A stretch of 64,000 nt of DNA from Cliona cf. orientalis (lineage: Eukaryota; Porifera; Demospongiae; Clionaida; Clionaidae). The position numbers were made by a program, and so were the translations under genes. Under the pieces are notes generated by a model. That model made no database searches. It worked only from the letters and a program-made list of their open reading frames with translations, and was not told the origin of the DNA. Of this stretch, positions 1 to 64,000 are shown one piece after another. The stretch lies in NCBI GenBank assembly GCA_963930775.1, contig OZ005691.1, forward strand, positions 3,658,001-3,722,000. Direction: 5' to 3'. Position 1 is the stretch's first letter, and each line of letters opens with the position of its first letter.

Positions 1-450
1 TTTGAAGTTTAATCTCTTTCTACTCATGAACTTTTTCGTTCCCTTCTGAGATCCACGATCACAAATGACATATTTTTGTGCTAGAAGTATGCTGTAGAGC
101 AGCTCGAGCATGCACAGTAGACTCCCTAGAGCAGCTCGAGCATGCGCAATAGACTTCATGAGGTACTACTACCCTGATCTACTACCCTAGTAGGTAGGCG
201 TGTCCGACATACTCGCACGATTTGTAGCTTCTCTGGATCTCTTGCTACTCATAAACTTTGTCGTTCCCTTCTGAGGTCCACGATCACAAATTTTGAGCTA
301 GAAGTATGCTGTGGAGCCGCTCGAGTATGCGCAGTAGACTCCCTGGAAATAGAGACAAGCTCGAGCATGCGCAACAGACTTTAGGAGGTACTAGGTGGGC
401 ATGTCCGATGTAGGTGTGTCCGACATACTCGCACGATTTGTAGCGTCCCT
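1..450. repeat. Two-copy direct repeat of about 230 bp
   Basis: Positions about 25-235 and 248-450 repeat the same block: a 'cgttcccttctgag' stretch, then 'agaagtatgctgt', then 'cgcacgatttgtag'. The copies differ by small indels. No coding signal is seen in it. Confidence 0.75.
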
Positions 451-540
451 GGGTATTGCCTAGGGTTAAGAATGAGACAGAAGGTGTTTTTTCGCTGTCT
501 TACATCATTTTATCCCATTTTTTGATCCTACTTTTGCCTA

Positions 541-662
541 AATGTTGAGATTTGCCGATTTTTGTGCTGATAGACAACAGACGACAGATGACAGACGACA
601 GACAACAGACAAACCGATTGCTTTACCCCCTGCTGCGCATGTGCGCACGCGGGGTAATTAAG
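541..662. repeat. End fragment of dispersed repeat F (CCCCGCG end)
   Basis: This short piece runs from 'gccgatttttgtgctga' through degenerate 'acaacagacg' repeats to a GC-rich terminus 'gcgcacgcggggtaatta'. The same end is found at about 54590-54662 and, inverted, at about 31970-32090. It cuts off the transposase fragment at 650-1373. Confidence 0.65.
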
Positions 663-1373
663 TCGTGAGGAATATCTTCCATTTCCCTCGCAACTTGAAT
701 GTCGAGAAGAAACTGTTCTTTGACACTCTCAAAGTTGCTTACTGTCATTTTCATTGCAGTGCTTCCCCTCCTCTTCACGAAGCCCATCCTATAAAGCACC
801 CAGTTGACTGTGATCGATATGGGTCCTCCATTCTCTCTAAGCAGATTTCTGTCAGCCCTTCGCACGATGGCTGTTGCTGATGCCATTGTTCTTGCGGTGG
901 TAATAATACCACCTCCCTCAGGTACGGCTCTAAGGTAATAATTATTATTGTACCTCTTGATCAAGTTTTTCACCGAGCATCAGTGGCCGACCTCACTTTT
1001 TAGTTGGTAGACTAGTGAGACTAGTGACTGAGACATCCTGGTCACCAGATGATTCCTTTTTGAGGCTAACTGCAGCCTGATACTTGGTCTTCCACATACA
1101 AATGGTGCTCTCCTTTATATCAGTGCCGAGCTTCCTGGAAAATCGACGTTGTAAAGCAATATTTCCATACATTAACACGTACCTGGCCACTTCTGCCTGT
1201 TGCTCAGGTGTGAACTTCGCATAGCGTCCTCTCTTTGCAGACTGTTTCGAAGTAGCACCCCTGGCGGCTTCATTTGCATCATGTATGGTAGCTGAGGTCA
1301 GTTTCTCTGAGAGTGGTCCACTAGTGTCTGGGAGAGAGTCCAGTGATTTTTGCCAATACTGATAAAGAGTCAT
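650..1373 (-). pseudogene. Pogo-like (CENP-B/DDE_1 type) transposase, N-terminal fragment, broken
   Basis: The reading starts at the ATG at 1373 (MTLYQYWQKS) and shows a basic helix-turn-helix-like segment (KFTPEQQAEVARYVLMYGN, then RRFSRKLGTDIKESTICMWK). After LPTKK there is an in-frame TGA, the reading continues as GRPLMLGEKLDQEV, and then a frameshift moves it into the segment with TTARTMASATAIV and EMEDIPHDLI. The catalytic DDE half that should follow is absent, because the sequence runs into repeat F. This is a dead N-terminal relic: one stop, one frameshift and a 3' truncation. The family assignment rests on resemblance to pogo-like proteins common in sponges and cnidarians; the damage is seen directly. 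Confidence 0.7.
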
Positions 1374-1592
1374 CTTGTTTACACAAGTGCAATTGATCAG
1401 TTGTTCATGTATCACATGCGCGCGCTCAGGCTGGCTCAAGCTCACGCTCGCTTGGTTGCACGCGCGCATGCATATACGCACATGCATGTGCCCTGCTTTG
1501 TAAGTTTAAAGTTTCGTGGTTCTTATTTTCGCGGTAGCTGACCAATCTGCGAAAAACGCGAAATTTTGCACCATGGGAAATTTCCCGCTATA

Positions 1593-2261
1593 TGTGACCG
1601 GATTTGGGAAAACCCTCCGTATGGGATTTTTTCAGAAAATTGAGTTTGATGCATGGTTGATAAGCTCTACCATAGAGCTAACCCGCGTTCAAGTCTTAGG
1701 CCGATCGTGTGCTTGGTTGTAGAGATACAGCGTTTTGTTTGCGATCGTGCCACACCCCCAATAATCAAGAAATTACGGTCTAAAGGCGTTGCTATGCACG
1801 CGTATGGCGTTTCCGCAAACTACGCGTGACCCGGAAATCAATTAAATGGACCTGGGCGGAGCCGTTCGAAATGAACGTAACGATCGAGCAAGAGGTGAAT
1901 TTCGTTGTTGACAACGACCGACGATTGTTCTTAGATGCCCAAGAAGCTAAAAAGGTGAGCGAACGTACAGTAGATCGATGAATCTAGCTGTACCTAGGTA
2001 GAGAATTCTAATTACCACCCATAGCAACGGGCTCCGTGTATGGCGGCTGTGCCGACTAGGTGGGTCAAAATGAAGGCTTATTTCGCCTTCGTATAGCACG
2101 ACTAGCCTCCGTAGAAGACGGCAACAGTTAGAAGAAGGGTTGTTCGATATGTATATGACAAAATCTGGACTTTGACAAATTTCGACCTGAGCTACTAAAA
2201 ACGCGCATTGCGCGAATCGCGCGCGGATCCCATACGGAGGGTTTTCCCAAATCCGGTCACA
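1593..2261. mobile_element. Non-autonomous TA-flanked element T1, copy 1
   Basis: The left end TGTGACCGGATTTGGG and its inverted copy at 2245-2261 bound a 669-bp unit flanked by TA on both sides. The left arm matches the arms of the larger copy at 47895-50920. It carries a promoter-like GC-rich stretch and a 28-codon open exon with ATG and GT donor at 1871-1954. No transposase is present. TA flanks suggest the Tc1/mariner/pogo group, but the assignment is open. Confidence 0.8.
1871..1954 (+). other. Conserved exon-like ORF inside element T1
   Basis: Twenty-eight codons start at an ATG (MNVTIEQE...) and end in AAAAAG followed by gtgagc, a good splice donor. The same 28 codons with ATG and donor recur at 48164-48247, and a diverged inverted copy lies at about 49258-49360. 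Copies differ at several positions but keep the frame in copies 1 and 2. It may be the first exon of the ancestral element gene or of a captured host gene. No domain is recognised. Confidence 0.5.
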
Positions 2262-2265
2262 TATG

Positions 2266-3120
2266 GTACACGTACAATCAAGCTTAATAATTGGCCTCAT
2301 GCACTACAAAGCGATGACAGGATGGTGACTACATGTATGCAATATAGTCTGGCAGGCCAGCCCCTTCACAAGAGGGAGGAGGAAGGGTCTGGTATTATGC
2401 TCGTATACACGAGTTGTTCTAGCGCTTAATTAGCCGTTACATGGTGTGTGCAAAACCGTACTCGTGAAAATCTACCACCTGGTTGGTCAGAGAAAATGGT
2501 AGGGACAGTCACGGCAAATTATTGAACAAGATCTGGCACCTGATTGGTCAGCTTATTAGGGACAGCTCCATAATATTGATGATGACGTGGAGCAATCAGA
2601 TTGGGCTACACTCCTGGCTGCAGCAGGTACAACTTGCATATAGGCATGATACCAAACCCTGTATGCAATTCTAAGATGAGACTATACACATGTAGCTACG
2701 GTCTAGCCTCAAACCCAGGTGAATGGTGAGCATTTATTGGACACTGCCTGTTGGCAACTACAGATTGCACAATTCTGAGTTTGCCCTATAGCCTATGAAC
2801 TGTATCCTGTAGCGATATAATATTTTTATTATGGTTATAGACGTTACCACAAGTAGTATACGAAACTGAGAAATGGCTGACTTCGCTATGCTAAAAAAAG
2901 CTATAACTCGTGAGAGAAAGCTTTATAGTGAAATTTCTTGGTTGAAAACCTTTGAAATTTGGCACAAAATTGGCTGGTACAATCATTTTGTTGCATAAAA
3001 GTCTTGCGCAGGCAGTAGGTAGACTAGTAACAAGCAAACAAACTGACTATTGTAACTCTCGGGCGCATGCACGCCAAACGTTAAAAATTCGGCCAGCCTA
3101 TGAAGGATTGTACCTTCAGA
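2266..3120. other. No gene recognised
   Basis: About 850 bp with only short incidental ORFs. At 2340-2420 there is a fragment resembling the inner end of the TAGTCTCG-type MITEs ('agggtctgg' and 'acgagttgttct'). Nothing else could be supported. Confidence 0.6.
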
Positions 3121-3124
3121 ATTA

Positions 3125-5345
3125 TCATAGAGTCGGTAGACTCTATAAGTAGGGATGGCACGGATACTTCATATATGAAATACATTATAAATATCTAAAT
3201 ACCTCAAAACAGGTAATTTTATGAGATTTCTAAGTGTCAAAATCAGAATCTACAGTAAATTATCAACCTAACAAGACCAAGATCATTCATCAACTCCATT
3301 GTATATGCCAGAACCAGATGTTCAAAAAATAGCCATTTTCTCAATCTTTCTTTCTTTCTTTCTTTCAAGGCGACCAGAACACTAAGCAGAAAAAAAATTG
3401 TTCGAAAACAGCCACATAGTTGAGCTGGATGCATAGTAGAGCCATACAATGCAAGCAGGCAGCCTATACATTAATTTTGATCAAAGTGGGTAATGATCGT
3501 CACGTTAATGTGCGCGCGTGGCCCCGCCCCTCACGTAGCGCTTGGGCGGAAAACATTGCAAATGCATGGCTTCCTATACAAACATATGGGGTAACTTCAA
3601 AGGGCCGTAACTTTAATTCTAAGGCGTGAATCAAAATCCCCCAGGATCAAATCTCTAGTTTCGACCCATTCTGCGTGCCCATGTAAAAATTATCCCCCCA
3701 AGTGCTCCCAAACCCCCCATGAATTAGATTATTTATTTAATTATTTAAATTTGCTTTTTTCAAGTAGACCAGACACTAAGCAGAAAAAAAATTGTCCAAA
3801 AACCACCATATAATCAAGCTGGATGCATAGTAGAGCCATACAATGCAAGCAGGCAGCCTATACATCAATTTTGAGTAAAGTGGGTAATGGTCGTCACGTT
3901 GATGTGCGCGCGTGGCCCCGCCCCTCACGTAGAAAACATTGCAAATGCATGGCTTCCTATACAAACATATGGGAAAACTTCAAAGGGCCATAACTTTATT
4001 TCTAAGGCGTGAATCAAAATTCCCCTGCGTCAAATCTCTAGTTTCGACCCATTCTGCATGCCCATGTAAAAATTATCCCCCCAAGTGCTCCCAAACCCCC
4101 CATGAATTAGATTATTTAATTATTTAAATATGCTTTTTTTTTCTACTTAGTGTTTAATTTCAAGGAGACCAGAACACTAAGCAGAAAAAAAAAATTGTTC
4201 GAAAACAGCCACATAGTTGAGCTGGATGCATAGTAGAGCCATACAATGCAAGCAGGCAGCCTATACATCAATTTTGATCAAAGTGGGTAATGGTCGTCAC
4301 GTTAATGTGCGCGCGTGGCCCCGCCCCTCACGTAGCGCGTGGGCGAAAAACATTGCAAACGCATGGCTTCCTATACAAACATATGGGAAAACATCAAAGG
4401 GCCATAACTTTAATTATAAGGTGTGAATCAAAAATCTGTCCGGTCAAATCTCTAGTTTTGACCCATTCTGCATGCTCATGTAAAAATTATCCCCCAAAGT
4501 GCTCCCAATCCCTCCATGAATTAGATTATTTAATTATTTAAATATGCTTTTTTTTCTACTTAGTGTATAATTTCAAGGAGACCAGACACTAAGCAGAAAA
4601 AAAATTGTCCAAAAACCACCATATAATCGAGCTGGATGCATAGTAGAGCCATACAATGCAAGCAGGCAGCCTATACATCAATTTTGAATAAAGTGGGTAA
4701 TGGTCGTCACGTTGCTGTGCGCGCGTGGCCCCGCCCCTCACGTAGAAAACATTGCAAATGCATGGCTTCCTATACAAACATATGGGAAAACTTCAAAGGG
4801 CCATAACTTTATTTCTAAGGCGTGAATCAAAATTCCTCTGCGTCAAATCTCTAGTTTCGACCCATTCTGCGTGCCCATTTAAAAATTGTCCCCCCAAGTG
4901 CTCCCAAACCCCCCATGAATTAGATTATTTAATTATTTAAATATGCTTTTTTTTCTACTTAGTGTATTAGTGTATTAGTGTATAACTACTTAGTGTTTAA
5001 CTTTTTGTTTTCCTGGGCTAACTCAAGACTACTATGACCGATCACCTTAGTTCGAGTATAAATCCACTCTATTTTGGAGCGCGCACGTCTGTGACATGCT
5101 CATTTTGTGTTATCAGGACAGCGATTTAATTGTGGGTGTGTACAGCGCATTTTGCGAGTGGGTGTGTCTGATTAGCCATATCGTCATATAATGCGCATAT
5201 TATTCATACAGTGTTGCCATGGTGAAGTCATGTGACCGATATCAGTGGCGCACATGCGCCGGGACATGCTTGAGCGCTCAAGCGCTCAGCTGATCGATCA
5301 GCTCAGTGAACTAAAGATTATGGTGGCTACTACCAACAGTAAACT
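3125..5345. repeat. Composite dispersed repeat, copy 1 (contains a tandem MITE array)
   Basis: The block begins at 'gagtcggtagactctata' and ends near 'taccaacagtaaactt'. The same order of segments recurs at about 21705-24115: leader, CTTT microsatellite, four MITE-like units, then a GC-rich tail with 'ataaatccactctatttt' and 'gttgccatggtgaagtcatg'. The two copies look like one ~2.2-kb element inserted or duplicated twice. No coding region is seen. Confidence 0.75.
3379..4975. repeat. Head-to-tail array of four MITE-like units
   Basis: Four units of about 380-400 bp start near 3379, 3773, 4173 and 4585. Each opens with ACACTAAGCAGAAAAAAA and ends in a T-run followed by CTACTTAGTGT, which is roughly inverted to the start. 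Each contains the core 'ggccccgcccctcacgta' and 'catggcttcctataca'. Small open frames within the units are repeats of one another and are not treated as genes. Confidence 0.85.
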
Positions 5346-5444
5346 TACTGGCCTATAAAATACGCTCCCGAAACAGAAGATTTTCGTCGCGACTTGGTTC
5401 TAAATGGCCTTCTTTCAAGTTCGCCGGTCAGCCAGCTTCAGGAT

Positions 5445-5735
5445 TAGTCTCGCGCGCCACACCCCCCAATCCGAGGGAAAGAGGGGTCTGGTGACAGTGC
5501 ATACGAGTTGTTCTGGCGACAGGATTTGGTCGCATCCAATCAGATTTGAGATTTGAATTTATTGCTTGGCAACGCTCAACTGGCGGTGCGCGCGCGCAAT
5601 ACAGTCGGCCCCGCGTTGTTTGCGGTTACCCGTGACGTATTTTGTAATTACTGCATTCCGACGGAACAACTTGCTGTATGCATGGTCACCAGACCCTCTT
5701 TCTCTTGAGACTGAAGGGTGTGGCTAGCGAGACTA
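5445..5735. mobile_element. MITE with TAGTCTCG...CGAGACTA-type ends and 9-bp target duplication
   Basis: The left end starts TAGTCTCGCGCGCCACACCC and the right end is its imperfect inversion over about 70 bp, ending GCGAGACTA. The direct flank CTTCAGGAT at 5436-5444 is repeated at 5736-5744. Flank length and TAG...CTA termini resemble those of the Academ-type element at 13571-18943, so it is probably a non-autonomous relative. It contains no gene. Confidence 0.85.
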
Positions 5736-5744
5736 CTTCAGGAT

Positions 5745-6176
5745 CGAGATAACGAGGGGCGTGGCCTCGTTCGCAGGTCAGTTTAGCTGGTTACCTCGAG
5801 AATCCCACTGATGTACGTTCAATAGTGTGTGTTGCAAAAGAAGACATCCTAGCTAGCTATCAAACGACTGCCTGGGATTTGCACTTCAGGAATATTTAAG
5901 TTTGAAATCATAGTGTCTACCATAGCTCAGGCCTGATACAAAGGCTAGGATCGCACAAACATGCTGAATCAGTGGTCCAGGTGTACCTACTTCCCTATAA
6001 TATATTGTATTGTTGTTGGAGCACAGTTGGATGTAGCTTGGTCCAGAAAAAATAAGTTGTAGCTAGTGCTAAGCATTAACCGATTATGAGCGGGGTTGTA
6101 CGGGTCAATTGAACTTTGAACTCCGAAATATTTAACATGAAAATAAAGCGTCCTATAGACAAGCTTATTGTAGCTA
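5745..6176. other. No gene recognised
   Basis: AT-rich spacer between the MITE and the Tc1-type element. Only short chance ORFs are visible. Confidence 0.5.
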
Positions 6177-6391
6177 CAGTAGGAGTCAAAAAAACGGTGA
6201 CGTTTTCATTCCGTTCCGTCCCATTGGAACGGAAGCGGAACGCCCGTTCCAAAGGTAAGAAACGGTCCGTTCCATTTCCTGAAACGGTAATTGAACGGTG
6301 GGCGGCGCCACACGTTCAATTATTCCTCAATTACCGTTTCGCGCGTGCGCTACTCAACAGCTGTCTAGCGGTCAAAGTGCAGAGCGTTCTG

Positions 6392-6399
6392 TATATAAA
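6392..6399 (+). promoter_or_regulatory. TATA box candidate for the BEN gene
   Basis: TATATAAA lies just inside the left end of the Tc1-type element, 10 bp before the ATG at 6409 and 107 bp before the ATG at 6506. A start site about 30 bp downstream of this box would miss the 6409 ATG and favour 6506. Confidence 0.4.
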
Positions 6400-6408
6400 C
6401 AGCTAGCT

Positions 6409-8601
6409 ATGGCTCCGTGGCTATCTTATCAGATCCAGACCAGATTTCAAGGCAGAGAAGCTATTCACTCAGCAGATCCAGACAAGATAGAGAAGCTACT
6501 CAAGGATGACCTGGCGTACTCTCACACACAGAGGCCCAAAGAACAAAGTCCCCACTCGTACTCACTGTCTAGTTTGCTGGCCTGAAGAGGGAGACTCCCT
6601 GTCAGTCGTGGCTGTGAAGAAGATTGTGACCCCCAGGCCTGATGATTTGGCTCCAGACACTTTCTGCAAAGTAAAAGGTTTGGAGAAGTACCCATGTAGA
6701 GTGGTTGCAGTAGGAACTGAAGGTGAAGTGAAGGCAGTCATGAATGACATGCAAGTGGAAGAAAAGGATGATGAACCCTGTCCCCCACCCAAGAAGAAAG
6801 CTAGAACTGAGCTACCCAAAAAAAACAGAGGTGGAAAAGAGAATCATGTACCACGTTCTGGCCAAGGGAAGGGTACATCTACCACGAAGAAGAAGGGCAG
6901 AATCATCATAGTGAGTGGTGATGGTAAAACACCCAGTGAGAAACAGAGTGATCCATCAGAACAAGTATCCACTTCTCCAAGTCCAGCAGAGCAGTCTGAT
7001 ACAGCTAGTGATGGTAAAACACCCGGTGAGAAACAGAGTGATCCACCAGCCACTTCTCCAAGTCCAGCAGAGCAGCCTGATACAGCTAGTGATGATAAAA
7101 CTCCCAGTGAGAAACAGAGTGATCCACCAGAACAAGTATCCACTTCTCCAAGTCCAGCAGAGCAGTCTGATACAGCTACCACGCTGGAGGAAACCTCCAA
7201 TTCTCTCTCCAAAGCACAGACTAGTAACTCCACTGCACCCCTCGAACTTGTTCAACCCTCCCTAGAGCAGCTACAAGCCAACAGAGTTTCTCCGACCCAA
7301 GCTGACAACCCACGAGATGATCCACGTAATTGCTCACAAAAGGAAGGACAAGGCAACGATGAAGAACTGAAGGAAGATAGTGACGATGGTAAGATTACAT
7401 GTATGTGTAGCAATGCACTAGACACACTCACGTTATTTTTACAGGTGCATGTACATGTACATGTGCAGGTGCATACATGTACTTTACTGTGTGTGATTAG
7501 TGATCAACCTCTATCATTGATTTTACAGGTGATCTGCTTCTAAACTTGACAGTGGATAACAACTCTAAACGCTTGGAATATCTTGAGGCAGAGGTTGTCA
7601 AGCTACAGGCAGCAGGTAAGTGCACTAAGCTTATACAGTAATACATTTGATGTACATGTATTATGACTATCTAATGCTTATGTTCAGATGCAGACAAATC
7701 CAAGAGACTAAGAGAGTTGGAGGCAATAGTGGCTAGACTGGAGACAGCTGCGCAGAACAGCAACTGTTCATTCCCCCCTCCCATTCCACCCAAGGGTATC
7801 CCTCCTGGGCCACCAAATGTAGTGACATCCACTGATAGACTGGAGACTTCCCTTCACCTGCCTGCCATCCCACCCAAGGATATACCTCCTCCACAGCTGA
7901 ATTCAGTGTCAACTGAGGCTGGGGGACTACCCCAGGATCTCCCAACTCCCCCACTTCCCAGATCAGAAACAAGCCCACCACCACTGCCACCTCCATTGCC
8001 ACCTCTCGACTATAGACCCCACCCTATTCCCAAGACCCTCCAGCCACCACATCATCCTCCACCCACTCTGGCCTACACTCCCTGTGCACCACGTCATCCT
8101 GCCCCCAGTCTGTCCCTCACACCGCATGCATCAAATCACCCTCCACCCCGTCATCTATTGAGCACCCCACCACCACCACCACATCCTCCTCCTCAGCTTC
8201 CTCGAAGAGAATCTCGGGAGCAGGCACCACCAACTCTGCCATCCTCATCCATCCCGAAGAGCAGTCTGTTACCTGTCAGCTCTGTTGTGCATAACTATGC
8301 TGATCTGGTTGGAAAGGAGGGGAAAATGACAACTCTAGCAGTTGCTCTTGCCAGAGAAGCTTTCTTTGGGGAGGAGGTGATGGCTCAGTGTACGGCAAAG
8401 GGGTATGGTGGCAAACCAGGACTACCACAGCAAGAATTGATGGCGTTGAAAGAGGAGATTCGCAGACTGTTCCCAAACTATTGGAATAGTCCACTGGTAT
8501 TTGAAGAAAAATGGAACAAATGCTCTGAGCAAATCAGCCAGGCTTGCAATAGAGCAAGAGCCAAGAGGAGGAAGAAGGGTCTTAATACTAACACGGACTA
8601 A
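6409..8601 (+). CDS. BEN-domain protein encoded in a Tc1-type transposon
   Basis: Three exons fit GT-AG rules: to 7388, 7529-7615 and 7688-8601. The N-terminal part reads CWPEEGDSLSVVAVKKIV..KYPCRVVAV, like a small Tudor/SGF29-type fold. Then come a lysine-rich stretch, three ~29-residue repeats (TPSEKQSDP.., STSPSPAEQSDTAS), a short leucine-rich coiled-coil exon, a long proline-rich linker, and a C-terminal BEN-like domain (VALAREAFFGEEVMAQCTAKG through WNKCSEQISQACNRARAKRRK). BEN domains bind DNA or chromatin proteins. The start is uncertain: an ATG at 6409 opens a plausible frame (KIEKLLKDDLAYSHTQ) that must shift frame near 6563 to join the rest, while the ATG at 6506 is already in frame. 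Either a small insertion has damaged the gene or 6506 is the real start. A role in regulating the element is inference. Confidence 0.75.
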
Positions 8602-8815
8602 AGTTAATACCGTAAGACTAAACAAACACATGCAGATTTATGATAATATTAATATTGAAATTACTTGTCATGTTCATGCAACCAAGTATAATAATATTAT
8701 TATGCAAACAGAAAGATGGGATGGCAATCTTACTAATTAAATTTAGTTTGAGTACACACAAATAATTGAGTAAGAAAATATGGGATGCATGGTAGTAGTT
8801 TTGGGATGGTCCAAG

Positions 8816-9907
8816 TTAATACCCAGTAGCAGCTCCTTCTAGTTCTATAACCTTGGGAATAACCTTATTCAAATGATTGATGTACCTGTTGCACTTTTCA
8901 ATGCTGACAGTTTCCCAGAATTTCAAGATTCCATCAATAACTTCTTGCTTTGTCCGTGGTTTCACCTCTCTCCGGCTGAATTCCTTTAACTCATGCCATA
9001 GATTCTCTATGGGGTTAAGATCAGGGGATTCTGCTGGCGTCTTCCATCAATTGATCCCATTCTCGGTGATAAAATCTCTTGCATAGATAGACGTGTGTTT
9101 CGGATCATTGTCCTGCATAAATCGATGTGAATCTGGAAACTCTTTTTCAATAAAAGGAACGAGAGTTCTGTCCAGAATCTCAGTAAACAGAAACCTATCC
9201 ATAATTCCCTCGAAAATACAGATCTCGGTTCTTCCTTTTCTCGAGATACCTGCCCAGATGTGTACTTTCACTGGATGCTTTGCTCTAGAAAAAAAACAAA
9301 ACAAAATGAGTAGTCATATAATTATGTATCAGCACACACCAGTGTGCTGGAACATACTTGTACATGTTCGAACGTACCTAGGCTTTGGCTTCGGGGCTTG
9401 GCCAATTTTGCGACAGCAAAATCGCCGGTGAGTTTCTAATTGTACAGTGGCCTCATCTGTCCAGATTACATCATCAAAATCGTCATCTTTGTGTTGCTCA
9501 CTCCACTGCAGACGCTTCACCTTGTTCGCATCCCTGATTAGCTGACAGTAAGCACTCCCTCGAAATGTCCATCCCAGCGTAGTGCGACAGCGTAGAACCG
9601 TTTTGAGCGAAATCTCAATTCCGTTCTCAACTAGCAAGTGATGCAGTTGGTATGCGGTGGTCTCATCGTCTTTTTGCATTTGTTCTTCGACAAGCTCTTT
9701 GACTTGCATGGTGACCTTAGAAAGCCTCCCAGAGCCTGGTCGTCTCTGAACTGACCCAGTCTCTCTGTATGTGACCAGGAACTTGTGGACTCCAAATCTG
9801 CTCACTTTTATTCCCTCTTCTTCTAACACTTTGGCAATAGTGTAGGGCCTAAGACCATGCAAGTGATGGTGGATGATCCTCAACTTCACGTAAGTGGTGT
9901 AAGGCAT
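8816..9907 (-). pseudogene. Tc1-like transposase (DD34E) interrupted by one stop codon
   Basis: Exon 1 is 9907-9378 and exon 2 is 9284-8816, joined across a 93-bp GT-AG intron. The protein starts MPYTTYVKLRIIHHHLHG and has paired helix-turn-helix segments. Catalytic positions are visible: D in IWTDEAT, D in MQDNDPKHTS, and E in SPDLNPIENLWHELK, with 34 residues between the second D and the E. A TGA at 9047-9049 falls in frame just before WKTPAESPDLNP, so the third acidic residue lies beyond the stop. The frame is otherwise open to a TAA at 8816. This is one nonsense change from an intact frame and is annotated as broken. It reads towards the BEN gene; the two stops are about 215 bp apart. Confidence 0.9.
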
Positions 9908-10153
9908 CTACATGTATAAACCAGAACAAAATCTCTTTCAAATGTATCGATATGTGCATATAGGCATTGTCTACACAAGTAAGTTGGACAACTAAATACA
10001 TACATGTATGAGTTTGGCTTAGACTATAGTGATACAGTATGCACAGAATATGACTAGTAACCACACCAATAGTGTACCTACCTTTCAGGCAATCGTCTGA
10101 CAGTGGTAGATTCTCACAGGATCAAGTAGATTTCTGTCAGTTCTGTAACTGAT

Positions 10154-10383
10154 GTCGAACAAAAGCGTACAGAATCTCTGTAAAGATCTCGTTCTCTAGC
10201 GATTAAGAGTCGTTCACTTTGACACCTGCCACAAGCGCTCGATCGGCGTACGAACACGCGGCTGACTGATGGTCGAACAAAAGCGTACAGAATCTCTGTA
10301 AAGATGTTATTCTCTGGCGATCAAGAGTCGTTCACTTTGACACCTGCCACAAGCGCTCGATCAGCGTACGAACACGCGGCTCG
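10154..10383. repeat. 118-bp direct duplication
   Basis: The block starting 'gtcgaacaaaagcgtacag' at 10154 is repeated from 10272. It includes 'cactttgacacctgccac' and 'gtacgaacacgcggct'. It lies upstream of the transposase start, inside the Tc1-type element, where its promoter would be expected. Confidence 0.85.
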
Positions 10384-10564
10384 TCTTTGCAAAATGGCAA
10401 ACGTTTTCGCAGTGGGCGGAGCAACGTACGAGGGTGGGACGGAATGGAACGGGACGGAAACGTGCTTGTAGCAATCATTGAACGGCAAGCGGAACGGGCT
10501 CGCGCGCCGTCGCGATGGGACGGAATGGAACGAAAACGTCACCGTTTTTTTGACTCCTACTGTA

Positions 10565-11283
10565 AGTAACAGGCCTTAGCTACCTCTAAAGGCTTTGTTG
10601 ACAACTACATAAGTTGCCAGAAGCCTCACGTTCTTCTGTCCCGCCGTACACTATCGAACTAAACGCTGTAGTAGCGTCTAAAAGCTTAGAAGCCTTCTTA
10701 CCTCGATCATGGCCGCCGTCTTCAAGTCTGCCGCTCGCGTTCAAGGTTGGCTTCACAAAGCGCCTACTCATAGGTAGTCGCTATCCACTCGTCTAGCTAT
10801 GGACCAAGCGCCATGGCTGTAGCTCTGTTGGTTCAACGATAATAGCCTCGAACTTTCGCCCGGGTCGATCGTAATGGCGATCGAGCGGCTTGGTTAACGG
10901 TATCGGTCACACCCACTTAATTGCTACCGGCGCAACCTGAAGCCATAACTTAGTAGCGGCGGTCAGCGGCTAACCACAAACCGGACATAGAGCGTAGTAG
11001 CCTAGCGCTATGCACGAAAAACGTGAATAAAACGGCTTTGACGCCATTTGGCGTCACTCGCCTATAACGTACATTACGTATATGACGCCAATTGGCGTCT
11101 ATCGCCCATAATCGGTTAAATATAAATAACAATGAATACGCAAACCATAATATCAGGTCACCATGGTATGTATAGTTTCATGCCCGGCCTCTGTCCCCAC
11201 GAAATTAGTCAGCTATATAGGTGGGATTGATGAAATTAATGACAATCATGAGCTACCCTGAGGGCTTTAAAAAAAGAACAGTA
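10565..11283. other. No gene recognised
   Basis: About 720 bp. It contains 'gacgccatttggcgtcac' and 'gacgccaattggcgtcta' (about 11040-11102), two short near-palindromes. Nothing coding could be supported. Confidence 0.5.
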
Positions 11284-11667
11284 ACAAGTATAAAAAACAA
11301 TTGAATAAAATTGAAGGATGAAGTAGGGATCGCAGTGCCAAAAAATACATAAACAAGATATGTACGGATAACGTATCACACCCACTATACATCCCTACGC
11401 TTGCTTTTTGAGTAGCCGTGCACACACATAATATTATTATAATATATGGGCACATGCAGGAATGGAAATCAATACGTAAACCCATGGATAGCGATACTTT
11501 ACATACTGAATCAGAATGAAGTGTATGATATTAATTATCGAGAAAAGCAAGCATAGGGATGTATAGTGGGTGTGATACGTTATCCCTACAAATCTTATTT
11601 GTGTATTTTTTGGTACTGCCATCCCTACTTCATCCTTCAATTTTATTCAATTGTTTTTTATACTTGT
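11284..11667. mobile_element. MITE with long inverted ends (ACAAGTATAAAAAACAATTG)
   Basis: The ends are inverted over about 60 bp and include 'aaattgaaggatgaagtagg'. A second copy spans about 24266-25273 and is split by a foldback element. An internal pair 'agggatgtatag' and 'aagcaagcatag' also recurs in inverted form. Not coding. Confidence 0.75.
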
Positions 11668-11820
11668 AATAATATTATCACATTACCATACTGTTTTAAA
11701 TAACACAGTACATGCTCTCTTCTCAATAGGCTTGTGACGACCCTTTACCATAATCACACAACACTGATTATACAGGACAATGTGTATGTGTGGCATGCCG
11801 ATAATTAAACACACTCATAC

Positions 11821-12087
11821 CAGGTGTTTGATGGATGTATCTCTTTGCAGCAGCTAAAGCACTCCCCTCCCCAAAGTAGAGAAGTTGACCAAAGAGCCAC
11901 TTCCAAGAATCAAGAGCATAGGGAGAATACTGCAGCCACCAGCTACATGTACAGGTAACTCTATGCTCCTCATCATTGCATTCTAGCTTCCTCTGCACAC
12001 TGAGTGGTAGACGGAGGCAATTCCCCAGCCGCCTCACTCCCACTGTCTCCAGCACTGCTGCTAGATTGCTGTGAGTGAGGCTGGAGT
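11821..12087 (-). CDS. Death-like exon (second module) of a host gene
   Basis: One 267-bp exon with an acceptor before 12087 and a gtatga donor after 11821. It is phase 1 at both ends and encodes 89 residues. It reads LTHSNLAAVLETVGVRRLGN then LPLSVQRKL..CTCSWWLQYSP then SWKWLFGQLLYFGEGSALAAAK. The helical spacing and the conserved W-WL..L pattern resemble divergent Death-fold exons in sponge proteins. It is downstream, on the minus strand, of the exon at 13007-13267 and probably belongs to the same gene. No terminal exon was found. Confidence 0.6.
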
Positions 12088-12352
12088 CTGAGAGGGGAAG
12101 GAATGGATATACATGCAATTATTATTGTAACAGCCACTCTCACAATATTGTCACAAATAGTGTGTGTGCGTGTGTCTATCATAGGGTCAGTCACTTTAGC
12201 ATGAATCAAATTTTCATTATCAAAGTATTAACACAGTAAAAATGTATGCACAATATTGCTAATTAATGTAGGGATTGTTCTTATGAAAAGTTTTAGGCAT
12301 AACAATTTCAAATACGAAAATTTTGTAACAAAAATTTCCAAATCTATGGTAT

Positions 12353-12713
12353 CAGGAGCATATGAGCCACCCGAAGGGTGGCGAAGGAGCGTCCGACTGC
12401 GTGTCAGATGTGTTAGGCAAAGTTCATTAGCAATGCTTGACCTTATATGGAGTGGCCAGCTGCAGGATATTTCCATTGGTTAAGCTCCATAGTGATAGCA
12501 CCGCCGTAGTACACAGTCTACAACCACACTACAGATTAAGTCAATTAGCTAGTACAGTGTGGCTTGTACAAAAGTAATCTGCTATGCACCGCACTAGCTG
12601 CACGTTCCAAATAAGGAAGTGTAGCCTTAAGTACTTTGCCTAACACATACTACAGCCAACCCTACGGTAGTCGGACGCTCCTTTGCCGCCCTTGGGCGGC
12701 TCATATGCTCCTG
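12353..12713. mobile_element. MITE with CAGGAGC...GCTCCTG ends and 7-bp target duplication
   Basis: The left end CAGGAGCATATGAGCC and its inversion match over about 50 bp. The flank ATGGTAT occurs at 12346-12352 and again at 12714-12720. It sits in the intron between the two Death-type exons. The larger element at 27084-29009 shares the CAGGAGC/GCTCCTG ends and also has a 7-bp duplication. Confidence 0.8.
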
Positions 12714-13006
12714 ATGGTATACATGCCATAACTTTTCACCAAGTGAAATCTTGTTAATTCTGCCATCTGCTCTCATAATAACTGGCAAAACCTTAACGAC
12801 ATGTAGCTACTCTTTATTGAAGATTACATAGAAGACATGGTAAACTTTATTTGCATAGGTAAAACTTGATTCCACCAAACATTTCCATAAAGTACAATAT
12901 ACATGGAGCTGAATTTATAAAATTCCTGCTATACATGGTACATGTACATGTACAAGAAACAGTAATTGGGGTGCGTGAGGTGTATGGTTTAGTGCTCCCA
13001 ACATAC

Positions 13007-13267
13007 CAGTCAGCTCCTCACTATAGTGGTAGAGTATAATAGCATGATCATGTTTCAACTGGTATTCAAGTCGCTCTATAATTCTTCTCCACGATGCGAA
13101 TGGATCTCTGAGGATCCAGTATCTGATCACTGCTACTTCACATTCCTCATCACTGCGATACTCTCCCTCAATCTCACTGAGCTTGGATTCTGGAATGGAC
13201 AGCATCCAACCAACCTCACGCAAGGGTATTCCATGTAGTGCCTTTCTGACATTATTAATAGTCAGAC
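13007..13267 (-). CDS. Death-domain exon of a host gene
   Basis: A 261-bp exon, phase 1 at both ends, with 'ttgcag' acceptor and gtatgt donor. It encodes GLTINNVRKALHGIPLREVG then LSIPESKLSEIEGEY then YWILRDPFASWRRIIERL then ILYHYSEELTG. The order (pocket W-L, IP.SKL.EIE, WILRDP..SW, SEELTG) is that of sponge Death domains. The symmetric phase allows modular shuffling. The exon upstream in the same gene may be 26494-26761, which also ends in phase 1. The product is probably a Death-adaptor protein; this is inference. Confidence 0.75.
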
Positions 13268-13570
13268 CTGCAATGTGCAACGAGGTGACATCACATGTGC
13301 ATGTATCATTTAATCCCACAATTATGCCACCTGCACTTTTAGCTCAAGTTCCTACATACATAGTTTGTCGCGTGTATAATCCCCTCTCTGATGATAAGAT
13401 ATTGGAGTCCAAAAGCCAATAAAAACAGTAGTACACTAACCATTTGCACCTCAGTGCTAGCATGCAGAAGGGGGGGGGGGGGCATTATTGTGGCATTCTA
13501 CGGTACATATAGACCTACATAATACTACATGTGTACATACAACGAAGTGAAGTGTGTCAGCATTCAACAC

Positions 13571-13642
13571 TAGCCTGGAACCCAGGCGCGAGGGGGAGGG
13601 GGAAAGAGCGCCTGGTACACACTGTATGCGCATGCGCTTAAT
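13571..13642 (+). repeat. Left terminal inverted repeat of the DUF6589/RecQ element
   Basis: This is 72 bp and identical to the inverse of 18872-18943. It contains TGCGCATGCGC, an NRF1-like palindrome, near its inner edge, and a G-run block 'cgcgagggggaggggg'. Confidence 0.95.
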
Positions 13643-13858
13643 TAATCAATGGGAAACGCGTGGTTGCGGCCGCCAAACGTCACCAAGTTAATGGGTGTGG
13701 TCTTATGACGTCTGTAGCGCAAGCGCATGGCGCAAGCTTACCGTACGCGCGGGGTACGCGTACACGGCGATCGCGCGTGCGCAAAACGATCGCGCGCAAT
13801 ATTGAAGCTACTTTGTACTGTTACTGTTTAACGAAGCTGTATCCTAAGCCACGTGGTC

Positions 13859-16800
13859 ATGGAGGTGCACTGTCGACTTTGTATTCTGAAGATTACTTCC
13901 AAGCACAGTGTTAGTTTGTTCAAGAGTGAAAACTTTCAGCAAAGTCTAGCAGCTAGAGTGGTAGCCCTGTTGGATGTGCCAGTGGAAAGCAATGATGGAT
14001 TATCCCAAGTCATCTGTGAGCGGTGTAAACGACGATTAGTGCGATTGGAGAAGGCATCAGAGGAGCTTTCTGACTTTAGAAAGCTAGCACGTGACAGCTA
14101 CCAATCGTTTCTGCCCAGATCCTCACTGAAACGCACCAAAGAGACAAGTGCCATGGTTGGTGTATCACCTGATACACAGAAAGCTAGGCCACCACCGAAA
14201 AGATTAACTACGAGAAGGCTAGATTTTGGACAGACATCAACTGGTGAGCAAGTGAATGATGCATATAGTACTGTACATATAGAGCTACATAAAATTATTT
14301 TTAATAGGTGAATGTCCATCTGTTGAGGGAATGATTCCGAATTCATTGTCCACGATCTCACAAAAGGACATTCCAATTACTCCCTTGAAAGTAACGGAAC
14401 CATTACCCCTGAGTGAATGTAAGAATAGCATGCTTAATTAGAGTACTATGATGGACATTTTTCACTTACTTTAGTGCACATTAACACCACTTCTCAGCTG
14501 GCTTTACCTAAACAGACAGTAACAGTAAGGGTTTGCATTATTCCTTGATTGAAATAATATTATTCTTGCTTAATACTCTATAGGTATGTGTGTCTTCTCG
14601 CTCTAAAATGACCTCTTATTCAAAAGTTCTCCCTGATGAATACACTAAACTTGGTAAAGAATTAGCCGGGGGCCATCTATCATCTGTAGCAAAAGCAGTA
14701 GTTGGGCATAAGCAGTTGCAGGAAGAAATTCTTAAATTACTACTTGATAAAGTTGATAATAAATGCAGTGAGCTTTGTCGTCGGCAGTCTAGTAGTCGAT
14801 CATTGTTTCGGCGTGCTCCACTGATGCAATTTTTAGAATGGGATTGGAAGCTTGCTATAGATGAGCTTGCTAGTAAGGCACCAACCCTGCTGCATGTTCT
14901 TACCACTATTGCGTCGCGCTCTGACCATCGCAACTCAAAGAAGTTAGGAAGTGCTCACTATCCTGGTATTATTATGAGTGCCGCTGTCATCCTAAAAGAG
15001 AGAAATAGAGAAATGATAGGAATCCAATCGCTTATATCTCTACTTCTATTCAACTCACGAGTGGAAAAACAAGTAAACATTTTATTGATTTTGTATAATA
15101 TTATTATAATTTATGCAAACAATGCTCTATAATCAGGTTTACCATCGCCTTAATCATGTTGGAATCTGTCTCAGTTACAATGGCACACTAAAGTTAATTG
15201 ATGAGGTTAGTAAACTTCACAGTGTTCCACTGACGCAATGGATTGCTGATGGTGTTGTATTTAAATTTTGGGGTGATAACGTAGACAAAAAGAGGGGCGT
15301 GAGAGATGTTAGATCTGATCATCAAAAGTCTATGGTGCACATGTACAGTATTCTGGCAGGGCGCAGCCGCACTCCTGCTCCACACCTGTCTGATCAGGGA
15401 AATGTTGCTGACTTAGCAGGTCTATCTTATACAGAGTTTTTACCAACACAGCATGATGTGGAACGTGTTACATCCAACATGGTGGTAATTGTAAGTAGAA
15501 TACTCACTGAGTACATAAGTGATCTTGCACCTTTGTCAAAGGCTGTGATAAAACATATTCCCCATAAATACTCGGCAGAGATGTCAAAAAAATCGGAAGT
15601 AGTTGTGCTTGATGTATTGATGAAAAACGAAGCTAAACATAGTGACATGATTGATATTCTAAAGCAGATGGTGGGTTATCTAGGAGAGGATTATCCTCAC
15701 GAGAAAAGGGTGGCATCTGGAGGAGATCAGTTAACAACGGAGAGACAGGTTGGAGCTCAGCGTCATGTTATGTGTGGAAATCGTCCAGAAGATCGCCTGG
15801 ATGTTCTCGAGCCACAAACAGAAGACTGGCATTGTCTTGTAGTTCTTTTGACAGTAAGTAACTATAAAAATTTATTCTATATACATGGCATTATTAACAG
15901 TTATACTATTGTTATACTAATTGTAGGTGATTTGGAAGACTTTGTACAGACATTCTTCACGAGACCACGGTACACTTGGTTATTTTCAGAGTTTGCTGAA
16001 TAGATATAATGTAAAAGACCCGAAGAAAGAGGTAGATGCTAGTATAGACTTTCTTCTGACGGTTGTAAAGGGTCATTTTTTGGCATGTGCTTGTAAGATA
16101 CTCGGAATAACGTCACTCAACTCACGAGTAGCATTGCCACCACACATTTACAAAGCCACCATTGATCAGCAAAGGGCATACATCACATCAATTGCAAAAC
16201 AAGTAGTATATCAATGCACTTTAGTCAACGAAAGCTTCGTTAACGGAAAGGTATGCGACTCAGGCGACCACATCTACAACTATGCTAGGGTGCTGTGTCA
16301 CTTTGGTACCATGGTCATGGAATTCAGAGGTGGATGGGGCAATGGTGATAGTGATAGAATGTTCACATGCTGGCGTCTGCTTTTACCTCATTTCATAGTA
16401 GCTGGACGAACAAAATATTCATTGGAGGCTTTAAGACTTCAAATACAGGTCAAGTCTGTGTTATCTCCTCAATTAGCACATCATGTCAAGTGGGATCGGT
16501 TTGTAAATACACATGGAGGGGCTGGGAGAAATATCCCATGTGACCTTTATAATGAGCACGTGAATAAACTTCTAAAGCATATCATTGTAACTATGGGTGC
16601 AAACTTCACAGAAAAGGCACTACATAGAGCTGCTCAATCAGTAACCACCTTAGAGAGCATTTGTGAGAGATTTGATCAACAATCTGGAGTCCCAGTGGGC
16701 ACTCATGCTCATTCAACCCGTTGTGATAAACAAGATATCAGCAAGGTTATTAATACAGTCTTAACTAGAGAACTACTTGAAATACATCCAGGAAGGGCAC

Positions 16801-16973
16801 ACACAGCTTTCAAAACAATGAGACTAAACCCCCTATGGAACTGGGACATTAGCAAGACTCGGGAGTGGATAGAAAAAAAGAAAAAGCAGTTTATTATGTT
16901 TAGAGGAGCTATGAGAAGAGAGGATTCAGAGGAGAGCTGTAGTGAGGCTGATAGTGATTACGAAGATGACTAG
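13859..16973 (+). CDS. DUF6589-like protein with N-terminal zinc-binding domain (putative Academ-type transposase)
   Basis: Six exons join cleanly in frame (13859-14243, 14308-14418, 14475-14524, 14584-15072, 15137-15853, 15927-16973) into 932 residues. Residues 1-65 carry CRLC and a later ICERCKRRL, a ZAD-like four-cysteine pattern. A serine/lysine-rich linker follows. The large C-terminal part has the DUF6589 hallmarks: MKNEAKHSDMIDILKQM, ASGGDQLTTERQVGAQR, QTEDWHCLVVLLTVIWK and SSRDHGTLGYFQSLLNR. Candidate acidic catalytic residues are D in FWGDNVDKKRGVRD, D in GGDQLT and E/D in TEDWH; their assignment is inference. The tail is acidic (SEADSDYEDD). No stop or frameshift is seen. It is convergent with the helicase gene 100 bp away and both lie between the same inverted ends. 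Confidence 0.85.
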
Positions 16974-17073
16974 CTTTTGAAAGACAATAATTGACTATCT
17001 TATGTACATAACATGTGCACGCACACAATGTATGTAATAAGCAAAATGTCATCATTATGAACACTTATTATTA

Positions 17074-18734
17074 TTATTGTGGGTGTGAACATACATCACA
17101 ACAAGTATGTGGATTGGTACCTACACAAGCTATAGAAGGATCAAAGTAGTCCAGAAGCCATTTTCGACGACAAACAGTGTTATTTTCAAGATACCTCCTA
17201 ACATTTGCAACCTCATGATCCCTTACGCTAGTTAGCTCCTTTCTCATGGGGCAGTCTTTGGGCTTCCAAAATACAATAGATTTAGCAGGATCACCACTAC
17301 GGCCTCCACGTCCACTTTCTTGGAAGTAATCGTCAATACTTTGTGGAGCACCATAGTGAATGATTGTGTTTGTAGCTTTGAGATCAATGCCCATTCCTAG
17401 TGCAACAGTTGCAAAAATAGTCCGCACAACACCATCCTCTTGAGACAAGCTCTTTAGTATAACCTCCTTGTTGTACTCTGGAGTATGCGCATGGAACATT
17501 CCAAAGAGACGGTTATCACTAACTTTGTCAGCACCATCTGGATAGTACGCTTTTTCACCTAGTTCATACAGAAAGTATGCATACAATTCTGAACATACAT
17601 TTAACGATCGACAGTAGATAATTGTCCTTGGTGATTTAACTCTAAGTTGCTTCAGGGATTCCAAATAAGGATTTAGATCACTTTCCATATCGGTTGATCT
17701 CAACACTTTGTAGAAAATATTAGGCCTATCTGGAGACTTGCTAATGATTTCACATCCTTCCATTTCAAGCCTCTTGATAATTTCATCACGTACACTTTTG
17801 GTAACTGTTGCAGTGCAAGCAAGCAGGGGGGTAGATGGTGGGACAAGAGCTCGAATCTCATGTAATCGTCCATAGGATGGCCTAAAATCCTTACTCCTGA
17901 AAGATATACAGAGGTATGGAAAAGGAAAAGAGAGCCAGGGGAGAGAGGGATAGAGATAGCGAAAGAGGGGGGGATAGTTGTGTAGCTTAAAGGAAATAAT
18001 TGACAAAATTTAATATACATTGTATACGTACACGGTCACAGTGACTGGCTACAGCTAATTCTAAACAGGCATCGTAAAACACAGAATCTGAAGATGGATG
18101 CACAATATATTACTAAAGCACATACCAATGGATAGTGCTAGTAGCACAATCTATCACATACAGGGCCAAGCGTGGCTACTATTATACATGTACTTGCTTC
18201 AGTACATGCGTATATTATGTACTAGTGAATTAGTGTTGCATACCATTTAGAAACACAGTGTGCTTCATCAACAATAACAGCTACGACTCTGTCATGGATG
18301 CCAGATTGTTGAAGCAACTCTCTCCATTTAGAGCTCACTAGGGCTTCAGGAGAACAAAATAAGAGGCTGTACATACATGAGTCACTGTGTTCATCAGATG
18401 CTATGACTTCCTTTTGAGTCCCTTTTCCATATGAAATGACTGCAGCACTGACTCCATAACTTCTGAGAGTTATCACTTGACTGACCATCAGTGAAATTAA
18501 TGGTGATATTACCAAAACCAGACTTCTGTTGTCCTTGTTGCCTAGCTTGTAGTCGTATGCGAAAGGCAAGGCTTCAAAGCATATAGATTTTCCAAATCCG
18601 GTGGGCAACCACACGAACGTATCTTTTCCCATGAGTACGGACTTGATGGCTTGAGTTTGCTCGGGCTTGAGAATAAGCGAAGGTCGCCCAAGACGCTCAA
18701 GGGCGTACTGAAGGGCATAGTCAGCTTCCTCCAT
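17074..18734 (-). CDS. RecQ-type ATP-dependent DNA helicase encoded in the transposon
   Basis: Two exons, 18734-18244 and 17896-17074, join across a GT-AG intron inside HCVSKW|SKDFRPSYGRL to give 437 residues. Superfamily 2 motifs are in order: Q motif LKPEQTQAI, Walker A LPTGFGKSICFEALPF, DEAHCVSKW, TATVT, the CRSL strand, TVALGMGIDLK, and motif VI YFQESGRGGRSGD. A zinc-binding cysteine set follows (CRRKWLLDYFDP then CCDVC), and the protein ends there. It therefore lacks the winged helix and HRDC domains of cellular RecQ proteins. The length, loss of accessory domains and position inside perfect inverted ends argue for a transposon helicase rather than a host BLM/RECQL gene. It could unwind ends or replicate the element; that role is inference. 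Confidence 0.92.
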
Positions 18735-18871
18735 ATACGCGATACTGTAGCGGCCGTATGGCTTGCATGCACTATGGATGCATTACGTATTTACGATTAC
18801 GTAAGCACTACTGACGTCAGCATGAAACGGACTTTTACTGAGGAATACTGAAGCCGTGGAATGTCAGGGCG

Positions 18872-18943
18872 ATTAAGCGCATGCGCATACAGTGTGTACC
18901 AGGCGCTCTTTCCCCCTCCCCCTCGCGCCTGGGTTCCAGGCTA
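18872..18943 (-). repeat. Right terminal inverted repeat of the DUF6589/RecQ element
   Basis: A 72-bp perfect inverse of 13571-13642, followed by the second copy of the 10-bp flank CATTCAACAC. Confidence 0.95.
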
Positions 18944-19013
18944 CATTCAACACTAGAATGTTGTCTTCCACACACATAATTATTGTGTGCATAATAATTA
19001 TTGTCACAATTGC

Positions 19014-20672
19014 GCTATACAGCCGTTAAGCCAGTGGTCCAATTGTTGCAGATACAGGAAGTGCATCCGGTGGCACATTCCAGTGCATGCAATTTTTGCC
19101 GTTTTTTTTATCTATTTTTCTTACTTGTTCTATCTAGGCAATCTTTCACTTCTAGAACTCCAAACAAAGACCAGAAGACAGAGAAACTCTTCTACTTTCT
19201 GCTCGTTCAAGTCCCATAACCCGGAGATATTATTCATGAGCTCCGCGGCAAGCGCTTTTGTGCATGCTACTCGCAAGCGCTCACAAAAAGTGCCTCGCGC
19301 AAAAAGTGGTACGTTTTGGTTCCCCTGGATGATTCCCATGATTCAAGCACCATTCAATGGCTCTTGTATTGCTCTACAATATGAGACTGGAACAACGTTT
19401 TTCCATGAGCGGTTCCAGAGTTACACGGCATCAAAAATCAGAAAATTTCAGTACAACCGCGTGGTATTTTTCCATATCTTCTCGAAGGTTTATAGAGTCT
19501 GCCCAAGAACAAATCGTAAAGGACAAGAAAAGGAGTATTCCTTGTGTACTGCCAAGCTTCTAGGGAGGAGGCATCGTCATCCAGATGGAAGGATTTCTTC
19601 TCTATAGTCAAGTAAGCATACCTGAATGTTGGCCACGGTGAATAACAACATTATCATGACAAAGCGTGTGTGAAGTGAGTGTATCAGCACTAGCATAAGT
19701 CCAGGGATGGGGGTGAGCCTTACCAGTGTACATCAGAGAATGAGCCTGTGTTAAAGCAACTCACATCGAAGCTGAAAACTAGTCTCGCGCGCCAGGCTGG
19801 GGACAAGACTAGCTGAAAACCCCGAGCATATACTTGCAATTGGGCGGTAGCTAGTACTTGACTAGTGCTTTTTTATCTGTGTCTCTCCCTCCCTCCTTCT
19901 CTCCCACTCTCTCTGTCTCTTTCCTTCTCCCTTTCTCTCTCTCTCCCTTCCTCTCTCTCTCTCTCTCTCACCCTGACCCCATGTAGGTACACAATAGGTG
20001 ATGTTCCCGGCTGTGATCAGATTACCAAGTATATGAAGAGAGTGCTTCTGTCAACCATAGCTATGATGATGGAATAGGAGACCGATTGTGAAAGCTCCAA
20101 CAACCTTCAGCAAAACTTTAAGATGGCCTTTGATAGCTAGCAGCAATATAGCTAGCTTGTACTATATAGCTAGCTTGTACTATGTTTAATGTCATTGGTT
20201 TGTATGTAAACGTACACAGTAAAATAGCAATTATTGTACTTTTTTTACAGCGTGTAACCTTGGAACTGCTCGATGGAAAAACTTCGTTCCAGTCTCATAT
20301 TGTAGAGCAATACAAGAGCCATTGAATGGTGCTTGAATCATGGGAATCCATCCAGGGGAACCAAAACGTACCACTTTTTGCGCGAGGCACTTTTTGTGAG
20401 CGCTTGCGAGTAGCATGCACAAAAGCGCTTGCCGCGGAGCTCATGAATGTCTCTGGGTTATGTGACTTGAACGAGCAGAAAGTAGAAGAGTTCCTCTGTC
20501 TTGTGGTCTTTGTTTGGAGTCCTAGAAGTGAAAGATGGCCTAGATAGAACAAGTAAGAAAAATGGATAAAAAACGGTAAAAATTGCATGCACTGGAATGT
20601 GCCACCGGATGCACTTCCTGGATCTGCAACGCTTGTACGTGTTTTGGACCGCTGGCTTAACGACTGTATAAC
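19014..20672. repeat. Large imperfect inverted repeat (arms about 420 bp)
   Basis: Left arm about 19014-19430 and right arm about 20245-20672 are inverted copies, sharing for example 'catgagctccgcggcaagcg', 'aagtgcctcgcgcaaaaag' and 'gtgcatccggtggcacattc'. The spacer of about 800 bp includes a CT-rich run at 19875-19978. Long frames in the arms are mirrored copies and have no recognisable domain. It could be a foldback element. Confidence 0.75.
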
Positions 20673-21233
20673 TAAGTTTCAGATATAGGACCCAACATAA
20701 GGGTATAAGGGGCACATGCCCCTCCCCCTTTTTGTGAGCCACACAAGCAAACTATAAAGCTACAAGAGAGGCACAAGGTTAAGGCTATCAACAATGCTAT
20801 AGAGTACAACTATCTACATGTACAAACCCGCACTTGCTGTTTTTTTTGCTCAAATGGCTGAGCCCGTTCGATTTATCATCTGTTAAATAGCAATTAAGGG
20901 GTGTGGCCAACCTTTAGGTGGCATGGTCACAAATATTTTCGCACACGCCCCCTCTTACTTCAAATTCTGATTCATCAGATGTCTATGAGTACACCAGTGT
21001 CAGATACATACATACATGTAGGTAGCTAAAGCAGAAGGCACCGAGTTCAACTGAGCAGCTACCCTGGCACATGTACATGTATGAGGGGATGAAAGATGAA
21101 CTGGTACAGTTTGACCATGGGCCTGAAATAGAACCATGTACGTATTTATATTATGATTTCGCTTGGGATTCTACACAGAGCCCTTCAGTCTTCTAAATCA
21201 CGTAGAAACCTCCTAACAGTATCAACTATTATA
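20673..21233. other. No gene recognised
   Basis: About 560 bp with several 'acatgtacatgta' runs. No coding or structural signal was found. Confidence 0.5.
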
Positions 21234-21422
21234 CCGTAAATCACGAATATTTTGTTATTAAAATATTTTCGGACAGCCAAGCTTGTGCGAAAATTGAATG
21301 CACGAAATACATGCGCAATATTAATGATAATGTGGTACAGGGTCGTTCGTCCGAAAATTATTTAACACGAAATATTATTATCGCATGAAATATTTTAGAC
21401 ATGAAATATTCGCGATTTATGG
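21234..21422. mobile_element. Short TA-flanked MITE (CCGTAAATC...GATTTATGG)
   Basis: The ends CCGTAAATCACGAATATTTT and AAATATTCGCGATTTATGG are inverted and flanked by TA. The interior is AT-rich with 'cgaaat' motifs on both strands. Ends of this type occur in pogo/Tigger-like MITEs. Confidence 0.7.
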
Positions 21423-21704
21423 TATAGTGTCTTGTAGCTTAGCCATCAAAGAGGTGGTTTTGAGAAGTCAGATGTCTGCCAAAGAGTGACAAGGCTGATG
21501 CTCAAACACAGCCAGCCAACGAGATCAATCAGTAAGGGTCTGTCACATGATATTTGGATCTCCGAAATATTCGGACCCCCATGCAGACCCTGAAGACTAA
21601 CCCTGCCACACAGACCCTAGAAACTAACCCTGCTAAATATTTATACCCAGAACCCAGCCCCTGAATCTCTGCTATAGTTGATAACATGCATGGGGGTCCA
21701 TATA

Positions 21705-24115
21705 ATCATAGAGTCGGTAGACTCTATAAGTAGGGATGGCCCGGATATGCCATATATGTAATGCAGTACAAATACCCAAATATCTCAAAATAAGTAATTT
21801 TGTGAAATTTCTAAGTGTGAAAATCAGAATCTCCAGTAAATTATCTATCTAACAAGACCAAGATCATTCATCAAATCAATTGTACATGCCAGAACCAGAT
21901 GTTAAAAAAATGGCCAGTTCTCATTCTTTCTTTCTTTCTTTCTTTCAAGGAGACCAGAATACTAAGCAGAAAAAAAAAAAATTGTCCAAAACCACCACAT
22001 AGTTGAGCTGGATGCTTAGTAGAGCCATACAATGCAAGCAGGCACCCTATACATTAATTTTGATCAAAGTGAGTAATGGTTGTCACGTTAATGTGCGCGC
22101 GTGGCCCCGCCCCTCACGTAGCGCGTGGGCGGAAAACATTGCAAATGCATGGCTTCCTATACAAACATATGGGAGAACTTCAAAGGGCCATAACCTTAGT
22201 TTTAAGGCGTGAATCAAAATTCCCCGCCGTCAAATCTCTAGTTTCGACCCATTCTGCGTGCCCATGTAAAAATTATCTCCCCAAGTGCTCCCAAATCCCC
22301 CAAACATTAATTAATTATTTAAAAACTTTTTTTTCAAGCTAGCGTGCACACTAAGCAGAAAAAAATTGTCCAGAAAGCCACATAATACACTTAGGAGGCA
22401 TAGTAGAGCCATACAAAGCAAGTAAACAACCCAGGATGCACAGTAGAGCCATACAAAGCAAGCAAACAGCCTATACTCCAATTTTGAAAAAAATTCTAAA
22501 TAATGCACACCACGGGTATTCCCCGTTTTTCATGTAGCGCGTGGGCGGAAAACATTGCAAACACATGGCTTCCCTATACAAACATGGGAAAACTTTAAAG
22601 GGCCGTAACTTTAATTCTAAGGCGTGAATCAAAATTCTACGCCATCAAATTTCGTGTTTTGACCCATTCTGCGTGCCCATGTAAAAATTATGTCCCTAAC
22701 TACTCCCAGTTCCCCCACGAATTATTTTATTATTTTTTTTTCTACTTGGTGTGTAACAAGGAGACCACACACTAAGCAGAAAAAAAAATCGTCCAGAAAC
22801 CACCACATAGTTGAGCTGGATGCCCATACAATCGGAAACAAGGCAGTCTATGCTCCTAATAGATCCTAGAACACTCAGAGTATATGATCGATGTTGAGGA
22901 GGTTCAGACCGTTCAGTACCAGTGGCCCCTGAAACACATTACTTCCTACTAGTACTCAAGATCACCACAGCACACACACAAGGCTAGGGGAAGAGGTTCA
23001 GTACCTGTGGCCCCTGCAACACGTTACTTCGTACTAGTACTCAAGATCACCACAGCACACACACAAGGCTAGGGGAAAAGCACAAAACAATTATAGTTAT
23101 GTTTCTCAACTAGATGTACTTTCCCACACATCCACACATACACAATGTAAAACTATAGCTGTATTACCCCACCTACCTCTCAGCAAAAACGGGAGAGTTA
23201 CTGTTGTGGCTGATTCTTCATCCATTCAGCAAGTCTCTGGATGCAATACCAGCTCCATGGTAGCCTATGCATGTACTGGATTAGCGATTTTCTAAATAAC
23301 GCACACCAGGACTCAAAACATACACATGGTTTCCCTATACAAACATATGGGTAAACTTTAAAGGGCCATAACTTTAATTCTAAGGCGTGAATCAAAATTT
23401 TCTCATACCAAATCTCGTTTTTCGACCCATTCTGTGTGCCCATGTAAAAATTACATCCCCAAGTGTTCCCAGTTCCCCCACGAATTATTTTCTTTTTTTT
23501 TTCTACTTAGTGTGTAATTAGTGTGTAATTTCTACTTAGTGTATAATTAGTGTATAACTTCTCATTTCCAGGGCTAGCTCAAGACCGTCTGCACCTCTTA
23601 TCTTACTTCTCATATAAATCCACTCTATTTTGTAGCGCGCAGTGCAGTGGCACGCTAGTTTGGAGTTTGGCGTTAGCTCGACAGTAACGTAATAGTGGGT
23701 GTGTACGGCGCATTAACAAATGGGTGTGTCTGATAACGCCATTTTGTGATATAATGCGCATGCTCGGAATGCGTTGCCATGGTGAAGTCATGTGACAGCG
23801 CCTGGCCGCACCCTAGGCGATCGCGAGCTACATGTAGATACTAGCGTGTGCAGCGATGTGCTGGATTGATCATGGATATAAAGGTGCAAGGCTCGAGAAG
23901 CGGTAAGGCGCTAGGCATAGGCGAGCTATTCGCTAGCGCGTGCAGCGCTAGTGCTCAGCTGGATCGATCATAGATATCATACTATCACACGAAGGTTCGG
24001 ACAAGGCTCGAGGAGCGGTAACGTACAGACCATAAAATTATGCCTGGTACTGAGCTAGCTGCTGCCAACAATAAAATATAACTCGGTTTTCTAGCAGAGT
24101 CTCATGGGCCGCCTA
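21705..24115. repeat. Composite dispersed repeat, copy 2 (tandem MITE array)
   Basis: This repeats the order of 3125-5345: leader 'gagtcggtagactctata', CTTT microsatellite, MITE-like units starting near 21959, 22349 and 22769, then a unit remnant at about 23290-23580, and the GC-rich tail. Units here are more diverged. An extra 85-bp duplication lies at 22911-23080. No gene is seen. Confidence 0.75.
22911..23080. repeat. 85-bp tandem duplication
   Basis: 'gttcagtacc(a/t)gtggcccctg' followed by 'agtactcaagatcaccacag' occurs at 22911 and again at 22996, nearly identical. Confidence 0.85.
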
Positions 24116-24265
24116 AATAATACTCTTATAGGTATATGAACGCAAGTTAATGAGTGACATGGCTACGAATTTTGACACCTCCCATTAAGCTTCCACTTAA
24201 TTATACTGGACATGATAAGATGGCATTGATAAAATTACAGTAAGTACAATAAAAAAGAACAGAAA

Positions 24266-25273
24266 CAAGTATAAAAAACAATTGAATAAAATTGAAGAAT
24301 GAAGTAGGTAGCCTCATTCCCAGGCTCTCCCCCTCCTCTTTATTTTATACGCGTGATCATATTTACACGAAATTATTGTGCAGAGAGAAGGGAGGGGGAG
24401 AGCCTGGGAGGTTTTGATCACGTGCAGACACTGATGACACGTTCCGTGTCCATTGTGTCCACATCCGTCCACGTATGGGAGTCCAAAAGAACGAGAAAGA
24501 AGCCCGGATCAGCATGCTAGTAGGCTTTTTGGAGTGCTCTACTGATGGCTCGATCGATGGACAAGACTGCTAGCCAACGTTTTGACGCCTCGCGCTCTTG
24601 AATCTCTGAGAACGATCATCATTGGATCATGGCAGCCAACTCACTGGCACTGTATGAGATTCAAGAGCGCGAGGCGTCAAAAAGTTGGCTGGCAGTCTTG
24701 TCCATCGATCGAGCCATCAGTAGAGCACTCCAAAAAGCCTACTAGCATGCTGATCCGGGCTTCTTTCTCGTTCTTTTGGACCCCCATACGTGGACACAAT
24801 GGACACGGAACGCGTCATCAGTGTCCGCACGTGATCAAAGCCTCCCAGGTTCTCCCCCTCCCTTCTCTCTGCACAATAATTTCGCGTAAATATGATCGCG
24901 CGTATAAAATAAAGAGGAGGGGGAGAGCCTGGGAACGAGGCTAGATGGTAGGATCAAAAAGTACACAAACAATAGATAATCGTATCTACTATACATCCCT
25001 ACGCTTGCTTTTTGAGGGGTACAAAAATAACCAATAATAATGCGATTGAATCAAAACTGATAAACTTGAACCATTATGACAACTAGGGAACAACCTAGAT
25101 ATCTCCCATATACCGCACTCAACAAACACGTCAACATTAATAGGTGCATAATAGTCGAGAAAAGCAAGCATAGGGATGTATACGTAGTAGATACGATTAT
25201 CTCTTGTTTGTGTATTTTTTGATCCTACCATCCCTACTTCATTCTTCAATTTTATTCAGTTGTTTTTTATATG
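24266..25273. mobile_element. Second copy of the ACAAGTATAAAAAACAATTG MITE, interrupted
   Basis: The left end lies at 24266-24306 and the rest at about 24944-25273. Between them sits a foldback element (24307-24943). The interrupted motif 'gaagtagg|gatggtagg' is intact at the right end of the same MITE (about 25209-25245, inverted). Confidence 0.75.
24307..24943. mobile_element. Foldback element with ~290-bp arms and a ~50-bp loop
   Basis: The sequence from TAGCCTCATTCCCAGGC reads inward and is mirrored from CCTGGGAACGAGGCTA outward with few mismatches. The loop is near 24601-24655. Its TAG...CTA ends resemble the Academ-type MITEs, but no clear target duplication is visible: the target 'gaagtagggatgg' is simply split. 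Confidence 0.75.
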
Positions 25274-25276
25274 AAA

Positions 25277-26165
25277 ACTTGACCACGTGCCCAGTAGCTG
25301 CAATGGTTCATATGGTAAAAGGTCGTCAATATAGTGCGTACACACATTGATACTGGCGCCTCAATCGCCGGGATGGAGTCTGAGATAGCCTTGTGCCAGG
25401 CTCTTTTCAATCATAGGGAACAAACTCGACAGCTTCTGAACATCAGGTTAGTCGCGGCATGGCACACAGTGCGGGTGCTATATATAGCACAAGGCAAATC
25501 CACGGGATTACGTCAGCCAAGAGAACGCATGAAGTTCGGCCGACGGTACTTCACAGAGAAAGTAGCGCTCAGCTTATAATGTATTCGCTGGATACACGCG
25601 TCAGATACTCTACATACACACCGATTTTCAAGTCTCAGAAAGGCTCCACGGAGGCCCTGAATTTTCTGGCAATTACCTCATAGATTACGTCATCATTACC
25701 TAATAACCGCAGAAAAGTAAATTTCTACTGGGCATGTAACTTGTAATGAACAACTTGGAGACTACATCCCGAGTCCCTCATGAAAAGTAGCCGCCATAAA
25801 TTCCGAACTAGGACACGTCGACAAACTGCGCATACTCCGTACACGCGTATATTGGGGCGCGCGGCTTGAGCCGGTTGACCAGGACGTGACCTCCACCTGC
25901 CATGTGCTAGACTGAACAGGGAAATCCCCCCGAGTGTGAGCTCGCCAAAGAAAGCGAACTGAGAAAATCGCCATATCTCATCGATAGTCCACGATGTCTT
26001 CTACGCTAGGTTCGAATTCTGGGTCCCAACAACCTTTCATGCGCGCTAAGCATTTTGAAACAGTTTCACAGCAATTTCATCATCATTTCATCATTACTTT
26101 CGTCATCAATTACTCATCGCGCGGCCGAATTGTTTTTTGCGAATTGGGACTCGGGATGTAATAAT
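25277..26165. repeat. Dispersed repeat I, copy 1
   Basis: It shares about 900 bp with 53347-54332, including 'aaaggtcgtcaata', 'gcgctcagctt(a/g)taatgta', 'cgcgcggcttgagccggtt' and 'ctacgctaggttcgaattct'. It contains a 'gctatatatagc' TATA-like motif. It may be a solo LTR or a non-autonomous element. No gene is seen. Confidence 0.7.
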
Positions 26166-26327
26166 ATAAGGGTCAGGGGGTCCAAATATTTCGAAATATA
26201 TGGACCGGGGGGAACAAAAAAGGGTGGGGGTCCAAATTTGTTGTGATAGACCCACCAGCCAAAAACTGATGTGGGTGGGCCTGAGAAACTAGCTAATACT
26301 TTATTTTTTGCGTGGCCTATAAATTGG

Positions 26328-26450
26328 GGATCAAGTGGCAAGAACGGCACCACGAAAATTTTCAACCATAGAAGATACTGGTGACCTAAATCCCTGTCAC
26401 AATAGCACGCGAAAATTTGGGTGCCGTTTATGCCACTTGACCCTAAATCA
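26328..26450. repeat. Imperfect hairpin / short MITE
   Basis: 'gatcaagtggcaagaacggcac' is mirrored by 'gtgccgtttatgccacttga' about 100 bp away, with 'gaaaattt' on both sides. It was not matched to another copy. Confidence 0.45.
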
Positions 26451-26493
26451 GGGCATTCCTTGAGCTGCCTCGAATCACTCCGTCAAGTCTCAC

Positions 26494-26761
26494 CTGGTTT
26501 GAATCTTTTCTTGATTTCTTGTTCTATTCTTTGTCTCTCTTGGCTGGACAGCTCCACGAGGTATCCATTCTCACTATAGTAGCCTGATTTATTGACACCA
26601 GTAGCGCGGGCAGCAGTGGCAGCGGGGCCCAGGCTAGCCACCCCCCTGGAGCTGCCGGGAGAGGCGACTCGAGCGCCATTTGGACTTGGCGGCTGTTCTC
26701 CTTGAAGAAATGATAAGTCCCACCACTCTCCACGTTGGTCACCAGCTGGCCTCTCTGCCAT
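26494..26761 (-). CDS. Probable first coding exon of a host gene (possibly the Death-domain gene)
   Basis: From the ATG at 26761 the frame is open for 89 codons and one base to a clear donor (CCAG|gtgaga) at 26494. It reads MAERPAGDQRGEWWDLSF, then a Gly/Ala/Ser-rich stretch, then GYYSENGYLVELSSQERQ and a basic helix. No known domain is recognised. Its 3' end is phase 1. The next minus-strand exons found are the Death-type exons at 13007-13267 and 11821-12087, which begin in phase 1, so direct splicing is compatible. Intron 1 would then be 13.2 kb and filled with transposons. The link is inference. Confidence 0.5.
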
Positions 26762-27083
26762 ATCACCAATCAACGCCGTCAGCTAGCTCCGAACAACCAC
26801 TCGTTCCTACGCCATGTTTATGCGCACACTATTCCGGATGCACACCATAGATTATATTCCCCTCCATATGGCTATATTATAATCTATGTGCACACAGATT
26901 ATAGGGGCTAGGGAGTGTCTACCCTATTTTAGCAGCCCCACCCCTTTTAGAAGAGGCGGGGCTTGTTTCCTGACCGATGCACCTGTGCATGCTTATGAAG
27001 ACGATCTCTAGATCTGCAGTTGAAGATGTATGCATGCATGCAGTGTGTCTCAATAGTGTTGTCTGAGGGGGGTTAATTTTCAC

Positions 27084-29009
27084 CAGGAGCGCATAATGAG
27101 AAGAGGAGGGAGAGGGGAGGAGCGTGACACGACCACGCACTTAATTAAAATTCAAGTTTTTACCCACGCTAGTCATGTTACTATATTTAGCACGTTTATT
27201 TTCAAGATGAAAGCAGAGAATCGACTTATACAACCAGATGACAAGGCTTTCCGTGGATCTGAGATCGTATTGAAGCTCACTGAAGTCCAAAGAACAGACC
27301 TGAAGCTTTTTGTGGAGCCTTGAGATCGCCTGTAAGTTATCACAGTGTTCTAGCTGCTCCGATTTACTAGCCGTTCGCGTCGATCTGCCAGAAATGATGC
27401 TTGATCGTTCTTCTAGCATAGCCTCGACCCTTGAATGAGAGCTTAGAGTCGTCAAAGCTACTTGAATTGACCACCCAGGGCCGTAGACAAAATTTTTGAT
27501 TTGGGGGTGCTATATATATAAAATATTTTGTAGATCCAGCTAGCTGGCAGCTGCCGTAAGGCAGCTCCTCCTAGGGGGGTCTGGGGGCATGCTCCCCCAG
27601 AAAATTTTGAGATTTTAGGTGCTCTGAGACGCATTCTGGAGGCTCCTGAGGTCATCAGTGATAATTCCGGCTGTTGCTACTACAGTTGATATGCAAGAAC
27701 TCTATCCCTCCTGATCCCATCTTGGTATTGGCAAGTTCAGGTAATGGGCCTGATGAACTAGCGTCCATTGATGGTTGTCTGCTTTCAGTGATTGAGAACC
27801 ATTTTAGCAGTCTATGGCCAAACAAACTTAATTACTAGTTTCTCAGGCTTTCAAATTTCAAAACCCATGCGGGAGGCGGGTTTTTATTTTATTTTTTAAT
27901 GAAAAATGGGCGTGGCGATAGTGACCACGCCCATTTTCGCTAGTGCTGCACGTGGTTGATACACAAGCTAGTGCTGAAATACAAGTATTGAAGTCCTACC
28001 AGAGAGAATATCTAGCCTAACAATCAAGTTTACCTTTCTATTTAGTAGAGAAAAGTTTTATCAGTCGTACTAACCTTGTAAGATGACAAGATTAGCCTGC
28101 ACCAGATGACGTCATCATCTTTGAAGAAAATAGCTAGCTAGCTGCTGGCTAAATACCACTTTCACGGAGACTTCAGTTGTGAGATGTCAACCAAACTATC
28201 CCGAGATGCCAGAAAACAGTTAGTTTTATGAACTCTTTACTGTATGTTCCAATTTTTGTCTGTTAATTAAATTAATCAGCACGTGACTGCTCACGTGAAA
28301 AATAAATAAAAAAGTCTTGCTCTCTCAAAATTTGATGCGGGCGGGCCTGAGAAACTATTAATTAACTTTGCTTGGCCTATAGCCTATAGATGCACTGTTT
28401 CCAGGGTCAAGGTTCAATTATTCTAATACATGCACACTGTGCTCTCTGGGGCGTGGTCAACGAAGGCGAGATCGAGAATGACCAAGTTAGTAACGAAATT
28501 CTTACCGGGAGGAGAAGAGGCTGCTATCTGAGGAGCTACTGCATGCAAAGCTTCCTTTCTTCATTCTAGAAGAAGAGTTATATTTGTGCATGGGCACTTG
28601 TGCTGTCTTCACAGTGATGTCAAAAAATTTGGGGGTGCTTCAGCACCCCCAAGCACCTACTTGTCTACGGCCATGCCACCAAGCATCATTTCTGGCAGAT
28701 CGACGCGAACGGCTAAATCGGCGCGGCTAGAACAACTTACAGGGCCTGAGGCGATCTCAAGGCTCCCTAAAAAGCTTCAGATCTGTTCTTTGGACTTCAG
28801 TAAGCTTCAATACGATCTCAGATGCACGGAAAGGCTCCCAACGCCTTGTCATCTGGCCGTACAAGTCGAAACTCCAAGCTTCTCTGCTGTCTTGAAAACA
28901 TGCTAAATTTAGTAACGCGACTAGCGTGGGTAAAAACTTAAATTTCAATTAAGTGCGTGGTCGTGTCACGCTCCTCCCCTCTCCCTCCTCTTCTCATTAT
29001 GCGCTCCTG
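27084..29009. mobile_element. Long-inverted-end element (CAGGAGC...GCTCCTG), 7-bp target duplication
   Basis: Arms of about 330 bp (27084-27415 and 28680-29009) are inverted copies. The flank TTTTCAC at 27077-27083 recurs at 29010-29016. Each arm carries a mirrored open segment (GSEIVLKLTEVQRTDLKLF). The interior holds a 'gggggtgc...gcaccccc' repeat pair (27510 and 28633) and repeat J. Ends and duplication length match the MITE at 12353-12713. Confidence 0.8.
28124..28385. repeat. Dispersed repeat J, copy 1
   Basis: About 260 bp, from 'agctagctgctggctaaata' to 'gggcctgagaaactattaat', repeated at 47157-47405 with about 95% similarity by eye. A related 3' end occurs at 26274-26318. Confidence 0.8.
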
Positions 29010-29189
29010 TTTTCACCTTAACACATTATTCAATTTACTTAAATGGCCAAAACAGGCGGCCTCCAAAATAGCATGCGGGCGGGTGACCAGAAACACGTTT
29101 ACAACTAACACTGGCCTTACCTTGGGATGTGTACTGAGCGACTTTGAGTGCATTTTCGCAATGCCTGTCCATCCTGACGGCCAGGGTCT

Positions 29190-29757
29190 TTATTATTTAT
29201 TTATTTTTTTTTTCTCTATAATATCTTTATGCATTAGCATGGGATACATGTATAAGTGCAATATACACTATCATATAAACATGTAACCAAATAAACAAAA
29301 ACAAAACAAAAATTACAAGAGACAAGTTGACAGAGCATAGAGACTAAACATAAGACAATAATAGACGTTTGTAACAATTAAAAGTAGGAGCAGAAGCAAT
29401 AGAAAAAGGTAAGGAATTCCATAATGAAATAGTTTGCGGAAAAGAAGAGTGCAGAAATGAATTAGAATGTGCATAAGGTTGATAGTACAAATTAGTTCTA
29501 CCACTACGAGTAGGGTAGTTTAACTGGCGAGTAGTTAGCGGGGAATTGGGAAACTCAAAAAACCCATTAATTAGCTTATAAAAATAACATAGATTTAAGT
29601 GAGTCCTGCGTGCCTTGAGATCTGGGAGTGCTGTTTGCTCCAGGGCTTCAGCATAGGTTAAGTCCCATCGCTTGCAGCATACCTTAAGTGCGAACTTCTG
29701 TACGTTCTCTAATTAAGCAATATAGAGCAGGTAGGCATCAAATGGAGACTGTAGTGA
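29190..29757 (-). pseudogene. LINE fragment: C-terminal end of a CR1/L2/Jockey-like reverse transcriptase ORF plus 3' tail
   Basis: The minus strand reads SPFDAYLLYIA, a TAA, then LENVQKFALKVCCKRWDLTY, ALEQTALPDLKARRTHL, NLCYFYKLING and SFPQTISLWNSLPF, ending at a TAG at 29344-29346. This LEnVQ...RR...WNSLP signature is the C-terminus of LINE polyproteins. A ~130-bp 3' UTR ends in AATA-type repeats near 29191-29213. The copy is 5'-truncated and has at least one stop. Confidence 0.8.
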
Positions 29758-29791
29758 ACATAATATTATAACAGTAATAATATTATTGTCA

Positions 29792-30121
29792 CATAACAAG
29801 TATGTATGATGTCACAATCGTGGGATAATGTGACTGAACACTACTAACAGCATGCTATTGTACAATCGAGTGCCAGTTAATAGTACAGCGCGCATGCGCA
29901 GATGAAGACCACACCCCTCACTCAGGCCAAGAGTAGCTGCTCAAACCCACCGTGTAATGGCGACGTTCTCACTCCGCTCGAACGTCGAATCTACCACCAG
30001 ACCATGACAAAGAGCAGACATCGCCTCTCACTTCGCTCGAGGCTCGGTGGCTTGCCGAGCAGGCCTGTCGAAACGCGCGGCGCTTGCGCCGCTCGCTCGA
30101 GCTCGAGAATGCATCTCTATG
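29792..30121. repeat. Dispersed repeat K, copy 1
   Basis: About 330 bp from 'aacaagtatgta' through 'gatgtcacaatcgtgggata' and 'ctcactccgctcgaacgtcg' to 'gagaatgcatctct'. It is repeated at 50961-51292 and partly at about 47660-47790. It is rich in 'cgctcgagctcgag'. Not coding. Confidence 0.8.
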
Positions 30122-30224
30122 GCCCCTAGCTATAGGCCCTTGCAACCTTGTTTGTGCATACGGCACAACAATTCTGACCAATCGTGAGTCTTCTGAACTT
30201 GTAGGAGAGCGCACCTTTTATGCC

Positions 30225-30791
30225 TAGTCTCGTAACCCAGCCCCCTAAACGCACGCGAAAAGGGGTCTGGCAACATTGTGTACAACGAGTTGTCGCAGCG
30301 GAATGCAATAATTGCGTACTTGCGGTTTCGCGTTTTAAATTCGAAAACTAGTCTACTTTTTGCTGGCCAAAACGACCTGTTTTACGATCGCTATCGTTTC
30401 TACGATAGTTTCGTTGCCTCTATCACTCACCTTTTCGAAGTAAATCTTCAGAGTTCGAGCGGTCTCTCGTTTGAATTTGAAACTACAGTCAGCTTTTTGC
30501 GTCCAGAACTGTTCTATTTTTGCTTGCCATCAGTCCTTCGAATCGTTTTGTCGTCTTTGCCGCACACACTTCTCGAATAGATCAGTAGATCTTGGGTGCT
30601 GGTGGAGCACGAGCTCAAGTGAAAAAGACGCATATGTTTATAATACGCGAATATATAATTATAGCGATTTGATTGCAAACGGAGCGATCTGATTGGTCGC
30701 GCCACATTCCAGAGTTTGGGACAACTCGTTGTGCACAATGTTACCAGACCCCTTTTTCGCGTGCGTTTTAGGGGGCTGGGTCACGAGACTA
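30225..30791. mobile_element. MITE with TAGTCTCG...CGAGACTA ends and 10-bp target duplication
   Basis: The ends TAGTCTCGTAACCCAGCCCC and their inversion match over about 70 bp. The flank CTTTTATGCC at 30215-30224 recurs at 30792-30801. The inner motif 'ggggtctgg' followed by 'caacgagttgt' is shared with the MITE at 5445-5735. It is likely a non-autonomous relative of the DUF6589/RecQ element. Confidence 0.87.
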
Positions 30792-30805
30792 CTTTTATGC
30801 CCTCC

Positions 30806-31432
30806 CGAGGGGTCCGCAACGACCTAATTTTATGTACGAGATTTCGAAATCACCTGATTTCAGGAATGGATTTCCAGATTTCTGGTGTGACTTCCTATAT
30901 TTCCTGATTTCCAATTGATTTCTACATAATTTCTTTCTTACAGCTGATTTCTAAGGTGATTTCTTGATTTCTGTTGTGATTTCTTGATTTCAAAGTGATT
31001 TCTCTCTGATTTCATGCATTTCCTTCAGATTTCTGTTTGATTTCTACATTGTTCACTAGTATCATGATGTAATAGTGATGATCATGTTTATTACCATAGC
31101 ATTTTAAAATCATTACAGTAACTACAAATACCTATAGCTACTATACAGCATTAAAAGTCAATGCTATTTCGCAATTCAGTTTGAACAGCTAGCGCGAGAG
31201 CTCGAGCATGGCAGCATAGACCATACCCCTTAAAGTGAGGGGGAGTGGCAAAATCAATTAAAAGTGGGTGGACCAAGGGGCGTGTCTACACTATACGTCG
31301 GATTTCTGGTCGACTTCTAGTGATTTCTTGATTGATTTCATGTGATTTCTATTGATTTCTCTGTTGATTTCCAGTGATTTCACTTGATTTCTGGGGAAGG
31401 TGTACGAGATTTCTTTCGTTGCGGACCCCTCG
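30806..31432. mobile_element. MITE with CGAGGGGTCCGCAACG ends, 8-bp duplication and a 'gatttct' array
   Basis: CGAGGGGTCCGCAACG and its inversion at the right end bound 627 bp. The flank TGCCCTCC occurs at 30798-30805 and 31433-31440. The interior consists largely of degenerate 'tgatttct' repeats (30840-31030 and 31310-31410). An 8-bp duplication suggests a hAT-type element. It inserted directly beside the right duplication of the preceding MITE. Confidence 0.82.
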
Positions 31433-31440
31433 TGCCCTCC

Positions 31441-31812
31441 AGGTTAGGACACGGACTATATAAGTAGCGATATCAGACCTCCAAGGGCCTCCAGTAAATC
31501 GCAAATATCTCGGCTCTGGCTAGGAGTACACTCACAGAAAAAATTGCGCTAGGTAGCTCACTGAATGAGCTATCTCCTGATGCCTTAACTGTGCAAATTG
31601 GTTCAGCGGAACCGCCGCTAGCTGCGTTTTTGTGGGGAAAGTTTAGGTGGGCGTGGCTACGTAACGGTTTTACGTACGAACGCGTTACAGAGGTATCCCG
31701 TAGCTCCTATCAAAGAGTCAACGCTATTGGTCAACAGCCCCAAAATAGGCTCATATGACTACCTATCAAAGTAAGGATCTGATTGGTCAGGTCACGTGAC
31801 AAATATATAATA
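31441..31812. other. No gene recognised
   Basis: Spacer with CCAAT-like 'attggtca' motifs at about 31725 and 31780, and a 'cacgtgac' E-box-like site. No coding region is seen. Confidence 0.45.
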
Positions 31813-31969
31813 GCGTAAGATGCCATTTATCGGCCGGTACCAAATATCGGCCAGCTGTGTACGGAATCATTTACGGAGAGTTTACTATTGCCCCGCCTAC
31901 ATGCCGCTCAGTACGCGCGCTTCTCGAGAGCAAGACTGTTGTCCATCCACTGTCTTTTCTCTGTAAGTT

Positions 31970-32786
31970 TATTACCCCGCGCGCATGTTACCCCGCGCGC
32001 ATGCGCTAGGGGTAAAGCAATCGGTTTGTATGTCTGTCGTTGTCGTCGTCGTCGTTGTCGGCACGAAAATCGCCAGATCTAGCGTTCTAGGTATCTATGC
32101 GTGCTGAAAGCACGACCAATCGGTGGATATCGGTGAAAAACTGCTTTATACGTGTTTCAAATTCCTCAAAAAGGCTTACTAGGGCCATACCAATTTGAAC
32201 TTATGTTGCGCGGGCGGAAATGGCTTGCAAGTAAGGTCGGTAGGTCGATTTAAAAATAAAAATGATAGTCACATGATTAGCAGGAACAGTAATCACGTGA
32301 CCAATCTACACAGTAGGAGCTCTTCAGCTCCGGATTCGCCAAGAAATCTTCCTAGCTGCATCGAGAGTTCTGATCTATCTTGATCACTCTTTTCACCACT
32401 GGACTCAGCCAGATTCAACTGGGGTCCATTTTGGAAGCTAGGATCGGAGCAGAGAGCTTGCTAAAGTCCCTAAGTATGATATAACAAAATTATCATTATT
32501 TTCTTTGGAGCAGAAAATCAGGGTCGGTCGGGCCCGCGCAACATAAAATAAAATAGGTATGGCCTAGTGCTACAAATCGTGCATTTTCTGTTCAGCATGC
32601 CTGTGGTTTATCGACCACACCCACTCTTTTAGCAGAATAGTATGCGGATGCGACTACGCATGCTCAAGCACTGTGTTGGAAAGGGTCGTCACGTCATGAA
32701 ACAGCTACATGTATGCCTCATAGTGTTGCAATACGACGCTATAGTGGCTACAGAGCGCGCGGGGTATGTGCTCTACAGAGCTCTAG
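31970..32786. repeat. Repeat F, near full length, split by a MITE
   Basis: It runs from 'accccgcgcgcatgcgc' to 'ggggtatgtgctctacagag'. The inverted counterpart is 54333-54662. The F sequence is interrupted at 32183-32564 by a MITE flanked by TAG. Confidence 0.7.
32183..32564. mobile_element. MITE with GGCCATAC...GTATGGCC ends and 3-bp TAG duplication
   Basis: The ends GGCCATACCAATTT and GGTATGGCC are inverted, followed inward by 'atgttgcgcgggc' and 'gcccgcgcaacat'. TAG occurs at 32180-32182 and 32565-32567. A relative with GGCCATA ends and a TAA duplication lies at 44679-44924. A 3-bp duplication suggests PIF/Harbinger-type elements. Confidence 0.78.
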
Positions 32787-32994
32787 TTTACAATTGATCA
32801 ACTCTCTAATACGCTAAAAACTTCTATCTTGCGTGTCAGACATCGTCATTTTTACTATTTCAGGTCGCTGAAGCCCGAAATATACTTCGATCGCTCGCAC
32901 GCGTGCTCTGTAGTCAGTGACTCTACTGTTCATAAATCTCAAGCTCAATCTTCCAGTCACAGTAAGCTTATTGCTCCTTCTGAAGTCTGGCATT

Positions 32995-33109
<115 letters not shown>

Positions 33110-33164
33110 TATACAGTACGAATTTAATATTAGGTATATTTTAATATTTTCACAGTTGTACACT

Positions 33165-36100
33165 ATGCCAAGACTAGTAAGGAAAAAAACATTTCGACGT
33201 AAAAAGAAGCGAGCTCCTACCATCGTAAAGAACACTAAGAAACCTCGAGTATCGGTCAAGCGTAAGCAATGGACGGAGGAGCAAATGCATCAAGCGATTG
33301 AGTGTGCCAGAACTGGAGATATTAGTGCCAATAAGGCGGCTGAAATGTATGGAATTCCAAAATCGACACTAAAAGACAGATTAAGTGGTCGTGTCCAACC
33401 TGGAAGATATCCTGGTCCACGCCCATACCTTGAACCTTCAGAAGAAGCAGAGCTTGCATCTCATTTAATGGAAGCGGCAGCTATAGGAGTTGGAAAGACC
33501 AGGAGTGAAGTGATGAGAATTGCTCAAGAAGTTGCGGAGGCAAAGGGTGTTCTTAAGCAGAAACGAATAACTCCTGGTTGGTGGCGTAGGTTCCTTCAGC
33601 GAAATCCTGCTCTACGATTACGTGCTGGAGACGCCACAGCAGGTGTGAGGATAGACGCTGTGAATGAAGAAAACATGCATGCTTACTTTTCCCTTTTGAA
33701 GGAGGTGTACGATGAACTTGACTTTGAATCACACCCCGAAAGAATTTACAACATGGATGAGACTGGTGTTCCCCTCGATCCTCGACCTCCTAAAGTATTG
33801 GCAAAGAAGGGGCAAAAGAAAGTACGATATCGCTGTTCAGGTCAAAAGGCGCAAATTACAGTTGTCGGTTGTTGCAGTGCTACTGGTCAGGCCATTCCTC
33901 CGTTTATAATATTTGCAGCAAAGCAACTGAATGCATTGTGGATGAGGGATGAAGTAGCTGGAAGTAGATATGCAGTCTCAGAAAACGGTTGGATTGATCA
34001 GGATCTCTTCCATTTTTGGCTCACTGAACATTTTCTACAACATGCAATCAGTAATGGGCCCGTTCTGTTACTCCTTGATGGGCATAGCTCACACTTTAAG
34101 CCTGACACAATCCAATTTGCCAAAGAGCACAATGTGGTGGTCTTCTGCCTACCACCGCACACCACCCACGAGTGTCAACCTTTAGACTGCTCTTTGTTTG
34201 GGCCACTTAAGGTGCACTGGAGGCATGTCTGTCACGAATTTCATCAGAAGAATCCCAATGGAAGCATCACAAAGCTCAATTTCACTGGCTTGTTCAAGCA
34301 AGCATGGCTCAAGGCAATATCAGCTGAGAATATTGTTAACGGTTTCAAAAAAGCTGGTGTCTACCCTTTTGATCCAACCAGAGTGTCGGTACTTGGAAAG
34401 GAAACGAGTGATCATTGCAGTAATTCGACAAACAATGGTGGAAATCCAGAAGATGATTCTTCTCATAGTGATAACAACGATGGTGATGCTAGTGGAGGTA
34501 GTGTTCTTTCGGATAATGATGATCCTTTGGATGGTGAGGATCCTTCTGAATGTCATCTAATGGACAATGGTCTTGACTATCTTGGTGATCTCTTTTATGA
34601 TGAAAATTTGAACCAGTCTGATTCCTCTAATGAAGTGTCCTTCTCTGCTGAACAAGAAATGCTTTACCAGCAAAGGCTTGAGGAGGGATGTGATATATTT
34701 GATTCCAGTTATCTTTCGTGGCTCGAGAAATTTCACCCAGAAGCCGTACCAGTGGATTGGTACACTCTAATTTCAGCCCCAACAATAAGCATACCTCAAG
34801 TCTCGTCTCTATCTTCCAACATGGAGCAGTCTCATGAAGAAGCAGCTTCCTCTACCTCTCTGACAGGTGGCTCGGGTTCTAAAGTGGCTCCCTCTACCTC
34901 TCCGACAGGTGGCTCCAGTTTTAAAGTGGCTCCCTCTACCTCCCAGACTGGTGGCTCTGCTTCTAAGGCAGCTCCCTCTACCTCTCCGACAGGTGGCTCT
35001 ACTTCCAAGGAAGCTCCCTCTACCTCTCTGACAGGTGGCTCCGGTTCTACAGTTGCTCCCTCTACCTCTCCGACAGGTGGTTCTACTTCTGAGGCAGCTC
35101 CCTCTACCTCTCCGACAGGTGGCTCTACTTCTAAGGAAGCTCTCTCTACCTCTCCGACAGGTGGCTCCGGTTCTACAGTGGCTCTCTCTACCTCTCGGAC
35201 TGGTGGCTCTACTTCTGAGGCAGCTCCCTCTACTTCTCCGACAGGTGGCTCTACTTCTAAGGCAGCTCCCTCTACCTCTCCGACAGGTGGCTCTACTTCT
35301 AAGGCAGCTCCCTCTACCTCTCCGACAGGTGGCTCTACTTCTAAGGCAGCTCCCTCTACCTCTCCGACAGGTGGCTCGGATTCTAAAGTGGCTCCCTCTA
35401 CCTCTCCGACAGGTGGCTCTACTTCTAAGGCAGCTCCCTCTACCTCTGGTATGGATGGCTCAAATTCTGAAGCAGGTTTCAAAAGCACTCCTGCTGGTAC
35501 CCCTGCATCTAAAACAAGTTCTTCAACCTCATCTACAAGCTCATCTGAAGGTACTAAAAGCTTTATTTCAAGTTTCTTACCTTCTCTTCCGGACACGACC
35601 CCATCTCGGCCCAACACAAAGAAGCAGAGTGGTGCCAGAGTTCTCACTAGCAAGGAGTGCCTGGATTTATTAAAGGAGAAGGAGATGAAAAAGCAAAAAG
35701 AGAAAGAAGAAAAAGAGAAACGTAAATTGGAAAGAGAGAAAAAGAAAGAAGAACGGGAAAAGGAAATGCAAAGAAAAGCAGAAGCCCGAGCACAAAAAGC
35801 AGCAGAGAAAGCAAAGAAGCAGGCTGAAAAGGAGAAGAGCGCCCGAGAGAAAACTGCGGAGAGGCTGAAGAAGACTCAAGAGAAGGCAGCTAGGACACCA
35901 GTGACTCATAAAAGAGCAAGATCTACAGCATCTTCAACTGAAGAAAGGGCATTAGACAAGGAACCGAGGTCAAAGGCACCAAAAACAACTGATGACACCA
36001 TAGATTTTGACAGGTGTTGTGCCTGCTTTGGATTGTATGTAGATGATGCTGGCACTGACCGTGAGTGGATTGAGTGTTCATGCAGCCGGTGGATCCATGA

Positions 36101-36176
36101 AGAATGCGTAGAGAATGTGATACATGACGCCAACGGCAAGGAATTACTCTGCCCTGTGTGTTTGTCGTCAGTGTAG
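33165..36176 (+). CDS. Pogo-like transposase with C-terminal PHD-like finger
   Basis: The ATG at 33165 follows a 'ttttcacag' acceptor; a donor (ctgtaagt) at about 31963 suggests a leader exon. The 1003-residue protein has: a basic N-terminus; a Psq-type helix-turn-helix (WTEEQMHQAIECARTG, then KAAEMYGIPKSTLKDRLSG) at about 35-80; a CENP-B-like second helix-turn-helix with GWWRRFLQRNP; a DDE_1 core with catalytic D in NMDETGV (~197), LLLDGHSSH (~304) and ECQPLDCSLFGPLK (~340). A 14-residue tandem repeat (TGGSTSKAAPSTSP, ~14 copies) and a Lys/Glu-rich coiled coil follow. It ends in a cysteine-rich PHD-like finger (FDRCCACFGLYVDD.., EWIECS-CSRWIHEEC.., LLCPVCLS). No stop or frameshift is present, so the copy may be active. 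The low-complexity linker is unusually long. Confidence 0.9.
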   Translation: MPRLVRKKTFRRKKKRAPTIVKNTKKPRVSVKRKQWTEEQMHQAIECARTGDISANKAAEMYGIPKSTLKDRLSGRVQPGRYPGPRPYLEPSEEAELASHLMEAAAIGVGKTRSEVMRIAQEVAEAKGVLKQKRITPGWWRRFLQRNPALRLRAGDATAGVRIDAVNEENMHAYFSLLKEVYDELDFESHPERIYNMDETGVPLDPRPPKVLAKKGQKKVRYRCSGQKAQITVVGCCSATGQAIPPFIIFAAKQLNALWMRDEVAGSRYAVSENGWIDQDLFHFWLTEHFLQHAISNGPVLLLLDGHSSHFKPDTIQFAKEHNVVVFCLPPHTTHECQPLDCSLFGPLKVHWRHVCHEFHQKNPNGSITKLNFTGLFKQAWLKAISAENIVNGFKKAGVYPFDPTRVSVLGKETSDHCSNSTNNGGNPEDDSSHSDNNDGDASGGSVLSDNDDPLDGEDPSECHLMDNGLDYLGDLFYDENLNQSDSSNEVSFSAEQEMLYQQRLEEGCDIFDSSYLSWLEKFHPEAVPVDWYTLISAPTISIPQVSSLSSNMEQSHEEAASSTSLTGGSGSKVAPSTSPTGGSSFKVAPSTSQTGGSASKAAPSTSPTGGSTSKEAPSTSLTGGSGSTVAPSTSPTGGSTSEAAPSTSPTGGSTSKEALSTSPTGGSGSTVALSTSRTGGSTSEAAPSTSPTGGSTSKAAPSTSPTGGSTSKAAPSTSPTGGSTSKAAPSTSPTGGSDSKVAPSTSPTGGSTSKAAPSTSGMDGSNSEAGFKSTPAGTPASKTSSSTSSTSSSEGTKSFISSFLPSLPDTTPSRPNTKKQSGARVLTSKECLDLLKEKEMKKQKEKEEKEKRKLEREKKKEEREKEMQRKAEARAQKAAEKAKKQAEKEKSAREKTAERLKKTQEKAARTPVTHKRARSTASSTEERALDKEPRSKAPKTTDDTIDFDRCCACFGLYVDDAGTDREWIECSCSRWIHEECVENVIHDANGKELLCPVCLSSV
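34850..35470 (+). repeat. Coding minisatellite, 42-bp period
   Basis: About 14 copies of a 42-bp unit encode TGGSTSKAAPSTSP variants in frame within the transposase. The antisense strand is also open over it, which creates a false long ORF. Confidence 0.95.
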
Positions 36177-36239
36177 TATTTCTAGTGGTTTCAAAAAGAT
36201 ACATTATGATCCTTTATGTACCATTGATTTTATGCTTAA

Positions 36240-37251
36240 GGTACCATTAAATTGCGTGGGCGTGAGGTGGGGGATGTGACACCTAAACCACATCAAAGTC
36301 ATTAGTGAGGTGCATGTTGTGTAACCACGCCCTTTTAATTGCACAGGTCTCAGGGGTGTGGCTGCTAGAGCCGGAAGTGTTCATTTAATATCCTCCATGG
36401 ACCGGAAGCCGAGCCGGAAGGGAGGGGCCAGGCCACGCCCAAAACAGCCCCACCCTGTTCCCCAAGGACCACCATTCTCAATCAAGTGCCTACTAACCAC
36501 CGGATGTCCACCGGAAGCCCACAATCAATCCCAATTAAAACACACAGCTTCCTCAAGGCCAAAACACACACAAACACTTGGAGGCCGTTCTGCCACACCG
36601 CCCACGCAAGAGCTCACCTCATTTCCTGTGTGGGCGGAGTAACAACACGTCATCGCAACCACATCCGCTTCAAACCATCGTCAGCTTCCGTCCAGCCGTA
36701 CAGGCCCCTCGATCGCACCGCCGTACAGTGCCTCATTAACAGACATGGCCTCACCTTTGACCTCCTGCCACGCCCCCAAAGCCTCCTCGCGGGGTTCAAA
36801 GGTCACCACCGCTTCCGGGACACGCCCACCTATCGCCGAGGCCAAGTCCCAGGCGCCGATGTCCAAGCACTGGCCCGTGAAGCCACGCCCAATCGGAAGC
36901 AATAAAACCTGCATTAACGCACACGCACACACTCCACACAGTGCCAGGAACACGCCCACATGCTTAATTAGGCCTAATAAGCTTTTTTTTTTTTTTTTTT
37001 TTTTTAAGTCGTTGCGGTTAATAGTTAAGAAAGAATGCTTTGATCTTGCTTTGATGTGGGCAATTACCGGCCTTTTCTTCAGGGGCCATTTCCGGTCGCT
37101 AATTACACGCGCATAATCATCCCTGGCCGATTCTGGACACGCCCACCTTCGACCAAAAGCACTCGTATGGCCTCTTCGGCCACGCCCCTTCACGATTCGC
37201 TAATTGAATTAGCCATTCCTGACGCTCACGCCCACGCAATTAAATGGTACC
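36240..37251. mobile_element. TTAA-flanked non-autonomous element with GGTACC ends
   Basis: GGTACCATTAAATTGCGTGG and its inversion end about 27 bp of near-perfect inverted repeat. TTAA lies at 36236-36239 and 37252-37255. This target site is used by piggyBac and Kolobok elements. The interior is GC-rich with many 'cacgccc' motifs and a T-run at 36981-37008. Open frames exist on both strands but none has a recognisable domain. Confidence 0.78.
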
Positions 37252-37619
37252 TTAATAATCGTCTATTGTATTACTGTAAGTAATAATGACTGCCCCTTAC
37301 CCAATTTCGTGCGCATTTATATTGCGCTGTCCAAAAATGTGCGTTTTGGTCGATAATTGATATATGGAAATCTATGGGCGGCCGACGGATGGTACCCGTG
37401 GTCGATAATCAATATTCACGACGAATATTCTGCTGAGTTCGCGATCGCGAACGATATGAGCTATTCGAACGGGACCTTCGCCAAGTTGTAGAGGACACTT
37501 GTCTCTATCGATCAGTGGCAAAACAGTCGTTGAAGTCCTTCCATGAGGTGAGTTATTCTTTGGGGACAAAAGTATGGCCGATAAATGGCATCTTACGCTA
37601 ATATATATAGCAAAACCAG

Positions 37620-38385
37620 ACTTAGCTATGACAACATGGGCAACGCAATACTTCTCTATGGCAATATGAGCAACACAATACTTCTGCATGGCAACACAGA
37701 GCAACACAATACTTAGCTTGGGCAACACGGGCAACACAATACTTCTAGCTATATGGCAACATGGGGCAACACAATAATTAGCTAGGGCAACACGGGCAAC
37801 ACAATACTTCTATATGGCAACACGGGGCAACACAATAATTAGGTAGGGCAACACAATACTTCTATATGGCAACATGGGGCAACACAATACTTCTATATGG
37901 CAACACGGGGCAACACAATACTTAGCTAGGGCAACACGGGCAACACAATACTTCTATATGGCAACACAATAATTAGCTAGGGCAACACGGGCAACACAAT
38001 ACTTCTATATGGCAACACGGGGCAACACAATAATTAGCTAGGGCAACACGGGCAACACAATACTTCTATATGGCAACACGGGGCAACGCAATAATTAGCT
38101 AGGGCAACACGGGCAACACAATACTTCTATATGGCAACACGGGGCAACGCAATACTTCTATATGACAACACGGGGCAACACAGAGCAACACAATACTTCT
38201 ATATGGCAACACGGAGCAACACAATAATTAACTAGGGCAACACAAGTACAGGCAATGCAATACATCTGTATGGGAACACAGGCAACACCACACATCTATT
38301 ATGGCATGCAATACGTAGATATTGCAATGCAGAGCAACACCACACAGCTATTATGGCAACACGGGCAACACAATACTTAGAACAA
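37620..38385. repeat. Satellite of 'gcaacac(g)gggcaacacaata' units
   Basis: About 760 bp of degenerate tandem repeats alternate two variants, '...caatacttctatatg' and '...caataattagctag', giving a higher-order period near 55-60 bp. Edges are more degenerate than the centre. Confidence 0.92.
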
Positions 38386-38589
38386 GGAGCATTTATTATT
38401 ATTAATTTTGCATACTATAGTTGCAATAAAATCATATATATACTAGCTAGAGAAGAAGTTGAAGATGAAGGTGAGACACGATAATAATGACTGAGAGGTG
38501 CATAATATGATATCAGTTCCTTTATGGCATAGTTTCAGCAGTGTCAACCTGGCTGATCATGCATGCATGCATGATGTGCATCATATATC

Positions 38590-40434
38590 TCCAAATCTAT
38601 GGGAGTTGATGGTATCCCGTCAAAACTGCTAAAAAGCTGTGCTCTGGCCCTGTACATTCCAATTCACCATCTTTTTTCTGTGAGCCTTACCAAACACATT
38701 ATTCCAAATGAATGGAAGTGCCATTCCATCACCCCAATCCACAAATCTGGTGACAAGGCTCAAGTAACTAACTACAGACCAATCTCGCTACTATGTATAA
38801 TCTCTAAAGTTCTCGAACGGTTGGTTTATGATCACCTGAACAAATTCATCACCAAAAATTGCATTATCTCTTGTTCTCAATTCGGCTTTCGAAAGAGTCA
38901 CTCGACTAACCAGCAGCTACTCCTATTTCTGCATAAGGTGCACCAGAGCCTCAACTGCAATTCAAACTGTGATGTCATCTACCTTGATTTTCGTAAGGCA
39001 TTTGATAGTGTGCCTCACAATGAGCTCTTAATCAAGCTTTGGTCAATTGGCATCACAGGAAACTGCTGGTACTGGATCAAAGAATACCTATCTCACAGAA
39101 CCCAACAAGTCTGCATAAATGGGTGTTACTCATCCTCCCTTCCAGTCATCTCTGGCGTCCCCCAGGGGAGTATCTTAGGTCCTCTTTTATTCCTATTATA
39201 TGTCAATGACTTGCCAATTGAGGTGTCTCACTCCACTCCTTACCTCTTTGCTGATGACACTAAATGTTTAAAAGCAATTTCATCTGACCTGGACTCTCTG
39301 CAACTTCAACAGGACTTGAATTCCCTTTCTGCTTGGAGTACAGACTGGAAGCTCTCCTTCAATGAACTAAAGTGTATTTTACTATCATTCCAATCCAGTA
39401 ACACTTCTGCTCTTACGCCTACTACCACTACCACGTCATATCAAGTAAATGGTCACGTAGTAGCCCCCAAATCTCAGCATAGGGATCTTGGAGTTGTGAT
39501 GTCCCATGATCTTTCATGGACTGGTCATCTTTCACTAATTGTAAAACAAGCTTACAAAAAGCTTGGTCTACTACGTCGGTCCTTCTCTGCAACTACCAGT
39601 ATAAGTGCAAAAAAATCTCTATACTTATCATTAGTCCGGTCTCAACTTGTCTACTGCTCTCAAGTTTGGCGTCCACATCTTGTCAAGGACATTAAGCTCC
39701 TCGAGGATGTCCAACGTCGGGCATCCAAATTCATTTTAAATGACTACGCATCTGACTACAAGACACGTTTATTGCAACTCAGCCTTTTGCCTCTCTCCAT
39801 GATTTATGAACTTAACGATTTATGTTTCTTTGTTAAATCCATCAAACAGCCATCCAGCTCCTTCAATATCCTGAATTACGTGTCCTTTAGCTGCAACAAC
39901 ACCAGATCCGGCTCCTTCTTGAAACTAGTACAACCCTTGGTACTAAATAATCGTCACAAGCACTTCTTTTTCATCAGAATTGTTCGTCTATGGAACTCCT
40001 TACCCCCAATTGACATTCATACCAGTAGCTATACCAGTATTGTGGCTAGCATCAAGTCCCTACTCTGGGACCATTTTGTTGCAGTTTTTGACCCAGCAAA
40101 CTCATGTACCTACCACTTTTGCTGCCCCTGTCCCAAATGTCAACCCCTAATCAAAGCATCCTTTCAAGTCAGTTGAGAGAGAGAGTCTGTCATTGTATTT
40201 GATAAATCCTGAACATACATAGCCATTCTTCTGTTTTCAATTACTCAGTGAAATTTTATCTTCTCAATTATTGTCATAACATAGCTACTTCATGTTAGTT
40301 AATTAGTTTGTATCCAGGCTGCCAGTTTGATCTGGTTGTCCTTCAGTCTGCACTTAATTTTTGCTTCATCACTACTTATCACCACCAGCCCCACTAATTT
40401 TCTATTTTCTTCCTCTTTGTGCATTCTGTAAAGC

Positions 40435-40471
<37 letters not shown>
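38590..40471 (+). mobile_element. 5'-truncated LINE with (AAT)n tail
   Basis: The reverse-transcriptase frame begins abruptly at about 38599 without an endonuclease. It is followed by a ~260-bp 3' UTR and (AAT)n at 40437-40471, typical of L2/CR1-like LINE 3' ends. Confidence 0.85.
38599..40176 (+). CDS. Non-LTR retrotransposon reverse transcriptase (partial, 5'-truncated)
   Basis: The 525 residues start inside the fingers region (GVDGIPSKLLK) and contain YRPISLLCIISKVLE, SQFGFRKSHSTNQQLL, CDVIYLDFRKAFDSVPH, SGVPQGSILGPLLFLLYVND and the catalytic box LFADDTK at about 39247. The thumb region with YKKLGLLRRSF and a late WNSLPP follow. The C-terminal CX-rich end FCCPCPKCQ may be a small zinc motif. 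The endonuclease domain is missing through 5' truncation. The remaining frame is uninterrupted, so insertion is fairly recent. It resembles CR1/L2/Jockey-type LINEs; the clade is not fixed. Confidence 0.92.
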   Translation: MGVDGIPSKLLKSCALALYIPIHHLFSVSLTKHIIPNEWKCHSITPIHKSGDKAQVTNYRPISLLCIISKVLERLVYDHLNKFITKNCIISCSQFGFRKSHSTNQQLLLFLHKVHQSLNCNSNCDVIYLDFRKAFDSVPHNELLIKLWSIGITGNCWYWIKEYLSHRTQQVCINGCYSSSLPVISGVPQGSILGPLLFLLYVNDLPIEVSHSTPYLFADDTKCLKAISSDLDSLQLQQDLNSLSAWSTDWKLSFNELKCILLSFQSSNTSALTPTTTTTSYQVNGHVVAPKSQHRDLGVVMSHDLSWTGHLSLIVKQAYKKLGLLRRSFSATTSISAKKSLYLSLVRSQLVYCSQVWRPHLVKDIKLLEDVQRRASKFILNDYASDYKTRLLQLSLLPLSMIYELNDLCFFVKSIKQPSSSFNILNYVSFSCNNTRSGSFLKLVQPLVLNNRHKHFFFIRIVRLWNSLPPIDIHTSSYTSIVASIKSLLWDHFVAVFDPANSCTYHFCCPCPKCQPLIKASFQVS

Positions 40472-40484
40472 TGCACATGCCATG

Positions 40485-43400
40485 TCATTGACTTAATCGT
40501 CCTCTTTTTGCTGGAGTTTGTAGATCTATAAAAAAAAAATAATAATATGATTATAGCCAAGTATAATTAGCTGCAGATCTATAGTGATACCTTCATCTGT
40601 TGGAGTTGAGAGGGTAATGGGGTCAGTGGATATTTGTGAACCGAGTCCAATTTCATCATCAGTAATTACTGAGTCTAATAGACCAATACGCAACTGAAAG
40701 ATCAATTTTATTAAGTGCATATTATAGCTAGCTACCTTCAATATTATTAAATGGAGTTGCAGCAGTCTCACCACCAGCATCTATTGCTGTTAGAGCACTC
40801 TCAGAGCCTATAATAATTATTATAGTAGCTAATAGTTAGCAAGCAATTTAAAAAACACATATAGGGCATATGCATGACATTGTGTCTTACCTACAGTTGC
40901 CTGTTCAGTCAGTGAACCAGCATCAGTACCACCACCTGAAATCGTATGATCAATCAGTACAAGACAATCATACAATGCATGTATTCTTGCTCAATGCGAC
41001 CTTGAATTTCAGAGCTTTGCTGCAGTGATGGCTGATGATCAGTATGACTAGCTTTGAGTGCTGTATACAGTTATCACTATTTCATACTGGTATACATTAT
41101 TATAATAATATTATGGTACCTTCTCGGAGTTCTTCAACTGTCTCTGGATCAATTTCACTCTGCTGTATTATAAAACAGTGATAGGCAACCGTATTATCAC
41201 CAGCTCCCCTCCTTGATCGCTTGATGATGCTATCAGTGCATGACGACTTGAGAAAACGCTGCTTGGAACGTTTTCCGAAGCCAGAAATGCGTAATGCTGA
41301 TTCTAGTTGTGAGCAGCTAAATGGAGCTCCATCCTCACTGCTGTTAATCAAGGGAACTGCTTCTGCTGCTCGCACAGCTACACAGATTCCCAAATGACAA
41401 GCAGTAGCCACATCTACAGCCACAATTTGCAGTGCCTATTAATAGTAATGTATGACATTGCATGTAATGATGATCACGACATTTTCTCTTCAAAACATTA
41501 TTCCTAACTTATGTCTATAATATTGTATTACTACGTATACCGACCTTGTGTGTCTCAACATGAACAAGGGACATAGCTAGAGAAGTAAAAAATTGTGCAA
41601 TCACTCCTCTGGCCTGCTCTGCCTGCATGATTCCACCATTGGAATCACTTCTTGTTAAAGCTGAAGATGACGGTGAAGTAAAAGGAGCCATATTCTCAGC
41701 AAAAAACTCCCAACATTCCTCCTGAGTCAACAGGGGCTATGATAGACCGGATGGGAGCAAAACGTCTCCAGTCAATTATAAAAACTGTGTACACAATGTC
41801 ATGATTATGGTTACATCAATGCAATGCTATAATATTATGTGCATGACAGCATTAAATTTATCATGTCATGGAATATAGCTAGATTTCCACCATATTCAAA
41901 GTTTGCCATGGGAAGAGGAAAATGTGTAACCATTTTAGGAGCAACAAGCATTATGAAGCTATGGAATATACTAACCTCATGATCAAGGAAGAAATGCATA
42001 AAGATTGACATTGTTGTCGTGAAACGTGCTGGGGCATTGAACTGACTAAGGATACGGATCACAGAAGGACAGATGTCGCGGTTGATGATATCCTTCGTAT
42101 CAGCCCCCTCAAATCTCTTGCTCAGTTTGATGAGCTCTCCAACTGATTTAGAAGCAACTGCTCGCTTTTGAGCCATATCTGCGAAAAGCAGATTGGCCTC
42201 AGGCTCATCTTCATGGTGCTGAAAGGCAAATTGATGTGGATGGAACGAGTGTGCGCCCTTTGTCAGTCAGTTCCAATGCACCAGTTTGCTGAAACAATTG
42301 GCAGGGTCTGAAAGGTTTCTATGCCATGTAAGCGAGTGCCTCTTCCAGAGCCATTATATGCGTCAATGAAGAGCTCCTCCCATGCATCAGCTGACTTCTC
42401 ACTAACATCATCAACATATATTGGGACTGTTGTTTTGCTCGCTGCCTTGAAAAGATAAGAAGGAGTTGTCTGGTTGTTGCAAGTGTGAGATTCATGTGCG
42501 CCAAAGGGTGAAAGAGCACATTTGGTTGCCTCTGATTTACATGATCCTGGAGGTCCAGTAAGCATTGGAACACCACAACATCCAAACATCTTCAGAATAT
42601 ATGCTGGAGTAGTTTGATCCCATAACTACAGCGCTCATTGTAGCCATCGCAGCAATGAAATTTTCCGGCATGAAAGCTCTAACGGCCAAACACAGATCGG
42701 TAGTACCTTGACCGTGGTCAAGAGGAGTGGAGATAGCACACCTCAGTGACTCTTGCAAAAGAATATTGCTTCCATTAACAAGACGCTGAAGCCAAAGGAA
42801 GGGTGATTCGTCATCATTTTCGATCAGTGTGCCACTTCCTGCTATTTGAACGGCTTCAGAAAAGATCCAAAATGGCTCTCCTCCTTCCAGTTGGTTTCTA
42901 CCAACTATACGAGCTGCATGCTTCCGACAACTAGGTGAGTTTCCTCCAGCATCTCATTTGATATCTCCATCAAAAATTTCTTGAATTCTTGATCCGTCAA
43001 TAGCAAGAAGAGTGTACCGCCAGGGAACTGCTGGTTGATGCTGATTGTGAACTGTTTCACTGCACCAGAAACCTCCGACATGGGACAGAACACCACCCTG
43101 AAATAATAATGATTATGACTGACTTAGTAGATATATCAGTCATTCTGCTGGCTATGTCTAGAATGTTCGGTGTGACGGACTTGCATAGAAATACTATTAA
43201 TTATAGGCACAGTTTATCTAAAAGCTTAATTTGAACGCACATACTTTTCAGAGTCGTCAGGGTATCTTTTCACTAATAACAAGAGTCCAGAACCTCCAGC
43301 ATCTGGTGCAACATTCACTAGTCCCTGGATCTGAAGTGAGAAATTTGAGACTGGTTCCCTATGATTTCCATCCCCCTTAACACGATAGAGCCGATTAGAG

Positions 43401-43735
43401 TCCGCTTCAATTGTAGTAGGCATCTATACGAAAATTTAATTTTAAGAATCGAACGGCATAAAAAAACTTTGACGCCATTAGACCGTCCTATACCTGGGGC
43501 CATGCGGATTAAATAAAGCGCTATAAATAATATTTAACGCAGTATAGATAAACTATACCTTGAAATGTAAATCAGCTGTCCTTCTTTGCTCAAGCGTAAC
43601 GCGCGATACTGATAGCCTTTCTGTCGACTGTTGCACAACCATAGATTCACCGAGCACTGAAACAGTAGCCTTGGAAACAGAGCTTCGCGCATGCGCAGAT
43701 CGTGACGGGCATTGCGCGTGCGCAACCGTTTCCAT
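40485..43735 (-). pseudogene. DUF927-like P-loop ATPase, decayed
   Basis: About nine exons run leftwards from an ATG at 43735 (or 43642) to a TGA at 40485-40487. Exon 2 (43423-43245) reads HREPVSNFSLQIQGLVNVAP, and exon 3 from 43097 reads PMSEVSGAVKQFTISINQQF and later FWIFSEAVQIAGSGTL, like the DUF927 helicase/primase-associated family. A Walker A motif (TGPPGSCKSEA), a Walker B-like strand (VPIYVDDVSE) and a sensor-like LPIVSANW follow. Later exons include HFFLDHE|PLLTQEECWEFF (41976, 41736) and a KR-rich helix-turn-helix-like segment (SALRISGFGKRSKQRFLKSS). Damage: frameshifts near 42927, 42622 and 42205, and an in-frame TGA after NWCIGTD. It is divergent from the SWIM gene with only about 34 bp between the first ATGs. 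Alternatively these are assembly errors in a live gene. Confidence 0.65.
43684..43726. promoter_or_regulatory. Candidate bidirectional promoter with two NRF1-like sites
   Basis: 'gcgcatgcgcag' at about 43688 and 'gcgcgtgcgcaa' at about 43714 lie beside the start of the divergent ATPase/SWIM pair. They overlap the N-terminal codons of the ATPase if its 43735 ATG is used, which argues for the downstream ATG at 43642. Confidence 0.45.
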
Positions 43736-43769
43736 AGCGCTAGCGGGCCACACTGTACTGGATCCAGGA

Positions 43770-46553
43770 ATGGCTGTTGCGCTGGTTAAGAGAGGCTCCT
43801 CATTATGCCAAACGTGTGGCTATAGTAACGGCAATAGAGCGTTTAAGTGTAAGGAATGTGGATGTCCTTTACCAAAGAAAGCAAAGCCCATAGCTGAAAT
43901 TCAATGTGAACCTAAAGATTTCAATAATGATGTTTCTTCGCTACTGACCAGTGGAGTTCTACCAGCAGGTAGTCGTATCTTTTCTGTGAGAGTTAGGAGT
44001 CAGGGCCCTGACTATAGGTATGAGTGAAAACTATATAATAATATTATTATAGAGTGTAAAATTAAATACCATTGTAATTTGCTTTGTTAACCTGAAGGTG
44101 CTTTGTGAGTTGTGTATGTGGACGGTGGAAGTGTCACTTTAGTGAATGTGCAGTTGCAGCTGAAGGAAGAAGCAGGTCTGGTTTAGATACAAATTGCAGC
44201 ACCTGTCAACATGTGAAAGAGGCACAAAAAACACTGTGTAGTTGTGAACAGGGTGTGCACTACCAGCTATGCAGCTCTGTACTCTGCAGTGGTCCATTCC
44301 CTCCAGCAGTGCGAGCAGAATTTGAAGCACACTTGATTAATGGCTGCACTACACTCATTCAGCGTGTTTCTAGCAAGAGCTTTGTAGTAGCTACATCTCC
44401 AACATCAGAATCTCCCTTGGGGTTGCTTCATATACGCATCAGCTCTGGTAATAGTTTCCAGTGCACCTGTAATAAGTACAGGAGATCGTCAACGAGCTTG
44501 GCAAGTGCAACAACTGCTCCAAAACTCTCTAAGCGGTGTATTCACTTCTATTTGTTTCTGTGGGCTGGTCTATCACATGAATCTCTTAGGAAGGAATTCT
44601 CTCTTGGTGAAAATGGTAATCAGTCATGCATGATCATCATAAGAGTTAATATTTTGGTACCTAATAAAATAGCAATAAGGCCATATAAAATAACTTACTT
44701 GATTCTCATCCCCGCCCGTCCCAATTTTTATAAGCCGCCTCTATGAATTTTATTGCTATCGCGCGTGCGCAGTAGCGACCCTTTACCAAATATCTCGAAA
44801 ATATGCTCCAGATACTGCTATTTCTAGTGTCCTGATGAGTAAAAAATAAAAATAAAATGCCTCCTCCCGCCCCTATTTTTTGGAAAAAGGTGGATGAGAA
44901 TCAAGTAAGTTATTTTATATGGCCTAACGGAGACAGCTGCAGTAGGAAGTGATGAACCAACAGGGCAAGAAAAAACTGTTGAAAGTAAGCCAAACTCAAA
45001 AAATAGAACTAATATCAATTAATAGTTAATTATTAGGGAATAAGTGTCAAGAAGAACCAAGTTCTCATGGTGAACAAATGCAAGGTAAAACGAATTAACG
45101 TAATTACAATGATTCTGATGAATATTAAATTTAATACTGTAGCTGCTAAAACCTCTGAGCATGCACCTTCCCGAGTTACATCAACAAGGATCATTCAAGA
45201 AGCACAAGTTATCCCAGAGAGTCCAGAAGATCCTGCTTTAAAGGAAGTCCTGTGTTGTATTCAGTTCAAAGATGCAAATACAGTTCTATTGAATCAACAA
45301 AGTTCTGAGCAATGCAGTGATGCAATGGTCAGTCAATACTAGCGACTATATGCACTGTTACAGTGATTATTACTAATAACAGATATGGGCATCAGAGTAT
45401 TCCCCTGGTGAGACACTATGCAAGGCATGCAACCAGCAGTTATTTGATAAAATGAGATTGCCTGGTAGCCGTGGTAGAACATGGTTGATAAGCAGAAAGG
45501 GATTCCAAGAAGTAACTGTTTTCATAAAGTCATGCAGAAACAAATACTGCCAAGCAAGACACAGCTTTCATGACTGGAAATCAGGTATTATTAATTTTAG
45601 AAATGCAGATTGTTCCTATTCATTAATCTGAATCGATGTGGCATTGCTTCAGGCATGCAGAGGCAGCCACTATTATAAGGGCCTATACATAACTATTATT
45701 ATCGAATGAGTAGCTAACATAGACATAGTACTATACGGCTCATTAAGTCACCAAAACTTCAACATTGATTCACAAGAACACTCCTCATTACCATAATCTT
45801 GTATGAATGCGTTTAGGGTTACTAAACATCAGCAACAAGCTACTTGTATCACTTGAGTTGTTGCTTGAGATGCGAGAGCACATTAGAAGAGGCGAACCGC
45901 CAGGAAATACAGCAAGTGCTGTCATAGTGGCACTGTTAGACCTGCCATCTGCACCAGTATTGACCCCAGAGGAGACGAGATACCTCACAGGCAAACTGTA
46001 TGATGGCTATTTTGCATTTGAAGTCCTCACAAAGAGAGATTGGGATTCTGCAATTTGTGGGATATGTGGAGTGTGCCCTATCTTCGAAAGTGGTGATGGG
46101 AATGCAAAGAACTGTACTCCCCTTGTTGGTGAAATGGTAATATTAAATTTTATTATTATTACTCAGTGCATCACTTCACAGATTTGTGTGTGATAGATTC
46201 AGTGGCCAAGTGAAGAGGAAATTGAAACATTGTCAGAAGAAGTAGACGTAGATAGCTGGTGGAATTTCCTTGAGGGGAAGATCCTGGAAGGGATTGCCTT
46301 TAAGGATATCAAAGAAGAGAAAGTGATTGCTTCTTGTATAGCACCATGGATCCCCCCAGCTTGCAGGGGTCGTATAGTCAATATAGAGCACCTAAAAAGC
46401 AACGCACGGAATCACCACAGCCCTCCAATACGAGCTGGTTGTCCCAAGATACTTGCCACCTTAATTTGTGATGGAATTTATGATCCACTCACACTACTGG
46501 GAGCTATAGATTTGAAATGTATATCACAATTATTTGAAATATGTTTGAGATAA
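43770..46553 (+). CDS. HMGXB3-like protein with zinc ribbon, SWIM finger and cysteine cluster
   Basis: Eight exons (43770-44017, 44098-44615, 44937-44984, 45037-45084, 45143-45327, 45383-45584, 45817-46136, 46203-46553) join in frame to 639 residues. An N-terminal RanBP2-like zinc ribbon reads CQTCGYSNGNRAFKCKECGC. The next exon is cysteine-rich (CVCGRWKCHFSEC, CSTC) and ends with a SWIM-like C-x-C...C-x-H (FQCTCNKY..RCIHFYLFLW). Later come CKACNQQLFD..SCRNKYCQARHSFHDW and LLNISNKLLVSLELLLEMREH, DGYFAFEVLTKRDWDSAICG and ICGVCPIFESGDGNAKNC. This C-terminal half matches my recollection of HMGXB3-like proteins and the CxC clusters linked to KDZ transposases. No HMG box is present. No inverted ends were found, so mobile or host status is open. 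Confidence 0.72.
44679..44924. mobile_element. MITE with GGCCATA...TATGGCC ends and TAA duplication, inside an intron
   Basis: Ends of about 35 bp are inverted ('ccatataaaataacttactt' and its mirror). TAA flanks it at 44676-44678 and 44925-44927. It ends only 12 bp before the 3' splice site of exon 3 of the HMGXB3-like gene, so the element now supplies the branch and pyrimidine region. Confidence 0.85.
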
Positions 46554-47156
46554 CCTGCAGTGCTTTAAAAATGATTGAATCTGGTTGAGTCATCTAAGAC
46601 AGCAAGTACTTGAAAACTGTGCATGAAGTTGAAAATTATTTGAATTCTTAGAAGTTTCTTAAACTGTTTGGAAAGTATTTGACATGCTATTCTGTGTTTT
46701 TTATTTGAAAATATCCACTGTTTGAAGAATAGTATCCAATATTTGAGTATGACAGCTGCACAGAAAAAAGTCTCCAGCCACTTCTTTCTTCGATTCTGTG
46801 TACTAACGATCTTTAGAAACGCTTGCCTTCTTGTTCTTTTCCATCGAAACGTTGGCTGCTGCTCTCGCTCGAGCGTTTTGGCAGCCAGCTAGCTGATTGA
46901 CTTGGTGGGCGGGGCCACGTATTTACCATAAACGGCGAGTATACGGGCTTCCGCGTGCAACGTACGTAGCAACGTTCTTTGCAAAACTTTAGTACGGGCG
47001 ATCCGGGTATATTTTTGCTCATATCTCCATGACTACACGAGCTAGAGACTTCAAATTTGCTGGAGCAATAGTTCAAAGGTTGTAGTTGGTAATGGTGGCC
47101 TTAACTCAAAAATTTTTTCAGCGCATTATGCATGGTTTGCTCGTGGACGGTCACAA
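46554..47156. other. No gene recognised
   Basis: About 600 bp. An AT-rich 3'-UTR-like stretch with repeated 'atttga' is followed by GC-rich sequence. No domain or repeat pair was identified. Confidence 0.5.
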
Positions 47157-47405
47157 ATAGCTAGCTAGCTGCTGGCTAAATACCACTTTCACGGAGACTT
47201 CAGTTGTGAGATGTCAACCAAACTGTCTCAAGATGCCAGAAAACAGCTGGTTTCATGAACTCTTTACTGTATGTTCCATTTTTGTCTGTTAATTAAATTA
47301 ATTAGCACGTGACTGCTCACGTGAAAAATAAATAAAAAGGTCTTGTTTTCTCAAAATTTGATGCGGGCGGGCCTGAGAAACTATTAATTAACGTTGCTTG
47401 GCCTA
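47157..47405. repeat. Dispersed repeat J, copy 2
   Basis: Near-identical to 28124-28385 ('gagacttcagttgtgagatg', 'cacgtgactgctcacgtg'). Confidence 0.8.
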
Positions 47406-47659
47406 TTATACCCTTTCTACTATCTATGCTCGGGCCTTCGGTCTCATAAAACGCATAGACACTGGACTCAGTCTCTAAGTATTAGGTTGGGAAGGAAATC
47501 GAGGCCCATGAGGCCAGGAGTAGTATGCGAACTTCGATTTAATGGGGGTCCCTTCTTCCAGGGAAGGGTCCACGGAACCTAGGATCATTGGACCGAGGGG
47601 GTCCAATCATCCTAGTACTATTGGACCCGGGGTCCCGTAGCGGGGGGTCCAATCATACT

Positions 47660-47880
47660 GCGACACCGGCCTCTCGAAACGCGCGGCGCTTTCGCGCCGA
47701 TCGTTCGATCGACAAAATGCGTCTCTAGCTGTAGCTATGGCCCGAGGCATTAAGGCCACTCTTCTTTGTGCACACGGCCCTACAGTTCTGACCAATCCTG
47801 AGCCTTGTAGTGCGGACTTTCTCTCCGCCCGCGCCGCGCAACCGGGCGCTTCCAAGACGCGTATTCATGCCCTCATGTAA
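47660..47880. repeat. Partial copy of repeat K and following sequence
   Basis: 'cgaaacgcgcggcgctt' through 'agttctgaccaatc' matches 30068-30185. Just upstream (47585-47660) are two 'attggacc...ggtccaat' hairpins. Confidence 0.6.
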
Positions 47881-48360
47881 TGACACGGACTATATGTGAC
47901 CGGATTTGGGAAAACCCTCCGTATAGGATTTTTTCAGAAAATCGAGTTTGATGCATGGTTGATAAGCTCTACCATAGAGCTAACCCGCGTTCAAGTCTTA
48001 GGCCGATCGCGCGCTTCGTTGTGGAGATACAGCGCTTTGTGATCGCGCCACACCCCCAATAATCGAGAAGTTACGGTCTAAAGGCGTTGCTATGCACGCG
48101 TATGGCGTTTCCGCATACTACGCGTGACCCGGAAATAAATGGACCTGGGCGGAGCCGTTCGAAATGAACGTAAAGATCGAGCAAGAGTTGAATTTCGTTG
48201 TTGACAAGGACAGGCGATTGTTCTTAGCTGCCCAAGAAGCTAAAAAGGTAAGCGAACGTACAGTAGATCGATGAATCTAGCTGTATCTAGGTAGAGAATT
48301 CTAATTACCGCCCATAGCAACGGGCTCCGTGTACGGTGGCTGTGCCGACTAGGTGAGTTA

Positions 48361-49133
48361 GGTGCAGTATTGGCTTTTAGCATAATAGCATCTAATAATA
48401 GCATCATGCTATTACCATACATCTCTATACAATTTTTTGCTATTAGCACTGCCTTGCTATTATTGCTAACACACACTCTATGTTCCAGTCCTTGTAATAC
48501 AGTACACTCAATGTGCTTTTGCTATTTTGCTATTCACAGTAAACCTGCTGTATAATACTGAAGTTGTGCTATTTTGCTACCGTTAATCTTAGGAGGCTTG
48601 CTATTTTGCTATTTATGCTATTTTGCTATTTTGTAGTTATGGTCTTAGAAGTCGTGCTATTTTGCTATTCATGCTATTTTGCTATTTATGCTGTTTTGTT
48701 ATTTTGTAGTTAGTGTTATAGGAGGTATGCTAGTTTGTTATTAATGCTATTTTGCTGTTTATGCTATTTTGCTATTTTTAGTTAGTCTTAGAAGCTGTGC
48801 TATTTTAGTTATTATGCTATTTTGCTACTTCAATAGCAAAATAGCAATAATAGCAAAATAGCACCAAAACCATATAACACCTACAGTGTAATAGCAAAAT
48901 AGCACACTATAGATTGGCGAAATGGTGTCAATAGCAAAATAGCAATAATAGCATAATAGCACCAAAACCTAACCCTAAACCTGTAACTTGTAACCAGTAA
49001 CCGTCCTTTGACCTTAACCATTAGCATAAAATAGCATCAGTAAACCTTTATTTGCTATTTATGCTAATAGCATGGTTTTGAAATAGCACAAATAGCACTG
49101 TCAATAGTACTTGCTAAAAGCCAATACTGCACC
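48361..49133. mobile_element. MITE with GGTGCAGTATTGGC ends, TTA duplication and a 'gctattttgctatt' core
   Basis: GGTGCAGTATTGGCTTTTAG and its inversion bound 773 bp. TTA occurs at 48358-48360 and 49134-49136. The core is a degenerate tandem array of 'tgctattttgctatt' that reverses to 'aatagcaaaatagca' near 48835, making a large palindrome. A 3-bp TTA duplication fits PIF/Harbinger. Confidence 0.85.
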
Positions 49134-49429
49134 TTAATGGACTAGGTGGGTCAAAATGAAGGCTTATTTCGCCTTCGTATAGCACGACTAGCCTCCGTAG
49201 AAGACGGCAACAGTTAGAAGAAGGGTTATTGGACATGTATATGACAAAATCTCGAACTACTGTACGTTCGCTCACCTTTTTAGCTTCTTGGGCATCTAAG
49301 AACAATCCGGCGTCTGTCGTTGTCAACAACGAAATTCAACTCTTGCTCGATCTTTACGTACATTTCGAACGGCTCCGCCCAGGTCCATTTAATTATTTAA
49401 ATTTGCTTTTTTTTTCTACTTAGTGTATA

Positions 49430-49858
49430 CCGTAGACTCTGGTTAATAAGCGCATGCGCTTATAGCGGTAAACGGAATGACAGTATGCGCTTAATAAAGG
49501 ATATGCGCTTATATGGCACATAACCACGCCCACAAACGTTTGAGCACGTGATGGATGCAAGGCCCGCTAGCAATCGATCGATCGATCGAGTACTTTAACG
49601 TTTACAGTTGCCGCTCAAGATGACGAGTGCTGGCGATTTGTCGATCTTCTTGTATGATAACGTTATTCGTGGCCATCATTTCTCCAAAGATAGCTGGACT
49701 CCAAATACTTTCCAGCCGGTTAAGGTCAGGTTCATAGAACGCCACGCCTATTAAGCGCATGCGCTTAATAAACAATAGCTTATGACAAGAAGAGGGCATG
49801 CGCTTAATAAATAATGTGCGCTTAATAGCGAGGTGCGCTTAATAACCAGAGTTTACGG
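49430..49858. mobile_element. TA-flanked pogo/Tigger-type MITE
   Basis: CCGTAGACTCTGGTTAATAA and its inversion (ending CCAGAGTTTACGG at 49858) are flanked by TA. Sub-terminal 'tgcgcttaata' repeats occur at both ends. No transposase is present. Confidence 0.82.
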
Positions 49859-49964
49859 TAATTTGACACAATAATTACAGTGTATAATGAGAGGCAAAAA
49901 AATATATATATAATATATAATAATAAAATTAATATCAAAGTAGTTCAAGTATATATGGCTCAAG

Positions 49965-50688
49965 TTAGAATGATCCCTGGCCCTCAGCAATGGCCAGGTC
50001 GATCTCACCACAGGAGGAGCTGATTGGGTGGTGGAGGGAGGATCTAGATCCCCGCAGACACATCACGGCTGAGCGTAAAAGCGAGAAGCTGAGTCGGCAT
50101 CTTAGCCAGTTAATGGTTTTGCTGTACGGCTTGTTGTACTTGTCAGCAATTAGCGATGCAATTCTCTTGTAAACCACTTTTGCTGTCTCACCCATGCCTC
50201 CAGCAGCAGAAAAAAACGAGGGGGGAGAATGATCCATGTTCAATTTCTCTTATTCTTTCATCATAAGCTCTTCTCTTCTCAAGTTCGTTTTTGCGATAGC
50301 ATTGGGCAAGAGAGGTGTTGCGATAGCTCGGTGCGAATGGGTTAAAGACCCGTACATCAAAAAATGCACGTTGCCGATCGCGGCCCCAAAAATTCTCAGC
50401 CACAATGTCAAGGCGGGCTTCTTCTTCTCTGTTCGCTGATCTCTGTGTGAGTCTTTCATCAGTCACAGGCTGTAGGCAAGGTTCGGTGCCAACTCCATGG
50501 CATATTTCTGTCAAAAATTCTGCTGTAATATCTCTGATCTCATTGTGTCGGATCGATGGAAATCCTCCGCGAGAACAGCTCAGAGCATGTTCCACTGTGA
50601 ATTGCTGGTCACAGACACATCGGGAAGGAAGTTGCTCTGGACACCAACTGTATCTCAGACACAAAGCATCACGGAATTTCCGGGTCAC
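49965..50688 (-). pseudogene. Retroelement-like C-terminal fragment (zinc finger plus nuclease-like region), broken
   Basis: The frame reads FRDALCLRYSWCPEQLPSRC, then CVCDQQFTVEHALSCSRGGF, SIRHNEIRDITAEFLTEIC, EARLDIVAENFWGRDRQR and FFDVRVFNPFAPS. It then shifts frame near 50215 into GMGETAKVVYKRIASLIADK..RCRLSFSLLRSAVMCLRGSR. The C-x-C...H-x4-C plus RHN, followed by R.D...F.DVRV, resembles the C-terminal zinc finger and restriction-like endonuclease region of some non-LTR elements; this is tentative. The 5' end fuses to the right arm of element T1, so the fragment was captured or inserted and is not a complete gene. Confidence 0.5.
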
Positions 50689-50960
50689 GCGTAGTATGCG
50701 GAAACGCCATACGCGTGCATAGCAACGCCTTTAGACCGTAATTTCTCGATTATTGGGGGTGTGGCGCGATCGCAAACAAAGCGCTCTATCTCAACAACCA
50801 AGCGCGATCGGCCTATAAGACTTGAACGCGGGTTAGCTCATGGTAGAGCTTATCAACCATGCATCAAACTCAATTTTCTGAAAAAATCCCATACGGAGGG
50901 TTTTCCCAAATCCGGTCACATATAAGAAAATTGTCGCTCTGAAAAATATTTTTCGTTGTA

Positions 50961-51292
50961 TATATATAACAAGTATGTAATTGTTTGATGTCACAATCGT
51001 GGGATAATGTGACTGAACACTAGTACCATCGAGTGCCAGTTAGTATAGCGCGCATGCGCAGATGAAGACCACACCCTCACTGGAGGCCAAGAGTAGCTGA
51101 TCAAACTCACCGTGTAATGGCGAAGTTCTCACTCCGCTCGAACGTCGAATCTACCACCAGATCATGACAAAGATCGAGCAGACATCGCCTCTCGCTTCGC
51201 TCGAGGCTCGCCGAGTCGGTGGCCTGCCGAGAAGGCCTGTCGAAACGCGCGGCACTTGCGCTGCTCGCTCGAGCTCGAGAATGCATCTCTAC
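50961..51292. repeat. Dispersed repeat K, copy 2
   Basis: Same order of blocks as 29792-30121. It begins directly after the T1 element's right flank. Confidence 0.8.
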
Positions 51293-51572
51293 GGCCACTG
51301 GCGTAGGAAGCATGAGTGCACCGGGTGCTGGTGCACCCATGAAATTTCTGAGTGGAACACATGCTAAGTCACACTTTGCTCTGAAGTGTTTTTTTATTCC
51401 CGTTGGAGTGCTGGTTCCGGTGTCACAGGGTAGAACCTCCCCCCGGAAATTTCCTCCGGGGGAGAGAATATCCTAAGTACAAATTCTCCCCCCAGAGAGA
51501 GTATCCTAGTAAATTATCTCCCCCTCCAGGGTAAAACCTCCTCCCTACCAAACTTCACAAGGCATCTCCCCA

Positions 51573-51728
51573 TCAACATTTACAACATTTATGACAAAAT
51601 CCGTCTCCATGAGGAACATTGTTCAGTCCTGCACAGTCCATGTGACTCCAGTTATCACACTCGTCACACCGCTTGCAAAATTCTTGCACATCTCCATGAA
51701 TTCCTTTCCAGTAGAACTCATCTACAAT
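51573..51728 (-). CDS. PHD-finger-like terminal exon (partial gene)
   Basis: After a 'tcattccag' acceptor the minus strand is open for 51 codons to TGA: IVDEFYWKGIHGDVQEFCKR, CDECDNWSHMDCAGL, HGDGFCHKCCKC. The C..C..W.H..C..L...C..C pattern is that of PHD fingers, which read histone tails or end transposase proteins such as the one at 33165-36176. No upstream exon was found to the right, so this may be a gene relic or a transposase tail. Confidence 0.5.
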   Translation of the reverse strand: MVDEFYWKGIHGDVQEFCKRCDECDNWSHMDCAGLNNVPHGDGFCHKCCKC

Positions 51729-52187
51729 CTGGAATGATGATATAAGTAAGTTTTCATCTACTCATGATCATGTAATGACTGATATCTACCGTATTTCTCT
51801 TCATGCATAATTATTTATTATTTCAATATTCCACATTATAGTTGTTACAACTTAAGTGCATGCAGACATCAAGTGGCTATGTACAGACAAACACATTTTC
51901 TATTCTTTTTCTTACCCTGGCTACCCGAGTCTATTCTCTCTCTCTTTATAGTCATGCATAGCTACATTCTCCTGACATTTGTGTTGCTCTTGACACTCTT
52001 CCTGTAGTCCTCCACACTCAGCTTAATTGGAGATGATCATCCTGAGAGATCCATTAGTACCACCATACACTGGACGACAAGCAACCTAAAGAAAAATTTT
52101 CTTCTGCTCGTCTTACTCTCCCTATCAACAGGACACTACCGGAGCTCCAGAAGGTACTATAATCATACTAGACTCAAGAGTAAAAAA

Positions 52188-53102
52188 ATGGTCGACCAGA
52201 AGAGTAGCATTTCCGTGGTTGTCGTCGAAGGAGAGTTTTCCGCCTTACACAGGCTTGGATTTCCCTTCCCTGCTCTTGCCACTATGCAACATGCAGGTTT
52301 GCAACTACGTGACACCTCTTGGGACATTAGAAAGTCATGCACCGGCCTTTCTGTGAGTTTTTTCTGGCCAACTTCGGCTTCGAGTGAAACTCCAGCTAAC
52401 TTAACTAAAAATTCTCTTGCGAATACTAAGTCTAAGAGAAGGAGGAGAAGAAGGCAGAGGAATAAGTCGAAGAAACCTGGTGTTGCTGAGCCTGGCCCGA
52501 TTTTGCCACCCAGGGATGGTTCAGTCTTGGACACTGGACCAGCTAGTTTACCCATTCCAGTTGATGCCCACCTTGGATCTTGCCACCATTCCGCTGCTGT
52601 TGACTCTCTTGACCCTGTTGTATCCACTGATGCTGTTACACAGAACACTCTGAATCAGTCTTTCCCCATTGAATCATTGAAGCCGAGTCATGACATGCAA
52701 GATGTTGTCATTGAACCTGAAATGATACTTGCGAAAAGGACTAGTCTGAGTGATACTATCTTTGGAGACTCGGGGATGCTGCATGATATCTACTATCATG
52801 AGTTGGACAGTAGCACTCCTGGAGTGTGTGTTGTTAGTGATGATGGGAAGCTGACTTGGTCACCAGTCAAGATAACTAGGTCCTATGTGAAAGATGCTGC
52901 CAGTGATCATGACTCTGAGTCAGCTAAGGATTCCTCTTCGGATTCTGAAGACCTGAAGCCATCACAGATTGCTACAATGGATTTTGAGAGTCGGTCTGAT
53001 GTCCCTGGTTTTGAGATTGAGACTCATGATGATGATGCTTTCTGGGTACCGGTTGCTTTCCGCACTCGGGCACGCTTGAAAACGTACGCGTCTAAGTTGT
53101 GA
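52188..53102 (+). CDS. Orphan 304-aa ORF, basic and acidic blocks, possibly LINE ORF1-like
   Basis: An uninterrupted ATG-to-TGA frame. The N-terminus is hydrophobic-mixed (ISVVVVEGEFSALHRLGFPF), followed by a strongly basic KSKRRRRRRQRNKSKK at about 80-96, a Ser/Pro-rich middle and an acidic Ser/Asp-rich region (SESAKDSSSDSEDLKPS). The end is FWVPVAFRTRARLKTYASKL. No domain is recognised. Downstream, near 53221, there is an 'aataacaataataacaata' tail like a LINE 3' microsatellite. An ORF1/Gag-like nucleic-acid-binding protein without a reverse transcriptase is possible; a host nuclear protein is the alternative. Confidence 0.55.
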   Translation: MVDQKSSISVVVVEGEFSALHRLGFPFPALATMQHAGLQLRDTSWDIRKSCTGLSVSFFWPTSASSETPANLTKNSLANTKSKRRRRRRQRNKSKKPGVAEPGPILPPRDGSVLDTGPASLPIPVDAHLGSCHHSAAVDSLDPVVSTDAVTQNTLNQSFPIESLKPSHDMQDVVIEPEMILAKRTSLSDTIFGDSGMLHDIYYHELDSSTPGVCVVSDDGKLTWSPVKITRSYVKDAASDHDSESAKDSSSDSEDLKPSQIATMDFESRSDVPGFEIETHDDDAFWVPVAFRTRARLKTYASKL

Positions 53103-53346
53103 TGCTTTCTCTCCCCCAAAATACTTTTATGTCTTATAAATTATTTGAATATCGTCTGTCTTGTATATTACTAGCTATACTGCAGTGCTGCACCTATTGT
53201 GGTGTGTATTTCCATTCAATAACAATAATAACAATATACTCTTGCTAGACTGTATAGCCATGTAGAGGTAATATGCTGCTAACTTTTAATGCAGGGTAAG
53301 GAAATGCACGACTGAACTATAGCTAATATTATACAATGAAATGAAC

Positions 53347-54332
53347 CCTTGACCATCTCCCCAGTAGCTGCATAGTGTAATGGTGCATGTGGTAAAAGGT
53401 CGTCAATAGAATGCGTACACATCGATCGATGCTCGCCCCAGAAATCATGGAGGTGGCGTCTAAGATCGACTCTCAGCCTTGACAGCGACAAGTTTCGATG
53501 CTTCAATCACAGAAACGAACTCGACAGTACAGTATTCCTTCCGAACTTCAAGTTGGTCACGCTGCTGCAGTCGCGCGCGGGCCAGCCCCTTGTGACAATG
53601 CGTGCTATATATAGCGCAAGGCTAGCTTTATTTATCCACGACATTACGTAAGCCAAGAAAACACGTGAAGTTCAACCAACAGTACTTCTCAGAGAAAGTA
53701 GCGCTCAGCTTGTAATGTATTCGCTGGATACACGTGTAAGATACTCTACATATTTACTGATTTTTAAGTCCCAGAAAGGCTCCAGCGAGGCCCTGAATTT
53801 TCTCATAATTACCTCATAGATTACACCATAGGTTTCATCATAATTACACCATAATTACCTCATAACCACAGAAAAGTAAATTGCTACTGGGGAGATAATG
53901 AACAACTCAGAGATTACGTCCAGAGTCCCTCACGAATACGCCGCCATAAATTCGAACTAGGACACATCGACAAACTGCGCATGCTCCGTATACGCGTACA
54001 ATATTGGGGCGCGCGGCTTGAGCCGGTTAACCTTCACCTGCCACGTGCTCGATTGAATAGGGAAATCCCCCCGAGTGCGAGCTCGCCAAAGAAAGCGAAC
54101 CGAGAAAATCGCCATATCTCATCGATAGTCCACGATGTCTTCTACGCTAGGTTCGAATTCTGGGTCCCAACAACCTTTCATGCGCGCTAAACATTTTGAA
54201 ACAGTTTCACAGGAATTACATCATAAGTTTCATCATAGGTTTCATCATCATTTCATCATCATTTCGTCATAATTTCATCATAGCGAGAGCCGAATTCTTT
54301 GTTTCTAATTGGGACTCTGGACGTAATAACGT
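53347..54332. repeat. Dispersed repeat I, copy 2
   Basis: Homologous to 25277-26165, with an expanded 'tcatcataattaca' region near 53810-53860 and 54210-54290. Confidence 0.7.
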
Positions 54333-54662
54333 AACTAGAGCTCTGTAGAGCACATACCCCGCGCGCTGCAGTGTCGACGATCTTTACCTACATATTGTGC
54401 CAGGTTGTGCGCATGAGCAGAAAGCACATGGTGGGTAGTGTCCAAGGCATGGCCAACAAAATGCAGCATTTGCGATGCTTGTGGACCTTGCCAAACGATT
54501 CGAATTTGAAGCATAATGAAGCCAGTTTTCGACGATATCGACGGATATACTGTACTTACGAGTTGCTCAGATTCCTAGATCTCCAGATCCGGCGATTTTT
54601 GTGCTAACAATAACAACAGACACAACCGATCACTTTACCCCTTGCGCATGCGCGCGGGGTAA
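54333..54662. repeat. Repeat F, uninterrupted copy
   Basis: It extends from 'actagagctctgtagagcac' to 'gcgcatgcgcgcggggtaat', the inverse of the outer parts of 31970-32786. It lies just upstream of the cadherin exon. Confidence 0.7.
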
Positions 54663-54861
54663 TTAGTTTTGGAGTAGGCTAATGCTAAGTATTCAGGGGG
54701 CTATAGCATTAATATCCAGTGGACATAATATTTCATAATTACAGCAATATAAAATTAATTTTAATGCATAATGCCTGATGAATTGGTTGCAGGGGTATAC
54801 CTATTCTTTTGAACTCTGAAACTAAAGTGTTGATATACAAAATCATGTGCTAATCTTGCAG

Positions 54862-57800
54862 GCTACAGATGCTGATGTCGGCAATAACAACATTGTCTAT
54901 TTCCGTATACTATCCAATAATGTACCATACGTTGTGGATGGCGACTCTGGTGTTGTGACAATGGCTGGAGTGTTCGCTGGTCTGAGCGGTACGATGCACA
55001 ACGTGGAGGTGGAAGCATTAAATTTTGATAACTTTGGAATCCCTCCTACCAACAGAAGAACCGGAATAGTGACTGTGAGTTTCCTAGCGAATAGCTATAA
55101 TAAATATTAGACCCTATTCCACCATGACGTCACGCGCGCGGAGGGAGGTCAAAGGTGCGCATTAATTAGAGTAACGCCGTATAGCCGCGTGTAAAACAAG
55201 AAGAGAAGACGACTGCTTGTAAGCTCCAGCTGATTGCTGTTCTGTACAAAGAGCGGGAATCCTGTATGAAGGTGAGTTATAGCAGCTGTCTATGTATTTG
55301 AGTAGTTGCTAAAGTGTGAATGTCCTGTGTTAAAGTGTGCTGCAAAATTTGTACTGGGTTACTGAGTTTGAGCGAAAATTGAAGCGAAGGTGTGTATAAA
55401 GTAGGATTCTGTTGCTGCATGTGATGCCAAGAAATTGTTCTATTCCCGGATGCACGAGTAGAAGCGACAAAAAAGAGTGTGAACACCTTTCATTCCACAA
55501 ACTTCCAACAGATTTTGACAGAAGACATCAGTGGTTAGTAAGCATCAAGAGACCCATTAGAGTATCACCTTATACGTACATATGTAGCTTATATTTTAAA
55601 GATAATAAGAAAGAATCTAATAACGATATTCCAACCATTTTCCCATGGACCCCTACTACTACTACTACTACTACTACTCGTAAACCCCCCGCTCTTCGCC
55701 CCTTTACTCCCCCTGAACCTAAGAAACGTAAACAAGAAGCTGACACAACTAAACAATTACAAGAATATTCTAATTCAGTAACTAAACTGCAACAGGAGAG
55801 TGCTAAGCTTGAAAAGGAGCTACAACGAGTAACGCAGGAGTTGGAGAACATTAAAATTAGTCAAGTTGAGCGATTTGGAATTTCTCGATTTCAAGGAAGT
55901 GACGATGACATACGTTTTTACACTGGTTTGCCTTCCTATGATATCCTACTATGTTTATACCACTATTTAGAACCTTTTCTTATCTATCTCCGCTATCGTC
56001 CAAGTAAGCATGAACAACCCACCCGCCAACTACTCAACCGCCAACGACTATTACAACCAATTGACGAATTATTTATGATATTAGTACGCTTACGCCTCAA
56101 TTTATTGGAGAAAGACCTTGCACACAGATTTAACTGTAGTCAGACCACAGTATCACGAATTTGCACAGCATGGTTACCCTTTTTAAGTTCACAGCTTCAT
56201 CCTTTAATTACTTGGCCATCACGTGAGTTAGTTAATCATCATATGCCTGCACAATTTAGAGGATTAGGGTTTAATAGGTGTTAGTCCAACAGGTGCGTGT
56301 ATTTTTGTGTCTAGTTTGTATACAGGAGGCATTTCAGACAAAGAAATAACTAAATGTAGTGGTATATTAGAGCTTATCGAGCCTGGTGATTCAGTCATGG
56401 CCGATAAAGGTTTCGATATATCATACGAATTATTTATACGTGGCTGTAAACTTAATATCCCCCCTTTTGTGAGAGGTGGACGTTTGTCCAAGACTGAGGT
56501 CACTAAGACTCGTAAAATAGCCTCATTACGTATTCATGTAGAGAGAGCCATTGGTTGTGTCAAACATTATCATATTTTAAGTAGTGTTATCCCATTAAGT
56601 ATTGCTCCATATGCTAATCATATCTGGTATATCTGTTGTGCACTTAGTTTATTTCACCCCCCATTAGTTGTGGATGTAGACAAATTATCAGATGCTGATC
56701 TAGCTAGGGTTAAACATGTTGTAGCAGCTGAACTTGATCATAACTAATTTTGTCCAAATTTCTATGTTATACACTATGATGTTGTGTAAACAATATAATT
56801 ATTAATACAATGCTATATACTATTGTGGTGATGATGGTGGAGATGATGTAGAAGTGTGCTGTGATGATTGTAGCCTTGCCAATTGCTCTTTATTTATAGT
56901 TTCTGGCCATACTTGGTGAAAAACCAAGGTGTCTGAGCTATGCTGTGATAAGTCTTGACGTAGTTTCATGATGCGTTGTATGGTTACTTGAGATAATTGT
57001 GGGGAAATAGGTATATGTGGTGATGATAGTCCAGTATTCTTAGGTTTGATATATGATGGCTTCTTAATATGTAAGTTAGGTATAGGGATGTCTTTTGGTT
57101 CCTTAATATTTTTCGGTATGTTCCATTTAGAGGGTACTGACGTGCATGATGGGGTTGGTAATTTACGATTATAGTCATCAATAGCGAACGATAGTGCGGC
57201 TACGTGATTGCATGATCCTCCTTCTCCAGCAGTGCACGAACAGATAGCGTGGTAAATCTCTCCTGATGTCTTATACACTACGATAAATGTGCGATATATA
57301 CGATCTGTTTTTTGTGATGGATGTACGTGTGCGCTAATTACTCTAAATAGACTGTCATCAGTGGGGGAATAAATAGATATCGATTGCACTTTCCTAGCAT
57401 CATAAATACGGTAGCCACGTTCAAAAGGTTTGCTAGCTGTTACTTGGTCCTTACGTACTCTTCGTTTGATAAAATAGCGATGTATATTATGTAATGATAG
57501 TGGAGGTACATGTGTCTTATTTACGTCATCCAGGTCTACCCAGTGCTCGTCATCTCTCATGGCTTTCTCCAGGATATCGGGTCTTTCCTCCTCAGTATCA
57601 CTTGATTCGCAAGATGAAACTCCCAAGTCCATAGCACCTTTAGTTCTGTTAATAATATTTAGAGTTGCAAGTTTATTAATTTTGTGTGTGGAACAAGTAG
57701 GTAAAGGGTTTCATGGGTACTAAGCTTAGAAAGTTGTGGGAGGAGCTAGAAAGGTCGTGTACTTTAAACTAATAGTTGAAGTTCGCAGGTGAAAGTGTAG

Positions 57801-60800
57801 TTAAAACTTACTTTGCTACTAGTTCGGCCTTTCGTAGACCAGAGTACGTCAGTCCTCTGGATTTTAAGTACGCTTTGAGAGCGTCACAGGTCCACTTCTC
57901 TACTGGAGTGCCCTCAGAGGTGGTGTCAGTGCGTGAAGAACTGGAAGCTGCAGTGCTCGGGACATATTCCGCCATTTCTCACTTTAAGTTATTATTTGCA
58001 ATGTTAAACCCCTATTCTAATGTATTGCAAGTGTAATATGTTACAATGCAGCTGTTTACAAGTGGAGAACCGCGTTTTTGATGGGTACCATCGCCATTAT
58101 AATGCACTAAAAAATCTAATTAATGCGCACCTTTGACCTCCCTCCGCGCGCGTGACGTCATGGTGGAATAGGGTCTATTATTAAGTGTAGAGTATTATGG
58201 TCTGTATGTAAATGGGTGGATTTTAAATAGGTATGCTATTTCTCTTGATCGTGCAGGTGAGGATTTACAAGTTAACCGACCAGGTCATCATCACCTTTAA
58301 GACAGAAAAAGACTTAGTAGAGAGAAAGCTTGGTCGTATTCAAAGGTACAGGAGTAACAGAAAACTTTTAATTATAATGATCTATAATATAATAATATTA
58401 TTATTGTAATCCCCTGATTGATGCAGTGTACTGGAGCAAGTCACTGATGGTGATGTCACCATAACCGAGGTTAGAGTGGAACAAACTGAAGATGGATCAG
58501 TTGACACTACCGGGTATGTTGGCTGTATATTAATTTTAACAAATGTGTATAAAGGAATACCTCACTGTTTTGTATACTACAGCACTGATGTTCTGTTCTT
58601 CACGGTTCAACCAGTGAATAATGAAGTCATTTCACCACATACTGTGATCAGGTAAGTCAGTACCAAATTTGGCAGGGAATAAAATAGCTATACATGTACT
58701 TGGTAGTCACTGGTGGTCAGCCTTCACATGGAGCCATAATGGTTACTGCAATCTGGGATCAACTGACCACCAAATTTTTCAATTGCTGCTGATAAACTTC
58801 TGACCATCATTTTGTATCTTGTTATCTCAATTCAAACCCACAGATTAATCGATGCACAATATACAGTAGTCGAGGATGTCTTCACTGACTGTAATGTACA
58901 GAAAATTGCGGTAGGATATCATGCAGTTGTATGAAATATTAATTATAAAGTGAGTTACCCATTCCTTTGTACAATATCATGTACTAGGTGTTCGTGCCTG
59001 ACCTAGCAGTAGCGCGTGAAATCCCCTACTGGGTGTGGATTATCCTGGGGGCACTGGGTCTGATCATCATTTGCCTCTGCTGTTGCTTCCTCATTGGATG
59101 TGTCATTGAGCGAAGGAGGTAAATACAATACCAGATGAGAAACTTTACTGTATAGCGGGAAATTTTCGTATGGTGCTAATTTTCGTATATTTCGTATGCT
59201 CCATCCCTTATATGAAAATAAAAACTGCGAAAATTTGAACGTATGAACTTTTTTTTCTTTCGTGCGTGACCTTTGACCTATACGTGCCACACGCGGTCGC
59301 TAGCACGAGGTGCTAAATGCAAGGCTAGCTCACTGAACGATGTCTCTTTATCGATTCTTTGCCAAGGCATTGAAACAAAGTGACCTTTCTGATTCCAGTA
59401 GACTGCTATCGGCATCGATTACGATCAGTGATGCTAGCGTTACCGTATACCGCACGTAAGTGAGAGTGCTACCAGCTGCGCATGCGCGCAATCTCCCGCA
59501 GCAAGCATACGAAATTAAAAAAATACGAAAATTTATTCTAAGGGTGTTTTGGCCAATCATACGAAAATTAGCACCAACGAAAATTTCCCGCTATACGATA
59601 TTTTCCCGGATTGAAATTAAACAGTGCATGGACTAGCTGGCAATAACTGAAAATCATGCATGTTTATCTCTTCAGGAATCGAAGATGGAGGAAACAATCC
59701 ACGCTACACAAGAGTGAGTGCTACAGCTAACAGTAGAGTCCAACTATAACCTAATGCCCTAGGTAGTCTTTTTCATGCACGATACCATAAATTAAATAGA
59801 CTTGCAAGCTAAGGCTCCATGAATGTAGTCTACATTTCATCTTCCCTTTGAATATTTTTAATAGTCTAGCCTGATGCATCAAAACTGAAATCTCTCTATA
59901 CTTGCTAGGAGAAATTAGGAGAATTACAGTATATTATTATTATTATTATGCTTGCAGGCAACACTTCTGAGTTGGAACAGTTTAGCCTGTACAACTACCA
60001 AAAACAAAATCCTGCCTACATTTCACCCAATGTGGACTGGCCTGACTTAACAACGTGAGTTTACTGGCTATAAATAGTACTAAGTATTAAATCATGAACA
60101 CAATGTTAAAACAATGCTATATATTTATAGGAGTGAAGTCACTAGTGTGTCAACCATTGATCAGCCAAACCCTCTCTATTCTTCACAGGTTAGTCATGCA
60201 ACTTCTTTTGATTATAATAATGTAGCTACTGCATATACACATGCAATTATTATTATTTATTGTGGCTTTAGGAAATTGAGCTTGATATGCCACCTGAAGA
60301 AACGGATGTGGATATGCCACCTGAAGAAACTGATGTGGAGACAACTTCACGAGTTTCAGGGCTCTCCTCAGAATCACAAGTATATTTCTCTAGCTTTACC
60401 CGTTCTCTCCCTTCACCCCTCCCTCTCTCCCATGCACTCCCTCTCTTACCTTGCCTTCCCCCATGCTCTCCTCCCCTTTTCCTCTTTTTCGATCCACCTC
60501 CTCCAGTCCACACATACATAATACACAATAATAATAATTTTAAACATTATTAACTTTCTTTTCACTCTTGCTGTATTTTAGGAGTTTAGAATGGAGATGT
60601 ACTATGACGATGCTAGCTTGGAAGGTCCAGGGGACTCGAGTAGTACTGAGAATCTTGTTGGCCCCTCCCGCAAGCGTACGTCAACTCCTTACGGTAAAGG
60701 TAGTCGCTACTCTGACTACGGCACTGATGAAGACATGCTGGCCAGGGCCATCCAGGACACAGACGAGGACGACGATCAAGAGTCAAGGACCTCGTACATT

Positions 60801-60803
60801 TAG
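54862..60803 (+). CDS. Cadherin-repeat transmembrane protein, 3' part
   Basis: Eleven exons (54862-55074, 58257-58345, 58427-58513, 58583-58651, 58844-58910, 58988-59118, 59676-59713, 59958-60054, 60131-60188, 60272-60379, 60582-60803) join in frame to 392 residues. The first exon holds the Ca-binding ATDADVGNNNIVYFRI and DGDSGVV motifs of a cadherin repeat. A membrane-proximal region (VRIYKLTDQVIITFKTE..) follows, like cadherin-23/FAT-type proteins. One transmembrane helix (PYWVWIILGALGLIIICLCC) is encoded in exon 6. The ~170-residue tail has a tandem MPPEETDV(D/E) duplication, acidic patches and a C-terminal TSYI, a possible PDZ ligand. No catenin-binding motif is recognised. Upstream exons are not in the window, so the gene is 5'-partial. 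Exon 1 and exon 2 are separated by an inserted ISL2EU element. Confidence 0.85.
55424..56747 (+). pseudogene. THAP-DDE (ISL2EU/IS4EU type) transposase, inactivated
   Basis: From the ATG at 55424 the protein begins with a THAP-like finger (MPRNCSIPGCTSRSDKKE.., HQWLVSIKRP..YICSLYF). The expected CSxHF has become CSLYF, losing the zinc-binding His. A (ACT)n-encoded Thr run, a coiled coil and a helix-turn-helix (LAHRFNCSQTTVSRICTAW) follow. At about 56260 the frame jumps from AQFRGL to a frame reading IGVSPTGACIFVSSLYTGGI. The segment that should carry the first catalytic Asp is missing. The second D (MADKGFDI) and the E (HVERAIGCVKHYH) remain. Frame is open to TAA at 56747. It is an internally deleted, frameshifted, non-functional copy. 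Confidence 0.85.
56820..57975 (-). CDS. SAP-SWIM protein of the ISL2EU element (YqaJ nuclease absent)
   Basis: Two exons, 57975-57812 and 57645-56820, join in frame to 329 residues. Exon 1 starts MAEYVPSTAASSSSRTDT and holds a SAP motif (KWTCDALKAYLKSRGLTYSG..KAELVAK). Exon 2 contains an acidic segment and a SWIM finger with C-x-C...C-x-H (HAICSCTAGEGGSCNHVAAL). In relatives this protein continues into a YqaJ-type exonuclease; here it stops in a Ser/Pro tail (TSTSSPPSSPQ) with no nuclease. SAP and SWIM domains bind nucleic acid or proteins. Both splice sites are good and no stop is present. It is convergent with the transposase and about 70 bp from its end. Confidence 0.85.
59153..59593. mobile_element. 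TA-flanked MITE in a cadherin intron (TAGCGGGAAATTTTCG ends)
   Basis: TAGCGGGAAATTTTCG and its mirror CGAAAATTTCCCGCTA bound about 440 bp, with further inverted 'ggtgctaattttcgtat' motifs. It lies between exons 6 and 7 of the cadherin gene. Half an end of this type ('aaatttcccgcta') also sits at 1580-1590 beside element T1. Confidence 0.8.
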
Positions 60804-61592
60804 TGAAAGCATTACCTCATAAACGTGACAGGTACAGGTTGTAGAGAAATATACATTAAAAACACTTTTTATACCACAGCTAGTGAGCACACATACACAG
60901 CAGGATCTGGTATTACATTTTTAAAATTCTATTATGTATATACAGATAGCAAACAATTAATATTACATTATTGTTTCGTACAGCTCCAGTAGTACAAAAG
61001 TTATGAATGCGCAGTACATGGTTATCTCGCGCATGCACTCATAGATATGGATGCGGGTACATGATGATATAAAAAATGTACAATGTCGACCATGTATATA
61101 CTATGACTTGGATGCAATAAATAATTGCACACAGTGTCATCAGAAATAATAACACGAACGTTAACAGCATGATCCACTCGCAATTTTTGGGAAGGTGGCA
61201 ATCGAATTTAGTGCTTCTCGTTTGAAAATTTAGCGCACAAACCCGCAAATACTCGATCCAACTTACAATAACTGACAATGGCACAACGTGAATTGTTGAA
61301 GTTGATAAAAATCAAACAGCAATGATGACTGCAAACTGGCCATTTCACTCCATTATGCATGAAAAATGAACTGCTTCAAAACTTGATATCTTGGAATTCA
61401 GCTTATATGGCATTGGAAAGCGTTGCGGTAGAGTTTACCAAACCGTGAAATCTAAATTCGCCAACAGTCTTACATACTATTAGGTCCCAACTGAAAAATT
61501 TAATTCACACCAATAATTATAATTAAACTACGACAAACATAGACACCATAAATGAAAGAATCAAAGATCTGATGCATAAACATTAGTCATGA
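60804..61592. other. 3'-UTR and intergenic space between convergent host genes
   Basis: AT-rich, no domain-bearing frame. It contains the 3' ends of the cadherin gene (plus) and of the GTPase/Death gene (minus). An AATAAA-like 'gcaataaataatt' is at about 61116. Nothing else could be supported. Confidence 0.6.
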
Positions 61593-63987
61593 CTAGCCTG
61601 ACAATGATTCTTCTAGAGTCCTTGCAAGTTCTCCCTTTTCAATGTCGTGGAGGACCCTTGCCAGTGTGGCCCATGTCGTAGGCTTCCTCCCCCTGCCTTC
61701 CAGCCACTCCTGAAGAATGTGACGGTTGATGTTCTCCCCGTTTCTCTGATACTGATGCTCCAAGTCGTCAATGTGAGCTGAAGTGTGTTCCTGCAGGAGC
61801 TGTGCACCAAAGTTCTGATACTTGGAACCAATTTCACGAGGAATGTTGATGTAGCAATCACCAGCTTTGAAGTTCAAAAGTTCAGGCATAGTTGGAGTTG
61901 AACCTAAAAATAGCATAATAAGAGTGTCATCATGATAAAAACACTTTAGGACAGCTAATGAATAATATTATATGCTACAATAGAATACCTGCTTGTGTTT
62001 CTGTTGTATGTTTATCCAACCAAAATAGCTGGTTTGGTGAAAACTCGTCTCCCTCTCCCTGATCTAAAGCGCAGATCCAAAATCCATCTCCGATGGTAGC
62101 AGGATGAGGCTCTCCAGCTCCACAAGGACAGAGAAAGGCAAAAGATGGTGTCGAGTTCGTGTAGCCTAAGGCAACGTTAGCCTTCCGCAGTCCAGCAGTG
62201 ATAGCACGTTTGATTGTCGGGCAGACCTTGCATGCAGCTTGCTTTGAAACTTTCACGTGTACCTCAAACTGAAGCAAGGTGTCGATGAGTGTCACAGTGC
62301 AAGGTACTTTGACCCCACGAATGGTGAACTGGACGCAGTTGCGGTGGAGGCAAGTGGGAGTGGCTGATCCAGCTGATGGCATCTTCAATTCCCATGGTCC
62401 CGGGAAGTGGTTCTCTGGTGAAGTCAAGAAACAGAGAAGAGCACAGAAGATGCCACGACGTGGAGGGCCATCAGTGAAGTGGAGGACAAGTGGTGTGAGA
62501 TGGTAGTCATGTGACAGGCGATACTTTGACACATCGTCACGGCCAAGCATTCGAAGAAGGCATGGAACGAAAAATTTTCCTTCAGGATAGTTGGCAAAAA
62601 TGAAGAGATTTCGGCAGAAAACTAACAGGTGTTTTGGCATAAAGAGGCGAGGCACATAGTGCTTATCGAAATCCTTTTGAGATAGAAAGTCGACAGTGAC
62701 GAGAGCATGACTGAAGAACTCTTTCCATGCCTTACCTCCAGCAGTGCGCTTTCTCAAATCGTGATGGACTTTTACAAGCTCAGAGACTTTGTCCAACAGC
62801 ACCTGTGGGTTGGTGAAGACAAGGTCTGGAAGAATATCGGGATAATAGAGGATCAACGACAACTCATCGAGGTACATTAGAGCGGCTTCTAGGGTGCCGT
62901 CATCAAAGTGAAGCCTGCGAGCAACTTCAAGGCATTCATTCTTGTGGAGAAGTCCACGCTGAAGAACGTGAGTGATTTCATCCAGCACAATCTCTAGAGC
63001 CATCCATGGAAGAGGAATTCGCCTTGGTTTTGATCTACGCACTCTGTTCCGTACCACTTGTGCCATATCCTCTTCTTCTTGGCCAGGGCACCTTGCATTT
63101 ATGGGGAAGAGTATATCCTCAGTATCTACCTGGTAGTAGACGATTTCATCTTTGAAGGCCGGTAGAAGCATTTCTCGCAGCTTCTGGTTTTTCGCTTCCC
63201 TGGATTCCTTGCACTTTCCCTCCTCGTCTTTATGGGTGCCAACGACCACAATCTGTGGAGCATCATCACCTTTATCTTTGCTGGAGCGATGAGAGTGGAG
63301 TGATCGAAGGCCTTGCTGGAGGAGCTGCTCAGTGGTCAGGTCAGATTCATAAGGAGTGCCCAAGGATTTCCCATTCTCGTAGTATTCGATCATTGGACGG
63401 CTAGAAAGCTCTTCCGATAGTTTGATGACGAACACGATCATAGACATCCTTTTCAAGAAGATGGGTAGGATCTCATGAAATTGAGGCTGCCCCCCACAAT
63501 CAGTGATGAGGACCTCACGTAGGAAGGAGATTGGGTCTTCTGACTCGGAGCACTTATCAATCAGCTCAAACATCTTGTCAAGGACCTCCTGGATCACTTT
63601 GATCACTTTGGGATCGACAGAAGCAGTGGATGGTTGTGCTGCAATACTTGAGCGATCAGCACGCTGCTCACTGACTTGGACTGCAGACTGCTCGGCACCT
63701 GGGCTTCGTGGACTTTGTACTTGTTCTCCACCACTCTCCTCCTGTTTGCTACCTTCCTCACTGGGTGGATCTAGAGCTGGAGTTGCTGCTCCCTGTTTCA
63801 ACACCTCGATCAGTTCCGGTCCGAGTCCCAATTTCGACAGCCATGCACAGATCTTCAATCGTTGTTCCGACGTATACTTGAGCCATATCTCCTTTGACAA
63901 CAGCATTTGAAAGATGGTTACGGGGCGGGTGGCTATGGGGGTGCTGTGTCGAGCTTCGGGTATTTTTTCTCCTGCGACAATACTCAT
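61593..63987 (-). CDS. GTPase/COR-like protein with C-terminal Death domain, 3' part
   Basis: Two exons: 63987 (or beyond the window edge) to 61989, and 61903 to 61593, spliced in frame as TETQA|GSTPTMPELL. The start of the visible frame (AGEKIPEARHSTPIATRPV) looks like the segment just after a GTPase P-loop, and no G-x4-GK-S/T is visible, so an upstream exon outside the window is expected. The MSIVAG 'start' is probably an internal Met. Visible GTPase motifs are G3 TDCGGQPQFHEI and G4 VVGTHKDE. A ~350-residue COR-like region with WMALEIVLDEI and LVLHFTDGPPRRGIFCALL follows. The C-terminus is a Death domain (KYQNFGAQLLQE, then LQEWLEGRGRKPTTWATLARVL). Such ROCO-like/Death proteins are expanded in sponges and cnidarians and may signal in innate immunity or cell death; that role is inference. 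Confidence 0.82.
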
Positions 63988-64000
63988 AGTGCAGGTTTTG

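Follow-up and report, generated by a model that had tools for sequence, protein, structure and literature searches.

What kind of mobile element lies in the window (the whole 64,000-nucleotide stretch of Cliona cf. orientalis contig OZ005691.1 analyzed here), and where did the zinc domain that heads its transposase come from? The features in Table 1 describe a recently moved animal DNA transposon. We consider its ends and copies, then its two genes, its placement among known transposons and, finally, the zinc domain.

Table 1. Features of the transposon, in positions of the window.
Feature	Position	Strand	Detail
Whole element	13571-18943		5,373 bp
Left terminal inverted repeat	13571-13642	+	72 bp; starts TAGCCTGG; recurs at the ends of other copies
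Right terminal inverted repeat	18872-18943	-	72 bp
Target site duplication, left copy	13561-13570	.	CATTCAACAC, 10 bp
Target site duplication, right copy	18944-18953	.	CATTCAACAC, 10 bp
Internal inverted repeat inside left end	13582-13615	.	CCAGGCGC (13582-13589) and GCGCCTGG (13608-13615)
Transposase exon 1	13859-14243	+	Holds ZAD (zf-AD) zinc domain, about 13868-14068
Transposase exon 2	14308-14418	+	
Transposase exon 3	14475-14524	+	
Transposase exon 4	14584-15072	+	
Transposase exon 5	15137-15853	+	First part of DUF6589
Transposase exon 6	15927-16973	+	Helical insertion; stop at 16971-16973
D392, proposed catalytic	15275-15277 (exon 5)	+	GDN motif; putative role
D542, proposed catalytic	15725-15727 (exon 5)	+	GGDQLT motif; putative role
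E794, proposed catalytic	16554-16556 (exon 6)	+	DLYNEHVNK; putative role
Helicase exon 1	18244-18734	-	Walker A and DEAH motifs within a DEAD domain
Helicase exon 2	17074-17896	-	Helicase_C and RecQ zinc-binding module; without RQC and HRDC

Ends and genomic copies

The two 72-nt inverted arms of the element are 100% complementary, and the perfect ends and 10-bp target duplication reported in a first-pass annotation of this DNA proved exact on re-measurement. The left end also contains a shorter internal inverted repeat around a purine-rich spacer, and one pair of the repeat covaries between families.

The genome-wide search for the ends that the annotation had proposed recovered copies sharing both of them, with 9-10-bp duplications (the count of end places is a lower bound, from the best 40 of 358 candidates scored). 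Specifically, two further full-length copies in the same genome were 99.85% and 99.0% identical to the element, with the same ends and the same length; one more copy of its subfamily was internally deleted, and short derivatives had ends of a similar type. Of the 15 end-bounded copies examined, 14 were flanked by exact duplications of 9 or 10 bp. Because two other loci show identical ends and length, and because nearly all of these duplications are exact, the element is more than a chance arrangement of repeats and reading frames. The empty sites that the annotation had also sought were not recovered in perfect form: one locus without the element, 71% identical to both flanks, also lacked 17 nt at the junction.

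Coding capacity and predicted fold

Five GT-AG introns, each 56-73 nt long, divide the transposase gene into six exons, which together encode 932 aa free of stops. As the annotation had surmised, DUF6589 was matched above its Pfam cut-off (27 bits) in this protein, with 53.2 bits in exon 5 and 79.5 bits in exon 6. The 102 DUF6589 places used genome-wide are a lower bound (the best 102 of 338 candidates scored). No relatives of exon 6 were confirmed in prokaryote genomes and viral contigs, and the term DUF6589 had no occurrences in the literature searched.

A nuclease-type fold, which the annotation had suggested looking for, was suggested by one of two structural comparisons. The best alignments of the predicted DUF6589 model were to Hermes, P, Transib, ISCth4, and RAG1, by a second-look aligner whose own note urges caution for helical models, while Foldseek gave no significant match to the model; the rows that it did return (BetP, bestrophin, and similar) were rejected, having TM-scores of about 0.1. 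The predicted architecture is akin to that of the hAT (Hermes) and P element transposases in that an RNase H-like core appears to be split by a large helical insertion. However, a comparison of the DUF6589 profile with PDB sequences at E <= 10 gave no match to any solved chain. The hAT and P elements also make 8-bp duplications, carry BED or THAP fingers where the element has a ZAD, and are not known to carry a helicase.

The second gene has two exons, with 437 aa and no stops, and its DEAD, Helicase_C, and RecQ_Zn_bind domains all scored above their Pfam cut-offs. With neither RQC nor HRDC found, it is the catalytic core and zinc module that the annotation had described. Such a helicase lay within 4 kb of 59 of the 102 DUF6589 places used, helicase places being a lower bound from the best 96 of 457 candidates scored. 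Capture of a host RECQL or BLM gene, a grouping that the annotation had counted as evidence against its own reading, was rejected on three grounds: of the 18 element-type helicase places compared, all on contigs that carry RQC (3 places genome-wide) or HRDC (2 places), none came within 1.4 Mb of these domains; the one host RecQ piece compared was 34% identical to the element helicase over 131 aa, about as distant as the helicases of ZAD-less elements; and the best solved relatives scored alike, with WRN at 172 bits, a RecQ at 162, RECQ1 at 150, and BLM at 148.

Placement among helicase-bearing transposons

AcademH DNA transposons, which bear helicases, are reportedly found in animals and fungi (Kojima 2020, Mob DNA 11:15, as cited in later papers). 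The element is very probably a new AcademH family, placed there by the printed AcademH description. It agrees with that description, and with the reading of the first-pass annotation, in having terminal inverted repeats, a helicase beside the transposase, and a target duplication of the 9-10 bp printed for AcademH; it may differ from published AcademH elements in the N-terminal ZAD of its transposase. AcademX is placed in print in the same superfamily, with a nuclease in place of the helicase and duplications of 3-4 bp. That nuclease is of the XPG type. AcademX was rejected for the element, given its 9-10-bp duplications, its helicase rather than a nuclease, and a genome-wide XPG_I count of just 4 places.

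We consider it very probable that the element is an autonomous-looking AcademH transposon of a ZAD-bearing lineage, operating by the following proposed mechanism. The DUF6589 protein would be a DDE transposase of the Hermes/P/RAG type, with D392, D542, and E794 as its candidate catalytic residues. Its N-terminal ZAD may pair two transposases, grip the inverted half-sites CCAGGC...GCCTGG within each end, or both. The transposase would cut at the TAG...CTA tips and insert the element into its target with a 9-10-bp stagger, and the RecQ core may help to open or process DNA at the ends or gaps.

Two rival explanations bear on this placement and on the state of the element. It is most unlikely that another helicase-carrying superfamily, KolobokH or one without a name, merely resembles AcademH here. 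KolobokH is likewise a DNA transposon with a RecQ helicase gene, and in one red-algal Kolobok such a helicase lies on the complementary strand (PMC9587614); moreover, the AcademH match was made to a printed description. However, PMC9587614 gives Kolobok duplications as TTAA, 4 bp, and describes KolobokH from fungi only, whereas 14 of the 15 copies here have exact duplications of the length printed for AcademH, and KolobokH was rejected on the TTAA duplication. That the element is a dead remnant, its frames open by luck, also seems improbable, if less so. The transposase gene is broken or deleted in three of the four subfamily copies compared, and the frames are known from DNA alone. Against this stand the identical ends, the exact duplication, and the two open frames, a difference of only 7 substitutions and one deletion from the closest copy, and strong purifying selection between families. 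The earlier description of the element as apparently intact applies only to its two reading frames, both of them open.

The ZAD and its origin

What had been called a ZAD-like N-terminus is a real ZAD. The transposase matched zf-AD (PF07776) at 33.9 bits (curated cut-off 28), the profile matched 10 of 10 aligned members with invariant C5, C8, C53, and C56, and the element ZAD had profile matches to Grauzone (E 1.3e-6) and ZNF276 (E 1.1e-5). Among insect transcription factors the ZAD-headed class is the largest, and the domain also occurs in vertebrate ZNF276. The element resembles these proteins in its N-terminal CxxC...CxxC domain and differs in what follows: C2H2 fingers come after the ZAD in the zinc-finger genes, while behind the element ZAD there is no C2H2 finger array, and DUF6589 follows instead. 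In print, the ZAD zinc-finger genes are traced back to an ancestor shared by arthropods and vertebrates.

All 27 ZAD places in the genome (all 40 zf-AD candidates scored) were inside the elements. The transposases that bear a ZAD appear to form a single lineage. Upstream of DUF6589 in the ZAD-less lineages, no other domain exceeded its Pfam cut-off among 10 ORFs (1 ZAD ORF, 3 DUF6589 exons, and 6 possibly short of the N-terminus). In a THAP control (all 111 candidates scored), 1 of 95 places had one of the DUF6589 places used within 8 kb; clustering with these genes is therefore not a general property of zinc fingers. No instance of zf-AD, transposase, and transposon together was found in the literature searched.

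In which direction, then, did the domain travel? The chance that an ordinary AcademH captured the ZAD of a host zinc-finger gene, making the transposon recipient and not source, is only a little short of even. AcademH-like lineages lacking the ZAD share this genome and the domain is confined to one group, as capture would have it. However, no host ZAD gene was found among the 27 places, and the C2H2 place nearest to any ZAD was 143 kb away (53 listed, from the best 150 of 364 candidates scored). The ZADs within the group are, moreover, only 27-52% identical to that of the window, and because they have diverged to this extent the association of ZAD and transposase is old.

THAP fingers have been traced to P element transposases. 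The element transposase shares its ZAD with insect gene regulators, which suggests that the ZAD may derive from such a transposon. By this analogy, the ZAD of insect and ZNF276 transcription factors might have begun in an AcademH-type transposase, where it bound DNA ends or served in pairing, and later have been adopted by C2H2 zinc-finger genes; we regard this as a possible but rather doubtful history, consistent with an early-branching animal in which the ZAD was found only in the transposon.

The analysis gives DUF6589 a concrete, if predicted, fold assignment as a Hermes/P-like DDE transposase and, together with the three named residues, this makes the catalytic mechanism of AcademH directly testable; an assay could take its donor and its test substrates from the naturally occurring full copies and short derivatives. 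It also locates the ZAD on transposons of a sponge at each of the 27 places found. If this pattern holds in other phyla, the ZAD, like THAP, would be a transposase domain turned transcription-factor domain.

The element and its copies

The AcademH-type element carries perfect 72-bp inverted ends with CATTCAACAC at both flanks, a feature of the first-pass annotation that, like the rest of its description, was correct in every detail checked. Its two open gene frames corresponded to a transposase gene of six exons (GT-AG introns of 56-73 nt; 932 aa) and, on the opposite strand, a helicase gene of two exons (437 aa). Pfam matches over cut-off to zf-AD, DUF6589, DEAD, Helicase_C, and RecQ_Zn_bind bore out both the proposed pairing of a DUF6589-like protein with a RecQ helicase bearing a zinc module and the ZAD-like N-terminus. 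Since a short stretch to the right of the element recurred at 37 of 40 listed hits from a flank search (84-98% identity, mostly 94-98%), the element adjoins or sits within a common repeat.

Features in the window
Feature	Position	Strand	Remarks
AcademH-type element	13571-18943		transposase (+), helicase (-)
Left inverted end	13571-13642		
Right inverted end	18872-18943		
Repeat-like right flank	~19015-19063		~45-50 bp
BEN domain	7675-8601	+	in a proline-rich frame
N-terminal HTH frame	9329-9907	-	Tc1/mariner-like; above PAX cut-off, Tc3 HTH below cut-off
Pogo/CENPB-like transposase	32787-36176	+	1,129 aa; HTH_psq + DDE_1, then long serine-rich repeat and cysteine-rich C-terminus
LINE-like element	38575-40176	+	reverse transcriptase frame of 533 aa
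THAP fused to HTH_Tnp_4	55400-56284	+	apparently belongs to a further DNA transposon or is a derived gene

The genome searched was eukaryotic and comprised 216.8 Mb in 149 contigs. At the mitochondrial COX1 locus of this genome, TGA codes for Trp and, in conserved positions, AGR for Arg; its neighbours are atp8/atp6-like frames, LSU rRNA, and complete tRNAs for Arg(ucu), Lys, and Met. This code and neighbourhood presumably point to a demosponge. A 130-bp query from the left end gave 41 listed matches (best 40 of 358 candidates scored). Two copies besides that in the window were full-length, namely C9 (99.85% identity, with seven substitutions and, in exon 6, a 1-bp deletion) and C1 (99.0%, with 26 substitutions and, in exon 5, a 10-bp deletion), while a fourth, C10, had lost 1,502 bp from within its transposase gene. 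Among these four, only the window copy had both genes open. The first 66-79 bp were common to more distant families at 81-93% identity among the matches listed, and some copies of those families were short derivatives of 506-874 bp.

The first-pass annotation had proposed that such a search would expose other copies with 9-10-bp duplications, as well as empty sites. The former were found: 14 of the 15 copies with both ends set were flanked by exact target duplications (9 bp in nine copies, 10 bp in five), and the remaining one (L022) had none; six loci whose two ends were not cleanly set (L012, L013, L019, L020, L024, and L028) lie outside this count. As to the latter, joined flanks identified a single related element-free locus, with 71% identity over both sides, but with 17 nt missing exactly at the junction.

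Transposase, helicase, and ZAD lineages

We used 102 of 122 listed DUF6589 pieces, dropping second, mostly N-terminal pieces, and 78 of 120 listed helicase pieces, dropping second pieces of the same element. Among the matches listed, an AcademH-type RecQ lay within 4 kb of 59 of the 102 DUF6589 pieces, without exception on the opposite strand and, in 58 cases, on the 3' side. XPG nuclease domains, the mark of AcademX, occurred at only four places in the genome.

In a midpoint-rooted tree of 40 transposase exon-6 sequences, which comes with a caution about long branches around the ZAD group, the 11 ZAD-bearing sequences were placed on one side of a branch (100/100); here, the ZAD label denotes broken ZADs at L011 and L014 and a ZAD just beyond the fetched piece at L028. 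Fourteen sequences were ZAD-less, and for 13 of them the fetched piece also contained a helicase. Another 15 (L032, L038, L040, L043, L049, L051-L058, L063, and L064) formed a separate DUF6589 lineage with only very diverged helicase traces nearby, seen at four loci (20-31% identity). The helicase tree also placed the ZAD group on one branch, with weak support (74/50). Because pN was 0.29-0.34 versus a saturated pS of 0.78-0.87 in seven family pairs, the transposase protein has been under strong selection between families; the same bias was not seen within the window's subfamily, which has few substitutions.

Scoring of all 40 zf-AD candidates gave 27 matches, 25 above cut-off. An AcademH-type helicase was present within 7 kb, on the opposite strand, at 24 of these, 17 of which were also by a listed DUF6589; one further ZAD belonged to C9, where transposase exons were read, and sequence fetched for the three without a listed helicase contained a ZAD and then transposase exons. 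All 27 are thus in such elements, as each adjoins an AcademH-type helicase, transposase exons, or both (exons seen at 21, the neighbouring helicase alone at six). None of the 53 listed C2H2 places (from the best 150 of 364 candidates) came closer than 143 kb to any ZAD. THAP, a finger likewise found in transposases, served as a control: of its 95 places, one lay no more than 8 kb from any of the DUF6589 pieces used.

Against solved structures, a profile of ten element ZADs, all with a zf-AD match, retrieved Grauzone (1.3e-6), LD15650p (5.3e-6), ZNF276 (1.1e-5), and LD30467p (2.2e-4), which we take to be ZAD proteins, and placed CG2712 (0.29) after some unrelated chains. The window's ZAD as a single query reached just 0.086 against the best of those ZAD structures.

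Sequence pattern of the ends and a possible mechanism

The 25 aligned ends shared the fixed blocks TAGCCT, CCCAG, GCCTGGTA, and GCGCATG, amid which was a purine-rich spacer of variable length. They also contained an inverted repeat, CCAGGCnCt / aGn'GCCTGG, in which n.n' changed on both sides (T-A 10, C-G six, G-C six, G-T two, and one mismatch). Pairing held in 96.4% of cells, whereas a shift of 1-3 columns lowered this to 20-52%, and the covariation score was reached by none of 500 shuffles. However, only one of nine pairs varied on both sides, neither the number of pairs doing so nor the number of pair types was in excess over shuffles, and the ends share a common descent. Support from this covariation is thus modest, and the repeat would fit two identical facing binding domains or, alternatively, a hairpin formed once the strands part.

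In the likeliest scheme, the ZADs would pair or guide two transposases, which would occupy the inverted half-sites and then cut the element at its tips through putative catalytic residues. Insertion would proceed with a 9-10-bp stagger, filled in by host repair, and the RecQ core, without RQC and HRDC, may open or trim DNA at the ends or gaps. Of this scheme, the ends, duplications, genes, copies, and selection between families were observed; binding, pairing, the cutting residues, and the part played by the helicase are inferred. One study suggests that duplication length follows the accessory enzyme, with 9-10 bp for a helicase and 3-4 bp for a nuclease (PMC10045372).

Affiliation and the ZAD

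Matched to AcademH by its printed description, the element is very probably a new family in a ZAD-bearing lineage of that type. It is of a known kind plus one feature, the transposase ZAD, which we did not find in print within a limited literature that excluded the AcademH founding paper. The main text of a catalogue that covers animal transcription factors derived from transposons mentions neither ZAD nor zf-AD (PMC10027918). Our data favour an old link between ZAD and AcademH, whose direction a single genome does not give. The point of most interest is that the ZADs of transcription factors may have been derived from such transposons, or the reverse.
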